This document shows, one piece after another, positions 1 through 64,000 of a stretch of DNA of 64,000 nucleotides. A program made the translations under genes and the position numbers. Within the stretch, counting starts at the first letter, position 1; every line of letters starts with the position of its first letter. Source of the DNA: Virgibacillus dokdonensis (lineage in GTDB: Bacteria; Bacillota; Bacilli; Bacillales; Amphibacillaceae); NCBI RefSeq assembly GCF_900166595.1, contig NZ_LT745763.1, forward strand, positions 1,706,814 to 1,770,813. The letters are read 5' to 3'. The notes beneath the pieces were generated by a model, which searched no databases, was not told the DNA's origin, and saw only the letters and a list, made by a program, of their open reading frames with translations.

Positions 1-3
1 CGA

Positions 4-411
4 ATGAGCAATATAGAAACAATCATGCATGAGATTGTAGACATTCAATATAAATCGAAGCAGTTTATGGATGTGTTAGCATCTAATGGAGAATTGCCAC
101 CGTCACAAATCGTGTTGCTGATTAAATTAAAAACGAGTGGGGGATTAAAAGCAGCGGAAATTGCATCATTTGCTGGCGTCACGCCCGGAGCAGTAACATC
201 CATGTGCGACAAGTTGGAAAAGACGGGGTTAATTACGCGCGTACGGGATACGACGGATCGGCGTGTCGTTAGGATGCAGCTAACATCTGAAGGGGATAAA
301 TATGTGCAAAAAACCTTTGCAAAGTATCCCCCTCATCAACTGAAAGAACTGGCGACGATTCTACATGAAGTAAATCAATTAATGAATAAAATAGTATCCA
401 AGAGCTCTTAA
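4..411 (+). CDS. MarR-family transcriptional regulator
   Basis: A 135-residue winged-helix repressor of the MarR family. The core helix-turn-helix and wing lie at about residues 38-95, with the family signature of a 'DK/E-x-GLI-x-R' helix followed by 'D-x-TDRR-x-V' in the wing (residues about 68-88). The ligand and target genes cannot be read from sequence. Only three bases precede the ATG, so no ribosome binding site can be seen and a start further upstream is possible. A terminator follows directly, so it is the last gene of its transcript. It is not obviously linked to the gene pair after it. Confidence 0.85.
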   Translation: MSNIETIMHEIVDIQYKSKQFMDVLASNGELPPSQIVLLIKLKTSGGLKAAEIASFAGVTPGAVTSMCDKLEKTGLITRVRDTTDRRVVRMQLTSEGDKYVQKTFAKYPPHQLKELATILHEVNQLMNKIVSKSS

Positions 412-431
412 AGGGCTCTTTTTTTATTGTA
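402..431 (+). terminator. Rho-independent terminator after the MarR gene
   Basis: A short stem (AAGAGC paired with GCTCTT) overlaps the stop codon and runs into seven T residues. Confidence 0.75.
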
Positions 432-487
432 ATATTAGTTCACATGCTATATAGTTTATTTATTAAAATATATAGGAGTTGAATTAA

Positions 488-1069
488 TTGGTGAATCAAA
501 ACATTCGTTTCATTGGTCAAAGTAAACAATTAGAACCAATTTTTGCACGTACTATTACTGCACAAGGTCATCACCGCTTTTGTGAAGCTATAAAAGCGCA
601 TGAAGCAACTATAGTAGGCAGCTGTATTATTGATGATGTTGTGCAAATGAAAAAATTAAAAAGTGGTGGTCATTTAACAATGAATCGAGCAAAGCTTGAG
701 GAGTTAATTGTTACAGGAACGTTAAGCGCAAAACATATACAAACGAAAGATATATTTGTTCGTGGCAAAATTAGAGTGGATCATTTAGAAGCAGAGCATG
801 GAGAGATCATTATGAAATATACGTGTCATATTGGGAAAATGAATGTAGAAAAACTGCTTATAAAAAAAGGCTTTTCATTTTCTAGTCGGCTTGTAAGTGA
901 GTTGATAACTGGAAAAAATATTCAACTAACACACACACAAGCTAATACCGTTCGTGGCGAGCATGTTGTTTTGGGGGAAAACTGTGAAATTAATACATTG
1001 TATTATACTGAACAGTATACGATTGCTAAAAGCTCGAGTGCAATACGAATTGTAAAGGAAGTTCTTTAA
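488..1069 (+). CDS. Bactofilin-like polymer-forming protein (tentative)
   Basis: A 193-residue protein without signal peptide or membrane segment. Its sequence shows short repeating strands of the pattern 'L-x-V-x-G-x-L/I' separated by about 9-20 residues (for example around residues 72-110). This is the rhythm of the right-handed beta-helix in bactofilins (polymer-forming cytoskeletal proteins, B. subtilis YhbE/YhbF type). The assignment rests on this pattern, not on a diagnostic motif. The start is taken as TTG at 488, about 10 bases after AGGAG; GTG at 491 is an equally possible start. The next gene begins immediately after its stop codon, so the two are probably cotranscribed. It could instead be an unrelated beta-helical protein. 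Confidence 0.55.
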   Translation: MVNQNIRFIGQSKQLEPIFARTITAQGHHRFCEAIKAHEATIVGSCIIDDVVQMKKLKSGGHLTMNRAKLEELIVTGTLSAKHIQTKDIFVRGKIRVDHLEAEHGEIIMKYTCHIGKMNVEKLLIKKGFSFSSRLVSELITGKNIQLTHTQANTVRGEHVVLGENCEINTLYYTEQYTIAKSSSAIRIVKEVL

Positions 1070-1336
1070 ATGATCTTCTTCTACCGCTTTTTCGCCGCGT
1101 TAGCTTTACTTGTTTTTAGTGTGTTATACATTGGTTTAATTGTAAGTGTCATTATTGGAATAAGTGGTAGTGTTCTGCGCACTATAGGTCTAACTCAAAT
1201 TGAAATTATTTTTCCACCTGATATATCACTTCCAGCATATCTAAGTATACCGATCATGTTCGTGTTTACAACTATCTTGCTGATTATTTCCAAATATGTA
1301 AAACAAATAATCCGTTTTTTGCTCCTTCCTTTTTAA
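1070..1336 (+). CDS. Small two-helix membrane protein
   Basis: An 88-residue hydrophobic protein with membrane segments at about residues 7-31 and 53-74 and a short basic C-terminus. I do not recognise the family. The ATG follows the stop codon of the bactofilin-like gene with no gap, and a Shine-Dalgarno sequence (AAGGAAG) lies in the end of that gene. This favours translational coupling and a shared job, such as anchoring a polymer at the membrane. That role is inference only. Confidence 0.6.
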   Translation: MIFFYRFFAALALLVFSVLYIGLIVSVIIGISGSVLRTIGLTQIEIIFPPDISLPAYLSIPIMFVFTTILLIISKYVKQIIRFLLLPF

Positions 1337-1638
1337 TCATCTTAATGAATGACGTATAGAGACGAAACTGTCCTAAGATAGGGCGAACAGTTAACGATAT
1401 GCAGATGAGCGTGAGCAAGGCCATACCATTTCAAAATTATGATGTTAACATGTCATTTGAAAATAAAGCATGGCTTACAGTTTTCGCTCTTCTTTTGTTT
1501 TCCAATTTTATTTAGTCCAAGCTTTTATGGCGTACCGCGTATGTTGCCACATTTCCACAACCATAATTTTTTCTACAGTTGATTTGGATACACCATAAAT
1601 TTACTTTAATTTGACGAATTTATCACAATTGGAAAAAG
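1337..1638. other. Intergenic stretch without a recognised gene
   Basis: About 300 bases between the small membrane gene and the reductase promoter. A weak inverted repeat (AACTGT ... ACAGTT, near 1363-1394) is visible. No coding frame, tRNA or known riboswitch core was recognised. Confidence 0.5.
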
Positions 1639-1682
1639 TGTGATAAATGTTACACCACCATTACCTACTAGTGCTTTACAAT
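1639..1682 (+). promoter_or_regulatory. Fnr site and promoter of the molybdoenzyme operon
   Basis: TGTGATAAATGTTACA at 1639-1654 matches the Bacillus Fnr consensus TGTGA-N6-TCACA with one mismatch. A -10-like TACAAT lies at 1677-1682, which predicts a start near 1689, about 42 bases after the site centre. That is the classic class II activator position. It fits anaerobic activation by the fnr gene found at 8036-8740. Confidence 0.7.
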
Positions 1683-1713
1683 CGAAGAAAGAAAAGTGAA
1701 AGGGGTGGGAGAG

Positions 1714-2595
1714 GTGTTTTTAAAACAACTGCTGGAAGATGACTTTAATCAAATTGTGGATGAACGGCTGTCAAATGCCAGCGAAGAATTAGCGAATTCT
1801 CCTTATAATACGAAACTTGGATTAGATATGGCAGACGATGCTAGAAAAGTTGTTGCAGGTCAGTTGGATATTCAATCGTTTCATAAAAAATATCATGCTT
1901 CTCTGATGAAAGAGTTTGGCGAACATGTTGCGCAAGAAGCACCTCATACAAAAGGGAATAAAGGTGTGAAATGGGGCATGGTTATTGACCTTCAGAAATG
2001 TGTTGGTTGTGATTCTTGTACGGTTGCATGTAAGGCAGAGAATAGAACCCCTCCTGGAATTTCGTATAATGTTGTTTTAGAAAGAGAAGTCGGAGAATTT
2101 CCGCATTTATCGAAAGTAAACTTACCAATGCCTTGTATGCATTGTGATAATCCTCCATGTGTTCAGGTTTGTCCAGTTCGAGCAACGTTTAAATTGGATA
2201 ACGGAATTGTAACAATTGATAATGACCGTTGCATTGGCTGCAGGTATTGTATTGTTGCTTGTCCGTACGGTGCACGGTCATATGATTTTGGTGAAAGTTA
2301 TGAAGATGAGATGTTAGGATTTAATGATGTAACTAGCCCAGAATACGGAATTGAACGTGGCAAACGGGAGCCAAAAAAGACGCCAATTGGCACTGTACGG
2401 AAATGTAATTTTTGTTTGCATCGTTTAGAAAGAGGCGAAGAGCCTGCATGTGTAGAAACATGTATTGGAGATGCGCGTTTTTTCGGAGACTTAAATGATC
2501 CAAATAGCACAGTATCAAAACTTGCTAATAGTCCAAGAGCTTTTCGTTTAAAGAGCGATTTGGGAGCAGGTCCAAATGTAATTTATCTAAAGTAA
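1714..2595 (+). CDS. Ferredoxin-type Fe-S subunit of a respiratory molybdoenzyme (SrdB/TtrB-like)
   Basis: Electron-transfer subunit that passes electrons from the membrane anchor to the catalytic subunit. Four cysteine clusters are visible, starting at about residue 95 (C-x2-C-x2-C-x3-C), then C-x2-C-x4-C-x3-C, C-x2-C-x2-C-x3-C and a later C-x2-C ... C-x3-C set. This is the pattern for four [4Fe-4S] clusters in the PsrB/TtrB/DmsB family. An extra N-terminal region of about 80 residues precedes the first cluster. It has no signal peptide and would be carried out with its Tat-exported partner or stay attached to it. GTG at 1714 is chosen because AAAGGGG lies 9 bases upstream; GTG at 1696 would leave almost no leader after the predicted transcription start. 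It is the first gene of a B-C-A operon. Confidence 0.85.
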   Translation: MFLKQLLEDDFNQIVDERLSNASEELANSPYNTKLGLDMADDARKVVAGQLDIQSFHKKYHASLMKEFGEHVAQEAPHTKGNKGVKWGMVIDLQKCVGCDSCTVACKAENRTPPGISYNVVLEREVGEFPHLSKVNLPMPCMHCDNPPCVQVCPVRATFKLDNGIVTIDNDRCIGCRYCIVACPYGARSYDFGESYEDEMLGFNDVTSPEYGIERGKREPKKTPIGTVRKCNFCLHRLERGEEPACVETCIGDARFFGDLNDPNSTVSKLANSPRAFRLKSDLGAGPNVIYLK

Positions 2596-2607
2596 GGAGG
2601 GATTAAA

Positions 2608-3900
2608 ATGTCAACGGTTGCAAATGAAGCGAAGCAATCCCATTATAAATCAAAGAAAACGCAATCAATATGGTTTAAATGGTGGGTCGGAATTTTATGT
2701 GTATTATTTGCTATAGGTGCTTATTTTATTGTTGAACGATTGTGGCTTGGTTTAACGACGACAAATCTTTCTTCTATAACTCCATGGGGAGCTTGGATCG
2801 CATTCTATATTTTCTTTGTTGGTTTAAGTGCAGGTTCGTTTTTGCTCTCAACTATGATTTTTGTTTTTGGTATGGAGCGTTATGAAAAAGTAGGCAAGAT
2901 GGCTTTATTTACTGCTATTGTTTGTATGATTGTAGCATTAACTTTTGTATTAATGGATTTAGGAAGGCCAGAGCGTGCATTTAGTGCCTTGGTTCACTGG
3001 AATGTAACGAGTATCCTTGCCTGGGAGATGCGATTTTATGTCATTTATATTACTTTATTAACGGTAGAATTATATGTTGCTATGCGAGCAGATTTTGTTC
3101 GTTTAGCCACTTACAATAGTTTAAAAGGCAAGATAGCCCGGCTCTTAACGTTTAAAAATAGCACTATTAATGACTATACGAAAAAGCGCGATCACCGTTG
3201 GATGAAAATATTAGGCACAATCGGCATCCCATTAGCTATTTTAGGTGTACACGGAGGGACTGGAGCTATATTTGCAGTTGTTAGTGCTCGGTCTTCTTGG
3301 AACAGCGGTATTTTTCCAATTATCTTTGTTGTGTCTGCAATGGTTTCAGGAACAGCGCTACTACTTGCCATATATATCATTAGGAGTAAAGCATTGAAAC
3401 AGCCAATTGATCAAGGCATGGTAATTGGGCTAGCAAAAGTAATGATCGCTTTCTTGTTTATTGATTTATTACTTCAATTCTATGATTATTTAGTAGCTCT
3501 ATACAGTTTAGCAGATTCTCATTTATTATCATTACAAACGATGATGCGAAGTTCCTATAGCTGGTCGTTTTGGGGGATACAAGTGTTTCTTGGCTCTGTT
3601 GTTCCTATATTTCTCGTTTATTATAAAAAGACAGCTAAAAATATAAATGCGCTACTTATCGCTGCTATACTTGTCGTAATTGGAATCATTGGTGTTCGAT
3701 TCAATATTGTTGTCCCATCGCAAATAGTTCCGATTATGGAGGGAATGCCAGCAGGTGACTACTATCCAACCTATAATGAATGGCTTGTAAGTGTTGGAAT
3801 TGTAGCAATGGGATTGCTTATTTTTACGATTGCTGATCGATTACTTCCGCTTGACCAAGCAGATGATGTAAGTGAAATGGGGGATCAAAATGGAAGATAA
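2608..3900 (+). CDS. NrfD-type membrane anchor subunit (SrdC/TtrC-like)
   Basis: A 430-residue integral membrane protein with about nine to ten hydrophobic helices, of the NrfD/PsrC/TtrC family. It would oxidise menaquinol in the membrane and feed electrons to the Fe-S subunit. The family features 'TPWGAWIAFY-F-GLSAGSF' in the second helix region and 'LGRPERA' in the following loop are present. It is longer than the shortest NrfD proteins because of a charged loop at about residues 165-205. A good ribosome site (AAGGAGG) precedes the ATG 12 bases after the Fe-S subunit. Its 3' end overlaps the catalytic subunit gene by 11 bases, so the three genes form one translation unit. Confidence 0.85.
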   Translation: MSTVANEAKQSHYKSKKTQSIWFKWWVGILCVLFAIGAYFIVERLWLGLTTTNLSSITPWGAWIAFYIFFVGLSAGSFLLSTMIFVFGMERYEKVGKMALFTAIVCMIVALTFVLMDLGRPERAFSALVHWNVTSILAWEMRFYVIYITLLTVELYVAMRADFVRLATYNSLKGKIARLLTFKNSTINDYTKKRDHRWMKILGTIGIPLAILGVHGGTGAIFAVVSARSSWNSGIFPIIFVVSAMVSGTALLLAIYIIRSKALKQPIDQGMVIGLAKVMIAFLFIDLLLQFYDYLVALYSLADSHLLSLQTMMRSSYSWSFWGIQVFLGSVVPIFLVYYKKTAKNINALLIAAILVVIGIIGVRFNIVVPSQIVPIMEGMPAGDYYPTYNEWLVSVGIVAMGLLIFTIADRLLPLDQADDVSEMGDQNGR

Positions 3901-6900
3901 GCGCATGGATCGACGGAAATTTTTAAAAGCAATGGGGGCATTTGGTGCAGTTGCTGTAATTGGTCCTTCTTTCATTGGACCAGTGAAACAAGTAGTGAAT
4001 GGCGTTTGGTTTAATGAGGGGCATGGGTACGGTACAGATTACCAGGATTATGGTGCTGAAAATGTTATTTTTACAACATGTGAACAGTGTAATACATTTT
4101 GTACAATTAAAGCTTATATAACAGAAGGAAATCAAGCGGGACCTTACACTTCCATGATTCGAAAAATAGCTGGAAACCAATACAGTCCTCTAAATATGGT
4201 ACCCTATGGAGCTATTGCTTATCAGACGTCTGTAGATGATGCGATTAAAGGGACAGGTGATGTTAAAAAAGGGGGTCGTGGAGCTCGGGGTGGTCGTATT
4301 TGTTTAAAAGGGCAAGCTGGTATGCAAACGGCTTACGATTCCTATCGAGTGAAACAACCATTACGACGAGTAGGGGCTCGTGGTAGTGGAAAGTGGCAAA
4401 CGGTTTCTTGGGAAGAAGCATATGACGAAATTGTAAATGGCAGCAAAACTTTAAGTACGCCAGGATTAAAGGAATTAGCTGCACATGCTCCACAAGAAGA
4501 AGTGATGCAAGATTGGGAAAAAGTAAAACAAGAAGAAATGACCTTTAATGATTTTGATCAAAAATATAAAGATGTGCTAATTGATACGGAACATCCTGAT
4601 TTTGGGCCAAAAGTAAACCAAATAGCCTTTATGATTGGTGATCGACGTGATTTTATGGAGCGTTTTATCTTGCGTAGTCTAGGAAGTAATAACTATTATC
4701 ATCATGGTGGAATCTGTGGTATAAGTTCGGTAGTAGGAAATACACGTTCGTATGCAGGAGAAAAGGCAAAAAAACGTCAGTATGCCGATGTGGATCATTC
4801 ATTGTTTCTGTTAGTATGGGGAACGAATCCGATGGTTGCGAATAAAGGACCTACTTGGCTCGCTCCCAAGTTGACCAATGCCATTGAGAATGGAATGCAA
4901 ATGGCTGTTGTTGATCCGCGATTTAGTAAAACAGCTGAAAAAGCGCAAATGTGGCTTCCGATTAAACCAGGTACAGACGCCGCATTAGCATTAGCACTCG
5001 GTCGAATTATTATTGAACGACAATGGTATGATGAGGACTATTTAACAAATCCAAATAAAGAAACTGCAGCGAGGGATGAAGAACCGACTTGGAGTGATGC
5101 CACACATTTGGTAAACATGTCTGATCCAAAGCGTCCTAAATTACGTGCCAGTGATATTAACATAGGAACAGAAGAACAGTTTGTTGTAATGGAGAATGGA
5201 GAGCCAGTTTCACATATTGAAGCTAAATCTGGCAAATTGGAAGTGGATACTACCATTAAAGGTATAAAGGTTAAATCAGCTTTTCAACTATACAAAGAGA
5301 GAGTTAAGGAAAAAACAATAGAGGAATATGTATCCATTACTACAATTCCAAAAGAACAAATGGTTAAACTTGCCCGTTCTTTTACATCGTACGGCAAACG
5401 TTCGGCAATTATGGCTTACAGAGGGCCGGCAATGCATGAAAATGGGTATTACAACCAACGTTTAATTGCGATTTTAAACCATTTGATTGGTTCGTATGAT
5501 TGGAAAGGCGGGAACATAACTACTGGAGCATTTTATAAGGAATTTGAAGGGAAATATGACTTATTAACTGTCCCAAATGGACGTGCGCCTTGGGGAGTTA
5601 GAATTGCAAGAAATCAATTCAAATACGAAGACTCTACCTTATTTGAAAAAGATGGCTATCCGGCAAAACGTCCTTGGTTTCCTTTTAGCCCACAAACGGT
5701 TGGAGATGTATTACCAAGCGCATTAGATCAGTACCCATATCCATTGAAGGCGTTAGTCACGCATCGTATGTCACCCGTATTATCGGCGCCTAATGGGCAA
5801 ATTCAAGAGCAGGCATTAAAAGATCCAGAGATTTTACCTTTATATGTAGCCTCCGATGTACAAATTGGTGACACATCCAAATATGCTGATTTTATTTTAC
5901 CAGATACGGTTTATTTAGAGCGATGGGGTAGAGAAGCTATTTACCCAAATATAACGACGAAATTGGCAAGCGTTTATCAACCAGTAACTCGTGTTTTCCC
6001 GGATGTCCGTTCATTTGAAAATAGTGTCATTGAACTAGCTAAACGGATGGAGTTGCCTGGTTACGGGGATGAAGCATTTCCCGATGGCAGTTCACTGCAT
6101 AGTGAAGAGGATTATTATTTGAAGCGAGTCGCAAACATTGCCTATGATGGGAAACCTGTGCCTGATGCAGTGAAAAGGGAAATGACCATTTTTGAAAATG
6201 CGAGAAAAAAAGCTTTAGGGAAGTTTTTTGACTTGAAAAAGTGGCAACGAGCAGTGAAACCAGAAGAGTGGGCTAAGGTAGTATACGTTTTGAATCGTGG
6301 TGGTCGATTTGAAGAGGCTGGTAATGAGTATAAGAGTAATCATTTGAAGTATAGTTTTGGTGGGCAAGTAGATTTTTATGATGAGGGAGTTGCAGCTGGT
6401 AAAAATTCGTTTGATGGTAAGTATTTTGAAGGAATGCCGATGTACAGAAATATTCAAGCGTATAATCAAAAAGATGTAGATGTGAAGCAACCATTACAAT
6501 TTATTAATTGGAAAGCAAGAAATATGGGTACGTATCGAAATATTAGCAGTGCTTGGTTGCGAGAAGTTCGAGCAGATAATTACATTTGGATAAATCCAGT
6601 TGATGCAAAAAAACAGGACATTAAATCAGGAGACGCCGTAGTGATTAAAAAAGGGAATGTATCACTAGAGGGGACGGTTTATGTTACAGGAGGTATTGCT
6701 CCAGGCGTTATTGGTGCAGCATATAATATGGGGCAAACTGGATATGGTGCCACACCGCAAACGATTGATCAGAAAAAAGAAGCAAACTTACCAACGTATA
6801 ATCATACGCCATTTAGGTTTAATACAGTCATGCATGAAGAATCGGGTTTTCCTGGAGGTCGTGCAGAAGGCTTTGTCGTAAATCAATTAACGGAAGTTGA

Positions 6901-6991
6901 CCCCAATTTTGCTCATGGTGTTCTGTTTGATGAAGTAGGTGGTTCTCCGGCTCAGTTAGATATGTATGTAGACATTGTGAAAAAAAACTAA
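3890..6991 (+). CDS. Tat-exported molybdopterin oxidoreductase catalytic subunit (SrdA/TtrA-like)
   Basis: A 1033-residue catalytic subunit of the DMSO-reductase superfamily. A Tat signal 'DRRKFLKAMG' near the N-terminus is followed by a hydrophobic stretch. A [4Fe-4S] motif C-x2-C-x3-C with a distant fourth Cys ('GGRICLKGQAG') comes next. A candidate Mo-ligand Cys lies in 'GGICGISS'. Blocks such as 'FGPK-NQ', 'PYPLKA' and 'GGRF' match what I know of tetrathionate reductase TtrA, and the length is similar (about 1020). The gene order B-C-A is that described for the selenate reductase srdBCA of Bacillus selenatarsenatis. Substrate (tetrathionate, selenate, another oxyanion) cannot be settled from sequence. 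ATG at 3890 is chosen for its GGGGG site; a GTG 18 bases earlier is less likely. Confidence 0.85.
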   Translation: MEDKRMDRRKFLKAMGAFGAVAVIGPSFIGPVKQVVNGVWFNEGHGYGTDYQDYGAENVIFTTCEQCNTFCTIKAYITEGNQAGPYTSMIRKIAGNQYSPLNMVPYGAIAYQTSVDDAIKGTGDVKKGGRGARGGRICLKGQAGMQTAYDSYRVKQPLRRVGARGSGKWQTVSWEEAYDEIVNGSKTLSTPGLKELAAHAPQEEVMQDWEKVKQEEMTFNDFDQKYKDVLIDTEHPDFGPKVNQIAFMIGDRRDFMERFILRSLGSNNYYHHGGICGISSVVGNTRSYAGEKAKKRQYADVDHSLFLLVWGTNPMVANKGPTWLAPKLTNAIENGMQMAVVDPRFSKTAEKAQMWLPIKPGTDAALALALGRIIIERQWYDEDYLTNPNKETAARDEEPTWSDATHLVNMSDPKRPKLRASDINIGTEEQFVVMENGEPVSHIEAKSGKLEVDTTIKGIKVKSAFQLYKERVKEKTIEEYVSITTIPKEQMVKLARSFTSYGKRSAIMAYRGPAMHENGYYNQRLIAILNHLIGSYDWKGGNITTGAFYKEFEGKYDLLTVPNGRAPWGVRIARNQFKYEDSTLFEKDGYPAKRPWFPFSPQTVGDVLPSALDQYPYPLKALVTHRMSPVLSAPNGQIQEQALKDPEILPLYVASDVQIGDTSKYADFILPDTVYLERWGREAIYPNITTKLASVYQPVTRVFPDVRSFENSVIELAKRMELPGYGDEAFPDGSSLHSEEDYYLKRVANIAYDGKPVPDAVKREMTIFENARKKALGKFFDLKKWQRAVKPEEWAKVVYVLNRGGRFEEAGNEYKSNHLKYSFGGQVDFYDEGVAAGKNSFDGKYFEGMPMYRNIQAYNQKDVDVKQPLQFINWKARNMGTYRNISSAWLREVRADNYIWINPVDAKKQDIKSGDAVVIKKGNVSLEGTVYVTGGIAPGVIGAAYNMGQTGYGATPQTIDQKKEANLPTYNHTPFRFNTVMHEESGFPGGRAEGFVVNQLTEVDPNFAHGVLFDEVGGSPAQLDMYVDIVKKN

Positions 6992-7015
6992 AATTATTAT
7001 GCGGGGGTGGCGGTA

Positions 7016-7606
7016 TTGCTCACAGCACAAGAAGAAACTTACGGGAAACTTATTCTAGCGCAAATATTTACCCATATTTGGTATGGTGATTGGGATAATT
7101 ATGAACAGACAATGAATCAGTTGCCAGAGCGTCTTCTAAATGAATTTCCATTCCATGCTTGTTATGACCGAAAAGAAACGAAAATATGGCATGATAATTA
7201 TTTTTCTATTCCTGGTATATATTTTGTTCCTCCATATATGTCCAGTTACCGTGAAAAATCAGAAACAGTGGAATTGGATACGAAACAAGATTTACTTTGT
7301 TTAATTGGAGCATATGAGAAGCTGGGGTTTTATTATCCATTAGAGCGTGAAGCTTTCCCTGATCATATTGGTAGTTTAACCGCCTTTATTACAGCTACAT
7401 TAAAGGAAGAAGCAGTTGCACTTGAAAAAGGGGATAATGAACTTGTTATCGAATTAGCGGACGCACGTAAGGAAATGTATGATAAATATTTAGCGCCTTG
7501 TTTGGGTGTCATATTTAAGCAACATCAACATAAATTCTCGGATTCATTTTTCAAAATGTTTATTCCCTTTTATATGGAAGAGATCAAGGGTATAGCGCAT
7601 AAATAA
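7016..7606 (+). CDS. TorD/DmsD-family redox-enzyme maturation chaperone
   Basis: A 196-residue, mostly helical cytoplasmic protein of the TorD family. Such chaperones bind the Tat signal of a partner molybdoenzyme and hold it until cofactor insertion. The family is weakly conserved. Supporting features are the size, 'HDNYFSIPG--FVPPYMSSY' in the middle, and the placement 24 bases after the catalytic subunit gene. The start is probably TTG at 7016, 6 bases after GGGGGTGG; the GTG at 7007 lies inside that ribosome site. It most likely serves the preceding catalytic subunit. Confidence 0.75.
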   Translation: MLTAQEETYGKLILAQIFTHIWYGDWDNYEQTMNQLPERLLNEFPFHACYDRKETKIWHDNYFSIPGIYFVPPYMSSYREKSETVELDTKQDLLCLIGAYEKLGFYYPLEREAFPDHIGSLTAFITATLKEEAVALEKGDNELVIELADARKEMYDKYLAPCLGVIFKQHQHKFSDSFFKMFIPFYMEEIKGIAHK

Positions 7607-7671
7607 GTTCTGTTGCACAGCTTTAATGAAAATGTTTATTTAAAGTAAGAAATTTAAAAGGAGTGATTTGT

Positions 7672-7851
7672 ATGTTTTCAAGTATTGGTATACCAGGGTT
7701 GATTTTAATATTAGTTATTGCGTTAATTATATTTGGACCTTCAAAGCTACCTGAATTAGGAAAAGCTGCTGGAAGCACCTTAAAGGAATTTAAAAATGCA
7801 ACCAACGATTTAATGGAGGACGACGATACGGAGAAAAAGGAAAAAGAATAA
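7672..7851 (+). CDS. tatA: Sec-independent translocase subunit TatA
   Basis: A 59-residue TatA: one N-terminal membrane helix, the hinge '[14 protein letters not shown]', an amphipathic helix and an acidic/basic tail. It forms the protein-conducting part of the twin-arginine translocase. AAAAGGAG precedes the ATG at 7672 by 8 bases; a GTG at 7663 overlaps that site and is rejected. It lies 65 bases after the chaperone gene, so it probably belongs to the operon and supports export of the catalytic subunit. No tatC is present in the window, so it must work with a TatC encoded elsewhere. Confidence 0.9.
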
Positions 7852-7930
7852 GGTTAGAACAACGTAGCTTTACTACTAAGTTCCTATGGCAAAAATGTCT
7901 CAAAAGTAATATATGCCTTGACTGAGATAT

Positions 7931-7961
7931 ATCCCGGAAACATGTTCCCTGTTTCCGGGAT
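7931..7961. terminator. Strong palindrome after the reductase operon
   Basis: A perfect 12-bp stem (ATCCCGGAAACA with its complement) encloses a 7-base loop. There is no clear T-run on either side, so it may be a terminator, an mRNA end stabiliser, or a protein-binding palindrome between the convergent tatA and fnr genes. Confidence 0.5.
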
Positions 7962-8035
7962 GAATTTAGGTGCGTTCCTTATAGCTGCAATAGAATAATT
8001 GTAGAAGTGTGAAGTAATAAAAAAGGTATTCCATA

Positions 8036-8740
8036 TTAATGAATTGTGCAAATATCAATGGGGCATTCCTCACAATGGATGGTTTCTTTTAAATATGCTA
8101 ACTGATGAATGAGTATCTTATTATTTTCAATAGAAATAATGTTATTTTTGCGCAAATCACTTAATAATCGATTAATACTTTCTCGTGAAGTGCCACAAAA
8201 GTTGGCTAAGTCTTGATTCGTAAGCGACGTATTAATTAGGATGCCGGTTTCTTTCGTCTGCCCATAACTGTTAGCGAGACGAATTAACGTAGCATAAAGA
8301 GCCCCTTTTTTTCCATACATCACTAAATCGCGTAATTTCATCTGGTCACGAATTGCATTTTTGGATACATCTTGAAATAGGTATAACATAAATTTGCTCT
8401 CATTTGAAAAAAGTTCAGGTAATTTTTCTATAGATATAGTGATAATTTTACTTCTTTCTACGGCTGTCGCATGTAGTAAGTGTTTTGTAGGGGCGGTTAA
8501 AAAATGAGGCTCTCCAATTAAATCCCCTTGTTTACATATTCTAATTGTAAATTCTCGTCCATCTGCTGTTGGTTTATGAAGCATAATTTTTCCAAGTAGA
8601 ACAATGTAAAAGGAATGGACGATATCATCAGAAGTGAAAAGGGTTTCATTTTTTTCTAGGTCCTTTTCTACGTTTGCATACTTTTGTAACACGGTTAGCT
8701 TTTCTTGAGATGACGGAGAGTAATAATTTAATTTACTCAT
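8036..8740 (-). CDS. fnr: Anaerobic regulator Fnr (Crp/Fnr family)
   Basis: A 234-residue regulator close to B. subtilis Fnr. The cyclic-nucleotide-binding-like beta-roll covers about residues 15-130. 'MYGKKGALYATLIRLANSYG' leads into the helix-turn-helix 'TNQDLANFCGTSRESINRLL'. The C-terminus has C-x2-C-x4-C ('CEECPIDIC'), the cysteine set that holds the oxygen-sensitive [4Fe-4S] cluster in Bacillus Fnr. ATG at 8740 is preceded by GGGAGGT; an upstream in-frame ATG at 8797 lacks such a site. Fnr activates anaerobic respiration genes, and a matching site lies before the reductase operon. It is convergent with tatA. Confidence 0.9.
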   Translation of the reverse strand: MSKLNYYSPSSQEKLTVLQKYANVEKDLEKNETLFTSDDIVHSFYIVLLGKIMLHKPTADGREFTIRICKQGDLIGEPHFLTAPTKHLLHATAVERSKIITISIEKLPELFSNESKFMLYLFQDVSKNAIRDQMKLRDLVMYGKKGALYATLIRLANSYGQTKETGILINTSLTNQDLANFCGTSRESINRLLSDLRKNNIISIENNKILIHQLAYLKETIHCEECPIDICTIH

Positions 8741-8950
8741 AACATACCTCCCGCTGTGTAAAGAATAAAACACCTTGCTAACTATTTCATTTTTCACGTA
8801 GAATATGAGTATAACAAAATGACTATATCATCGTTGTTGTTTTAAGTATCATACATGTTAAAACACTGTTAATCGTACTTAATTTTGCACTATGTTATGC
8901 AAAAATATCACACGGAAAAGTAGATAGCAATTTATTTGCTTACTTTTACA

Positions 8951-9000
8951 CTATAGGAAAATATAAGAATTTTTTGGTTTATAGTATTAAGAAAGTAAAG
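8951..9000 (+). repeat. Intergenic repeat block A, copy 1
   Basis: A roughly 50-base A+T-rich sequence starting CTATAGGAAAATAT and containing TTTTTTGGTTTATAG. It recurs at 22890-22931 and 43958-44005. Here it is followed directly by block C. Confidence 0.65.
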
Positions 9001-9183
9001 TGAGGAGCTAGTGAATAAGGAAATAACCGAATAGCTACGTCCGGCTTCATCGCCCTATGATAAGTCATCATCGGTTCGTGCCTCACCGTGGTTCCTTTAT
9101 CTCAGTTGATTCGTTCCACTCGCTACGTTGCTAAACGGGCGCTTGCGCCTTTGTTCTTTGCTTCGTTGTAAAAAGGTCAAGAA
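9001..9183 (+). repeat. Intergenic repeat block C, copy 1
   Basis: This stretch shares several blocks in the same order with 59411-59631: ATAGC-AC-TCCG-CTTCATCGCC, TAAGTCATC-TCGGTTC and GTTCCA-TCGCTACGTTG. The copy near 59.5 kb has roughly 100 extra bases in the middle. No coding frame spans it. Confidence 0.6.
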
Positions 9184-9261
9184 AGAGCATATGATAAAAA
9201 ACAAATGTGTTGTATGAATGGATGGTTTGTCTTGCTAGCTGATCTAGTAAGGAGGGGTACA

Positions 9262-10281
9262 ATGAAAGAGAGATACGCACGTCAGATTTTGTTTTCACCA
9301 ATTGGAGAACACGGACAAGCCATGTTAGCATCTGCGCATGTTGTTATGATTGGGTGTGGGGCATTAGGTACACATATAGCAGAGACGTTAATACGTGCTG
9401 GTGTGGGAACGCTAACAATAGCTGATCGTGATTACGTAGAAATGTCAAACTTGCAACGACAGCAATTGTTTACAGAACGGGATGCTCGAGAGGGCGTTCC
9501 GAAGGTAGTTGCTGCTAAAAGGAGCTTACAAAAAGTTAGAGAAGATGCAACCATTTTAACTGTTCTTGATCACGTAGATGGGCCTTTGTTAGAACAACTC
9601 ATTTCAGACGCAGATATTATTATGGATGCAACAGATAATTTTGAAACACGTCTTTTAATGAATGATGCCGCTTGGAAGCGTGGAATACCTTGGATATATG
9701 GTGCTTGTGTGGGAAGTACTGGGGTAATGTTTCCATTTGTACCGCAAACGACAGCTTGTTTTCGGTGTTTACTTCCTATACTACCAACTGTAACACAAAC
9801 ATGTGATACTACAGGAATAATTGCTCCAGTCGTAAGTATGGTAGCCGCGAATCAAAGTGCAGAAGCTTTAAAATGGTTGACTGGAAATAAAGAGAAACTA
9901 CGAAGCCAATTATTTCATTTTGATCTGTGGGATAATACCTTTGTGGAGGCGGGAATATCTCGATTGAAAAAAGATGATTGTTTAACATGCTCTTCACAAG
10001 CTACCTATCCAGCATTGGAAAAACAGGAACAAACGAATTTTGCAGTTTTATGTGGTAGAGATACGGTACAAGTTATTCCTAATGAAAAACGAAAGCTTAC
10101 TATATCCGATGGTGAGCAAGTAGTGAAAAGGCTAGGTATCGAGTATCGCATCACTGACTTTTTTATTGAATTCTACATTGCATCCTATCGTTGTATTTTA
10201 TTTGAAAATGGTAGGTTATTTATTCATGGTTTAAAAGAAATATCTAAAGGTCGGAAGTTGTATCATCAGTTATTTGGTTGA
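9262..10281 (+). CDS. moeB: Molybdopterin-synthase adenylyltransferase MoeB (ThiF/HesA family)
   Basis: A 339-residue E1-like enzyme that adenylates the C-terminal glycine of MoaD so that it can be charged with sulfur. The N-terminal Rossmann site 'GCGALGTHIAE' (about residues 30-40) and the 'D-x-DYVEMSNLQRQ' ATP-binding region are present. Zinc-binding cysteine pairs are seen ('CFRC' and, later, 'CLTC'). It could alternatively act as ThiF in thiazole synthesis, but the neighbouring moeA, mobB and moaE support MoeB. ATG at 9262 follows AAGGAGGGG. It is the first gene of the moco cluster and has block C in its upstream region. Confidence 0.88.
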   Translation: MKERYARQILFSPIGEHGQAMLASAHVVMIGCGALGTHIAETLIRAGVGTLTIADRDYVEMSNLQRQQLFTERDAREGVPKVVAAKRSLQKVREDATILTVLDHVDGPLLEQLISDADIIMDATDNFETRLLMNDAAWKRGIPWIYGACVGSTGVMFPFVPQTTACFRCLLPILPTVTQTCDTTGIIAPVVSMVAANQSAEALKWLTGNKEKLRSQLFHFDLWDNTFVEAGISRLKKDDCLTCSSQATYPALEKQEQTNFAVLCGRDTVQVIPNEKRKLTISDGEQVVKRLGIEYRITDFFIEFYIASYRCILFENGRLFIHGLKEISKGRKLYHQLFG

Positions 10282-10309
10282 AAATGCGTAGGAAAGAGGG
10301 GGAGGACTA

Positions 10310-11566
10310 GTGATAGAGAGAAGAAGCCCAATATCCGTTTCACAAGCAATACAGTACGTGATGGAGCAAATTAAACCGTTACCAATAGAAAAAGTAAACT
10401 TAAGTAAAGCGAATGGTCGAATTCTAAGGGAATCCATTGTTGCGAGTCATGCTGTGCCACCTTTTAACCGTTCTGCATACGACGGTTATGCTATCCGATC
10501 AAAAGATACGAAAGGTGCATCAGCTCATCATCCCATTTCTTTTCAAGTTATAGGGGAAATTGGAGCAGGGACAGTGCCAAATGTACCCATTGGTAAGCGG
10601 GAAGCATATCGAATTATGACGGGCGCCATCTTACCAGAACAAGCAGATGCTATTGTTATGTTAGAAAAGACGACAAAGATGATAGACGGATTTACATTAC
10701 AAGAGCCACTTCAAACTGGCGATCACGTCTCGTTTAAAGGAGAAGATGTTGAAAGAGGGGAAGTGCTTATAAAGTCTGGTACGAAAATTCACCCAGGTAC
10801 AATTGCCTTGCTTGCGACCTTTGGCTATGCAGAAGTGGATGTGTCTAAAAAGCCAGTTGTAGGTTTGCTTGCAACAGGAACAGAATTGCTGGATGTAACG
10901 GAGCAACTACAGCTTGGAAAAATACGAAACTCTAATGGGCCAATGATTCAAGCGCAACTAGATAGATTAGGAATTGTAGGTCATTATTATGGTATCATGT
11001 CAGATAATTTACAAAAATGTACCCAAGTAATGGCACAAGCTTTACAAGAAACAGATATACTTATTACAACTGGTGGGGTATCTGTTGGTGATTATGATTA
11101 TTTACTGGCGATTTACGATCGATTAGGCGCAGAAGTGTTGTTTGATAAAGTGATGATGCGTCCGGGAAGTGTTACAACCGTTGCGACTAAAGGCGATAAG
11201 CTTTTGTTTGGTTTATCGGGAAACCCTTCTGCTTGTTTTACAGGGTTTGAATTGTTTACTAGACCAGCTATTTTAACAATGATGGGTAGTAGCGAGCCGT
11301 ATTTGCCCTCTATAGAAGCTCAATTAGGAGAAGACTTTATCAAGAAAAATCCATTTACTCGATTTATTCGTGGAGTGTGGGAGATGACAGAACAAGGTGT
11401 AGTAGCTAAGCCAGCGGGTTTTAATAAATCGAATGCAGTATCTTCCATAGCACGCGGAAATTGTTTGATTGTTTTGCCTAGTGGTTCTAGTGGATATCAA
11501 AAAGGAATGCAGGTAGATATTTTGCTTTTAGGCATGGAACAAGGGGAGGCTGTGTGGCGTTTATGA
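10310..11566 (+). CDS. moeA: Molybdopterin molybdenumtransferase MoeA
   Basis: A 418-residue MoeA, which inserts molybdate into adenylated molybdopterin. The N-terminal region has 'PPFNRSAYDGYAI' (about residues 55-67). The MogA-like domain carries 'TTGGVSVGDYD' and 'GLSGNPSACFTGFE'. The C-terminal beta domain is complete. Start is GTG at 10310 behind GGGGGAGG. Its stop overlaps the mobB ATG, so moeA and mobB are translationally coupled. The product would supply the molybdoenzyme encoded just upstream. Confidence 0.92.
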   Translation: MIERRSPISVSQAIQYVMEQIKPLPIEKVNLSKANGRILRESIVASHAVPPFNRSAYDGYAIRSKDTKGASAHHPISFQVIGEIGAGTVPNVPIGKREAYRIMTGAILPEQADAIVMLEKTTKMIDGFTLQEPLQTGDHVSFKGEDVERGEVLIKSGTKIHPGTIALLATFGYAEVDVSKKPVVGLLATGTELLDVTEQLQLGKIRNSNGPMIQAQLDRLGIVGHYYGIMSDNLQKCTQVMAQALQETDILITTGGVSVGDYDYLLAIYDRLGAEVLFDKVMMRPGSVTTVATKGDKLLFGLSGNPSACFTGFELFTRPAILTMMGSSEPYLPSIEAQLGEDFIKKNPFTRFIRGVWEMTEQGVVAKPAGFNKSNAVSSIARGNCLIVLPSGSSGYQKGMQVDILLLGMEQGEAVWRL

Positions 11567-12075
11567 AAATTTTGCATGTAGTAGGTTTTAAAAATAGCGG
11601 AAAAACTACCCTAGTTTCTCGCTGGGTCCAATTATTAAAAACAAAAGGATTTTCTGTTTCGGTTATAAAACAACATGGCCATCATGGAGAGCACGGAAGT
11701 TTGAAAATGCCAGATGAAAATACAGACTCCATGCAATTTTTTCGAAGTGGTGCTGATTTGTCCATTGTGTCTGGCGGTGGAACGGTACAAATAATGTTAA
11801 ATGAAACTCCAAGTTTTGAGCGCTTAAAAAAACTAGCTTCCATGGATCAACCTGATATATTACTTATAGAAGGATTTAAAGAAGAAGCTGGATCAAAAGT
11901 TGTGTTAGTGAGAAATGAAGTAGAATGGGATGAATTAAAGCGATTGAATAATATCGTATTAGTGGTAGGTGTAGAAAATAAATCTATTTCTTTTCCCCAA
12001 ATTAGATCACGAGTGAACCTGTCTGCATTAGATAAGTGGTTATGGGAATGGTGTGGAGGGGAAGCATCATGCTAA
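11563..12075 (+). CDS. mobB: Molybdopterin-guanine dinucleotide biosynthesis protein MobB
   Basis: A 170-residue P-loop GTPase that assists MobA in forming the guanine dinucleotide cofactor needed by DMSO-reductase-type enzymes. The Walker A 'GFKNSGKTTL' is at about residues 8-17, with a histidine-rich segment 'KQHGHHGEHG' and 'LLIEGFKEE' further on. ATG at 11563 overlaps the moeA stop; a GTG at 11554 gives three more residues and is also possible. It overlaps moaE by 7 bases. Confidence 0.9.
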   Translation: MKILHVVGFKNSGKTTLVSRWVQLLKTKGFSVSVIKQHGHHGEHGSLKMPDENTDSMQFFRSGADLSIVSGGGTVQIMLNETPSFERLKKLASMDQPDILLIEGFKEEAGSKVVLVRNEVEWDELKRLNNIVLVVGVENKSISFPQIRSRVNLSALDKWLWEWCGGEASC

Positions 12076-12509
12076 AGCCGTTTGCTATTGTATCAGAACC
12101 TATTGAAGTTAAACCTTATATGGATTATGTGCTTCACCCCCATGCTGGAGCAGTTACAGTATTTACAGGGAATGTTAGAGAATGGACACATGGTGTTCGA
12201 ACCCTTTATTTATCATATCAAGCTTATGTTCCTATGGCAGAAAAAAAATTAGTAGAAGTTGGAGCAGAAATGGAAGAGAAATGGCCCGGTATCAGAGTAA
12301 CAATTGTTCACCGAATTGGAGAGTTACACATTTCAGATATTGCTGTTTTAATTGCTGTTTCTTCACCGCATAGAAAAGCTGCGTATGAAGCAAATGAATA
12401 TGCTATTGAACGCATTAAACAAGTTGTTCCTATTTGGAAAAAAGAGATTTGGGAAAACGGGCAGCAATGGGTAGGTGCGCAGAAAAAATATCCAGAAAAA
12501 GGATACTAA
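12069..12509 (+). CDS. moaE: Molybdopterin synthase catalytic subunit MoaE
   Basis: A 146-residue MoaE, the large subunit of molybdopterin synthase. It transfers sulfur from MoaD to precursor Z. 'GAVTVFTGNVRE' near residue 30 and 'HRIGEL' and 'SPHRKAAYEA' further on are family blocks, and 'WKKEIWENG-QWVG' contains the catalytic lysine region. ATG at 12069 follows GGAGGGG inside the end of mobB. In many Bacillaceae moaD follows directly; here no MoaD-like frame follows, so the small subunit must come from elsewhere. Confidence 0.92.
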   Translation: MLKPFAIVSEPIEVKPYMDYVLHPHAGAVTVFTGNVREWTHGVRTLYLSYQAYVPMAEKKLVEVGAEMEEKWPGIRVTIVHRIGELHISDIAVLIAVSSPHRKAAYEANEYAIERIKQVVPIWKKEIWENGQQWVGAQKKYPEKGY

Positions 12510-12562
12510 TAGAATAAGACTTCGTTGGGAAAACTGTAAAAAAAGAATATACTTTGATTAAA

Positions 12563-12620
12563 TTATAATTGTTATTAAATGATAATATTATTTGATAAAA
12601 ATAATGAAAAAGTGTATAAT
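12563..12620 (+). promoter_or_regulatory. Promoter with PerR-like box before dps
   Basis: TTATAATTGTTATTA at 12563-12577 resembles the PerR consensus TTATAAT-N-ATTATAA with two mismatches. TTGATA (12592-12597) and TATAAT (12615-12620) are separated by 17 bases, a near-ideal sigma-A promoter. PerR control of dps/mrgA is established in B. subtilis. Confidence 0.6.
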
Positions 12621-12654
12621 ATAAATTGAACAAACACAGAAGGAGAGATATTAG

Positions 12655-13092
12655 ATGAATCAACAATTAATAGACGCATTAAACAAACAATTAGCCAACT
12701 GGAATGTTCTTTACACAAAATTACACCATTATCATTGGTATGTGAACGGGGTTAATTTCTTTACATTACATGAAAAGTTCGAAGAGTATTATGATGAAGC
12801 AGCAAGTTACATTGATGAAATCGCAGAACGAGTGCTAACCATTAAAGGGAAACCACTATCTTCATTAAAAGGCTATCTCGAGGCTGCTACGATCCACGAA
12901 GCGGTTGGAAATGAATCTGATCATGAAATGGTTGCCCAGTTAGTGCTTGATTTTCAACAAATTGTAAATGAGTCGAATGAAATTATTGAAGTTGCAGAAG
13001 AAACAGAAGATCAACCAACAAGCGACTTGTTTATTGGTATAAAAGCATCTTTGGAAAAACATATTTGGATGTTAGAAGCTTTTAATGCTTAG
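12655..13092 (+). CDS. Dps/MrgA-family DNA-protecting ferritin
   Basis: A 145-residue Dps protein. It oxidises and stores iron and protects DNA during peroxide stress, as a dodecamer. The ferroxidase ligands lie in 'HHYHWYVNG' (around residue 25-30) and in the 'E-x3-E' pattern of 'YDEAASYIDEIAER'. The upstream promoter carries a PerR-like box. A clear ribosome site (AGGAGAG) precedes the ATG. It is monocistronic, closed by a strong terminator. Confidence 0.92.
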   Translation: MNQQLIDALNKQLANWNVLYTKLHHYHWYVNGVNFFTLHEKFEEYYDEAASYIDEIAERVLTIKGKPLSSLKGYLEAATIHEAVGNESDHEMVAQLVLDFQQIVNESNEIIEVAEETEDQPTSDLFIGIKASLEKHIWMLEAFNA

Positions 13093-13135
13093 AAAAAAAT
13101 AAATCTATAGTGCATAAAGACTATACTTATACCAT

Positions 13136-13172
13136 AGAACTATCTCTATATAATGAGAGATAGTTCTTTTTG
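13136..13172 (+). terminator. Terminator after dps
   Basis: An 11-bp perfect stem (AGAACTATCTC and its complement) is followed by TTCTTTTTG. Confidence 0.85.
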
Positions 13173-13274
13173 TTTTCTGTTTCCTTACAAAAAAGTAAGC
13201 TTATGCTTTCGAAACCGTAAGAATACATTAACAATTTATGTGGTAAAATAATTACAACCAACAAGATAAAGTAG

Positions 13275-13604
13275 GTGAAAAACTTGCATCCAAATAATAT
13301 TTTATCGTCCCTCTGTTACTTCAGTGTATTTTTCGCGCCGTTCCTATTTCCAATTATTGTCTATTTTGTAGCTGAAACGAACGTTAAAAAACATGCGAAA
13401 AGTGCTTTAGGGATGCACTTAGTACCGTTTATAACTGTTGTAGGATTAATTATTGTTACTATAACGTTAGGCTTTAGCAATTTGAGTGATACTGTGAATG
13501 GTGGTGTATTAATAGCTGTTGGTATGTTAGCTGTCATCATCAATATTTACTACTTCATTTTAAATATAATTAGAGGTATCAAGGTGTTAAATGAGAATGA
13601 ATAA
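13275..13604 (+). CDS. DUF4870-type small membrane protein
   Basis: A 109-residue protein with three membrane segments (about residues 12-31, 46-67 and 78-98). The loop after helix one, 'KKHAKSALGMHL', fits the 'HA-x-A-x-N/M' region typical of DUF4870 proteins. The function is unknown. The start could be GTG at 13275 or TTG at 13284; the AGGTGA at 13273-13278 fits the latter better. It is flanked by intergenic sequence on both sides and not part of an operon. Confidence 0.7.
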   Translation: MKNLHPNNILSSLCYFSVFFAPFLFPIIVYFVAETNVKKHAKSALGMHLVPFITVVGLIIVTITLGFSNLSDTVNGGVLIAVGMLAVIINIYYFILNIIRGIKVLNENE

Positions 13605-14066
13605 ATCAGTTTCATTTCTCATAATATAAGGTTCTAAGAATCGAAAGTGGAACTGGCTTTGTTTTATAGTACATTAAAATAGGAGGAGTTCCTATAGCAA
13701 AACTGCGGTTTTGAAATAAAAATGTAGCGATAAACTAATTTTTCCTCAGGCAACTACAAGTTGTTAAGGGAATGAAGTTCAATGCTTGGAATATTCCACT
13801 GTACGAAAAGACTTTTCCCCTTGGTACTGCAAAGTATACAAGGGTTTTTCTTGTTATATATCTTGTACTATAAGAAAGCATAAATTTTAGGCTTATCGTA
13901 ACGGTGTTTTATACAATGCTACATACATTTTATTTACAAGTAAATGAAAAAGAATGCATGAAATGCCTAGTCTTTGCGAAAATAGCAATTGTGGATGAAA
14001 GTGATCTTAAATATATAATGAAGTAATATCATTTTAAATAGGTGCATCTATACTGGAGGTAAGTTA
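13605..14066. other. Intergenic region holding a repeat-B copy
   Basis: About 460 bases with no coding frame. Apart from repeat block B (13698-13746), a weak A-like fragment (ACTATAAGAAAGCATAA, near 13866) is visible. The cat ribosome site lies at its right end. Confidence 0.5.
13698..13746 (+). repeat. Intergenic repeat block B, copy 1
   Basis: Contains GCAAAACTGCGGTTTTG and TAGCGATAAACTAATTTTTCCT. It is a diverged copy of the block also seen near 23.1, 44.0, 57.6 and 59.6 kb. Confidence 0.5.
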
Positions 14067-14720
14067 ATGTTTCATATAGTTAATCGAAAGGAATGGAAAA
14101 GAGAAGCATATTTTAACCATTTTTCTCAATTGCGTTGTACTTTTAGTATGACTGCGAATATAAATATTACAGAATTGCTAAAGCAGACGAGAGAAAGAAA
14201 AATGAAGCTTTACCCAGCCTTAATTTATATGGGCTCAAAAGTTGTAAATCAACATTCTGAATTTAGAATGTCTTATAATGATAAAGGAGAACTTGGTTAT
14301 TGGGAGGTACTTCATCCAAGTTATAGTATTTTTCATAAGGAAGAAGAACTATTCTCTAATGTTTGGACGAACTTTTCTAATATATTCGTGGAGTTTTACA
14401 ACCGTTTTATGCAAGATAGTGTAGACTATGGTGATCATCCTCGTTTGCAAGCAAAGGGAAATCCACCTACGAATATTCATCCAATATCTATTATTCCATG
14501 GACGAGTTTTACAGGATTTAATTTAAATATTAATAATGAAGGCAATTTTTTATTGCCTATAATTACATGGGGAAAGTATTTTAAAGAAGCAGAATCTGTT
14601 TTTATTCCTTTATCTGTACAAGTTCATCATGCAGTTTGTGATGGCTACCATTCTAGCTTATTAATAAATGAAATTCAAGCGTTAGCAGATCGATGTATGG
14701 ATTGGTTAGATAAAGAGTAA
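14067..14720 (+). CDS. Type-A chloramphenicol O-acetyltransferase
   Basis: A 217-residue CAT. It acetylates chloramphenicol with acetyl-CoA; the active enzyme is a trimer. The catalytic histidine is in 'VHHAVCDGYH' (about residue 188). Other family blocks are 'LYPALIYMGSKVVN', 'F-KEEELFSNVWT' and 'IPWTSFTGFNLNI', the last followed by 'FLLPIITWGKY'. Length is typical (about 215). A good site (TGGAGGT) precedes the ATG. No transposase or integrase is close, so it looks like a chromosomal cat gene. Whether it confers resistance depends on expression, which cannot be judged here. Confidence 0.9.
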   Translation: MFHIVNRKEWKREAYFNHFSQLRCTFSMTANINITELLKQTRERKMKLYPALIYMGSKVVNQHSEFRMSYNDKGELGYWEVLHPSYSIFHKEEELFSNVWTNFSNIFVEFYNRFMQDSVDYGDHPRLQAKGNPPTNIHPISIIPWTSFTGFNLNINNEGNFLLPIITWGKYFKEAESVFIPLSVQVHHAVCDGYHSSLLINEIQALADRCMDWLDKE

Positions 14721-14762
14721 AAGAGCTTGTTTTTACGCTACAACATTTTATCCACGTAAGGG

Positions 14763-14812
14763 CAAACACTTGCTATTTTCGTTTCACGAAAGAAAAGCAA
14801 GTGTTTGTTTTT
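14763..14812 (+). terminator. Terminator after cat
   Basis: A 12-bp stem (CAAACACTTGCT with complement) is followed by TTTTT. Confidence 0.85.
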
Positions 14813-14937
14813 ATATCTATAGCATATCGTCATGGGTGATGGTGCTAGTTGCCATCTATTTTGTAAAAAAATTCTCTACTCAAGTAAATAATTGTAGTTC
14901 TGTTATTTTACACTAACTACAGTATAAGCCAAGGCTT

Positions 14938-15768
14938 TTAAACAAAACCAAATTTCCCGCCAACAACCTCTTTTACTTCATGAATGACAATAAAAGATTG
15001 AGGATCTAATAATTGCACTTCTTTTTTTATTTTTAACAATTCATTTTTTTTGATTACAATATAGATGATTCGCTTATCTTCATTAACATAGTAACCATAT
15101 CCATAAAAGATGGTAGCGGCGTTGCCGAATTTGTGCGTAATACGCTTTGAGATTTCCTCATATTGTTCCGACATGATTGTCATTGCTTTTTTGTTATGAA
15201 AACCTTCAATAAACTGGTTAGCTATTTTTGTACATAAATAGACAAAAATAAAACTATATAATGTATGATACACTCCAATCGCTACAATGGAGCCTACAAT
15301 GATCAAACTATCCATATAAAAGAGGCTTTTGGAAAAATTATACCCCTTCGTATAATTCAATAAATATGCAAGTAGTGTTGTGCCTCCGTTTGATGCATCA
15401 GCAATGAAAATTAGTGCCAAGCCTGCTCCCATTAATAGTGCTCCGAAAATTACTCCTAAAATCATGTCGTCAACTGCAAAAGGTATGAGATTCATAACAC
15501 TTAATCCTACAGATGTCATAAACGCACCTACGACGGTATAAACGATGGTCTTTTTCATTAAAAACTTATAGGCAATTGCGATGAAAATTAGATTTATGAT
15601 TAAAGAACTAATACTAGCAGGAACTTCAAATAAATAATATAAAATTAAAGACATTCCAATAGTACTACCATCGCCAAGTTTATTAGGAATAACAAAAAAT
15701 TCAACAGATGCTGCGATGAGAAATGAACCAATAGTAATAAGGAGAATATCTTTTATAATAGCTTTCAT
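14938..15768 (-). CDS. YitT-family membrane protein (DUF161/DUF2179)
   Basis: A 276-residue protein with five to six membrane helices in the first 190 residues and a soluble C-terminal DUF2179 domain (about residues 195-276). The YitT signature 'F-IPNKLGDGSTIGMS' follows helix one. The DUF2179 part contains 'GNAATIFYGYGYYVNEDKRIIYIVI', shown here in shortened form as 'GYGYYVNEDKRIIYIV'. The transported molecule is not known for the family. A GGGAGG site precedes the ATG. It is a single gene, convergent with cat. Confidence 0.85.
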   Translation of the reverse strand: MKAIIKDILLITIGSFLIAASVEFFVIPNKLGDGSTIGMSLILYYLFEVPASISSLIINLIFIAIAYKFLMKKTIVYTVVGAFMTSVGLSVMNLIPFAVDDMILGVIFGALLMGAGLALIFIADASNGGTTLLAYLLNYTKGYNFSKSLFYMDSLIIVGSIVAIGVYHTLYSFIFVYLCTKIANQFIEGFHNKKAMTIMSEQYEEISKRITHKFGNAATIFYGYGYYVNEDKRIIYIVIKKNELLKIKKEVQLLDPQSFIVIHEVKEVVGGKFGFV

Positions 15769-15970
15769 ATAATAACCTCCCGAATTGCAAATTGTGTCTG
15801 AATTGACAAGGTTGACTGAAGATATTTAACAATACAATGGTATTGATTATAGTAAGCTTTCCCAAACTAGTCAATGAGAATTGGAAATGTAACTTAAATG
15901 GTAATATTTAGTTAATTTAATCAATCGGTTCGTGATAAAAATCTTTGAGAAATGAAAAAAATAAGGGATT

Positions 15971-16004
15971 AAAAAACCCCCTGTCATGAAGATTGAAAGG
16001 GGTT
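15971..16004 (-). terminator. Terminator on the minus strand after the broken tatA
   Basis: Read on the minus strand, AACCCCTT pairs with AGGGGGTT and the stem is followed by TTTTTTAAT. It would end transcription of the metallophosphoesterase and tatA-relic unit. Confidence 0.7.
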
Positions 16005-16041
16005 AAGACAACATGCCAAATGGCAAGTTAATTATTTTTCT

Positions 16042-16201
16042 CTACTTTTGCTTCATCTTCAGAAACGAATCCATTGTTGACTTTTTAAATTCTTTTAATG
16101 TTACACCAACAGCGTTACCTAATTAAGGTAATTTGGATGGTCTGAATACAATTAATCAATACTTGGTATAAGTATCCAGAGATACCAATACTTTGTAACA
16201 T
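16042..16201 (-). pseudogene. Broken second tatA
   Basis: Read on the minus strand, GAAGGAG is followed by an ATG and 'MLQSIGIS', the usual TatA N-terminus. The helix region has lost the reading frame (net loss of about 5 bases). In the next frame 'LIVFRPSKLP-stop-LGNAVGVTLKEFKKST' continues the TatA hinge and amphipathic helix. A TAA stands where the invariant-type Glu (GAA) should be, and Arg replaces the hinge Gly. So there are two or three independent lesions. It lies just downstream of a Tat-dependent phosphoesterase gene, as tatAd lies next to phoD in B. subtilis. The intact tatA at 7672 may have made it dispensable. Confidence 0.75.
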
Positions 16202-16306
16202 ATGAGTACTCCTTCTTTCATCTATTTGAAATTTAGAAATATTGCGGTGGAAGACATAGTTATTCTAACATTATTGACCTGCAAATTTTTAGTGAGAAAA
16301 AGACAG

Positions 16307-17689
16307 TTAATTATTTTGTGTTCTTCCAATTAGTTTTAAAGCATTTTTGCTTTTATTACCAAATGCATCTAAAGCGTGAATTTCTATGTCATAAGTAGTA
16401 TTTGCTTGTAAGCGATCAATACTTAAACGAAGAGGATTTGGCATTGGGTCTTTATAAAATTCTGAAAAAGCTAGGTATTCTTTTTCAATTTTTCCAGTTT
16501 GTATATTTTTTAATTTTAGTTCGTAATCATGTACTAAAAGGTCATCTTCAGCTTGTGTTAGCAATATGGTTAAACTAGAAGCTGTGGTTGCTTCATGTAA
16601 GATAGAAACCATTGCATCCTTAGTAAAGTAAGGTGGCTTTTTGTCACGGTTTTCCGTGTACTTGAAATTTCGTTTGTTTATCGGGTAATTAATTTCAAAA
16701 TCTTCGCCAGTCCAATCATTATTATGGATGTCACGGCGTTTAATGATCAATTTATTATTGTACACTTCAACAATAAGAGCTTGGTTTAGCATGTTCGCAC
16801 CATCAGGAACTGCTCCTTGTATTCTTCCACCTTCCAGCCATGCATAAGCACCTGTAGAAGTTCCGATAGTTGTAAAATCTTTTTGATGGATAATTTTCGG
16901 ATCGTCTAGCGGGTAATGAGTATGACCAGAAAATGTAATGACTTGAGGGAATTTCTTTAATGTATTGTAAAAAAGGTCCCTATTTTCAGAAAACCCCCAT
17001 TCACTTCCATAGACAGTTTCTTTAATAGGTTGATGGTGGAAAACAAATATAGGTTTTTTCCAGTCATCATTACTTGCAATCTGTAATTTGTTTTCTAGCC
17101 ATTTTATTTGGTTAGTGGAAAATGTTCCTTCTGTCTTTCCGTCTTCAGTTCCAAGGACAATGAAATGATAGCCTTTAATTATTTGATGATAGTAATGAGA
17201 TTTCATCCCGGTTTTTTGACAAAAACGTTTTTGGGAATCTATGGGGGATAAACCATTCCAATAATCGTGATTTCCAATTGCAAAAATCGGGGTTGCATCT
17301 GGATTCTTATTTTTTTCATAAATCTCCATGAATATATCATATTCCGTTTCGGAACCATACTCTGTAAGGTCGCCAACCGCGACTAACGCATCCTGTTGAG
17401 GAACTACTTGGTTCAGTTGATTTAAAGTAGTTGTAAATTTTTTCACATTAGCTTCATCATTATATTTGATATGGACATCGCTAATGACTGGGAAAACCAA
17501 ATCAGCTTTTCTTTTTTTTGCGTGTTTCACAGGTGATTTTGATACAGCGCTAACAGGAATGGTACTAAATGATCCTAATAACGTTAATCCCACAACTGTC
17601 CCGGTAACTTTGGAAGATTGTGTTAAAAAAGTTCGGCGATCCATTCTTTTATTCATGTTATTATCGTCTTTAAATTGCTTATCTGTCAT
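16307..17689 (-). CDS. Tat-exported metallophosphoesterase
   Basis: A 460-residue calcineurin-like phosphoesterase. The N-terminus has a Tat signal ('MDRRTFLTQSS', then a hydrophobic stretch ending near 'VSA'), so it is exported folded. Metal-binding blocks are in order: 'SDVHIKY', 'VGDLTEYG', 'GNHDYW', 'FHHQPI' and 'FSGHTHYP'. A C-terminal beta-rich domain of about 130 residues follows, perhaps a purple-acid-phosphatase/FnIII-like module. The substrate is unknown. The third of three consecutive ATGs (17689) is best spaced from AAAGGGG. The tatA relic follows it. Confidence 0.85.
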   Translation of the reverse strand: MTDKQFKDDNNMNKRMDRRTFLTQSSKVTGTVVGLTLLGSFSTIPVSAVSKSPVKHAKKRKADLVFPVISDVHIKYNDEANVKKFTTTLNQLNQVVPQQDALVAVGDLTEYGSETEYDIFMEIYEKNKNPDATPIFAIGNHDYWNGLSPIDSQKRFCQKTGMKSHYYHQIIKGYHFIVLGTEDGKTEGTFSTNQIKWLENKLQIASNDDWKKPIFVFHHQPIKETVYGSEWGFSENRDLFYNTLKKFPQVITFSGHTHYPLDDPKIIHQKDFTTIGTSTGAYAWLEGGRIQGAVPDGANMLNQALIVEVYNNKLIIKRRDIHNNDWTGEDFEINYPINKRNFKYTENRDKKPPYFTKDAMVSILHEATTASSLTILLTQAEDDLLVHDYELKLKNIQTGKIEKEYLAFSEFYKDPMPNPLRLSIDRLQANTTYDIEIHALDAFGNKSKNALKLIGRTQNN

Positions 17690-17904
17690 CATCATTTCCC
17701 CTTTAAGTTAGTGTGCAGACTACTCAAGGTAGACCAATTATTAAAAGTCATAACTTACCCACGTTGAACTTGAACCATTAGTATAGTTTTATGGATGTAA
17801 CGTTATAATGATTTCCCCACCTTCCATAGATTAGTTTACAGATTATTTGTTAAATGAAAATGACGCGAAAGTAAATTTTTTGGAACAAATATAATTTAGA
17901 AAAA

Positions 17905-17955
17905 CACCCCCCCCGAAGCAACTTTATTGACTATATACGTTCGGGGGTATAAAAT
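17905..17955 (+). promoter_or_regulatory. Glutaredoxin-gene promoter with C-run/G-run inverted repeat
   Basis: TTGACT (17927-17932) and TAAAAT (17950-17955) are 17 bases apart. CACCCCCCCCGAA (17905-17917) and TTCGGGGGT (17940-17948) form an inverted repeat that straddles the -35 and fills the spacer. G/C-runs next to ATAC/GTAT recall CsoR/CstR-family operators, but the arrangement differs, so the regulator is uncertain. Confidence 0.5.
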
Positions 17956-17991
17956 GAAGGTAAATAAAATGAATGAAAGGAGAATTTTATA

Positions 17992-18228
17992 ATGAAGGCT
18001 ACAGCAGAAGTATATGTTACATCAACATGTCCATTTTGTACAATGATGACAAATTATTTAAAGGAAAACAATGTTCCTTATAAGACGATAAATGTACAAA
18101 CAGATCGTGAGGCAGGGCAACGTTTAGTGGAAACAACTGGACAAATGGGTGTACCGCAAACGAAAATTAACGGAAAGTGGATCATTGGCTTTGATCCAGA
18201 TAAAGTTCAAGAAGCCTTAAAAAGCTAA
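17992..18228 (+). CDS. Glutaredoxin-like protein
   Basis: A 78-residue thioredoxin-fold protein with the redox motif CPFC at about residues 14-17 and the cis-proline loop 'GQMGVPQTKING' at about 49-60. It would reduce disulfides or take part in thiol exchange in the cytoplasm. Bacillaceae usually use bacillithiol, not glutathione, so 'glutaredoxin' describes the fold and not the reductant. AAAGGAG precedes the ATG. The promoter carries a striking C-run/G-run inverted repeat. A tiny Cys-rich membrane gene follows 2 bases after its stop. Confidence 0.88.
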   Translation: MKATAEVYVTSTCPFCTMMTNYLKENNVPYKTINVQTDREAGQRLVETTGQMGVPQTKINGKWIIGFDPDKVQEALKS

Positions 18229-18230
18229 AT

Positions 18231-18386
18231 ATGTTAAAAAAATTATGCAAACAAAAATGGACATGCAATAGTTGTTCCGTTCCTTATGAAAAGCAGAATA
18301 AAAAATCACTCTTTTCTATTTGTCCAGGAAATCTCGGGCTTTTAATTACAGCAATTGCTATTTTAATTATGCAAGTCATGCGGTGA
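18231..18386 (+). CDS. Predicted 51-residue Cys-rich single-helix membrane peptide
   Basis: A short frame starts at ATG 18231, 2 bases after the glutaredoxin stop. The N-terminal half is basic with C-x5-C-x2-C ('CKQKWTCNSC') and a fourth Cys at about residue 31. The C-terminal half is a hydrophobic helix ('LGLLITAIAILIMQV'). It could be a zinc-ribbon-like or redox-active membrane peptide. No strong ribosome site is seen, so translation would rely on coupling to the glutaredoxin gene. A terminator follows 20 bases after its stop, consistent with its being the end of the operon. I know of no named family. Confidence 0.5.
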   Translation: MLKKLCKQKWTCNSCSVPYEKQNKKSLFSICPGNLGLLITAIAILIMQVMR

Positions 18387-18407
18387 AGAAAACAAGTAAG
18401 ATGAATA

Positions 18408-18447
18408 AACCTGTCGTATGTAAATGAGCCATATGACAGGTTTTTTT
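18408..18447 (+). terminator. Terminator after the glutaredoxin unit
   Basis: ACCTGTC-ATG pairs with CAT-GACAGGT and is followed by seven T residues. Confidence 0.85.
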
Positions 18448-18653
18448 ACTTGCGCCATAGGGCTTTTGTCATAATGAATTGGCGGTAACTGTTGTAAGAT
18501 GCCCATTGATGATTACTTAGAAAGTATAAGGGTGAGGATGACACAAAATCGCCACTGAATGGAAGTTCATTTTACAGTTGCTTTCATTTTTTTAACTCTA
18601 AAATTGGTTTAAAAACCCATATTTAATTTTTGACAGAGAAGGTGAAGTGAAAA

Positions 18654-19313
18654 ATGATCGAAAAACATCCTTTATTATCAACTAAAGTAATTCACTTATT
18701 CGACCGTGAATTAAGAGATAGATGGAAATCAAGAAAACAATTTATCTTTGAAAAAGGGGAACAAATATCATCGCCGTATAAACAGAAAAATGAAATCTAT
18801 TTAATTATTGAAGGTGATGTACGCATTTTCCAATTACATGAGGACGGTAAGGAATGCGTGCTAGGGATACTAACAATGGGAGACTTTATTGATATTGCCA
18901 GTGTGTTTGCAAATATGGATCGCGATCCTTTTGCTATTGCTTTAACCAAAGTTACAGTGGTTAAAGTGAAAAAGCAAGAAATCATCGATGCTGTGATCCA
19001 TACCCCATCTGTATCCTTCGCTTTGTTAAAACACTTCTCTAATCAATTACGTGAGGTTGTAGGCATTTTAGAGCAGGTTGCTTATGACAAAGTAGAAGAG
19101 AGGTTATGGCGTTCTCTTCATAAATGGAAAGATGAGAAATGGAATCATAACGGTTGGCACCCACTACCGAAGTATTTAACTCATAAGGATATGGCTGGAA
19201 TGATAGCGTCGTCGAGGGAAACGGTAACTTTTATACTCAATAAATGGATGAATAATGGTATTTTAAAAAATGAGCGCCAACAACTTTGGATTAAAAAAGG
19301 TGCTACATTGTAA
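18654..19313 (+). CDS. Crp/Fnr-family transcriptional regulator
   Basis: A 219-residue regulator with a cyclic-nucleotide-binding-type beta-roll at about residues 15-130 and a winged helix at about 150-215. The recognition helix region is 'THKDMAGMIASSRETVTFIL'. Unlike the fnr product at 8036-8740 it lacks the C-terminal Cys cluster, so it probably does not sense oxygen by an Fe-S cluster. The effector is unknown. It sits between a glutaredoxin unit and an OsmC gene, which suggests a role in redox or thiol stress. That link is inference. A GAAGGTGA site precedes the ATG. Confidence 0.85.
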   Translation: MIEKHPLLSTKVIHLFDRELRDRWKSRKQFIFEKGEQISSPYKQKNEIYLIIEGDVRIFQLHEDGKECVLGILTMGDFIDIASVFANMDRDPFAIALTKVTVVKVKKQEIIDAVIHTPSVSFALLKHFSNQLREVVGILEQVAYDKVEERLWRSLHKWKDEKWNHNGWHPLPKYLTHKDMAGMIASSRETVTFILNKWMNNGILKNERQQLWIKKGATL

Positions 19314-19387
19314 GGAAGCTTACATTCAAGTAATACATCTAGGTGTATGATAAGGCTAGAATCAAACATCTAATGGAGGTAATATAC

Positions 19388-19882
19388 ATGAATGGTATGA
19401 ATTTTGCAACAGTAGAAAAAACGATACAGGCAATGAAAGAAGATCATTCCCAAAAGATAAAATCTTGGCAGGCAAAGGTAACTTGGAAAACAGGAGTAAA
19501 AAATGTGGTGCAAATTCGTGATTTTGCACCTATTATAATGGATGAGCCACAACCATTAGGTGGGTCTGATGAAGGGGCAAACCCAGTGGAGATGCTTATT
19601 GGGACTGCAGGTAGTTGTTTTGCAATTACATTTGAAGTGTTAGCAAGCCAACAAGGAATCCATCTTGATTCCGTTGAGGTTATCGTAGATGCGGATTTAA
19701 ATGCAGCAGTATTTTTAGGTTTGGAAGAAGGAGAAGGTGGCATTATCAATCCAACCATCCATCTTCATGCAAAAACGTCTGCATCTAAAAAACAAATAGA
19801 AGAAATTGCTAATATAGCTTTACAGAAGTCTCCGGTACTAGCAAGTATGAAGTCAGACTTGCAATTAGAAATTCGTGAATAA
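19388..19882 (+). CDS. OsmC-family protein
   Basis: A 164-residue OsmC/Ohr-superfamily protein. Core features are 'DEPQPLGGSDEGANPVEMLI' before the first central helix and 'GSCFAITFEVLASQQGI', where the first reactive Cys lies. A second Cys, present in true Ohr peroxidases, is not seen, so it may belong to the YhfA-like or SirA-linked subgroups and not be an organic hydroperoxide reductase. TGGAGGT precedes ATG 19388; an in-frame ATG at 19343 lacks a site. It follows the Crp/Fnr-type gene by 74 bases and may share its transcript. Confidence 0.82.
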   Translation: MNGMNFATVEKTIQAMKEDHSQKIKSWQAKVTWKTGVKNVVQIRDFAPIIMDEPQPLGGSDEGANPVEMLIGTAGSCFAITFEVLASQQGIHLDSVEVIVDADLNAAVFLGLEEGEGGIINPTIHLHAKTSASKKQIEEIANIALQKSPVLASMKSDLQLEIRE

Positions 19883-19925
19883 TGGTAGGGAACCTGTGTG
19901 AAAAACAAAATTAGATTTTCTAACC

Positions 19926-19970
19926 AATCCCGCCTTCCTTTTTTATGGGGAGGCCGGGATTTTATTTTAT
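19926..19970 (+). terminator. Terminator after the OsmC gene
   Basis: AATCCCGCCTTCC pairs imperfectly with GGGGAGGCCGGGATT and is followed by TTATTTTAT. Confidence 0.7.
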
Positions 19971-20398
19971 ACAACTTATATAACTAGAGGGGAAACGCAA
20001 AGATATTAGATAGCAAAGCTTCACTAACTCTGCAATGTCTTCTAGATTGTAAAAGAAATACTGGATGCAAGCTTTCTATTTTAATTGTATAATGAAAAAA
20101 GTTCTATATATAAAGTAAATCGTCAATGGATGTCGGTGTTGATTTTTCGTAACTGGGGTGTGTCTTTAAGGTTGTCTTAACAAAAATAAAATTTTAGCTC
20201 ATGTTTCTTTTAACAATTTTTAATGATAGTTTTATGCAGTTACAACGAGAAACAAAACATGTTTCTTTATTTGAAGCAAAATAATGGATGTACATATAGG
20301 ATAACAAAATTATACTTGTTAAAGACGATTGCTTTACGTAAAGGCGTTTCATTATGTAAAATAAATATGATACATAGGGGAGTAGGAGGTAACGGTCG
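19971..20398. other. Intergenic stretch before ysmB
   Basis: About 430 A+T-rich bases. I see no coding frame, tRNA, clear repeat copy or riboswitch. The last 20 bases carry the AGGAGGT ribosome site of the next gene. In B. subtilis sdhAB, gerE and ysmA lie upstream of ysmB; they are not present here. Confidence 0.5.
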
Positions 20399-20851
20399 TT
20401 GAAATCGTATGAAACGGAAGAAACCATTAACCGGATTGAGAAGCGAATGCGTTATATATCTGGAATCATTAAGAAAAATGGTCGAAAAATCCTGCACAAT
20501 TATCCAATCACCTCTCCACAGTTTATTGCTTTACAATGGCTTTTGGAAGAAGGAGACTTAACAATTGGGGAACTATCAAATCGTATTAGTCTAGCCTTTA
20601 GTACTACTACTGATTTAGTGGATAGGATGGAAAAGAATGGGCTTGTTGAAAGAGTTCGTGATGCTAAAGATCGAAGAGTAGTACGTATCCATGTATTGGA
20701 GAAAGGAAAAACGATTATTCATGAGGTTGTAGAAAAACGGCAAGAATATTTAGGTCAAGTTTTGGAGGAATTTTCAGATGATCAAATCGATCAATTGCAT
20801 GAATTGCTTGCATATTTGCATGAGCAAATGAAAGAAAAAGAACAGAAATAA
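20399..20851 (+). CDS. ysmB: MarR-family regulator YsmB
   Basis: A 150-residue MarR-type winged-helix protein. The DNA-binding part is at about residues 50-100, with 'TIGELSNRISLAFSTTTDLV' and the wing 'RVRDAKDRRVVRIHVL'. The name is given because it lies directly before racE and gerM, as ysmB does in B. subtilis. The ligand is unknown. The start is TTG at 20399, 8 bases after AGGAGGT. racE follows 21 bases later, so the two may be cotranscribed. Confidence 0.82.
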   Translation: MKSYETEETINRIEKRMRYISGIIKKNGRKILHNYPITSPQFIALQWLLEEGDLTIGELSNRISLAFSTTTDLVDRMEKNGLVERVRDAKDRRVVRIHVLEKGKTIIHEVVEKRQEYLGQVLEEFSDDQIDQLHELLAYLHEQMKEKEQK

Positions 20852-20872
20852 AGTTTAAGATGAGGCGATATA

Positions 20873-21700
20873 GTGAAACAAGCGATAGGCGTTATTGACT
20901 CAGGAGTTGGCGGGTTGACAGTAGCTTATGAATTAATGCGACAGCTCCCTAAAGAAAAATTAATTTATGTTGGCGATACAGCGCGCTGTCCTTACGGACC
21001 AAGATCAAAAGAAGAAGTGCAGCAATTCACATGGGAAATGGTTAACTTTTTGTTAGCTAGAGATATTAAAATGTTAGTTGTTGCGTGCAATACTGCGACA
21101 GCTTTTACATTAGATTCTTTAAAGAAACATTTAGCCATACCTGTTATAGGAGTTATTCAACCAGGTGCTAGAGCGGCGATTAAATTTACAAAAAATAATA
21201 GTATTGGCGTCATCGGAACCGACGGAACCATCAGAAGTAATGCTTATACGAATGCACTTAAAAATATTAAAGGTGAATTGGACATCTGTGCAAAGGCTTG
21301 TCCTATGTTTGTCCCCATGGTAGAGCAAGGAATTATGGAAGGCTCAAAAGCAATACAAGTTGTTGAAGAAGCATTGCGACCGATGGTGGAGCAAACACAA
21401 ATGGATACACTTATTTTAGGATGTACCCATTATCCTCTCCTTAAATCCACTATCCAATCAGTAGTGGGGGAAGATGTAACATTAATATCTTCTAGTGAAG
21501 AAACAGCCAGAGAAACGAGTACTATATTAGAAATGCAACATTTGTTAAATCATAATGGAATAACTCCCATCCATCAATTTTATACGACTGGTGATTTAAA
21601 TATGTTCATGCAAATCTCTAAGCGAATTTTTAAAGAACAAAATTTACAAATGATAACCATAGAAAAAGCTGCTTTACATCAAATGCAAGATTCTAAATAA
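20873..21700 (+). CDS. racE: Glutamate racemase
   Basis: A 275-residue cytoplasmic enzyme that turns L- into D-glutamate for peptidoglycan. It has 'DSGVGGLTVAYELMRQLP' at the N-terminus, the first catalytic Cys in 'VACNTATAF' (about residue 74) and the second in 'LGCTHYPLL' (about 184). Length is typical. Start is GTG at 20873 behind GATGAGG. The stop codon lies within the loop of the terminator that follows. Confidence 0.95.
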   Translation: MKQAIGVIDSGVGGLTVAYELMRQLPKEKLIYVGDTARCPYGPRSKEEVQQFTWEMVNFLLARDIKMLVVACNTATAFTLDSLKKHLAIPVIGVIQPGARAAIKFTKNNSIGVIGTDGTIRSNAYTNALKNIKGELDICAKACPMFVPMVEQGIMEGSKAIQVVEEALRPMVEQTQMDTLILGCTHYPLLKSTIQSVVGEDVTLISSSEETARETSTILEMQHLLNHNGITPIHQFYTTGDLNMFMQISKRIFKEQNLQMITIEKAALHQMQDSK

Positions 21701-21717
21701 GAATCTTGCATTTTTTT
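21683..21717 (+). terminator. Terminator overlapping the racE stop
   Basis: An 11-bp perfect stem (ATGCAAGATTC and complement) with the TAA stop in its loop is followed by a T-run. Confidence 0.85.
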
Positions 21718-21788
21718 ATATAGCTTGGTCTATTTCGCTTCCTATGCTCGTATATATCTTAGTACAAACTATGGTAGGAGGGGAAAAA

Positions 21789-22853
21789 ATGCAAAAGCGC
21801 GTCATGCTTATCGCGGGGGTAATGATACTTTCCATCATTTTAAGTGGATGTTTTCAAGGAGAACAGTCTTTAAATGAAGAAATGGATCCACCGCAAAATG
21901 CAGAACCCGTTGATAATCAAGGGGAAACGCAAGATGGTGAAGGAGAAACGGATGATGAGACGCAAGCGAGTACCGTTGCGCGTGACTTATATTTATTAGA
22001 TGCTAATGGCATGGTAGCTTCACAAACGATAGAAATGCCAACGACAGAATCGCATACTGTTGCCAAGCAAGTAATGGAATATTTAGTAAAAGATGGTCCG
22101 GTGTCTCAAATATTGCCAAATGGATTTCAGGGAGTCATACCTGCAGGCACAGAAGTTTTAGGGGTTAATCTTCAAGAAGACGGTAAAATAATTGTTAATC
22201 TATCAAAAGAGTTTGCTAATTATGAAGCCGAAAATGAACGAAAAATACTAGAAGCTATTACGTATTCTTTAACGCAATTTGAGAATGTGAAACAGGTGCA
22301 GTTGCAGATGGAAGGTAACGCAATAACGGAAATGCCTGTTGATGGCACGCCGATAGGAAATGGCTTTTCACGCGCCGATGGTATAAATATTAGTGATACC
22401 GGTGCGAGTGATCTAGTGGATAGTAAAACCGTAACGATGTTTTACCCTGCCGAACATAATGATAATGCTTATTATATTCCTGTCACCCAATATGTAGATC
22501 AAGATAAAGAGGATGACGAGTTGATGACCATTGTAAATGCATTAATAGATGGGCCAGGAGTGGAGCAAAATGTGATGCAAGTGTTTAATCCGAAAACGAC
22601 TCTAACAACACCTCCTTCGATAAAGGGTGGAACATTGCATTTGCAATTTAATCAGGAAATTTTAAAAGATGAAGATAAGGCAGTCATATCTGATCAAGTC
22701 ATGGAAAGTATTGTTCGTACAATGACCGAAGTAAAAGGGATTGAATCCGTGCAAGTTAGTATAGATAATATAGAACAGTTAGTAAATGAAGAAGGGAAAG
22801 CATATACGGAACCTGTTACTATACAGCAATTTACACAAGCAGAAGAACTGTAG
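21789..22853 (+). CDS. gerM: Spore germination/sporulation lipoprotein GerM
   Basis: A 354-residue lipoprotein. The signal 'MQKRVMLIAGVMILSIILSGC' is given here only by its lipobox LSGC at residues 18-21. An acidic linker follows, then two GerMN domains (about residues 80-195 and 215-345), each with the 'G-x(8)-V-x-L-x-QEF' type end. GerM is needed for proper engulfment and germination in B. subtilis and joins the SpoIIIA-SpoIIQ channel. ATG at 21789 follows GGAGGGG; an in-frame ATG at 21744 is less likely because it would bury the signal peptide. Confidence 0.9.
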   Translation: MQKRVMLIAGVMILSIILSGCFQGEQSLNEEMDPPQNAEPVDNQGETQDGEGETDDETQASTVARDLYLLDANGMVASQTIEMPTTESHTVAKQVMEYLVKDGPVSQILPNGFQGVIPAGTEVLGVNLQEDGKIIVNLSKEFANYEAENERKILEAITYSLTQFENVKQVQLQMEGNAITEMPVDGTPIGNGFSRADGINISDTGASDLVDSKTVTMFYPAEHNDNAYYIPVTQYVDQDKEDDELMTIVNALIDGPGVEQNVMQVFNPKTTLTTPPSIKGGTLHLQFNQEILKDEDKAVISDQVMESIVRTMTEVKGIESVQVSIDNIEQLVNEEGKAYTEPVTIQQFTQAEEL

Positions 22854-22857
22854 AGGA

Positions 22858-22885
22858 AGAGGCTGCCTGCTAGCCTCTTTTTATT
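22858..22885 (+). terminator. Terminator after gerM
   Basis: AGAGGCT pairs with AGCCTCT and is followed by TTTTATTT. Confidence 0.8.
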
Positions 22886-22889
22886 TGTG

Positions 22890-22931
22890 CTATAGGATGG
22901 TTTTTTGGTTTATAGTTTGAAAGAACGTAAA
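22890..22931 (+). repeat. Intergenic repeat block A, copy 2
   Basis: Begins CTATAGGATGG and contains TTTTTTGGTTTATAG, as in the copies near 8.97 and 43.98 kb. The copy is slightly shorter on the left. It lies in the 510-base gerM-rph gap, which otherwise holds only block B and no gene. Confidence 0.6.
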
Positions 22932-23135
22932 AATTGATGATAAATAAAAAAGTGGATAGGAAGCTAAGCCTATGCAAAAGGCTAAAAATTAAAAGTAACA
23001 GCAACCCAAAGTTTCTTTAATTATTAATTTCTTAGCAGTTAATATCAACACATCCTCAGATAATCTTATAGTGAATAAAGCAGACATCGACTGTTTGCCA
23101 CGTAATAAACTGGATTGTTTATACAAGGATTAGGA

Positions 23136-23187
23136 AAACGACAGCTCCCGCCATAAAAACTAGGCGATAAGTTAAGTTTTTCTCATT
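23136..23187 (+). repeat. Intergenic repeat block B, copy 2
   Basis: Contains ACAGCTCCCGCCATAA and GGCGATAAGTTAAGTTTTTCT. It matches the B blocks at 44.0 and 59.6 kb in order and spacing. Confidence 0.6.
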
Positions 23188-23367
23188 TTTATGTGCTAAA
23201 AAAGTCTCATGTGCCGTAAAGTCTTTCGTATAAGACTTGGTAACAAATGGTTATTGCATTTCTTATAACAAGGGAGATAGGATTAGTAATTGAAATTGCC
23301 ATGTATTTAAATAGTCCTTTTGCTTGAAAATATGTTAAGCTAGTGTTGAAATAAGGAGGAGTTATAC

Positions 23368-24132
23368 ATGAGAAACGATCAGCGTAATGAAAGTAGTTTA
23401 CGACCTATCACAATTATTACGGATTTTCTTCAGCACCCGGAAGGCTCTGTGCTGATTCAGATAGGAAATACAAAAGTAATATGTAATGCAAGTATTGAAG
23501 ACAGAGTTCCTCCATTTATGCGTGGGCAAGGAAAGGGGTGGATTACAGCGGAATATGCAATGCTTCCTCGGGCGACTGAGCAAAGAAATATACGTGAATC
23601 TTCTAAAGGTAAAGTAAGTGGAAGAACGATGGAAATTCAACGGTTAATTGGACGATCCCTTCGATCGGTCGTCGATTTAGATAACATAGGTGAACGAACG
23701 GTTTGGGTAGATTGCGATGTCATTCAAGCTGACGGAGGAACGCGGACAGCTTCGATTACTGGTGCGTTTGTTGCTGTAGCATTAGCATTTAATAAGTTAG
23801 TGGAAAATAAAGTTATTTCTAAAATGCCAGTTACAGATTTCTTGGCAGCAACTTCGGTTGGCGTATTACCAGATGGAAACGAAATTCTAGATTTAAATTA
23901 TCAAGAAGATTCCAGTGCGCATGTTGATATGAATATCGTAATGACAGGCTCAGGTGAGTTTGTTGAAATACAAGGTACAGGGGAAGAAGCTACTTTTTCA
24001 AGTAAACAATTGCAAACGATGCTCCAGCTTGCTGAGGAAGGGTTGTTAACACTATTTGAAAAACAGCGGGAAGCATTAGGTTCCATTGCTGAAAAGATTG
24101 TTAAGCCTGCAAGTGCGCAAGGAGAAGAATAA
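23368..24132 (+). CDS. rph: Ribonuclease PH
   Basis: A 254-residue phosphorolytic 3'-to-5' exoribonuclease that trims tRNA and other RNA ends. '[19 protein letters not shown]' and '[13 protein letters not shown]' are family blocks, and '[19 protein letters not shown]' covers the phosphate/metal site. Length matches the family (about 245). AAGGAGG precedes the ATG. The rdgB gene starts 4 bases after its stop, as in B. subtilis (rph-ysnA). Confidence 0.95.
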
Positions 24133-24136
24133 CAAA

Positions 24137-24745
24137 ATGAAAAAAATAATTATTGCTACAAAAAATAAAGGGAAAGCGAAAGAGTTTAAAGAACTATTTG
24201 CTGCGTATGAACTTGAAGCTATATCCTTGAATGAATTAAACGGTATACCAGATGTTGAAGAAACAGGGTCAACATTTAAAGAAAACGCAGCATTAAAAGT
24301 AGAACAAATTGCTTCTGTGTTATCGCTCCCTGTCATCGCTGATGATTCTGGCTTAATGATTGATGCATTAGATGGGAAACCTGGGGTGTACTCCGCGCGA
24401 TATGCTGGAGAGGATAAAAGTGATCAGGCCAATATCGATAAGGTGCTCACAGAATTACATAACGTACCAGAAGTGAAAAGAACAGCACATTTTATCTGTG
24501 TACTTGCAGTTGCTATACCTGGTTCAGCTACTACATATTATACTGGATATTGTCACGGTAGAATTGCTCATTCACCAATTGGAAAGAACGGTTTTGGGTA
24601 TGATCCTATTTTTATTCCAAAAGGCTTTCAACAAACAATGGCTCAATTATCCCAAGAAGAAAAAAATGCTATTAGCCACAGACGAAATGCTTTGAAAGAA
24701 CTAGAAGTCAGTTTAAACAAACAAGATATACTTTTAGATAGATAG
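24137..24745 (+). CDS. XTP/dITP diphosphatase (RdgB/HAM1 family)
   Basis: A 202-residue nucleotide-pool sanitiser that hydrolyses dITP, XTP and similar non-canonical nucleotides. 'IIATKNKGKAKEFKELF' at the N-terminus and 'ADDSGLMIDALDGKPGVYSA' (about 67-87) are the substrate and metal-binding blocks; 'GYDPIF' follows later. It is the B. subtilis ysnA equivalent. ATG at 24137 is chosen because the in-frame ATG at 24086 would add a non-conserved 17-residue extension overlapping rph. The ribosome site is GGAGAAG in the end of rph. Confidence 0.93.
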   Translation: MKKIIIATKNKGKAKEFKELFAAYELEAISLNELNGIPDVEETGSTFKENAALKVEQIASVLSLPVIADDSGLMIDALDGKPGVYSARYAGEDKSDQANIDKVLTELHNVPEVKRTAHFICVLAVAIPGSATTYYTGYCHGRIAHSPIGKNGFGYDPIFIPKGFQQTMAQLSQEEKNAISHRRNALKELEVSLNKQDILLDR

Positions 24746-24755
24746 GATGGTTCTT

Positions 24756-25265
24756 ATGACAAAAGTGCTGATTGTGAGTGATAGTCACGGGTTAACGAAA
24801 GAGCTGGAAATGATTAAACAACGACACCGTGTAGATGCTATGATTCACTGTGGAGATTCGGAATTAGGTATGGACGACAAGGAAATGGCTGGATTTTATT
24901 CTGTAATGGGAAATTGTGATGTTGATACGCGCTATCCTGAGGAACAAACAATCCAAGTTAGTGGAGTCAAATTTCTCATTGTTCATGGTCATCTGCATCA
25001 AGTAAAGAGTAATTTATTACATGTGGCTTATCGTGCAGAAGAACTTGGAGCACAAGTGATTTGTTTTGGTCATACACATATTGCTGGCGTGGAACAAAAA
25101 GGAAACCAACTGCTAATTAATCCTGGTAGTATACGCTTGCCACGTGTCCGCAAAGAAAAGACCTATGCAATCATGGAATGGCAAGTTAAAGAAGAGATAA
25201 CCGTGCGTTTTTATTCGGTTGGCGGACCTGAATTAGAAGCATTGTGTTATGTAGCAACATTATAG
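24756..25265 (+). CDS. YfcE/MJ0936-type metallophosphoesterase (YsnB-like)
   Basis: A 169-residue small calcineurin-like phosphodiesterase, positionally equal to B. subtilis ysnB. Metal ligands are in 'SDSHG', 'HCGDSE', 'GNCD', 'VHGHLH' and 'GHTHIAG'. The physiological substrate is unknown. The start is ATG 24756 after GGATGG; ATG at 24747 overlaps that site. It ends the ysmB-to-ysnB block and is closed by a strong bidirectional terminator. Confidence 0.88.
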   Translation: MTKVLIVSDSHGLTKELEMIKQRHRVDAMIHCGDSELGMDDKEMAGFYSVMGNCDVDTRYPEEQTIQVSGVKFLIVHGHLHQVKSNLLHVAYRAEELGAQVICFGHTHIAGVEQKGNQLLINPGSIRLPRVRKEKTYAIMEWQVKEEITVRFYSVGGPELEALCYVATL

Positions 25266-25271
25266 TTGTAA

Positions 25272-25316
25272 AGTGTAAAAAGACTCACCACGTGTTGTGG
25301 TGAGTCTTTTTACACT
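25272..25316. terminator. Bidirectional terminator
   Basis: A near-perfect 20-bp stem (AGTGTAAAAAGACTCACCAC with its complement) has A- and T-runs on the two sides. It serves the ysnB-like gene on the plus strand. Confidence 0.9.
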
Positions 25317-25370
25317 ACATGTGATAGGTCAAGTACATTAGAAAAACTTGAATTACCTATAACAAAAACA

Positions 25371-25407
25371 AAAAACCCTTATAAACATTATGTTTGTGAG
25401 GGTTTTT
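25371..25407 (-). terminator. Terminator of the tRNA unit
   Basis: On the minus strand AAAAACCCTCACAAAC pairs with GTTTATAAGGGTTTTT (two G-U/A-C adjustments) and ends in T residues, just after tRNA-Arg. Confidence 0.85.
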
Positions 25408-25412
25408 AGGTA

Positions 25413-25486
25413 CGTCCCAGGCAGGATTCGAACCTGCGACCCACAGCTTAGAAGGCTGTTGCTCTATCCAGCTGAGCTACTGGGAC
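25413..25486 (-). tRNA. tRNA-Arg (anticodon TCT)
   Basis: A 74-base cloverleaf on the minus strand. The acceptor stem pairs GTCCCAG with CTGGGAC. The anticodon loop reads CTTCTAA, giving TCT for AGA. The T-arm contains GGTTCGAATCC. No CCA is encoded. It lies just downstream of tRNA-Gly in the same direction, and the pair shares a terminator. Confidence 0.95.
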
Positions 25487-25496
25487 AAGATATGTA

Positions 25497-25570
25497 TGGA
25501 GCGGGTGAAGGGAATCGAACCCTCGTCATCAGCTTGGAAGGCTGAGGTTTTACCATTAAACTACACCCGC
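25497..25570 (-). tRNA. tRNA-Gly (anticodon TCC)
   Basis: A cloverleaf on the minus strand with acceptor stem GCGGGTG/CACCCGC, anticodon loop CTTCCAA (TCC, reads GGA/GGG) and T-arm GGGTTCGATTCCC. The 3' end is T followed by an encoded CCA (25497-25499). It is the first gene of a two-tRNA unit. Confidence 0.95.
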
Positions 25571-25709
25571 AAATAGAGTTATTAATTATTATTGATGTTT
25601 TTAACGACAAGATTCATTATATAAATTTATTGTGAAAAAGTCAATGGTTTTTATATATTCTTTTAAAGTTATTATATTCGGAAAAAAGCATTTTCTTAAT
25701 CGTGTGTCT

Positions 25710-25895
25710 TTATCGCTTCGTAATTTTTAATTCGCCTGCGTTTGGAAAATTATACTTCATAGGTTGACTTTCAAACGCTTTTCCGTTGGCGGATGCATTT
25801 AGAAAAAAGGGAATTAGCCATGTAGTACTCGGTTTCGACTTGCCCGTTTTTAGTTTGCACAGGTGATTGTTTTTTAAAAGTGTTAACCATTTACT
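25710..25895 (-). pseudogene. Orphan open frame, probably a gene remnant
   Basis: On the minus strand a frame without an early start codon reads into a protein-like C-terminus ('FLNASANGKAFESQPMKYNF' and then 'PNAGELKITKR' before a TAA at 25710). I do not recognise the family. A different frame of the upstream half reads 'VNTFKKQSPVQ', which resembles the tail of a chemotaxis receptor. It may therefore be two fused remnants. Confidence 0.3.
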
Positions 25896-26215
25896 TCATT
25901 TGTTAAAATCTCAATGTGGCTTTTTCATTTATTCGTCATTTGAGGATATCCTTCTGTTGCACTTTCTTGACTATGAACTGCTTGAGCAATTATCAGTTAA
26001 TGTTCTGTCGTAAGTTCCATGTTTTGCATTATATCTCTAGCACGCTACTTATTTTATATGTTGCATTCGAATAGTTAGTAGCATTTTACGAATTTTTTAG
26101 TCCCTACAAAGGTCCTTCCATGCCTTCTAGCTCTTCTATCTTCTATTTCTGCATTCAAACCTAGTAAGTTAGGTTGTTCGTAGGTTTTATTAAGTATGTA
26201 ACCACCATGTAAACT
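25896..26215 (-). pseudogene. Relic of a methyl-accepting chemotaxis protein
   Basis: On the minus strand around 26181-26101 the translation 'YEQPNLLGLNAEIEDRRARR' followed by HG and R matches the highly conserved signalling tip of chemotaxis receptors (canonical 'EQTNLLALNAAIEAARAGE', then HG). Further on, 'AQAVHSQESATEG' (near 25965) fits the later helical part. Stops and frame changes interrupt it, and no start or transmembrane part is left. The gene has clearly decayed. Confidence 0.55.
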
Positions 26216-26272
26216 TGTTCGAAAAAAGGGATACATAGGGTAGCATATTACCTTGGTATTTATAGTACGGAC

Positions 26273-26866
26273 TCAATCAGTCACTGTTTGCTGTTTAGAT
26301 TGATCGATTTTTTCTTTCGCTTCCTGTTCAACTATATTTTTTAATTGATTTAAAATAGCACTAAAATCGGTATGTTCGCCAAGTTGTAAACATAATTCAT
26401 ATTCTATCGGCTTCCAAGTACTAATATCGGCTTCATTATGTTGAATTTGCACCTCGAGTTTATCCAAGGCGTTTGCGACTTTTGCTTCATATGTTTGTTT
26501 GGCTTCAAATTCCATCCATAAATTGTATAGACTTCCGCCGACTTCCTCTGGTAAAGTATTTTTTATATTTAATTCATTCATTTGTTTTTGCTTCTTCGCT
26601 TCTTCGTTGTCCATGATTTCAAAAACAGGAATATCTTTTGCTTCAGCTTCTACTAGATCGTGAATGATAATCATTTTTAATAATTTTTCCATGTCTACTT
26701 TCTTGTTTAAATAAGGTTGTAATAATATGGCCATCAGTTACATTCTCCATGTATGCTCTGCTACGCTTTCTCTTCTTCCGTTGGAAAGCCAACTGTGACG
26801 TAACTCTGTTTTTAAATTTTCTCCAAGTTTGATAATTTGGTAAATCCGATGTAATGGTTCTTGCAT
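26273..26866 (-). pseudogene. HD-domain hydrolase gene interrupted by one nonsense codon
   Basis: The minus-strand frame from ATG 26866 (after a GAGGTGA site) to the stop at 26273 is exactly 198 codons and is open except for a TAA at codon 43. The metal ligands of the HD superfamily are split: the first His is in 'VAEHTWRM' just before the stop, and 'IIHDLVE' and 'ALDKLE' lie after it. The family (YfbR/5'-deoxynucleotidase-like) acts on nucleotides. Changing the TAA back to a Ser codon such as TCA would restore the gene. A restart at ATG 26734 would give 153 residues that lack the first ligand and would probably be inactive. Confidence 0.8.
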
Positions 26867-27096
26867 GATTTTCACCTCTACGTATATAGTAATAAATAAA
26901 GTTATTTTTATAATAAATTATAAAGAAATGGTAGGAAAAAGGTTTCAAAATTCATTGCTCAGGGAAAGAATGTTTAGTATGTTATAGTTAAAGTAAAAGT
27001 TCAAGAAGCTGGTTAATAAACCAAATTAGTACACTACTATGGTAAGGATTTGAACCTCCTTTTTGAACAAAATTAGCAGCAGGAAGGGGGGAGAGA

Positions 27097-28074
27097 ATGG
27101 GGCAACGAGAAAATATTATATTGTTCCCGAAATGGAGAACGGCTTTAGAGGAGGAGAGCTTACTTGCCTTAAAAGAAAAAAGATTTGCAGAGGCATTAGA
27201 AAAGCTCAATGAATTATTAAGCTATCAAGTCAATAGTTTTGAGATTGTAAGCGGAAAACTAATCTGTTTAATTGAATTAGATCGGCATAAGGAAGCTCAG
27301 GATATTTGTGAAGATGTGTTACACCGACAGGATAAACACTATTACCATTACTTACATATTTATTTAACCATTTTGTTTCAAACAAATCAATATGAGATGT
27401 TAATGGAGCAGGTGGAAGAAGAGTTTAAATTCCATCAAGTACCACAAGTGTTAAAAGAACAATTTCATCAGTTATACGAAATGAGTCGTAAATTAAAAGC
27501 AGACATGTTAGTAGAACATCAATCTGTGTTTATGGAAGAATGGGACGACGCTATTACTACACGTGATTATCAAAAACAATGGTTAATTATAGAGAAATTA
27601 CGTGTAATTAAAAGCGAACCAAATCGTAAAATGTTACACTTATTAGTAAAAGAAGACATACACCCTGTTGTAAAAACAGCTATATTAATGTGGTTACAAG
27701 AAATAGATTATAATCAGCTAGTCGATATAAAAAAATGGGGAAGAAGCATACAAGTACACCCTTTAGAGATAGAAGCAATTGGGAAGCATGCTTCAGTGAA
27801 ACGAATCAATTCGATCATAAATGAGCTTGAACAAAAAAACCCAACTTTATATGATTTGTTAGTGAAATTGTTATATCATTACATGTATGTCAAATACCCG
27901 ATGCTCCCTGTTAAAGAGGAAGCGGAACATATCGCGCTAGCCTTAAAAGCAATTGGTGCAAATTATTTAAACATAAATTTGAGTGAGTCAGGAAAGCAAT
28001 TAGATGTGAATGATTACATAGAAGATATTGAGCGTTGCGAAGCCTTGTATTCTAGTATCATTGAGGATAACTAG
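27097..28074 (+). CDS. ysoA: Tetratricopeptide-like protein YsoA
   Basis: A 325-residue helical, cytoplasmic repeat protein upstream of tig, the position of B. subtilis ysoA. TPR-like helix pairs fill about residues 15-100 ('EKRFAEALEKLNELLSYQ', 'LDRHKEAQDICEDVL'). The rest is helical without a known domain. The function is unknown, probably protein-protein contact. AGGGGGGAGAG precedes the ATG. Confidence 0.85.
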   Translation: MGQRENIILFPKWRTALEEESLLALKEKRFAEALEKLNELLSYQVNSFEIVSGKLICLIELDRHKEAQDICEDVLHRQDKHYYHYLHIYLTILFQTNQYEMLMEQVEEEFKFHQVPQVLKEQFHQLYEMSRKLKADMLVEHQSVFMEEWDDAITTRDYQKQWLIIEKLRVIKSEPNRKMLHLLVKEDIHPVVKTAILMWLQEIDYNQLVDIKKWGRSIQVHPLEIEAIGKHASVKRINSIINELEQKNPTLYDLLVKLLYHYMYVKYPMLPVKEEAEHIALALKAIGANYLNINLSESGKQLDVNDYIEDIERCEALYSSIIEDN

Positions 28075-28201
28075 AAATATATCGAAATGCTTGAAAGGGA
28101 AAGCAATTATGTTATAATGTAATGGTTGTAAATCTCGGTCTTTTAAACAATAAATGAATGTTTGAAAAATGAAGGACACAATAGATTTTGGAGGGAATTA
28201 T

Positions 28202-29488
28202 ATGTCAGTAAAATGGGAAAAGCAAGAAGGAAATGAAGGTGTACTTACATTTGAAGTAAGTGCTGAAGAGTTTGACAAAGCATTAGATCAAGCATTTAAT
28301 AAAGTCAAAAAGGATGTACAAATTCCAGGTTTTCGTAAAGGTAAAATTCCACGTGGTTTATTTGAAAAGCGTTTTGGTGTAGAAGCACTTTACCAAGACG
28401 CTGTTGACATTGTATTGCCTAGTGCATATATGCAAGCTGTAGCTGAAGCTGAAATTGAACCAGTAGATCAACCAGATATTGATATAGAATCCATTGATAA
28501 AGGCGAACCTTTAGTATTCACTGCTAAGGTAACTGTAAAGCCAGAGGTTAAACTTGGTGAATATAAAGGCCTCGAAGTAGAAGATGAAGAAGTAGAGGTA
28601 ACTGATGAAGATGTTATGCATGACTTGGAGCACCAACGTGAGCACCATGCTGAATTAGTTGTTAAAGAAGATGGTGAAGTAGAAAATGGTGATACAGTTG
28701 TTATCGATTTTGAAGGTTTCGTTGATGGAGAAGCATTTGATGGTGGAAAAGCTGAAAACCATTCTTTAGAAATCGGCTCTGGTCAATTTATTCCTGGATT
28801 TGAAGAGCAGCTTATTGGTAAAAAACCTGGAGAAGAAGTGGAAGTTGCGGTAACTTTCCCTGAAGATTACCATGCAGAGGAGCTTGCAGGAAAAGAAGCT
28901 ACCTTTAAAGTGATGATTCATGAAGTCAAATATAAAGAGTTGCCAGAACTTGACGATGAGTTTGCCAAAGATTTGGACGATGAAGTTGATACGCTTGAAG
29001 AGTTAAAAGCTAAGAAAAAAGAACAACTTATAGAGAAAAGAACAGAAGAAGCTGATAACAAAAAGCGGGAGACATTGATTGAAAAAGCTAGCGAAAATAG
29101 TGAAATTGCTATTCCTGATGCAATGGTAGAATCAGAACTAGACCAAATGGTACAAGAATTTGAACAGCGCCTGCAAATGCAAGGAATGACGCTAGAGATG
29201 TACTCCCAATTCTCTGGACAAGATAAGGATGCTTTAAAAGAGCAAATGCGTGAAGATGCTAAGAAGCGTGTGAAAACAAATCTTACGTTAGACGCTATTG
29301 CTGAAACAGAGGAATTGGAAGCAACGGATGAAGATGTTGAAGCAGAACTTGATAAAATGGCAGAAATGTACGGTGCTGAAAAAGAACAGATTAGACAAAT
29401 GCTTGGTGGTAATGCAGAAGCATTAAAGAGTGATTTGAAAAAGCGTAAAGCAATTGACTTCCTTGTAGAACAAAGTAAAGCTGTATAA
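28202..29488 (+). CDS. tig: Trigger factor
   Basis: A 428-residue ribosome-bound chaperone with peptidyl-prolyl isomerase activity. The ribosome-binding signature '[10 protein letters not shown]' is at about residues 43-52. The FKBP-type domain covers about 150-245 ('[20 protein letters not shown]', '[15 protein letters not shown]'). The C-terminal helical arms follow. TGGAGGG precedes ATG 28202; an in-frame ATG at 28169 would add 11 residues without a good site. Strong terminator downstream. Confidence 0.96.
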
Positions 29489-29529
29489 CTTATTTACGTA
29501 TAGTTATTTAGAAAACAGGGAATGATGCA

Positions 29530-29566
29530 AAACAAGGTGTGATTCTATCACACCTTGTTTTTTCCA
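29530..29566 (+). terminator. Terminator after tig
   Basis: AACAAGGTGTGA pairs with TCACACCTTGTT and is followed by TTTT. Confidence 0.9.
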
Positions 29567-29570
29567 TATA

Positions 29571-29690
29571 AAGTGAAACTTCAATCCGTGAGGGGTTAGT
29601 AGCTCAAGGATATGAAAACGAAAGAGGGGATTTAGGACTTGGTAAGCTCATAACTTCCAATGCTTGAAGTGAAAGCCTTGCAGCACCTTA
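29571..29690 (-). repeat. Structured intergenic element D, copy 1 (minus strand)
   Basis: Read on the minus strand it begins GGTGCTGCAAGGC, followed by CACTTCAAGCATTGGAAG, then CTAAATCCC, and ends GGATTGAAGTTTCACTT. These blocks occur in the same order at 44088-44262 and 50794-50957 on the plus strand. This copy is about 50 bases shorter because of an internal deletion. It lies in the 600-base tig-clpX gap, which has no gene. Confidence 0.65.
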
Positions 29691-30090
29691 GATCAGGGAT
29701 GAGCGAAAGAAATGTGTTTCTAGATATAAGATCATAAATCCAATAGAAGTAGCATGAAAAAACTTTGTAGTTACACCGTCCTTTTCATTCGACTTTCTAA
29801 TTATTCTCTTATAAAGTAATACAAAGAATGTTACATAATATACTTAAATATAAAGCTTTCTTAAAAGGAAGTTAACCTGAAAACAATATTATGAAAAGCG
29901 TGAATGATGGGAATGCTAACAAGTAGTGTATCGAACCAAATGTGACGGTGTTAGTAATTATGATGAAAATAGCATTAAAAAAAAGTATATCATTTTGTAT
30001 TTTAATTTTGATCTGATATGATGGCTATAAGTTGAAACCTAAAGAGCCATTTGCAAGGAAAGAGATTTAACTTTTAGGGGTGAAGAATAA

Positions 30091-31368
30091 GTGTTTAAAT
30101 TCAATGAAGAAAAAGGACAATTAAAATGTTCGTTCTGTGGTAAAGGCCAAGATCAAGTTCGGAAATTAGTGGCTGGACCGGGCGTTTATATATGTGATGA
30201 ATGTATTGAATTGTGTACGGAAATAGTGGAAGAAGAACTTGGCACGGAAGAAGAAACAGAATTAAAAGAAATACCCAAGCCACGTGAAATATGTGATATA
30301 TTGGACGATTATGTTATTGGTCAAGATAAGGCAAAAAAGAATTTATCTGTTGCTGTATATAACCATTATAAGCGGATCAATACACCGAAAGCTTCTTCTG
30401 ACGATGTAGAGCTAGCGAAAAGTAACATAGCTATGATTGGTCCAACTGGTAGCGGGAAAACATTGTTAGCGCAAACTTTGGCGCGAATAATTAATGTACC
30501 TTTCGCAATGGCTGATGCAACTTCACTTACTGAAGCAGGCTATGTTGGCGAGGATGTAGAGAATATATTACTGAAACTTATTCAAACAGCCGATTATGAT
30601 GTAGAAAAAGCAGAAAAAGGCATTATTTACATTGATGAAATAGACAAAGTAGCTCGTAAGTCAGAAAATCCTTCTATTACACGAGATGTCTCTGGAGAAG
30701 GAGTGCAGCAGGCTTTACTTAAAATATTAGAAGGAACAGTAGCTAGCGTTCCTCCTCAAGGTGGGAGAAAGCACCCTCATCAGGAATTTATTCAAATTGA
30801 TACAACGAATATTTTGTTTATCGTTGGTGGGGCATTCGATGGAATTGATCAGGTTATTAAACGCCGTCTTGGTAAAAAAGTAATTGGGTTTGGAGCCAAT
30901 GAAAAGCAGCAAGATTTAGACATGGGTGAGCTGTTAGAAAAGGTTTTACCAGAAGACTTATTACGTTATGGGCTTATTCCAGAGTTTATTGGTAGAATTC
31001 CAGTTATAGGTAGTTTAACGCCATTAGATGAAGAGGCGCTCGTTGAAATTTTAACGAAGCCAAAAAACGCTTTAGTGAAACAATATGAAAAATTATTTGA
31101 GTTGGATAATATTGAATTAGAATTTGAAGAGGAAGCCTTAAGAGAAATTGCTACTAAGGCAATTGAACGTAAGACGGGAGCTAGGGGGTTACGCTCCATT
31201 ATTGAGGGTATAACACTTGATGTCATGTTTGAACTTCCGTCTAGAGATGATATTGAAAAATGTATTATTACGAAAGGAACTGTAGAAGAAGAGGGTGTTC
31301 CAAAACTCGTATACCGAGATGGGACAGTAACAGAAGGAGCTAAAAAACATCCTAAAGAAAGTGCTTAA
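30091..31368 (+). CDS. clpX: ATP-dependent Clp protease ATP-binding subunit ClpX
   Basis: A 425-residue AAA+ unfoldase that feeds substrates to ClpP. The N-terminal zinc-binding domain has C13, C16, C35 and C38. Walker A 'GPTGSGKT' is at 117-124, Walker B 'IIYIDEIDK' at about 180, and the ClpP-docking 'IGF' loop near 270 ('KKVIGFGA'). GTG start at 30091 after AGGGGTGA. In B. subtilis lonB follows; here it does not. Confidence 0.97.
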
Positions 31369-31856
31369 AGCGCACCAAAACCTAGGATTTTATGATTTTG
31401 GTTGTTGGTAAGTAAAAGTAGTGATACGAATAAACTTATGCATCTTGACAAACTTCCTTGCTAGAGATGAAATTAGCAATATGTAAAAGAGGCTGACTTT
31501 TTTGGACGTTTATTATACAACTAGTCAGTCTCTTTTTTTATACTATAGGAAATGTATCATATTGTGGATCTATAGCCTTAGAAAAAACTACAGCTTGCGT
31601 AGGTAAAGATTTTTTAAACATATAACCGCCATCAGACCTTCCTTTTCCAATTGTGAAAAAAACAGCACTTAAGTTCGTCCCCCGGCTATTCCAAGGTTTT
31701 CAAACCAAATCATATCCTTACACTTTAAGAATCGGTACGGGAAAGAACATCTATGTATTGGAAATGATTTTTATAAAATATTTACAAACCACCCACTTTT
31801 CTATAGAATTTAAGAATGTATAAATACATCACTACCTATATATGGAGGTACATATG
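31369..31856. other. clpX-lonA gap with repeat fragments, no lonB
   Basis: About 490 bases where B. subtilis carries lonB. A terminator lies at 31486-31539. Fragments resembling block A (ACTATAGGAAATGTAT, 31543) and the left half of block B (AAACTACAGCTTGCG, 31583) are seen. No coding frame is present. Confidence 0.55.
31486..31539 (+). terminator. Terminator after clpX
   Basis: AAAGAGGCTGACT pairs with AGTCAGTCTCTTT (one mismatch) around a 24-base loop, followed by a T-run. Confidence 0.75.
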
Positions 31857-34193
31857 ATGACAAATGATAAAAAACAAATTCCCCTCCTACCATTAAGAGG
31901 ATTGCTTGTTTTCCCGTCTATGGTTTTACATCTGGATGTAGGAAGAGAAAAATCTATATCAGCTATTGAAAAAGCGATGATGGATAATGAATACATATTT
32001 TTAGCAGCACAAAAGAAAATCCGTTTAAAAGAACCGGAACCAAAGGACATCTACTCTATTGGGACGGTTTCTATGGTTAAGCAAATGATTAAACTGCCGA
32101 ATGGAACGATGCGAGTTTTAGTTGAAGGTGTATACCGAGCAGAAGTATTAAGATACGTTGAACAAGAGCACGAATTTATTGTAGAAGTACAAAAGTTATC
32201 CGATATAGAAACGGATCAGCATGAACAAGAAGCGCTTATGCGTTCACTATTGACCCAATTTGAGAAGTATACGACACTTTCGCAAAAAATCACACATGAA
32301 ACATTTGAGACGGTTGCTGATATAGATGAACCTGGGCGATTAGCAGATATAATTACCTCTCATTTGTCTTTAAAAATAAAGGAAAAGCAAGCACTATTGG
32401 AAACGCAAGAAATTAAAGCACGGCTAAAGATGTTAATTCAATACATATCCAACGAACAAAAGGTGCTTGACCTGGAAAAGAAGATCGGTCAACGTGTCAA
32501 AACATCCATGGAGAAAACACAAAAAGAATATTATTTACGTGAACAATTAAAGGCAATTCAAAAAGAGTTGGGAGAAAAAGACGGGAAAATAGGTGAGGTA
32601 GATGAATTGCGGGAAAAAATTCATGCTTCCACCATGCCTGAGCGAATTCAAACAGCAGCGCTTAAAGAATTAGACCGTTATGAAAAAATCCCTCAAAGCT
32701 CTGCGGAAAGTTCAGTAATTAGAAATTACATAGAATGGTTGTTAGCGTTACCTTGGAATGAGAAGACGGAAGATCGGATTGATGTGGACTTGGCAGAAAA
32801 TATTTTAAATAGGGAACATTACGGTCTGGAGAAGGTAAAAGAGCGAATTTTAGAATATTTAGCTGTACAAAAACTCACTTCATCTATTAAAGGACCTATT
32901 TTATGCTTGGCGGGTCCACCTGGAGTGGGGAAAACATCTTTAGCGAAGTCGATCGCTCATGCTGTAAATCGAAATTTCATCCGTATTTCCTTAGGGGGGA
33001 TCCGTGATGAAGCCGAAATTCGAGGCCACAGGCGTACTTATATTGGGGCTATGCCAGGAAGAATTATTCAAGGAATGAAAAAAGCAAAGACGAACAACCC
33101 GGTATTTTTATTAGATGAAATTGATAAAATGGCTCATGACTTTCGCGGAGACCCATCTTCCGCTTTATTAGAAGTTCTTGATCCAGAACAAAACGCGCAA
33201 TTTAGTGATCATTTTATTGAAGAAACGTACGATTTATCCAATGTGCTGTTCATCGCTACTGCAAATTACATAAACAACATCCCAGCACCTTTGCTCGATC
33301 GAATGGAAATTATTTCTATTACTGGATATACAGAAATTGAAAAGCAGCATATTGCAAGGCGCCATTTACTGCCTAAACAATTGAAAGAAAATGGTTTAAC
33401 AAAAGGACAATTGCAATTACGAGATGAGGCTCTTCGAAAATTAATTCGAATGTATACAAGAGAAGCAGGCGTTCGTAATCTTGACAGGCAATTAGCTTCC
33501 TTATGCCGAAAAGCAGCTAAGCTTGTTGTTTCTAAAAAGAAGAAACGTGTCATAGTAACTGAAAAAAGTTTAGAGGAAATGCTTGGAAAACCATTATACC
33601 GTTATGGTTTAGTAGAAAAAGAGAACCAGGTAGGTACTGCCACTGGGCTAGCATACACAGCGGTTGGAGGCGATACATTATCTATCGAGGTTTCCCACTA
33701 CCCTGGAAAGGGGAAATTGACCCTTACAGGGAAACTCGGTGATGTCATGCAAGAGTCAGCGCAAGCTGCTTTCAGCTATATTCGTTCTCGAGCAACTGAA
33801 CTGAATATAGATCCATCTTTTCATGAGAATTGTGATATTCATATTCATGTGCCTGAGGGAGCCACTCCAAAGGACGGGCCCTCCGCAGGAATAACGATGG
33901 CTACTGCTTTAGTTTCTTCATTGACAGGTCGTCCCGTAAAGAAAGAGGTAGCAATGACTGGAGAAATAACCTTAAGAGGTCGTGTACTTCCGATTGGTGG
34001 TCTAAAGGAAAAAACGCTAAGCGCACATCGTGCTGGTATTTCTACCGTTATTATTCCAGAAGACAATAAAAAAGATATTGAATCTATTCCTGAAAGTGTA
34101 AGAAAAGATATCACATTCGTCACGGTTCGTCATCTGGATCAAGTATTACAACATGCGTTAGTGGGGGAGCAAAATGAAAGTAACAAAAGCTGA
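31857..34193 (+). CDS. lonA: ATP-dependent protease LonA
   Basis: A 778-residue Lon protease that degrades misfolded and regulatory proteins. The N-terminal substrate domain covers about residues 8-205. The AAA+ module has Walker A 'GPPGVGKT' near 350. The protease domain has catalytic Ser in '[12 protein letters not shown]' (about 675) and Lys in '[15 protein letters not shown]' (about 717). ATG 31857 is 7 bases after TGGAGG; ATGs at 31854 and 31842 are less well spaced. It overlaps ysxC by 20 bases. Confidence 0.96.
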
Positions 34194-34761
34194 AATTGTA
34201 ATAAGTGCTGTCAGTGAAAAACAATATCCAAATGATCAGTTACCAGAAATAGCTTTAGCAGGACGATCGAATGTGGGAAAGTCTTCGTTTATTAATACGT
34301 TAATTAACCGCAAGAATTTAGCACGAACGTCATCAAAACCAGGAAAAACACAAACGCTAAATTTTTATCTTATCAACAACGCCTTTTATTTTGTTGATGT
34401 CCCTGGTTATGGTTATGCAAAAGTGTCAAAAAAAGAAAGGCAAAAATGGGGCAAAATGATGGAAGAGTACTTTGAAAAGCGCCATTCGCTAAAAGCGGTG
34501 CTTTTAATTACAGATATCCGACATGAGCCCACTGTTGATGATTTACAGATGTATGATTTTTTAAAGTATTATGAACTTCCGGTTTTAATCATAGCGACTA
34601 AATTGGATAAAGTGTCTAAAAACAAACGATCACAGCATGTAAAACGAACGGAAAAAGCTTTTCAAGTGGAGGCAGGAGATCTGGTATTACCTTTTTCTGC
34701 TGAAACGGGTGAAGGAAAAGAAGAAGCATGGTCCATGATCCGCCAATATATGGAGGTGTGA
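34174..34761 (+). CDS. ysxC: Ribosome-assembly GTPase YsxC (EngB)
   Basis: A 195-residue essential GTPase in late 50S assembly. G1 '[10 protein letters not shown]' is near residue 29-38, G2 in '[11 protein letters not shown]', G3 '[11 protein letters not shown]', and G4 'TKLDKV' near 145. It starts inside the end of lonA, so the two are coupled, as in B. subtilis. Confidence 0.96.
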
Positions 34762-34771
34762 TTTTTCATAA

Positions 34772-34822
34772 ATGATGTAAAGGGGGCTCTTTTTATACGA
34801 GCGCCCTTCCATTTCATCATTT
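34772..34822. terminator. Bidirectional terminator between ysxC and the membrane gene
   Basis: AAATGATG and CATCATTT bracket an inner GGG-GC/GC-CCC stem; T- and A-rich flanks occur on both sides. Confidence 0.7.
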
Positions 34823-34830
34823 ATCTATGT

Positions 34831-35313
34831 TTATTTCCGTTTCGTTAATAAAAACAAGCCAAAAATAATTAACAAAACAGGCCAAAAACGTTCCATTACA
34901 TCTACAATTGTATAGATCCAATTAAACCAGCTAGGAAGTTGTACTGAAAACATCATGACCAAAGAAAAAGCTGTCAACAATATTCCTGGTATCAAACCTT
35001 CTTTCGTTTGTAAAAAACGAACTATAAATGCGACGCCTACAATAAGTACATACATAGCCCAATGATCAATCCAAAAAGAATAGTAAGCTAGACCGTAAAA
35101 ATGAATGCCTAATCCTAACAAAATAGTACCGCTAAACAAATTCTGGTAATTTTTTGTAATATAACTATGGATTAACAAAACAAGTCCAATTATAATGATT
35201 ATTGTTTGCCATGAATAAAAGTTGTTCAAGATAGGGATATTTAATTGTTTAAGTAAAAAAAACAAACCTATACCGATAAGAAGATACGCGGTAAGCGTGT
35301 TTTGTTTTTTCAA
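34831..35313 (-). CDS. LiaF/DUF5668-like four-helix membrane protein
   Basis: A 160-residue protein with about five hydrophobic segments (start 'LIGIGLFFLLKQL', end 'FWPVLLIIFGLFLLT'). The repeated 'G-L-F-LL' helices followed by 'FWPVLLI--G' are typical of LiaI/LiaF-type membrane domains (DUF5668). There is no soluble LiaF C-terminus. It occupies the ysxC-hemA gap, where B. subtilis has the membrane gene ysxD, but I cannot confirm orthology. AGGTGA precedes the ATG; it is divergent from hemA. Confidence 0.65.
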   Translation of the reverse strand: MKKQNTLTAYLLIGIGLFFLLKQLNIPILNNFYSWQTIIIIIGLVLLIHSYITKNYQNLFSGTILLGLGIHFYGLAYYSFWIDHWAMYVLIVGVAFIVRFLQTKEGLIPGILLTAFSLVMMFSVQLPSWFNWIYTIVDVMERFWPVLLIIFGLFLLTKRK

Positions 35314-35622
35314 GTAATCACCTCTGATATGTAGTTCGAATGCTTGCTTCTTTACTTTTGTTGTGATAAAGTACAGACGTGTTATGCACTATGGCTTATA
35401 CGTTATATGCTACCATAATGTTTCAGATTATGTTCACATTTTATTAAATTGTAACGGAATATACATGTTATAATAGTATTTAGAAATGATGTTATTTTAT
35501 ATTTATTATTAATTGGTCATTTATCCTGTTATGCTTGATTAAAAAATTAGTCCAAACTATACGGATAATACCTATTTTTGTAACAGCTATGGAAGTTTCA
35601 TTTTATTTGGGGGTAGATGGTT

Positions 35623-36993
35623 GTGCATATTTTAAAGGTGGGTTTTAATTATAAAACAGCCCCTGTAGAAATTAGGGAAAAGCTTGCCTTTTCGGAAGAT
35701 CATGTTCACGAGGCCATGGTCGCTTTGAATGGGCAAAAAAGTATTTTAGAAAATGTTATTGTTTCCACTTGTAATCGTACAGAAATTTTTGCAGTAGTAG
35801 ATCAGTTGCATACAGGGCGATACTATATCAAGCAGTTTTTAGCTGATTGGTTCGACGAGGAGAAAGCTAGTTTTTCTTCATTTTTGCAAATTGCTGAAAA
35901 TGACGGAGCGATGGAGCATTTATTTCGTGTAATTACAGGATTGGATTCTATGGTATTAGGGGAAACGCAAATCTTGGGTCAAGTGAAGCAGGCGTTTTTA
36001 ACTGCGCAAAAAATGGGGACAACTGGTACTGTGTTGAATGAATTATTTAAACAGGCTATTACGTTTGGTAAGCGTGTACAGAAAGATACGGCAATTGGTA
36101 AACAAGCAGTATCTGTTAGTTATGCAGCTGTTGAGCTAGCAAAGAAAATTTTTGGCGACTTAAAGAAAAAACGTGTTGTTATACTAGGAGCGGGAAAAAT
36201 GGGGGAACTTGCTGTTAAAAATTTACAAGGTTCCGGAGCGAACGACATTACAGTGGTAAATCGTACAAAAGAAAAAGCAGATGCGTTGGCTAAAAAGTTT
36301 GCAGCACGCGCTGAAACAATCGACAGGTTACCTATCGTATTACAAGAAGCTGATATTCTGATTACTTCTACCGGTTCCACATCTGTCATCCTATCAAAAG
36401 AATTGATGGAAGCAGTGCAAAAAGAGCGCAAGGGGAACCCTTTATTTTTAGTAGACATTGCAGTTCCGCGCGACATTGACCCTTCTGTAAGTGAATTAGA
36501 AAATACTTTCTTGTATGATATCGATGATCTGCAACATATTGTTGATGAAAATTTAGAAGCAAGAAAAGAAGCAGCAGAGCAAATTGAGCTGATGTTTGAA
36601 AGTGAAATTGTTGCATTTAAAGAATGGTTAAAGACATTAGGTGTTGTACCGATTATTTCGGCTTTACGGCAGAAAGCACTTTCCATACAAATGGAAACAG
36701 TGAAAAGTATTGAAAGAAAAATGCCTGATCTCACAGAAAGAGAGAAAAAGATCATTAACAAACATACGAAAAGTATCGTCAATCAGTTGCTAAAAGAGCC
36801 AATTACACAAGCAAAAGAAATGGCGGTAGGTGACCGATCCAAGGAATCACTTCAATTGTTTATTGACATATTCGGTATCGAAGCAGAAGTACAAGCAGAG
36901 CTTGATAAGCAGGCAAAAAAAAATGAAACAAATAAAGCAATGAAAAATAAACAAGTATCCTTCCCACTTTTAAATAAGATGCCGACCATATAA
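35623..36993 (+). CDS. hemA: Glutamyl-tRNA reductase
   Basis: A 456-residue first enzyme of C5-pathway haem synthesis: it reduces glutamyl-tRNA to glutamate-1-semialdehyde. The catalytic Cys is C50 in 'VSTCNRTEI'. The NADPH domain has 'GAGKMGELA', and the C-terminal dimer helix follows. GTG 35623 gives 'MHILKVG', matching the B. subtilis N-terminus, and is 9 bases after GGGGG; ATG 35617 is too close. It is first of hemA-X-C-(DB)-L. A TATAAT at 35469-35474 may be its -10. Confidence 0.95.
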
Positions 36994-37009
36994 TGAAAGG
37001 AATACTCAT

Positions 37010-37828
37010 ATGGTAGAATTAAAATGGCTTTATGAATTTATATTAATCATTTATGGGTTAAGCCTGTTCGGATACTTTATTGATTTTGTTCAAGACAACC
37101 GGAGGGTAAATCGAATAGCCTTCTGGTTGCTTAGTTTGGTTTGGATCATTCAAACCTTTTTTTTATTCTACGTAATAATCATTGAAAAAAGTTTTCCGGT
37201 TGTAACCTTAAATGATAGTCTATTTTTTTATTCGTGGATTCTTGTGACGATATCATTACTAGCGAATAAACTATTTCCTGTTAATTTTATTGTTTTTTTC
37301 ACAAATGTATTTAGTTTCTTCATTCTATTGCTTTTTTTGTTGACGGACGCGCAAAAAAATTGGCAGGAGCATGCCGTCCAATTTGTTCATGAAATAGTTA
37401 TTGCACATATAACGATTGCCATTACTTCCTATGGATTTTTTACACTATCATTTTTATTATCCATTATGTATTTAATTCAGTACAAATTATTGAAGCGAAA
37501 AAAAGGTTTTAAGTGGATGTGGCGGTTTGCTGACTTGAACCAATTGGATAGCTATGCATTTAAAACAGTAACCATTGGTGTTCCTTTACTATTAATCGCT
37601 ATTATACTAGGAATTGTGTGGGCTTATGTATCTGATGCTCTATTTTACTGGGTAGATTTAAAGACAATTGGTTCTTTTTTTGTATTGGCTATTTACGTCG
37701 TTTACTTAGTCATCCGTTTATGGAAAAAGTATAAAGGGAGAACGATTGCAATGTATAATACAGTTGCTTTTCTATTGTTGCTAGTCAATTTCTTGTTATT
37801 CAGTACGTTATCGAAATTTCATTTTTAA
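37010..37828 (+). CDS. hemX: HemX, CcsA-like membrane protein
   Basis: A 272-residue protein with eight hydrophobic helices, of the cytochrome-c-assembly (CcsA/CcmC-like) fold. HemX lowers the cellular level of HemA in B. subtilis. Conserved His pairs are near '[20 protein letters not shown]' and the position between hemA and hemC supports the call. AAAGGAA site before the ATG, 16 bases after hemA. Confidence 0.9.
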
Positions 37829-37847
37829 AGATAGGGAGAGAATAAAC

Positions 37848-38777
37848 TTGCGTAAATTAGTTGTTGGTTCACGAAAAAGTAATCTTGCATTAACACAAAC
37901 CAATTGGGTAATTAATCAATTAAAACAAGCTGGGGTTGAAAATGATTTTGAAGTGAAGAAAATCGTTACAAAGGGGGATCGTATTTTAGATGTTACTTTA
38001 TCTAAAGTAGGTGGGAAAGGTCTGTTTATCAAGGAAATTGAGGAAGCTATGTATAACAAAGAAATTGATTTAGCTGTACATAGTATGAAGGATATGCCGT
38101 CTACGATGCCAGAAGGGTTGATTATAACAACTATTCCAGAGCGTGAAGACCATCGAGATGCGTTTATTTCTAAAGGAAATATTCGTTTAAAAGATTTGCC
38201 AAACGGGGCAATTGTAGGAACGAGCAGTTTACGAAGAGCTGCGCAAATACAAGCTGTAAGACCAGATGTCACTATAAAGTGGATACGTGGTAATATTGAA
38301 ACAAGGATAAGAAAATTAAAGGAAGAAGATTATGATGCGATTGTGTTGGCTGTTTCTGGTTTAAAGCGAGTAGGTTTAAGTGAAACATTAATTACGGAGT
38401 ACTTAGAGCCAGACGTTTGTGTTCCTGCAGTTGGGCAAGGCGCTTTAGCTATTGAATGCCGGGCGGATGATGATGAACTGAAAAAACTCTTAGCAACCCT
38501 TCATGATGAAGATACCGCTCGAACGGTTACAGCAGAACGAACCTTTTTGCATTTGTTGGAAGGCGGCTGTCAAGTACCAATCGGAGGCTATGCATATTTA
38601 CAAGGAGAAACGATTGTACTGACAGCTTTTGTAGGCACACCTGATGGGAAAACAGTCTTAAAGGAAGTGGTACAAGGTAGTGATCCAGAAGCAGTTGGCA
38701 GGAAAGCAGCTACGTTATTACAAAATCGAGGAGCTAAGGAAATTATTGAAAAGGTAAAAGAGGAGTTAAATGAGTAA
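37848..38777 (+). CDS. hemC: Porphobilinogen deaminase
   Basis: A 309-residue hydroxymethylbilane synthase that links four porphobilinogens. '[15 protein letters not shown]' at the N-terminus, '[12 protein letters not shown]' near 80, and the dipyrromethane-cofactor Cys in '[11 protein letters not shown]' (about 241). TTG start at 37848 after AGGGAGAG. Its stop overlaps the ATG of the next gene by one base. Confidence 0.95.
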
Positions 38778-40540
38778 TGAGCTTACCGTTAGATGGGAAG
38801 CGAATCTTAGTCACTCGCGAGCAAGAAAAAGCAACAGATTTTGCGAATAAAATTACTAATTTAGGCGGAGAACCAATACAAGTCCCACTTATTAATATTA
38901 CTTGTAAACGTCCAATAAATGGGGATTTTGCACAACAATTGTCAAATTGTAATTGGATATTTTTCACAAGTGGGAATGGGGTAAGCTGCTTTTTTCAGTT
39001 CGTAAAGCACGACGCTGTCGCTTTAGAGAATGTGGTGCAAACTAAAATTGCTGTTGTGGGAAATAAAACGGATCTTAAGCTAAAAGAAATAACAGGTCGC
39101 TCTGCTGATTTTGTCCCAAGTTCTTTTGATGCTGAGACGATGGCAGAGGAGTTTTTAAGTCAATATCCTACCGACGATCATTTTTTGTTAGTAAGAGGAA
39201 ATCTCTCTAGACATGTGTTGCCAGAGCGCTTTAAACAAAGCAATAAAACTTTTACAATGCTTGAAGTGTATGAAACCCATAAGAATGTCAAAGCAAAACC
39301 GTTGTTGCAATACGCCATAACGGATACTAAGGTTCATTATATTACATTTACAAGCCCGTCTACAGTGGAGTCATTTGTCGATCTAATAGGGGTCAGAAAC
39401 GTCGCACCATGTGTATGCATTGGTACGACAACAGAACAACGGGCGAAGGAATTAGGATTTTCTAAAGTTTTAACAGCAAAAGATTTTACAATTAATGGTA
39501 TGATTGATTGTATAAAGCAAGACGTGATGAAAAGAAAGGATGAAAAAAAAATGACGAACATACCGACTTTTGACAGACACCGTAGATTAAGACGTACGGC
39601 TGGTATGAGAGACTTAGTAAGAGAAACACATTTGCATAAAACCGATCTTGTCTATCCCATGTTTATTGTTGAAGGAGAAAAGGTGAGAAAACAGGTTCCT
39701 TCTATGCCAGGAGTATACCAGTTATCGTTGGATTTACTTACGGAAGAAATAGATGAACTAGAAGAACTTGGTATTCAAGCTGTTATTTTGTTTGGGGTGC
39801 CAAATGAAAAAGATGAACAAGGGACGGGCGCTTTTATTGATGAAGGGATTGTCCAACAAGCTACACGAAAAATTAAAACAAAAGTACCATCAATGCTCGT
39901 AATTGCAGATACTTGTTTGTGTGAATATACGTCTCATGGACATTGTGGAGTCATTCATGACCATGATGTAGATAATGATGCGTCATTAGAGTTACTTGCT
40001 AAAACAGCAGTCTCCCAAGCAAAGGCAGGGGCTGACATTATTGCACCGTCAAACATGATGGATGGGTTTGTAGCAGTTATTCGTCAAGCTTTAGATCAAG
40101 CTGGTTTTACACAAATTCCTATTATGTCTTACGCGGTTAAATATGCTTCTTCTTTTTATGGTCCATTCCGAGATGCAGCAGATAGTACACCACAATTTGG
40201 AGATCGAAAAACATACCAAATGGACCCCGCGAATCGATTAGAAGCACTTCGTGAGGCGAAATCAGATGTTCATGAAGGTGCTGATTTTTTAATTGTAAAA
40301 CCAGCTTTAAGCTACTTAGATATTGTGAGAGAAATGAAGAATAACTTTGATTTGCCGATTGTTGCCTATAATGTAAGCGGCGAATATGCGATGGTGAAAG
40401 CTGCAGCGCAAAATGGCTGGATTGATGAACAGGCGCTGGTTATGGAAAAACTATTATCTATGAAACGAGCTGGAGCAGATCTAATTATAACTTATTTTGC
40501 AAAAGATGTTGCAAAATGGTTAGTAGAAAAAAATAGATAG
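38777..40540 (+). CDS. hemDB: HemD-HemB in one frame: uroporphyrinogen-III synthase fused to porphobilinogen synthase
   Basis: One open frame of 587 codons. Residues 1 to about 256 are a full-length HemD ('[15 protein letters not shown]', '[12 protein letters not shown]'). From residue 259 a complete HemB begins ('[20 protein letters not shown]'). The HemB part has metal-binding Cys in '[15 protein letters not shown]', Schiff-base lysines in '[13 protein letters not shown]' and '[12 protein letters not shown]'. In B. subtilis these are two genes. At the junction AAAGGA (39535-39540) stands 10 bases before ATG 39551, so HemB can also start alone. A run of nine A (39543-39551) lies exactly between. 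It could be a true fusion, a recent loss of the HemD stop, or a one-base reading error in the A-run. Confidence 0.85.
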
Positions 40541-40554
40541 GAGGATGTCTGGTT

Positions 40555-41838
40555 ATGAATTTTGATAAATCCAAAGCTGCTTATGAAGAAGCAGTTGATT
40601 TAATGCCTGGTGGTGTTAATTCACCTGTTCGTGCATTTAAATCAGTAGGTATGTCACCAATTTTTATGGAATCTGGTAAGGGAGCCAAAATAAGAGATAT
40701 TGATGGTCATGAATACATTGATTACGTTTTAAGCTGGGGTCCACTCATTTTAGGACATGCTGATGAACGGGTCGTAACAAAATTAAAGGAAACAGCGGAA
40801 AAAGGTACCAGCTTTGGAGCGCCGACATTATTAGAAAATGAGCTTGCACAGCTAGTTATTGACCGCGTTCCATCCATAGAAATGGTTAGGATGGTTAATT
40901 CAGGTACGGAAGCAACAATGAGCGCTTTGCGTGTAGCAAGAGGCTACACAGGAAGAGATAAAATACTAAAATTTGAAGGGAACTACCATGGTCATGGTGA
41001 TTCACTGTTAATTAAAGCAGGGTCAGGTGTGGCTACACTTGGACTTCCTGATAGTCCAGGTGTTCCTAAAACGATTGCTCAAAATACCATCACGGTTCCA
41101 TATAATGACTTAGAAAGTGTACGTTATGCTTTTGAGACATATGGTGATGATATTGCTGCAGTTATTGTTGAACCTGTTAGCGGCAATATGGGAGTGGTTC
41201 CACCAATAGAAGGTTTTTTACAAGGATTAAGAGAAATTACGGAACAAAACGGCACCGTGCTTATTTTTGATGAAGTAATGACTGGCTTTCGGGTAGGTTA
41301 CCAATGTGCGCAAGGTCATTTTGGAGTGACACCCGATATGACATGTCTCGGGAAAGTAATCGGTGGCGGATTACCAGTTGGTGCATATGGAGGTAAACGG
41401 GAGATTATTGAGAAAGTTGCTCCAACTGGATCCATCTATCAAGCTGGTACATTATCTGGTAACCCGCTAGCGATGACCGCGGGGCTTGAGACATTAAAAG
41501 CGTTAGATGAATCATCTTATGAAGCGATAAATAAAAAAGTGGACCGATTGGTAGAAGGGTTTACAGCGGCTTCCAATAAGCATCATATACCATTGCATAT
41601 TAACCGAGCAGGTTCAATGGTTGGCGTCTTTTTTACTAATGAAAAAGTAATTAATTTTGAAACTGCTCAATCTGCTAATCTTGACTATTTTTCTCAATAT
41701 TATCGCTCTATGATTGAAAATGGTGTGTTCCTTCCACCTTCACAATTTGAAGGCCTGTTTTTATCAACTGCGCATACAGACGAAGATATTGAACATACGA
41801 TAAAAGCAATTGACACAGCTTTTGCTTCTATAGAGTAA
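40555..41838 (+). CDS. hemL: Glutamate-1-semialdehyde 2,1-aminomutase
   Basis: A 427-residue PLP enzyme that makes 5-aminolevulinate from the HemA product. '[17 protein letters not shown]' binds the cofactor phosphate; the PLP lysine is in '[17 protein letters not shown]' (about residue 267). Length is typical. AGGAGG precedes the ATG 14 bases after the hemDB frame. It ends the haem operon; a terminator follows. A second unlinked copy is common in Bacillaceae and cannot be judged here. Confidence 0.95.
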
Positions 41839-41919
41839 CGAAGCTTATTACTAAGTTACGCCTTTTTTATGGTGTGTATTTATTTCGATCAACCTATGCC
41901 AGAGAATAGAACATAATTT

Positions 41920-41995
41920 AAAGACCTCTACTAGTAGTATTAGTACTAATAGCATGTGATTTTTGATATACATGCCACTAGTGAGGTCTTTTTTT
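41920..41995 (+). terminator. Terminator after hemL
   Basis: AAAGACCTC pairs with GAGGTCTTT with further internal pairing (ACTAGT repeats), followed by T-run. Confidence 0.75.
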
Positions 41996-42139
41996 GCAAT
42001 AAATGAAAAAACTCACAAATTGAAACGATCCTAGCTATTCTTAAAGTCTCATGCAACTACTACGGAAGTCAAGTTTTTCTACATAGTTATAACCTCAAAT
42101 TTCCAGCACTTTATTTATGTACACTTTAAACGATTTTTC

Positions 42140-42320
42140 ATACAACGTTTATTTTGGAAACGCACAAGCGTCATGTAGATAGTGACCGCTGCAAAACTTT
42201 CCATTGGCCCAAAAGTCAGCCTCCTCGAAAAAAAGCGGTTCTCTTTTTCTTGCAGGGTCTTCCGCTACGCTTTCCCATCTTAGTCTCCGGATTTCCTTCG
42301 CTAGCTTAAGCAAAAAGGTT
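42140..42320. repeat. Degenerate copy of a repeat common in Bacillaceae
   Basis: Contains GACCGCTGCAAAACTTTCC, CAGCCTCCTCG, TTGCAGGGTCTTCCGCTACG and AGTCTCCGGATTTCC in order. These are recognisable from a widespread extragenic repeat (typical forms contain CAGCGGAAA, GCGTAGCGGAAGACCC and GAGGAGGCT). It is decayed and its function is unknown. It fills most of the 600-base hemL-spoVID gap. Confidence 0.45.
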
Positions 42321-42468
42321 CATTTTTAGTAAAGTCGTAGTAAAGAAGCTGTTTTTAACTTCATGGAAATCAACTTTACCGTTTGTAATATCCTAATGAA
42401 AATATTCATATAGTTGAATATAAGGCATATCATCATATATGAACTATATGGTGGAGAGGAGGAGAGCC

Positions 42469-43857
42469 GTGACAAATGAAGCGTCCGTATTTCAGTTTGA
42501 ATTGAATGAAACACTCTATTTTGAAAAAGGACAGGAAGTAAATGAAATGAGAGGGGTTTCATTGGAGCCAGACATCTCTATTCATTCATTTCACGACTAT
42601 ATTTCAATCAGAGGAGTTATTGAATTAAAAGGAGAGTATGAAAAAAGCAGACACACCGTTTTTCAAGATAATTTAGAAGAAGATGTGATGGGCTCTAAAC
42701 GCTATGTTGAAGTCGTGGAGCAAGATGAAGAAGGGGTATCTATATTTTCTCATCACTTCCCAGTAGAAATTTCTGTACCTGCAAACCGCATTGCAAACTT
42801 AAACGATATAAGCGTGTATATTCAGACATTTGATTATGAAATCCCCAATCCAACCCTATTCCGACTTTATTCAACAATTGAAATCTATGGCATTCAACAA
42901 GAAGAAATAACTGATGCACGAGAAAAAGAGTCGCAAGAACAGTTTAACTATCTACCTCCCGAAGAAGATAAGTCTAATCGAGGAGATCAAGAAGCTGATC
43001 ATTTTCAGTTTGAAATGAAACAATCAGAGCAAGATTATAAAACAGAAAATGAGGAGATGAACCCATCTTTACCATTTCTAACGGTACCAGAGCAAGATAG
43101 GTCAGATGAAAAAAGCAGATTAAAGGAAATAGAGCAAGAAGAAACAATACTATCTGATGAAAATCCAGAGAAAATAACAGAACATCTAGATAAGGAAGGT
43201 GAGCAAACTGATGAAGTAGGGAGATGGAAGTATAAAGAGACGAAAACGCTAAAGGAATTTTTTGATTCTAAACAAGAGGATACTAGTGATGTTCATGAAG
43301 AAGAATCGGGTGAAGATGAGGGGACAGAACAATATGAACAAGTAGTTTATGACTCTACTCATGAAACAATTCAAGAAAGTGAAGAACGAGTCACTGAAGA
43401 AAAAAGCAATGTAACAGATTATGAACAAGAAAGAGAAGTTGAAACGAATGAAGAGCAAAATAATTTAAACGGCGATGACCAAGGGAGAAAAGCTGCAGAA
43501 GCTGAAGTTACGGAAGAACCTAACAATTTTAATGAGATGAAGATGAAGCAAAATAATGATGAGAATGATCAAGAAGCGTTATCCGTCTCGCCGGAAATTA
43601 ATCAGACGAGTGGTGATCGACACATCAATGATGAGATCCAGGATGTCACCTACTTAGCAGATATTTTTAGTAATAAAGCTGAAAATAGTTATACTAGCAT
43701 GAGGTTATGTTTCGTACAGGAAGAAGATTCGATCGATTCCATTGCGGAAAGGTATCAAGTTTCTGCACTACAATTAATTAAACAAAATCAATTGGATGAT
43801 GATTATGAAGTTACGCAAGGTCAATTACTGTACATTCCACAAAAGAAAAACAAATGA
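42469..43857 (+). CDS. spoVID: Spore coat morphogenetic protein SpoVID
   Basis: A 462-residue coat assembly protein needed for encasement of the forespore. The N-terminal domain (about 1-150) is conserved ('FQFELNETLYFEKGQEVNE', 'ISIRGVIELKGEY'). The middle 240 residues are very acidic and low in complexity (Glu/Asp/Gln rich). The C-terminal LysM domain is at about 410-460 ('EDSIDSIAERYQVS', 'GQLLYIP'). GTG 42469 follows GGAGGAG; an ATG 30 bases earlier overlaps the site. The linker is longer in charge content than in B. subtilis, possibly linked to salt adaptation. Confidence 0.9.
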   Translation: MTNEASVFQFELNETLYFEKGQEVNEMRGVSLEPDISIHSFHDYISIRGVIELKGEYEKSRHTVFQDNLEEDVMGSKRYVEVVEQDEEGVSIFSHHFPVEISVPANRIANLNDISVYIQTFDYEIPNPTLFRLYSTIEIYGIQQEEITDAREKESQEQFNYLPPEEDKSNRGDQEADHFQFEMKQSEQDYKTENEEMNPSLPFLTVPEQDRSDEKSRLKEIEQEETILSDENPEKITEHLDKEGEQTDEVGRWKYKETKTLKEFFDSKQEDTSDVHEEESGEDEGTEQYEQVVYDSTHETIQESEERVTEEKSNVTDYEQEREVETNEEQNNLNGDDQGRKAAEAEVTEEPNNFNEMKMKQNNDENDQEALSVSPEINQTSGDRHINDEIQDVTYLADIFSNKAENSYTSMRLCFVQEEDSIDSIAERYQVSALQLIKQNQLDDDYEVTQGQLLYIPQKKNK

Positions 43858-43881
43858 TGCTCTTTTCGTTATAGAGGTAAG

Positions 43882-43926
43882 GGTGCCTGTAGCTTCCTTA
43901 AAAGCTAGTATTGGCACCTCATTTTT
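43882..43926 (+). terminator. Terminator after spoVID
   Basis: GGTGCC-TAGCTT pairs with AAGCTA-GGCACC, followed by ATTTTT. Confidence 0.75.
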
Positions 43927-43957
43927 CATTAACCAAAGGTATAAAAGTTTTTTTACG

Positions 43958-44005
43958 CTATAGAAAAGTATGAGATTTTTTGGTTTATAATATAAGAAAA
44001 ACAAA
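43958..44005 (+). repeat. Intergenic repeat block A, copy 3
   Basis: Begins CTATAGAAAAGTATGAG and contains TTTTTTGGTTTATAA. Here block B follows without a gap, so the C block seen at 9.0 and 59.5 kb is absent. Confidence 0.65.
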
Positions 44006-44048
44006 GGCTTTTGCCATAAGATTTGGCGATAAGCCAAGTTTTTCTAAG
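44006..44048 (+). repeat. Intergenic repeat block B, copy 3
   Basis: Reads GGCTTTTGCCATAAGATTTG and then GCGATAAGCCAAGTTTTTCT. TTGGC-GATAA-GCCAA is a perfect small hairpin followed by a T-run, so this copy looks like a terminator; other copies have lost that pairing. Confidence 0.65.
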
Positions 44049-44087
44049 GCTAAATATAATCGAACTCTATGACTTATCGCGGATAAA

Positions 44088-44262
44088 GGTGCTGTAAGAC
44101 TCCTACTTCAAGATTGGAAGATGTGAGCGGAACAAGTCTAAGTGGGAGATACACCGCCTTACTCTCCTTTTTCGTAAAAGCCCTTTAAATCGTATTCCTT
44201 GTGCTGCTGAACAACCAGCGGGGTACGAAAGAAAACCCCACTAATTGATAAGAGTGTAAAGG
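44088..44262 (+). repeat. Structured intergenic element D, copy 2
   Basis: Starts GGTGCTGTAAGACTCCTACT. ACTCCTACTT can pair with AAGTGGGAG about 35 bases later, and GGTG with CACC outside it. A second hairpin GGGGT-ACGAAAGAAA-ACCCC lies near the right end. The arrangement resembles the right-end RNA structure of IS200/IS605-type elements that carry tnpB. No transposase remains. Confidence 0.65.
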
Positions 44263-44308
44263 CATGAGCCTAATTTTTGTTCGCTTTGAAACTAGGGTGG
44301 TGAAGAAA

Positions 44309-45337
44309 ATGGATACCTTACAAGAAGTTTTGCATGCTTATTCTATTCGACCTTTTTACATAGAAAAACAAACGGAACGGCTCTACATGGTGCAAGACTA
44401 CAACCAGCAATATGCCTTAAAACATAGCCGGCTAACGGAAGAAACGATCGTTATGTGGGAACAAGTTTATAAATTGGCTTATGAAGAATATCTTTTTCCT
44501 ATTTTACCAGTTTATTTAACGAAGCAAGGAAAGTTATATGAAAAAAAAGGAGAGCTTATTTATTATGTGACACCTTGGAAAGAAAGCCGAGAAACAGAAT
44601 TAGATCAATCCACGATTGATAAAATCTTTCAAAGCTTTGGATTGATTCATATGAAAACAAAACGGCGACATTTGGTTGAAATCCAGCAGTTTAAGCAAGC
44701 TTTTCAACAGTATAAACAGCATTGTTTGACCTTACAGCAACAATTACTTACATTTGTAGAGGAGTACGAACAACATCGCTTTATGTCCCCATTTGAATTA
44801 CTTGTGTGCACGCAATTTAAAGATGTTAATTATAGTCTGAATGAAACGATACGAAGAATTGATCAACTGTTGGATGAACAGGAAGAGACTTGGTATTATA
44901 GTTTGTGTCATAAGAACATCAAAACTTCACATACTTTAGTTGATCAAGGTCAGCTCTATTTTATAAATTGGGAGAATGCAGGGTTTGACTATCCCGTTTT
45001 TGATTTAGTTGCTTTTTTTCAAGAAGAAACAAAGCATTATGATACTCCGACTATTATGCTGCTGCGCGGATTTGACAAGTATATGAATGAGAACGAACTG
45101 ACCAAGAAAGAACTATATTTGTTAGTCATTCAATTATTAGATCCACAAGCTTATCTAAGTTGTGTCAAAAATCATAAACAAGCAAACACGTCCATGCTGA
45201 AACAAATAATTCATTTACAGCATACATTTCGCCGTATACTGTTTGGGTTGCACCTTTCTGCACATGTGGAAAAAACGTATGATACGATCGATCTGGATGA
45301 TCTGGACGACCTAGATGATTTGGATGAAACAGATTAA
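44309..45337 (+). CDS. ysxE: Spore coat-associated kinase-like protein YsxE
   Basis: A 342-residue CotS/YsxE-type protein with an aminoglycoside-phosphotransferase-like fold. 'YYSLCHKNIKTSHTLVD' replaces the usual catalytic HGD loop, and 'FINWENAGFDYPVFDLVAFF' is the metal-binding block. It locates to the spore coat in B. subtilis. The C-terminus ends in a repeat of 'LDD' units (LDDLDDLDDLD). ATG 44309 is 9 bases after AGGGTGG. It shares its stop region (TTAA) with a convergent small gene. Confidence 0.88.
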   Translation: MDTLQEVLHAYSIRPFYIEKQTERLYMVQDYNQQYALKHSRLTEETIVMWEQVYKLAYEEYLFPILPVYLTKQGKLYEKKGELIYYVTPWKESRETELDQSTIDKIFQSFGLIHMKTKRRHLVEIQQFKQAFQQYKQHCLTLQQQLLTFVEEYEQHRFMSPFELLVCTQFKDVNYSLNETIRRIDQLLDEQEETWYYSLCHKNIKTSHTLVDQGQLYFINWENAGFDYPVFDLVAFFQEETKHYDTPTIMLLRGFDKYMNENELTKKELYLLVIQLLDPQAYLSCVKNHKQANTSMLKQIIHLQHTFRRILFGLHLSAHVEKTYDTIDLDDLDDLDDLDETD

Positions 45338-45522
45338 ATCCATTCCAAATAAAAAGCTATAAAAATGCCAACGATAATACCCAGAAGAAATACATCAAAG
45401 GTGGTTGGGAAAAATAAAGTACGAATCAATTGAAAAATTAATATAGGCAGTGTACATCTTTCGATTACGATAATACAATTTCTAGCCCATGGTGGTAGCC
45501 GGTAACGGTAATATCTTGCCAA
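45334..45522 (-). CDS. Small single-helix membrane protein
   Basis: A 62-residue frame starting at TTG 45522, 8-10 bases after AAAGGAGAG. It has a basic, aromatic N-terminus ('ARYYRYRLPPWARN') and two adjoining hydrophobic stretches (about 16-36 and 42-60). The family is unknown to me. The stop overlaps that of ysxE in the sequence TTAA. The good ribosome site supports it as a real gene. Confidence 0.5.
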   Translation of the reverse strand: MARYYRYRLPPWARNCIIVIERCTLPILIFQLIRTLFFPTTFDVFLLGIIVGIFIAFYLEWI

Positions 45523-45844
45523 TGAGACTCTCTCCTTTACATCAGAAATTTGTATTGTTACTATACTATATGTATAAATTGATCTTTTTGGTGCAAACCT
45601 TACTATGTAACGGGTTATTTATTTAAGAATAGATGATAGCACTAGCAATTAGATAAACGTCCACAAACACTTACAATAACAGTGAAGAGTTACATTCTTT
45701 AAGCTGCTTTTTGTCGTAAACATTCCAGAGCTGGGAAAAGAACGCCCTATTTCATTTTAGTGAATAAACAGTTGACGTAAAGAGGAATTATATATAAAAT
45801 AAAGCTATTCTAATAATATGCATGTAAACAATGAAAATGTAAAG

Positions 45845-46130
45845 AATGGGAAGAGTACAGGATAATTATCATGTAGAGATGGAAATCATTGGCTGAAAGT
45901 TTCCTTGAAAGATTATGCTGGAATGTCGCCCAGGAACAGCTCCTTTGAAAAATAAGGCTACGATGATGTCTTCTTTTAAGTAGAAGGAAGCCGGTCTATG
46001 TACCGTTATCAACAAATGAAGTGTGTATACTTTGTTTCTTTATTACACTAGAAGTATACAAATAAAGGTGGTACCACGGAAAGCAAGCCCTTTTCGTCCT
46101 TTTATAGGACAAAAGGGTTTTTTTTACACT
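45845..46130 (+). promoter_or_regulatory. T-box leader of valS
   Basis: The invariant T-box core AAGGTGGTACCACGG is at 46065-46079. The terminator that competes with the antiterminator is at about 46085-46126 (AAGCCCTTTTCGTCC paired with GGACAAAAGGGTT, then T-run). In the specifier region near 45935, GGAATGTCGCCC gives GTC, a valine codon, in the expected place. Uncharged tRNA-Val would therefore switch on valS. Confidence 0.9.
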
Positions 46131-46201
46131 TTGGTAAGTGTCAAAAACGTATAAGAGAAACTACAGCTTTCTAAAAAAGATATTGTCAGGAGGAGCATGT
46201 C

Positions 46202-48850
46202 ATGCACGAACAAGAATCAAAACCTTCACTTTCTGCTAAATACAACCCGCAGGAAGTAGAAAAAGGTCGCTATCAATTTTGGCTAGAAGGAAACTATTTT
46301 AAAGCAAAGAACGATACGGAGAAAGAACCCTATTCTATTGTTATTCCCCCACCAAATGTTACAGGACGGTTGCATTTAGGGCACGCTTGGGATACGACAA
46401 TGCAAGATACCATTTCTAGAATGAAACGTATGCAAGGATATGATGTATTATGGCTCCCTGGTATGGATCATGCTGGGATTGCTACACAAGCAAAAGTGGA
46501 AGGAAAGCTAAAAGAACAAGGTACGAATCGTTATGAGCTAGGTAGAGAAAAATTTCTCGAAAAAGCCTGGGAATGGAAGGAAGAGTACGCTGCGTTTATT
46601 CGTTCACAATGGGAAAAGTTAGGGCTTAGTTTAGACTATTCACGTGAACGGTTCACGCTTGATGAAGGTTTGTCAGATGCAGTTAGAGAAGTATTTGTAA
46701 AATTATACGAGCAAGGTTTAATTTATCGCGGAGAATATATTATAAATTGGGATCCAGATACAAAAACGGCTTTATCCGATATCGAAGTGATTTATGAAGA
46801 AGTGCAGGGCAAATTTTATCATATGCTCTACCCGTTAAAAGATAGCGATGAGAAAATCGAAATTGCTACCACACGCCCAGAGACGATGTTAGGTGATACT
46901 GCGATTGCTGTTCACCCTGATGATGAACGATATAGCCATTTAATTGGCAAAAAAGCTATTTTGCCAATCGTCGGTCGTGAAATACCAATTGTTGCAGATG
47001 AGTATGTAGATATGGAATTTGGTTCTGGTGCAGTGAAAATTACGCCCGCTCATGATCCAAACGATTTCGAAGTTGGGAATAGACATGATTTAGAACGAGT
47101 ATTAGTTATGCATGAAGATGGAACGATGAATGAAAATGCTGGTATTTATGAAGGAATGGACCGATTTGTGTGCAGAAAACAAATTGTTCACGATTTGAAA
47201 GAACAAGGTGTACTATTTAAGATTGAAGACCATCTGCACCAAGTTGGTCACTCTGAACGAAGTGGCGCTGTCGTGGAGCCATACTTATCTACGCAATGGT
47301 TTGTAAAAATGAAACCACTAGCAGATGCTGCAATCGAGCTACAAGCAGGAAGTGACAAAGTTAATTTTGTTCCACAGCGTTTTGAAAGAACCTATTTAAA
47401 TTGGATGGAAAATATTCGTGATTGGTGTATTTCTCGCCAACTATGGTGGGGGCACCGCATACCAGCTTGGCATCATAAAGAAACAAAAGAAATTTATGTC
47501 GGCAAGGAAGCTCCCGACGATATAGAAAATTGGGAGCAAGATGAAGATGTATTAGACACTTGGTTTTCATCTGCTTTATGGCCATTTTCTACCATGGGAT
47601 GGCCGGATGTAGGAGCAGAAGATTACAAGCGGTATTTTCCAACTGGAGTTCTCGTAACAGGTTATGATATTATTTTCTTCTGGGTTTCAAGAATGATTTT
47701 TCAATCGAAGCATTTTACGAATCAAAAGCCGTTTGATGATGTTTTGATCCACGGATTGATTCGAGATGCAGAAGGAAGAAAAATGAGTAAATCGTTAGGC
47801 AACGGTGTCGATCCAATGGATGTCATTGATAAATATGGTGCTGATTCATTACGTTATTTTCTATTGACTGGTTCTACCCCTGGTCAAGATTTACGCTTTC
47901 ATTGGGAAAAGGTAGAAGCAACATGGAACTTTGCGAATAAGGTGTGGAATGCTTCTCGTTTTTCTTTAATGAATTTAGCAGATTTTTCGTATGAAGATAT
48001 TGATTTAACAGGCGAAAAGTCTTTGGCAGATAAGTGGATATTAACCCGTTTAAATGAAACAATTGAGCATGTAACTAGAAATAACAATAAATATGAATTT
48101 GGCGAAGCTGGCCGTCAATTATATAACTTTATTTGGGATGAACTATGTGATTGGTATATTGAAATGGCAAAAATACCATTATATGGAGATGACAAAACTC
48201 AAAAACAAACAACACGTTCTGTGCTCGTTTATGTTTTAGATCAAACGATGCGTATGTTGCATCCATTCATGCCGTTTATTACAGAAGAAATTTGGCAACA
48301 GTTACCACATCAAGGAGAATCTATCACAGTTGCCACTTGGCCAGAGCCAAGAGATGAATTCCATGATGAACAGGCAGCAAATGAAATGAAGCGACTAGTG
48401 GCGATTATCAAAGCTGTCCGTAATATTCGTGCAGAAGTAGATACACCAATGTCAAAACAAGTTAAACTACTCATCCAAGCGGAGAATGAATCTATTGTGA
48501 AGGAATTAGAAGAAGAGCGTCACTATTTAGAACGTTTTTGTAACACAAGTGAATTAGCCATTATGGAAAAGATCGATGTCCCTGAAAAAGCATTGTCAGC
48601 AGTAGTGACAGGAGCAGAACTATTTTTACCATTAGAAGGGCTAATTGATTTTGACAAAGAAATTGCTCGCTTAGAAAAAGATCTAGCTAAATGGACAAAA
48701 GAAGTAGAGCGTGTGCAGAAAAAACTCGCAAACGAAGGGTTTATTAATAAAGCACCTCAGGCAGTAATTGAAGCAGAAAAACAAAAAGAAAAAGAGTACT
48801 TGGATAAACAAGCGAAGGTTCAAGCAAGATTACATGAATTAAAAAACTAA
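46202..48850 (+). CDS. valS: Valyl-tRNA synthetase
   Basis: An 882-residue class I synthetase. The HIGH motif is in '[16 protein letters not shown]' (about residue 48), the editing domain covers about 190-340, and KMSKS in '[14 protein letters not shown]' at about 525. The C-terminal coiled coil (about 815-882) binds tRNA. AGGAGGAG precedes the ATG. Controlled by the T-box leader before it. Confidence 0.97.
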
Positions 48851-48858
48851 CAAATTTA

Positions 48859-48904
48859 AGGGTTACCTACTTCGAACTGAATGTACGAAGTAGGTAACCC
48901 TTAT
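48859..48904. terminator. Bidirectional terminator between valS and the ATP-grasp pair
   Basis: A perfect 17-bp stem (AAGGGTTACCTACTTCG and complement) with a 12-base loop. Confidence 0.85.
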
Positions 48905-48928
48905 TGCATGATTGCATGATAAAAAGGA

Positions 48929-49786
48929 TTACGACTGGATGTGTTTTTTGATATGCTCCACATATAACCGTAGTATATTTGTATTGCTAACGGCACTTAG
49001 TATGCGAGAACCGACAACATCTTCAATTTCATTAAATAATAGTTCTCCATCCATACTTAGTAAGAAATCAATTCCTACCATTCCAAAATCGAAATAATCA
49101 ATAATCGTTTGGATTCTTGTTGCTTCTTTTTTGGACAATGTATATAGTGTTGCACTACCACCAAGCTTGTAGTTGGCTCTAAAATCGGTATTACTTTCTC
49201 TAAGTACAGCTGCGATAATTTTTTTCCCTACGACAAAAACGCGCAAGTCTTTGCCTTGTTGCACATGGCAACTTTGCATGATGATGTCACTGCCTTTTAT
49301 TTTCTTCATACATGCTAAATACTCCAACTCATTAGTGATCATATAAACCTCTTTTCCACCTCTGCCTGCAACGGTTTTTACTACAAATGGAAAAGAAAGC
49401 GGAGGGGAATCTTTTAAAAAAGAAGCTTTATGGAAATATGTGTCTACCATTGGAACATTGAGTTGATGTACATAATGATGCGTTAACGCTTTGTTATTGC
49501 AAATAGTTGCTATGTGAGAGTTGTTAAAAACATTAATTCCACAACTTTCCAGATGAATACTAAGCATAGGATCAATGGTACGAACAACTGCAAATTCAGG
49601 TAAAGGTTCTATCTGATGGTTATTTAATAGGACTTGGCGCTGTTTATGAATTCCAATCGTCAGGTCTTCCCTACGTACAAGCTGCAGATGGATGGATTGA
49701 AGTGCTGCTTCTTCCATAAACCAATGAATATAGGCTTTATTTACTTCAATATCTTCATCACTATAGATAAGCCAGCCGTTATGCAT
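48929..49786 (-). CDS. RimK-like ATP-grasp ligase, divergent paralogue
   Basis: A 285-residue ATP-grasp protein, second gene of a tandem pair. ATP-binding lysine region 'FPFVVKTVAGRGGKEVYMI' (about residues 135-153) and 'GKDLRVFVVGKKIIAAVLR' match the family. The metal-binding end reads 'LFNEIEDVVGSRIL' where RimK-type enzymes have 'E-x-NSN', so the usual Asn is replaced. That may change the metal site or substrate. ATP-grasp ligases join a carboxylate to an amine; the substrates here are unknown. It overlaps the preceding gene by 8 bases, so the two are coupled. Confidence 0.8.
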   Translation of the reverse strand: MHNGWLIYSDEDIEVNKAYIHWFMEEAALQSIHLQLVRREDLTIGIHKQRQVLLNNHQIEPLPEFAVVRTIDPMLSIHLESCGINVFNNSHIATICNNKALTHHYVHQLNVPMVDTYFHKASFLKDSPPLSFPFVVKTVAGRGGKEVYMITNELEYLACMKKIKGSDIIMQSCHVQQGKDLRVFVVGKKIIAAVLRESNTDFRANYKLGGSATLYTLSKKEATRIQTIIDYFDFGMVGIDFLLSMDGELLFNEIEDVVGSRILSAVSNTNILRLYVEHIKKHIQS

Positions 49787-50687
49787 TTGTGTTCCCTTCT
49801 ATCTTCTTAAAAATATAGTCAATTATAAAGGTAGCAACATTTATTCCCGTGGCATCAAACAAATTGCGGATGTGAGCATTGGAGTTAATCTCGCAAATTA
49901 TAGGAGAATCATTTTCTCCAACTAATAGATCAACACCTGCGAAATCAGCTCCAATGGATTGTGTAGCTAGGATCGCCAGTTTTTGTTCTTCCTCCGACGG
50001 TTCATACGCCTCCATTGTACCACCAGCAGTAATATTTGCTCTGAAATCATGTGCTGACTGTCGTTTCATGGCCGCAACAACTTTATTGCCTACAACATGC
50101 AGCCGTAAATCTTTTCCATAGCTAGTAGAAATGAATCTTTGTAAAACGAAGGGCTTTGTTGCCAAATTTTTAATTTGCTGAATTAAGTCCGCTTTATTAT
50201 GGATAAGATACACTTGTTCGCCAAAAGAGCCGAATGCTTCTTTTACAATCATAGGAAAACCCAAACGGTGAATTGCAGCTTGCAGTGCGCCAGGCTTTAG
50301 CTGTTGGGAAGTAAATGTTTTCGGATAAATAATCGTTTTAGGTATTGGAAGCTTAGCTGTTGCAAGCTGTTGATACGTTAATATTTTGTCATCACTAATA
50401 CGAATTGCTTCCGAAGAATTAAACACGCTTATACCTAATAATTCGAGCTGCTTAGCTAGGTAAATATCTTTATCTGTAAACACTACAAAGTCAGGCAAAG
50501 CGCTAGGTTGCTCTTCCGTTAATACAGATAATTCGCTTTGAGATAAAAAAGATAAGAGTTCGCTATTTGACATGATTTTTACGTTGCTAGCTCTTTGTAT
50601 CGCTGCTTTTTCTAGCCATTGTGCAAAATCAATAAATTTCTTGCCGGGTAAACTATCGTTATATATAATCCATCCAGTTACGTGCAT
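49779..50687 (-). CDS. RimK-like ATP-grasp ligase
   Basis: A 302-residue ATP-grasp protein, first gene of the pair. It has the full RimK-like set: 'FPMIVKEAFGSFGEQVYLI', 'KDLRLHVVGNKVVAAMKRQ', 'DFRANITAGG' and the metal-binding 'CEINSNAHIRNLFDATGIN'. Members add glutamate or other amino acids to proteins, peptides or cofactors; here the substrate is unknown. The N-terminus matches the partner ('GWIIYNDSLPG' versus 'GWLIYSDEDIE'), so the pair arose by duplication. AAAGGAAAG precedes the ATG. It is divergent from folC across element D. Confidence 0.85.
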   Translation of the reverse strand: MHVTGWIIYNDSLPGKKFIDFAQWLEKAAIQRASNVKIMSNSELLSFLSQSELSVLTEEQPSALPDFVVFTDKDIYLAKQLELLGISVFNSSEAIRISDDKILTYQQLATAKLPIPKTIIYPKTFTSQQLKPGALQAAIHRLGFPMIVKEAFGSFGEQVYLIHNKADLIQQIKNLATKPFVLQRFISTSYGKDLRLHVVGNKVVAAMKRQSAHDFRANITAGGTMEAYEPSEEEQKLAILATQSIGADFAGVDLLVGENDSPIICEINSNAHIRNLFDATGINVATFIIDYIFKKIEGNTNA

Positions 50688-50793
50688 CAGTTCTTTCCTT
50701 TCTGCTATACTTATAATCGTTCATAAAATTTTTCAACTTTACAAGTAAGCACTTTTAATTAAAATTTTTACGAAAAGATTTATCCTAGATATA

Positions 50794-50957
50794 GGTGCTG
50801 TATGACTCCCACTTCAAAATGAAGATGTGAGCGAAATAAAGTAAGAGGTAACAGCACTTAAATCCCGGATTCGTCATAGGCCTTTAGGGCATACTGGGCT
50901 GCTAACAATCAGTCGGGGATGAAAGAATCTACAGATTGAAGATTCACTTTATGTTAT
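50794..50957 (+). repeat. Structured intergenic element D, copy 3
   Basis: Starts GGTGCTGTATGACTCCCACT and ends GATTGAAGATTCACTTTATG. GCTGT pairs with ACAGC about 55 bases on, bracketing an inner imperfect stem. Internal blocks TAAATCCCGGATTCGTCATA and GGGCTGCTAACAATCAG match copies 1 and 2. It fills most of the 305-base gap between the divergent ATP-grasp and folC genes. Confidence 0.65.
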
Positions 50958-50992
50958 AAATTAAATACTACTCATGAAAGGATTGTACATAA

Positions 50993-52267
50993 TTGCATAC
51001 AATGAAGCAAATAGAAGCATTTTTTAATCATCGGCATCAGTTAGGTGTTAAACCTGGTTTGGAACGTATGCAACAATTACTTGCTTTACTTGGTCACCCT
51101 GAAAAACGATTAAATGCTGTTCATATTGCCGGCACTAATGGAAAAGGATCTACTGCCGCTTTTGTGAAACAAGGTTTGCAAGCAAGTGGCTATCAAGTAG
51201 GAGTGTTTACTTCACCAAGCTTACATGGAATTCGCGGGTATATTTATGTAGAGGAAGAACCAATTTCTGAACAAGCATTTTTAAAAGTGTGGGAAAAAGT
51301 TTACCCAGCGGTTCAGGAATTAGATCAAAAAAATCAATCCCCAACAGAGTTTGAAATATTGACAGCTATTGCGTTCTTTTATTTTGTTACCAATGTTGAC
51401 ATTGCTGTTATAGAAGCTGGAATGGGAGGGAGAGAAGATACGACAAACTGTATAATCCCTTTAGTATCTATTATTACTAGTGTTAGTAAAGATCATATGG
51501 CTTTTCTTGGTCAGACAATACCTGAGATTGCTTTACATAAAGCAGGGATTATTAAACAAGGAGTTCCAGTTGTTATTGGACAATTACAATTAGCTGCTAA
51601 AGAGGTGATTATACAAGAAGCGGAGGCTAAGGAAGCTCCAGTCTATCAATTAGGGTTGCATTTTCATTATCAAAGTCTACCTTCTAAAGAATGGAATCAT
51701 ATGGAATGGAACCTACCTTATACGAAGGGAGCTGCTTTTAAACTTAAATTGTATGGAGAACATCAATTAGCGAACGCATCATTAGCGTTAATGGCTTTAC
51801 ATTTAATACAGCAGAAAGGATGTATCATCCAGTTGTCGAAATTACCAACTGCTTTTTTTGACGTACAATTAGAAGGTAGATTTGAACTAGTGTCCCAACA
51901 TCCTATTATAATTCTTGATGGAGCTCATAATCCAGCAGGAATTCGTGCATTTATAGACACACTGGAGAAAGTCTTTCCATATCAAGAAAGGCAGCTATTA
52001 TTTGCAGCTTTTAAAGATAAAGCAATTGATGAGATGATGATTCCTCTAACGGGTAAATTTAGTGAAATTTACTTAACCACTTTTGATCACCCGAGAGCTG
52101 CAAGTATATCTGAAATGAAAAAAATCTCGTTACCTTCAATGAAAACCATTAATTCGTGGGAAAATGCGATCAGTAAAATGAGTGACCCAAACACTGTATA
52201 TTGTATTACAGGTTCGCTTCATTTCATTTCTATTGTAAGGTCGTATTTACTCAGTAAGAATAAATAA
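50993..52267 (+). CDS. folC: Folylpolyglutamate synthase/dihydrofolate synthase
   Basis: A 424-residue Mur-ligase-family enzyme that adds glutamates to folates. 'IAGTNGKGSTAAFV' near residue 47 is the ATP loop; 'TSPSLHGIRGYI' is the folate region; 'EAGMGGREDTTNCI' and 'LDGAHNPAG' follow. TTG start at 50993, 8 bases after GAAAGGA; ATG at 51002 is too far. In B. subtilis comC lies nearby; it is missing here. Confidence 0.93.
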   Translation: MHTMKQIEAFFNHRHQLGVKPGLERMQQLLALLGHPEKRLNAVHIAGTNGKGSTAAFVKQGLQASGYQVGVFTSPSLHGIRGYIYVEEEPISEQAFLKVWEKVYPAVQELDQKNQSPTEFEILTAIAFFYFVTNVDIAVIEAGMGGREDTTNCIIPLVSIITSVSKDHMAFLGQTIPEIALHKAGIIKQGVPVVIGQLQLAAKEVIIQEAEAKEAPVYQLGLHFHYQSLPSKEWNHMEWNLPYTKGAAFKLKLYGEHQLANASLALMALHLIQQKGCIIQLSKLPTAFFDVQLEGRFELVSQHPIIILDGAHNPAGIRAFIDTLEKVFPYQERQLLFAAFKDKAIDEMMIPLTGKFSEIYLTTFDHPRAASISEMKKISLPSMKTINSWENAISKMSDPNTVYCITGSLHFISIVRSYLLSKNK

Positions 52268-52406
52268 TAGTTTTAGTGGCACCATGTAATGGAAAAAGGT
52301 ATCACATTATGTTGAACAATTTCTTAAAAAGCTGACAAACTTCGTCTTACTTTTCACATGTTTTTTGCTAGAGTAAAATAGAACTCTTCTAACAGGAGGC
52401 AAAACT

Positions 52407-53312
52407 GTGAAAAAGGACAAGCGTAAAATAACAGTCTGGAAAAACGGTCAGCAGGTGAAGCTGTCTATGTATTCATCAAAAAATAATGATACAACTGGGG
52501 AGACAGAGAATGAGGAAGCTGCAACACTAACGGATACAGAGGAAGAAGTTCCATCATACGCCCGACTATCTGATAAGAAGTTTTCAGTTTATCCCATATT
52601 TTTTAAAAAAATAAAGCATATGAAACCTTTAATTATTGCCATTGCTTCAGCTTTTATTATAGGGACATTGCTGGGGATTACATTGATTCGAATGTTTGTT
52701 ACCATTGATGAAGATCGCCAAGCCAATAGTGAGGAGAACAACGCTAGCGTGACCGAAACTAGCCGTGAACAAGAAAGGAAAGAACTAGATGGTCACGCAA
52801 ATATAAAAGGTTTTGATATTTTTGTATTGCAGGGAGGCGTTTTTTCTGAAGCAGGAAATGCACAGACGTGGCAAAAGAAGTTTCAAGAGGAAGGGCTACC
52901 TGCAATGATTTGGGAAAAAGATAAGCAATATTTTTTATTAATATCTGCGGCTGCCTCAAAGGAAAAAGCGGAACGGTTAAAAAATGATATCACTTCAGAA
53001 TTGGATATTTATGTAAAAAAATGGCAGATTCATGTGGGAGAAGAGGGACTGAAGAAAGAAGAAAGAAGCTGGATGCAGACATTTGCGGATGTATGGCGGA
53101 AAGATATGCAACAACAAAAAGTATCTAAAGAACAATGGGAATCTACCAAAAAAACTATCCCTAGACGACTCCAAAGCTTAGGTAATGCAATGAATCAACA
53201 TGTAATTGAAGAAAAAAATGATAGGGCTGTAGACTTAGGAGCAAATTTACTAACTTTATGGTATGAATTAATACATGAGCTTAACCGTGAAAAAAAAATA
53301 GTGAACGAATAA
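52407..53312 (+). CDS. spoIIB: SpoIIB-like SPOR-domain membrane protein
   Basis: A 301-residue bitopic protein: cytoplasmic acidic N-terminus (1-75), one membrane helix (about 76-98) and an extracytoplasmic SPOR domain (about 130-215, 'FVLQGGVFSEAGNAQTWQKK'). A charged helical tail follows. SpoIIB helps septal peptidoglycan dissolution at engulfment. Its place after folC matches B. subtilis. GTG start after AGGAGG. The family is poorly conserved, so identity rests on layout and position. Confidence 0.8.
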   Translation: MKKDKRKITVWKNGQQVKLSMYSSKNNDTTGETENEEAATLTDTEEEVPSYARLSDKKFSVYPIFFKKIKHMKPLIIAIASAFIIGTLLGITLIRMFVTIDEDRQANSEENNASVTETSREQERKELDGHANIKGFDIFVLQGGVFSEAGNAQTWQKKFQEEGLPAMIWEKDKQYFLLISAAASKEKAERLKNDITSELDIYVKKWQIHVGEEGLKKEERSWMQTFADVWRKDMQQQKVSKEQWESTKKTIPRRLQSLGNAMNQHVIEEKNDRAVDLGANLLTLWYELIHELNREKKIVNE

Positions 53313-53644
53313 AAGAATACTACACTACTATTTGTAAAAGTAGGATGATGTAAGAAAACAATATCGTATAAAGTTAATAGCTTTAAATAGGGTTGAACCC
53401 TTCTACAAAATGGTTGGAATAAAACTTCCCATGCTGTTTTACAATTTATTATACTTCAAGTTTTTTACTTGCTTATCTACTGAGAATAGAATTTTTAAGA
53501 AAAAACAGTTACTCATATGGCGGTTTTTCTCCTATATAAAGCTTTTTTTGTCTCAGATATTTAGTTGTTTTTTTAAAATTGCTGGTTTGTTTAAACAAAG
53601 AATCCTCTGTAAGATACAAGTATCTTAGTTAAAGGGGGATGAAA
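53313..53644. other. spoIIB-radC gap without maf
   Basis: About 330 A+T-rich bases where B. subtilis carries maf. I see only a tiny hairpin (GGGTTGAACCC, 53392) and no coding frame with protein character. Confidence 0.5.
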
Positions 53645-54334
53645 ATGACTTCAATGCCTATTATGATCAAAGATGTACCTAAAGATGACCGCCCCAGAGA
53701 AAGGTTACTAAAGGTTGGCCCTGGACAGGTGTCAAATGCAGAATTATTGGCTATTATTCTTGGGAGTGGGACAAAATCAGAATCTGTACTTTCTTTATCT
53801 AATCGCCTATTGATGCATTTTGAAGGTTTAAAACTTTTAAATGATGCAACCATAGAAGAGTTAATAGCTATAAAAGGAATCGGCAGAGCTAAAGGTGTCC
53901 TCGTTTTAGCAGCCATTGAGTTGGGAAAGCGAATGAACGGTTTTCAATCAGGTGATCGTTATGTCATTCGGTCTCCTGAAGATGGCGCAGATTACATTAT
54001 GGAAGATATGCGAGTATTAAACCAGGAACATTTTGTAGCACTATTTTTAAACACCAAAAATCAAGTTATTCACCGGCAAACGATTTTTATTGGCAGTTTA
54101 AACGCTTCTATTGTTCACCCTAGAGAAGTATTTCGTGAAGCTGTTAAACGTTCTGCCGCTTCCATAATTGTTGCTCATAACCATCCTTCAGGCGACCCAA
54201 CACCTTCCCGGGAAGATATTCATGTAACCAGGAGATTAGTTGAGTCCGGAAAAATGATCGGGATTGAACTGATGGATCATTTAATTATAGGCAATCGTAA
54301 ATTTGTTTCTTTAAAAGAAAAAGGTTACTTGTAA
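53645..54334 (+). CDS. radC: RadC-family JAB-domain protein
   Basis: A 229-residue protein. The N-terminal helix-hairpin-helix part ('IKGIGRAKGVLVLAAIELG') is followed by the JAB/MPN domain with the zinc motif 'HNHPSGDPTPSRED' near residue 176. Despite the name, a DNA repair role is not supported; the function is open. ATG 53645 is 6 bases after GGGGG; ATG 53639 is too close. It lies before mreB, as in B. subtilis. Confidence 0.92.
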   Translation: MTSMPIMIKDVPKDDRPRERLLKVGPGQVSNAELLAIILGSGTKSESVLSLSNRLLMHFEGLKLLNDATIEELIAIKGIGRAKGVLVLAAIELGKRMNGFQSGDRYVIRSPEDGADYIMEDMRVLNQEHFVALFLNTKNQVIHRQTIFIGSLNASIVHPREVFREAVKRSAASIIVAHNHPSGDPTPSREDIHVTRRLVESGKMIGIELMDHLIIGNRKFVSLKEKGYL

Positions 54335-55015
54335 GATAGTGTAATCTAATAGTCTGGCTAAAAATATGCGTTAAGAAATTGAATTCAAAGCGTACTGTAA
54401 GAATGACATCGCCTTTTTATCCTTGTTGCCAAAATCTTACTACAGTCTACGTTTTCACTTCAGAAGTTATCGTTTCTTATGATAATTTGAATGATCTACA
54501 TGAAGTGATCAAACATGCTTTTATCAAAATCCTCACCAGCAATAACTATAAGTTCCCAATCCTTATTTGCTTCATGTGAAATTTATTTGTTGTATGCTAG
54601 TGTTTTTTTTACGTATGGACGCTCTACTTATGCTCATATTTTTAAAATACGCTACGCTTAGCATTACCTACTACGTCCTGTTAAACATTCGCCTGCTAAG
54701 CTGAAACAAAAAGTTGTTTTGTGAAAATGAAACCCAGTTAAACATAGATGTGGACCATGCTTGACAAAAAACTTGTATTAACACTATCTATTTTTTATTT
54801 TTTTTCGTATAATTATATAGAAAAGAAATGAAGGAAGCGCCATTTTTCAGTAAACCTGAGGAAAGTGGCGCTTGTTACGCTTATATTTATGTATAATAAG
54901 CGCATGTTATACTAGATAATTGTTTTACTTTTTAACGGGAAAACGAGATAATTGAAAATAACATAATACGAGCTACATAAAAATATATGTATGCAAACTG
55001 GAAAGGGAGATTTTT
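54335..55015. other. radC-mreB intergenic region
   Basis: About 680 bases without a convincing gene. TTGACA at 54761 and TATAAT at 54808 are promoter-like but not spaced as a pair. A long hairpin lies at 54835-54873. On the minus strand near 54570-54490 a short stretch reads like protein ('WELIVIAGEDFDKSMFDHF') but is broken by stops; possibly a relic. Confidence 0.4.
54835..54873. promoter_or_regulatory. Hairpin in the mreB upstream region
   Basis: AAGCGCCA-TTTTTC pairs with GA-GAAAG-TGGCGCTT (8 perfect outer pairs). On the plus strand no T-run follows, so it does not look like a standard terminator. It may be an mRNA leader structure for mreBCD. Confidence 0.4.
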
Positions 55016-56056
55016 TTGGGATTATTTAATTTTTCTCAGGATTTAGGAATAGATTTAGGTACAGCCAACACGCTTGTATTTGTTAAGGGCAAAGATGTTG
55101 TTGTTAGTGAGCCTACAGTGGTAGCCAAAAATAAAAACACTGGAGATATTGAAGCTGTAGGAAGCGCAGCGCGTAATATGATTGGACGAACTCCAGGAAA
55201 TATTGTTGTCATTCGACCAATGAAAGACGGAGTAATTGCTGATTATGATACAACAGCTACCATGATGAAATATTATATTAATAAAGCAATGAAGAATAGA
55301 TCTTATTTTGCAAAAAAACCAAATGTAATGGTATGTGTTCCTTCGGGCATTACGATGGTTGAAGAAAGAGCAGTTATTGATGCAACGAAACAAGCGGGCG
55401 CAAAGGAAGCTTATCCTATTTCCGAGCCTTTTGCAGCAGCTATTGGAGCAGACCTCCCTGTTTGGGAACCAACGGGGAGTATGATTATAGACATTGGTGG
55501 TGGCACAACGGAAGTTGCAGTTATTTCATTAGGTGGTGTCGTAACCAGCCGTTCTGTTCGAACAGCTGGTGATAACATGGATGAAGCCATTACTCAATAT
55601 ATTCGTAAGCATTATAGTTTAATGATCGGCGAACGAACAGCAGAATCCATTAAGTTGGAAATTGGTACAGCAGGGAAAGTGGATGTGAATGAAGAAATTG
55701 ATATACGAGGAAGAGACCTTTTAACAGGTTTACCAAAAACAATTACCGTTACTGCAGAGGAAATTTCTGTAGCGTTAAAAGATACCGTAGACTCCATTGT
55801 GGAAGCTGTGAAAAATACACTAGAAAAAACCCCACCAGAGCTTGCAGCAGATATTATGGATAGGGGAGTCGTTTTATCTGGTGGAGGAGCTTTACTAAAA
55901 AATATTGATCAGGTTATAAGTGATGAAACCAAAATGCCTGTGTTTATTACGGAAAATCCACTGGAAAGTGTAGCGATTGGTACGGGTAAATCACTGGAAT
56001 ATATACACCACTTTCGATCCCAACCACATGTGTCATCACGTCATACTGTAGATTAA
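55016..56056 (+). CDS. mreB: Rod-shape determining protein MreB
   Basis: A 346-residue actin-like protein that guides lateral wall synthesis. '[14 protein letters not shown]' (phosphate 1), '[13 protein letters not shown]' (phosphate 2) and '[15 protein letters not shown]' (adenosine) are present. TTG start at 55016 after AAAGGGAGA. The protein extends about 12 residues past the usual end with a polar tail. First of mreB-C-D. Confidence 0.96.
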
Positions 56057-56068
56057 GTGGGTGTTTAG

Positions 56069-56953
56069 ATGTCTTTTTTACGCAAAAAGCGATTGTTCAT
56101 TCTATTAATTGGTTTTATACTGCTTGTAGCTTTAATAGGTTTCTCTTTAAGGGATCGAGAAGACCTAACAATAATAGAAGAAATAGTCAATGATACGGTC
56201 GGTTGGGCACAAAGCGTGGTTCATGCTCCAGTAAATTGGGTAACAAACGTTACTCGTAATATTGGAGATTTCAAGGATACGTATGAAGAAAATAAATTAC
56301 TAAAACAAAAACTTGCTGAATATAAAGGGCTTATTTATGAAGTTCAAGAATTGAAAGAAGAAAATGAGGATTTAAGAAACAACCTTGAACTGACAGAATC
56401 GGATGCAATACGAAAATATAACCCTATACAAGCAACAGTAATTTCTAGATCGCCTGAAAGGTGGCTAGAACAAATTACGATCAATAAAGGGAAAGATGAT
56501 GGAGTTAAAAAGAACATGGCAGTGATCACACCAGAGGGAATGGTTGGAAAGGTAATGACCCCATCAAAGCATACTTCTACCGTTCAACTACTTACAGGCT
56601 TTGACCAATTTAACCGGATTTCCGGGGAAATTTCTCGTGACAAGGGCGATAATATTTTTGGGATGATTGAAGGGTATGATAAAAAAAGTAAGCACCTCAT
56701 ATTCCGAATTATTGAAGAGTCTCAAAAAGACGTGAAGAAGGATGAATTAATTGTTAGCTCTGGAATGGGAGGCGTATTTCCAGCGGGGCTTCCGATTGGA
56801 AAAGTTCAAGAAGTAGTTCCTGACAAATATGGATTAACGAAAACTGCTTTAGTAAAACCATCTGCTGACATGTACGAATTAAACCAAGTAATTGTAGTCG
56901 ATCGTTCTGTACAGACTGATGAAGGTCAGGAAAGTGAAGAGGAGGAGGAGTAA
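56069..56953 (+). CDS. mreC: Rod-shape determining protein MreC
   Basis: A 294-residue bitopic protein: membrane helix at about 8-25, coiled coil at about 68-110, then two beta domains. It links MreB to cell-wall enzymes. 'ATVISRSPERWLEQITINKG' and 'VSSGMGGVFPAGLPIG' are family blocks. The acidic C-terminus ends in Glu residues. It shares one base with mreD (stop/start TAATG). Confidence 0.95.
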   Translation: MSFLRKKRLFILLIGFILLVALIGFSLRDREDLTIIEEIVNDTVGWAQSVVHAPVNWVTNVTRNIGDFKDTYEENKLLKQKLAEYKGLIYEVQELKEENEDLRNNLELTESDAIRKYNPIQATVISRSPERWLEQITINKGKDDGVKKNMAVITPEGMVGKVMTPSKHTSTVQLLTGFDQFNRISGEISRDKGDNIFGMIEGYDKKSKHLIFRIIEESQKDVKKDELIVSSGMGGVFPAGLPIGKVQEVVPDKYGLTKTALVKPSADMYELNQVIVVDRSVQTDEGQESEEEEE

Positions 56954-57492
56954 TGAAGCGTGCCTATTTACCTCTTATCCTCCTACTTATTCTTGTTTTA
57001 CAAGGAGTTTCTTTGGAATTACTGCCTGGAAACTTATTGAAATCAGATTGGCTGATTGTTTCCCATTGGGTGTTTATATTTCTTGTTTTTATCGCTGTAT
57101 TCTATGACAATGAAAGCACCCACTATTCTGTTCTATACGCGTTAATCTTTGGTTTGCTAATTGATATAGTTTATACAAGTACACTAGGCGTTTATATGTT
57201 TTCGTACGCATCTACGATTTACTTGATTTATGGTCTGAAAAAATTACTGCACGGAAACATTCTTGTTGTAGCTTTGTTAGGTATTGTGGGATTAGTAGTG
57301 AGTGACGGGATGATTTATCTTATCTACTCTGTAGTCGCATTAACAGACATGCCGTGGAGTATGTATTTAACCAACCGATTATTGCCTACAATAGGGTCAA
57401 ATTTAATTTTCTTATTCGTTTTATACCCGCTGTTTGCAAAAAAACTGACAAATTGGGGGAAAGATCAAATAACGAAAGGAAACTCATTTTGA
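56953..57492 (+). CDS. mreD: Rod-shape determining protein MreD
   Basis: A 179-residue membrane protein with about five helices. It partners MreC in the elongation complex. The ATG overlaps the mreC stop. AGGAGGAGG at the end of mreC is the ribosome site. No family enzyme motif exists; identification rests on helix pattern and position. Confidence 0.9.
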   Translation: MKRAYLPLILLLILVLQGVSLELLPGNLLKSDWLIVSHWVFIFLVFIAVFYDNESTHYSVLYALIFGLLIDIVYTSTLGVYMFSYASTIYLIYGLKKLLHGNILVVALLGIVGLVVSDGMIYLIYSVVALTDMPWSMYLTNRLLPTIGSNLIFLFVLYPLFAKKLTNWGKDQITKGNSF

Positions 57493-57620
57493 GAGGCTAT
57501 TTGGTTTTAGGGGAGTTGCTTAATTACTTTAAAATGAGCTGTAACCGACATGTTTTATCGACTCACCACATCGTCTTACACGAATAAGATAGTATAAAAT
57601 TGTGGTGTTAAGTGTATAAG

Positions 57621-57668
57621 CAAAACTGGTGGTTGCATAAAGATTCGGCGATAGGCTAAGTTTTCTCC
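57621..57668 (+). repeat. Intergenic repeat block B, copy 4
   Basis: CAAAACTGGTGGTTGCATAA followed by CGGCGATAGGCTAAGTTTTC. It lies in the 360-base mreD-minC gap, which has no gene. Confidence 0.5.
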
Positions 57669-57854
57669 CCCCAACTCTCCCTAAATATAAAATATACGAG
57701 TACTGTTCTAGGGGAATATTGGTATTACAAATAAATTATACTTGTTAGGCTACCTAGTCAATGAAGTCTGACATACCATAGTAAATAAGGCTAAATATGA
57801 TTTTAATTTGAAGCATTCTTCCGAGTTTCCGAATGTATAGAATGAGGTGAACGT

Positions 57855-58544
57855 GTGACACAGGAAAAAACACAATTAATTACCATGAAAGGTACAAAAG
57901 ACGGGCTCACATTATTTATTGACGATACCTGTTCGTTTGAAGAAGCCATGCAGGAATTGCAGTATAAAATGAACGAGAGCAAGCCTGCACATGTGGAGCC
58001 GGTTGTAGCTGTAAGAGTTAAATTAGGCTATCGGTACTTAAAGCATGATCAGATGATTCGATTAAAAGAAATTATAACAGCTGAAAACCGTTTTACCATT
58101 CAAATCATTGAATCTGATGTTGTTCCTCGTGAAGAAGTTCGTAAATGGCAGGAAAATAGTGAAATAAAAACGATGAATCAAATAGTTCGTTCTGGACAAG
58201 TCTTACATATAACTGGCGATTTATTATTAATTGGGGATGTAAATCCAGGTGGAAAGGTAACGGCTACAGGCAATATCTTTGTAATGGGAAACTTGCGCGG
58301 AATTGCACATGCAGGTATTGATGGAGATAAACAAGCATTTATAGTTGCATCTTATATGAACCCGATGCAACTAAGGATCGCACATTATATAAGTCGTGCT
58401 CCAGATTATGAATCTGACGGTGTGTATATGGAGTGTGGACTGGTCGATGAAGAAAAAGATAAAATAATCATTGATCGACTCCAAGTTCTTTCACAGAAGC
58501 GAAGAGAGATAAACAGGTTCGAAAGGAGAATGCTGAATGGGTGA
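57855..58544 (+). CDS. minC: Septum site-determining protein MinC
   Basis: A 229-residue inhibitor of FtsZ assembly. N-terminal domain about 1-105; C-terminal beta-helix about 120-220 with 'VRSGQVLHITGDLLLIGDVN', 'GGKVTATGNIFVMGNLRG' and 'IAHAG'. GTG start after GAGGTGA. It overlaps minD by 8 bases. Confidence 0.94.
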   Translation: MTQEKTQLITMKGTKDGLTLFIDDTCSFEEAMQELQYKMNESKPAHVEPVVAVRVKLGYRYLKHDQMIRLKEIITAENRFTIQIIESDVVPREEVRKWQENSEIKTMNQIVRSGQVLHITGDLLLIGDVNPGGKVTATGNIFVMGNLRGIAHAGIDGDKQAFIVASYMNPMQLRIAHYISRAPDYESDGVYMECGLVDEEKDKIIIDRLQVLSQKRREINRFERRMLNG

Positions 58545-59337
58545 AGCAATAGTTATTACTTCTGGAAAAGGCGGGGTCGGAAAAACGACAACTACTGCGA
58601 ATATCGGTACAGCTTTAGCTTTAATGGATAAGAAAGTTTGTTTAATAGATACGGATATTGGGCTTAGAAATCTTGATGTCATTATGGGATTAGAAAACCG
58701 TATCATTTATGACATTGTAGATGTTATTGAAGAAAGGTGTAAGCTGAAACAAGCATTAATTAAAGACAAACGCTTTGATTATTTAACTTTGTTGCCAGCT
58801 GCACAAACAAGTGATAAGACATCTGTGACAAGTGAAGGAATGCAACAAATTATTTATGAGCTGAAACAAGAATATGATTACATTATTATAGATTGCCCGG
58901 CAGGAATCGAGCAAGGCTTTCAAAATGCAATTGCAGGTGCTGATAAAGCAATTGTGGTTACTACTCCAGAAAAATCGAGTGTGCGAGATGCTGATCGTAT
59001 AATCGGATTATTGGAAAAAGAGGAAATGGTTGAATCTCCACGTTTAATTATTAACCGCATTCGAAATCATATGATGAAAAATGGAGATATGCTTGATATT
59101 GATGAAGTTTTACAAATTTTATCTGTAGATCTAATTGGTATTGTGATAGATGATGATGAAGTGATTAAAGCTTCCAATAAAGGCGAACCAGTTGCGTTTA
59201 AACCTACTTCTAAAGCCTCTATTGCTTATCGGAATATTGCTAGAAGAATCTTAGGCGAAACAGTCCCGTTGCAATCATTAGATACAGAAAAAGGTATGAT
59301 GCAAAAGCTTAAGCAATTTTTAGGCATGCGTTCTTAA
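58537..59337 (+). CDS. minD: Septum site-determining ATPase MinD
   Basis: A 266-residue ParA-type ATPase. The deviant Walker A 'GKGGVGKTTTTANIG' is at about 9-23, followed by 'DTDIGLRNLDVIMGLENR'. The C-terminal amphipathic helix ('MMQKLKQFLG') binds the membrane. It recruits MinC to the poles. AAAGGAG precedes the ATG inside minC. Confidence 0.96.
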   Translation: MGEAIVITSGKGGVGKTTTTANIGTALALMDKKVCLIDTDIGLRNLDVIMGLENRIIYDIVDVIEERCKLKQALIKDKRFDYLTLLPAAQTSDKTSVTSEGMQQIIYELKQEYDYIIIDCPAGIEQGFQNAIAGADKAIVVTTPEKSSVRDADRIIGLLEKEEMVESPRLIINRIRNHMMKNGDMLDIDEVLQILSVDLIGIVIDDDEVIKASNKGEPVAFKPTSKASIAYRNIARRILGETVPLQSLDTEKGMMQKLKQFLGMRS

Positions 59338-59365
59338 ATGCAGTAATTAATATAATACAGTCATA

Positions 59366-59394
59366 CACAAAAAGCAGGCTTTTCCTGCTTTTTG
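59366..59394 (+). terminator. Terminator after minD
   Basis: A 12-bp perfect stem ACAAAAAGCAGG/CCTGCTTTTTGT with a 5-base loop. Confidence 0.85.
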
Positions 59395-59395
59395 T

Positions 59396-59631
59396 AGTAT
59401 AAGAAAGCAATAACGAAATAGTAAAATAGCCACTTCCGTCTTCATCGCCGAGCAACTAGGCGACTTCACTTCATTGACCCTAAGCTAAGTCATCGTCGGT
59501 TCATAACTAAGAGGAAGGCCGACTAAAAACGGGCTTGGCACCCGACATCGGCATCACCCTGTTCTTAGTGGCGTGATTCCTAAATCTTTCGTTGATTTGT
59601 TCCATTCGCTACGTTGTTAACGCGCTAAAAT
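59396..59631 (+). repeat. Intergenic repeat: short A remnant plus block C, copy 2
   Basis: AGTATAAGAAAGCAA is the right end of block A. Block C follows with the same landmarks as 9001-9183 but with about 100 extra bases in the middle, which contain an inverted arrangement GGCCGACT/ACGGGC. Block B follows at once, so this is the only locus with all three blocks in order A-C-B. Confidence 0.6.
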
Positions 59632-59680
59632 AAACTACAGCTTTCGTTATAAGACTTAGCGATAAGCCAATTTTTTCTAA
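59632..59680 (+). repeat. Intergenic repeat block B, copy 5
   Basis: AAACTACAGCTTTCGTTATA followed by GACTTAGCGATAAGCC and AATTTTTTCT. It directly follows block C. Confidence 0.65.
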
Positions 59681-59799
59681 TATCATATCAAAGTATTCAA
59701 TTGTGCATTTTTGAATCGTTTCGCTCTTCCTCTTACTAACATATATTTGCAACTAGCTTCATATACTTGTACAAATGTGATTAGAAGGAATGAGAAACT

Positions 59800-60570
59800 A
59801 TGAGTAGAGGAGTTAAGCAAGTACGTCAATCTATTGAACAAAGAAAAAAAACACGTAACATTATTTCACAGAATAGCGCATCAAAATCTGTCGTTACACC
59901 ATTTGTGCAAGAGGAGGAAAAGCATGGGTTTGAACCGCTCTATACTGCAACATCAAGTAATGGGCGACAAGGAAAAATAGTAACAGGACTTTTATGGAAA
60001 GCAATTCTTTCCGCTATCTTATTTTTGACGGTTGCAATTATTTGGCAGATGGAATCAACTCGACTACAAACCGCTAAATCCATTATAAGCACTGCCCTTA
60101 TAGAGGAATTCCCATTTGCTAAAGTAAATCTATGGTATCAAGATACATTTGGTAGTCCACTTGCTTTCATGCCGGACGGAGCTCCAAAAGATCAGGTCGT
60201 AAATGAGAATGCTCCAGTAATTCCAGTAAACGGTAATGTTTCTGAATCTTTTCAAACGAACGGTACAGGAATAAAAATTTCACCTAATGAAAAATCAGAT
60301 ATAATGGCGTTGGAACAGGGGATTGTCATTTTTGCTGGAAACGATCGGCAAACAAATAAAACAATTGTCATTCAACATCCAGATGATAGTATTACCACGT
60401 ACGGTGAATTAAGTAATATTGATGTTCACTTATACGAACATGTTGCTAAGAAGCAACCTATTGGCCAGTTTGTTCCGACTGAAAATAACCAAGCAGTTTA
60501 TTTTTCTATTGAGAAGGATAATCAATATATAGACCCCGTTCAGGTGATAAAAGTTGACGATGTGGAATAG
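59800..60570 (+). CDS. spoIVFA: Stage IV sporulation protein SpoIVFA
   Basis: A 256-residue membrane protein that holds SpoIVFB inactive until the SpoIVB signal arrives. A basic cytoplasmic N-terminus (1-60) is followed by one membrane helix (about 67-85) and a LytM/M23-like domain (about 145-250, 'IKISPNEKSDIMALEQGIVI', 'GNDRQTNKTIVIQHPDDSI'). The metal ligands of active M23 enzymes are not seen. Overlaps spoIVFB by 17 bases. Confidence 0.92.
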   Translation: MSRGVKQVRQSIEQRKKTRNIISQNSASKSVVTPFVQEEEKHGFEPLYTATSSNGRQGKIVTGLLWKAILSAILFLTVAIIWQMESTRLQTAKSIISTALIEEFPFAKVNLWYQDTFGSPLAFMPDGAPKDQVVNENAPVIPVNGNVSESFQTNGTGIKISPNEKSDIMALEQGIVIFAGNDRQTNKTIVIQHPDDSITTYGELSNIDVHLYEHVAKKQPIGQFVPTENNQAVYFSIEKDNQYIDPVQVIKVDDVE

Positions 60571-61432
60571 TTTATTGCCAAAAATTCACTTCCATCCTAT
60601 TTTACTGCTTTTTCTCCTGATTTCTTTTTTTACGGGTACATTTATGCAACTGGCTATTTTATTGTTTATTGTGTTTTTTCATGAATTAGGTCACTACATA
60701 ATGGCATTACAATTTAAATGGCGTATAAAGAAAATTATGCTCTGGGTATTTGGTGGTGTCATGGACACAGAAGAGCATGGGACCAGACCTGTGAGAGAAG
60801 AGATTCTGGTCATTTGTGCCGGACCCTTTCAGCATATTGTATTATACGTTATTGCGCTGGTGGCAGTTGATACAGGGGTAATATCCTCATCCATATTTGA
60901 TACTTTTATGTACTATAATACGACTATATTTATTTTTAATTTATTACCCGTATTACCTTTAGATGGAGGGAAATTACTTCAGCTTATCATATCAACAAAA
61001 TGGCCATACAAAACGGCATACTATCGATCGATTTATTTCTCGTTGATTGCTTGTCTTTTTTTGCTTGGCACTTCTTTAGTTATCCAACCATTTACACTAA
61101 GTACTTTTTTGTTGTGCCTTTTCTTACTGTTTGAAAATAAAAATGAATGGAAAAAACGGTACTATGTATTTACAAGGTTCCTTCTTAAGCGTTTTGAAAC
61201 AAGACATAATCCAATTTGCCGGACAAGATCTATTAGGGTGAAAGCAGAAAAATCGTTACTAGAAGTTTTTTCTTATTTTTACCGTGGATGGAGTCACAAT
61301 ATTTACATTATATACCCAAATGGCTCCATAAAGCTTATGAATGAATATGATTGCCTATATTGGTATTTTGAAGCTAAACGGTACAAAGATACAGTTGGTG
61401 ACTTAGGTGATTTGACTAATAACACGAAGTAG
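60554..61432 (+). CDS. spoIVFB: Intramembrane protease SpoIVFB
   Basis: A 292-residue site-2-type zinc protease that cleaves pro-sigma-K in the mother cell. Zinc motif 'FFHELGHYI' is near residue 43 and the partner Asp in 'NLLPVLPLDGGKL' near 137. Six membrane helices, then a C-terminal CBS-like cytoplasmic domain. TTG 60554 gives 'MTMWNSLLPKIHFHP', the same length and Trp position as the B. subtilis N-terminus; ATG 60560 is possible. Confidence 0.93.
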   Translation: MTMWNSLLPKIHFHPILLLFLLISFFTGTFMQLAILLFIVFFHELGHYIMALQFKWRIKKIMLWVFGGVMDTEEHGTRPVREEILVICAGPFQHIVLYVIALVAVDTGVISSSIFDTFMYYNTTIFIFNLLPVLPLDGGKLLQLIISTKWPYKTAYYRSIYFSLIACLFLLGTSLVIQPFTLSTFLLCLFLLFENKNEWKKRYYVFTRFLLKRFETRHNPICRTRSIRVKAEKSLLEVFSYFYRGWSHNIYIIYPNGSIKLMNEYDCLYWYFEAKRYKDTVGDLGDLTNNTK

Positions 61433-61639
61433 TATTGTCATTTTATAGGTGTTCGATATTTACCCTGAATTGTAGAATGTAAAGCGATTGATGGTACAAG
61501 ATCTTCTAACACTATAAACAAATGCGGATAAGAGGCAATGTAATAAATGAAGCGTTCATTTGTATAGAAAGCATTATTTTCCCGAGAAGTTATCATAAAC
61601 TTATTGACAATGAATGTATTGTAATGGTAACATTAATAC

Positions 61640-61742
61640 GTTATTCATCGTAGCACCAGTGCTACAACCGCTCAGAACAGGTTGTAAACTCAATGTGTAG
61701 TACCTGTATGGCGAGTCTTAGTTTATGGGAGGTGCAAAGTAT
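61640..61742 (+). promoter_or_regulatory. Candidate L21 leader before rplU
   Basis: A 100-base leader with several pairable segments (GCACCAGTGC, AACCGCTCAGAACAGGTT, GTGTAGTACCTGTATGGC). Bacillus rplU operons carry an autoregulatory L21 leader RNA at this place. I cannot confirm the fold without a covariance model. Confidence 0.5.
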
Positions 61743-62051
61743 ATGTATGCTATTATTGAAACTGGTGGCAAACAAATGAAAGTAGAAGAAGGTCAAGAAA
61801 TCTTCATTGAAAAAGTTGCTGCTGATCAAGACGAGACGGTTACATTTGACAAAGTTCTTTTTGTTGGTGGAGATGATGTAAAAGTTGGTGCTCCATATGT
61901 AAATGGTGCATCGGTAACTGCTAAAGTTGCTAAACATGGTCGTCAAAAGAAGATTACTGTGTTTAAATATAAGCCAAAAAAGAATTATCATCGTAAGCAA
62001 GGTCATCGTCAGCCTTACACTAAATTAGTGATTGATAAAATCAACGCTTAG
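61743..62051 (+). CDS. rplU: Ribosomal protein L21 (bL21)
   Basis: A 102-residue 50S protein. '[17 protein letters not shown]' at the N-terminus and '[18 protein letters not shown]' at the C-terminus are diagnostic. GGGAGGT precedes ATG 61743. First of rplU-ysxB-rpmA. Confidence 0.97.
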
Positions 62052-62060
62052 AGGTTACTT

Positions 62061-62390
62061 ATGATACAAGTAATTGTTTTTCGTGAAGATGAACAAATAA
62101 GAGCATTTGAACTTTCCGGACATGCTGAAAGCGGTCCTTATGGATATGATTTAGTGTGTGCAGGAGTGTCTGCAGTATCCGTTGGTTCTATAAACGCAGT
62201 TCTGGCTTTATGTGAAGTGGATCTTGATATAAACCAAAGTGATAATGGCGGTTATCTTCATGTAACAATACCAGACTATATTTCTTCTGAAGAAATGCGT
62301 CGAGTTCAATTATTATTTGAAGGTATGCTTGTATCACTTTCGTCCATAGAACAGGATTATGGACAATTTATTACTATTCAAGATAAATAA
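62061..62390 (+). CDS. ysxB: Ribosomal-processing cysteine protease Prp (YsxB)
   Basis: A 109-residue protease that cuts the N-terminal extension of L27. Catalytic His is in '[21 protein letters not shown]' (H21 or so; shown as GHAESG) and Cys in 'VCAGVSA' (about 34). Its partner L27, next gene, has the cleavage site. Confidence 0.93.
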
Positions 62391-62403
62391 GGAGGTGTAT
62401 CTT

Positions 62404-62694
62404 ATGCTACGTCTAGATTTGCAGTTTTTCGCACAGAAAAAAGGTGCTGGTAGTACAAAAAACGGTCGTGATTCCGAATCCAAGCGGCTTGGTTCTAAAA
62501 GTGCTGATGGCCAATTTGTAACAGGTGGATCTATTCTTTACCGTCAACGTGGAACGAAGGTTTATCCTGGTGAGAACGTTGGTCGCGGTGGAGATGATAC
62601 ACTTTTTTCAAAAATCGATGGTGTTGTAAAGTTTGAACGTTACGGGCGTAATCGTAAAAAAGTAAGTGTATACCCTGTTGCTAAAGAAGCATAA
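62404..62694 (+). CDS. rpmA: Ribosomal protein L27 (bL27) with Prp-cleaved extension
   Basis: A 96-residue 50S protein. The N-terminus '[20 protein letters not shown]' has the Firmicute extension cleaved by Prp after FFAQ; the exposed KKGAGS end reaches the peptidyl-transferase centre. AAGGAGG precedes ATG 62404. Confidence 0.97.
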
Positions 62695-62697
62695 TAC

Positions 62698-62730
62698 AAA
62701 ACTCCAGCCAATTCATTGGCTGGAGTTTTT
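62698..62730 (+). terminator. Terminator after rpmA
   Basis: AAACTCCAGCCAA/TTGGCTGGAGTTT, 4-base loop, then TT. Confidence 0.9.
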
Positions 62731-62882
62731 AACGTTTAATATTATTTTTTTCTATAGAAAAAAGGAACCAAAACAAAACGTGGAAAATGAAAGAACCCAC
62801 AAGGATTGAAAAATGACTTAGGAGAATGAATGACCTTTTTTGCGTTTTCTGCTATACTTTTGGACATGTGGGAGGATGTTAT

Positions 62883-64000
<1,118 letters not shown>

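Follow-up and report, generated by a model that had tools for sequence, protein, structure and literature searches.

The hem operon and the HemD-HemB frame

The window, which is the whole 64-kb stretch of Virgibacillus dokdonensis DNA that was analysed, contains a hem operon on its forward strand. The first gene encodes glutamyl-tRNA reductase (hemA, 35617..36993, +; TIGR01035, 494 bits) and is followed by genes for a membrane protein of the cytochrome c assembly family (37010..37828, +; PF01578, 94 bits) and hydroxymethylbilane synthase (hemC, 37848..38777, +; TIGR00212, 376 bits), a single frame for HemD and HemB, and the gene for glutamate-1-semialdehyde aminomutase (hemL, 40555..41838, +; TIGR00713, 642.6 bits). 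The stop codon of hemC and the start codon of hemD share one base (TAATG). In Bacillus, including B. subtilis, hemD and hemB are separate genes. The order of the B. subtilis operon is named as hemAXCDBL in a passage of PMC10991733, and the membrane protein, which stands at the hemX position, may be called hemX solely by analogy with that order. Elsewhere in the window there are two adjacent tRNA genes (25413-25570, -), a T-box leader (45833-46104, +; Rfam RF00230, 127.6 bits) and a ribosomal protein L21 leader (61656-61728, +; Rfam RF00559, 53.6 bits).

Reading of the open frames in the 64-kb window gives a single frame of 587 codons with an ATG start between hemC and hemL (38777..40540, +). 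Its HemD (uroporphyrinogen-III synthase) part, residues 1-258 (38777..39550, +), matches the Pfam family PF02602 (HEM4) over residues 22-243, with 174 bits against a cut-off of 27.5 and positions 3-230 of a 231-position profile covered. The HemB (porphobilinogen synthase) part, 329 residues with an ATG of its own (39551..40540, +), matches PF00490 (ALAD) over residues 266-581, with 516.6 bits against a cut-off of 24.6 (profile positions 2-317 of 317), and also exceeds the cut-off of the NCBIfam model PRK09283.1 (525 bits versus 297). All of the NCBIfam HemD equivalog models listed were below their cut-offs, the best being NF004583 (151 bits versus 432); the HemD part is a member of Pfam family PF02602 and falls outside the narrow HemD models. 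Both domains are contained within one stop-free DNA frame, as a HemD-HemB fusion requires at the level of DNA. An earlier note, made from the letters of this stretch, had described an uninterrupted 587-codon frame with full HemD and full HemB, and the open frame and its two near-whole Pfam profiles bear this out.

Residues K455 and K508, which we take to be the catalytic lysines of HemB, and C380, C382 and C390, presumably its zinc cysteines, align with E. coli HemB (1b4e). A PDB sequence search (E up to 0.001) found no HemD chain, and the HemD fold is assigned through Pfam. A structure was predicted for one chain from an alignment with 25 rows, which included both fused and single-domain proteins. 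The model (mean pLDDT 84.5, pTM 0.52) has two mostly confident domains, HemD being one of them, and its last HemD helix spans residues 239-260. The pLDDT falls below 50 at residues 259-280, which cover the joint and the first part of HemB, and at residues 457-480 inside HemB. Residues 259-280 of the predicted structure fit a flexible tether, in a single-chain model that has no bearing on the octamer or on activity.

The nine-A run where hemD meets hemB

A run of nine A (A9, 39543..39551, +) lies at the joint, and its last A (39551) is the first base of the HemB ATG. The hexamer AAAGGA (39535..39540, +), a putative ribosome-binding site for HemB alone, is located 10 nt upstream of ATG 39551 and is present before hemB in V. 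chiguensis too. On both points, the placing of A9 exactly at the joint and the intact HemB start formed by AAAGGA and ATG 39551, the sequence agrees with the earlier note. The effect of run length was followed by re-reading the frame in silico with other numbers of A. With A8, HemD is 258 aa long and its TGA stop shares bases with the ATG of HemB (ATGA); with A7 and A10 it is 264 and 265 aa long, respectively, and ends a few codons past the ATGA position; with A9 the 587-aa fusion results, and A6 and A12 likewise fuse the two genes. Run length by itself determines whether hemD and hemB are fused or separate.

A9 occurs three times in the window and T9 not at all, and for this reason A9 is not regarded as rare in itself. 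The second A9 (36915-36923) lies inside hemA, 79 nt before the end of the gene and past its conserved domains, and has the same length in V. chiguensis. The third (53290-53298) is at the end of an ORF (52407-53312) for which neither a Pfam match (E up to 0.001) nor an NCBIfam match (E up to 1e-10) was found; V. chiguensis has A5 at this place and the frame is altered at its end.

Comparison of the hemD-hemB boundary with related genomes, as the earlier note had proposed, found both genes in all eight genus genomes compared, the window's included, and separate genes in all seven of the others. In two of them (G002, G007) the genes share an ATGA stop/start overlap. V. chiguensis CGMCC 1.6496 (G001) has A7 at the joint and a HemD extended by NDEHTDF, and the HemD of Virgibacillus sp. 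Bac330, 264 aa in length, has the same end as this A7 form. A slip-prone A or T run at a frame change, one of the criteria for transcriptional-slippage genes, is present at the joint in the form of A9. Conservation of the run, another such criterion, was not found in the genus, V. chiguensis having A7 and the other six genomes no comparable run. The simplest history would begin with an A8-like ATGA overlap and proceed by steps of +1 or -1, with A8 as the presumed ancestor and A7 and A9 as the runs observed. Comparison of the window with V. chiguensis gives dN/dS values of 0.14 for hemD and 0.05 for hemB, on which both halves act as real coding sequence; the low ratios may mostly reflect the time before fusion.

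HemD-HemB fusions in genomes and protein records

Within the family, HemB was found in 149 of 159 genomes, and its frame exceeds 500 codons in two of the 149, the window's genome and that of Lentibacillus sediminis (G067). A sample of 397 genomes from the order was searched with a profile of the fused proteins (E up to 1e-225), a threshold that leaves weaker-scoring fusions outside the count, and both domains were matched in one register in 82 genomes. One or more stops separate the domains in 79 of these 82, and the three without a stop are the window's genome (G000), L. sediminis and G419. In the class sample 359 of 398 genomes match, and among the matches listed only G000 and G067 have both domains free of stops. 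The L. sediminis frame (locus L047) has CAG at the junction where G005 has TAG before hemB, and that fusion probably arose by substitution of the stop. In G419 (locus L077) the codon is TCA, against TGA in its genus mates G249 and G170, and the six genus mates of G419 in the order sample (G170, G249, G398, G857, G876 and G894) are not fused. As read from these junctions, the fusion in the window differs in kind of cause from the other two, because substituted stops probably account for G067 and G419 and a changed length of an A run for the window. The form is uncommon, as the earlier note had supposed (3/397 in the order sample), yet it recurs through other mutations, and protein databases contain examples of it.

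Longer HemB frames in G057, G070, G029, G303, G236, G441, G215, G401 and G452 were considered as fusions and rejected, a stop or a frame change splitting HemD from HemB in each. HemD and HemB lie in different frames in G441 and G401 (tblastn), and the HemD of G452 is preceded by a part that we assume to be CobA-like and is ended by a stop before hemB.

A protein profile search scored 8000 proteins, and the best 120 include eight HemD-HemB fusion clusters (P0018, P0020, P0021, P0024, P0066, P0069, P0074 and P0075) with 64 member sequences together; the cluster name of P0018 is Geobacillus sp. MMMUD3. P0024 and P0066 have a near-identical linker, with HemD parts 78% and HemB parts 95% identical, and their fusion seems to have lasted, since the joint was kept at 78% HemD identity. 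A further search used the HemD part of the window with length limited to fusion-sized proteins, and gave nine proteins, none with HemB, which by their Pfam domains include the CobA-HemD and HemC-HemD kinds. Neither this search nor the best 120 of the 8000 scored contained the window's protein as a 587-aa record. A HemB identical to that of the window is recorded as P0012, with 329 aa, on four contigs. In L. sediminis, the 327-aa HemB record P0013 is the exact tail of the fused G067 frame, and because a fused frame is there recorded as HemB, the 329-aa record is possibly a trimmed annotation as well. On the same example, protein lengths in databases were set aside as indecisive for the allele that other strains carry, and the 329-aa record neither proves nor excludes separate genes in those strains.

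A literature search with fusion terms, which covered titles, abstract starts and passages of open-licence papers, found no HemD-HemB fusion, a weak absence, and none was found in the portion of PMC10776470 that lists cloned genes. A passage of PMC11237513 describes, for archaea, a HemA-HemB fusion and HemC with a CobA-HemD fusion.

Origin of the fusion and its relation to known systems

We consider it probable that a change in the length of the A run fused hemD into the hemB frame of this hemA-X-C-D-B-L operon and that a 587-residue HemD-HemB is made; as the cause of the fusion, the change in run length is likely. Such a change would bring hemD into the frame of hemB, and the stop that overlaps or precedes the HemB start in relatives would no longer be read. 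Ribosomes arriving from hemD would then read on to give a 587-residue HemD-HemB, composed of two complete enzymes and a short charged tether, and the intact AAAGGA...ATG may still permit some HemB alone. We infer that A9 is correct in the DNA and that cells produce the fusion with both halves active, and HemB is presumably also made from its own start. No sign was found of selection of the fusion for a new function. It appears to be one of a rare, recurrent HemD-HemB kind, which arose here, to judge from the joint, by a change in run length at an overlapping stop and start.

Long homopolymers are a common place for sequencing errors, and a one-base error in the A run was among the options of the earlier note. 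If the ninth A were an error of sequencing or assembly, the strain would in truth have two separate genes, and HemD would terminate either at the TGA within ATGA (A8) or a few codons downstream (A7 or A10). Such an error would agree with the separate hemD and hemB of the seven other genus genomes, with the HemB of the window being recorded as 329 aa on four contigs, and with the absence of a fused record of the window's protein among the matches listed. The homopolymers were checked at A/T runs of at least 8 in 260 kb of the window's genome against the independent assembly of V. chiguensis. There are 43 such runs, 31 of them in ORFs. Local length is the same in 33 of the 39 comparable runs overall and in 28 of the 30 compared within ORFs (25 with the same run; one of the 31 was not comparable). 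The two in-ORF runs that differ are the hemD-hemB joint, which again speaks for an error, and a run close to where another ORF ends. Among ORFs of at least 100 aa in the window's genome, 191 of 218 are full length in V. chiguensis, 20 are without a match and 7 differ, the fused ORF included; in the reverse direction 188 of 224 V. chiguensis ORFs are full length, 24 are without a match and 12 differ. One further single-base frame change occurs within a gene, and there the window's genome is short of an A. Since most runs and ORFs agree with V. chiguensis, the assembly does not have a general weakness at homopolymers. The agreement of 28/30 in-ORF runs makes the proposed one-base error less likely, and we judge an erroneous ninth A to be unlikely.

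A true A9 is also compatible with a slippery site in use, at which slips of the polymerase or the ribosome would yield a mixture of the HemD-HemB fusion, HemD by itself together with coupled HemB, and a lengthened HemD. This is consistent with the fused, separate or extended HemD obtained from different run lengths in silico and with the variation in run length between close relatives. In passages of PMC1088944, an A9 run in Thermus dnaX is reported to give 50% shorter product, and a length of nine is where a large share of genomes show avoidance of such runs. On the other hand, genus genomes other than V. chiguensis (A7) have no such run at the joint, and A9/T9 runs are no rarity within ORFs (5 in 260 kb, or about 90 when scaled to the genome); species with more than 20 such genes were dropped, in the same passages, where the runs were not under-represented. 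The lack of conservation in the genus, together with A9/T9 runs that are not scarce in ORFs, argues against a tuned slippage signal. A mixture of HemD-HemB products in cells is plausible, and slippage in use at this site is a minor possibility to be taken seriously. It is doubtful that the run serves as a mutable slippery switch (lengths of 7 and 9 seen, 8 as the presumed ancestor) whose length and slips set one tethered protein versus two within and between strains; if it did, an essential pathway would alter its enzyme architecture through single-base changes in a run. A bifunctional enzyme selected as such, for example for a fixed HemB:HemD stoichiometry or for HemD tethered to the HemB octamer, is highly improbable. 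HemD-HemB fusions did arise more than once, and P0024 and P0066 retain the same kind of joint with HemD parts only 78% identical, but the fusion is rare (three genomes in 397) and patchy, G419 being fused and its six genus mates not. At many junctions a single codon stands in the way of fusion, so that chance loss of a stop suffices, and steps 2 and 4 of the heme pathway are not consecutive and offer no direct hand-over.

The locus provides an example, at the level of DNA, of how tightly packed operon neighbours may become one protein through a single stop loss. About one fifth of the order sample (82/397) already has hemD and hemB in one register, with the stop retained in 79/82. L. sediminis, fused in its DNA yet listed with a 327-aa HemB, suggests that the number of HemD-HemB fusions may be underestimated. 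Provided that cells make the fused protein, it would be a natural test of HemB assembly with a 28-kDa domain on the N-terminal arm.

Among known systems, Thermus dnaX resembles the window in having A9 in a coding region (a passage of PMC1088944); slippage is demonstrated for dnaX, whereas the window is known from sequence alone. The CobA-HemD and HemC-HemD proteins likewise join HemD to another enzyme of tetrapyrrole synthesis, but in the window the partner is HemB and HemD is at the N end. The HemD-HemB fusions of the databases, such as P0018, are closer in design, with the same domain order, a joint at or beside the native HemB start and lengths of 577-591 aa; their HemD parts are only 27-34% identical to that of the window, their linkers differ, and they were examined as protein records. 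The G067 and G419 frames resemble the window in carrying both domains in one stop-free frame, and they differ in having a substituted stop (CAG; TCA for TGA) in place of an altered A run. In the other Virgibacillus, and in Bacillus too, hemD and hemB stand as separate, overlapping or adjacent genes in a hemAXCDBL operon, whose order the window shares; there a stop terminates HemD, whereas in the window the length of the run carries the frame beyond that stop.
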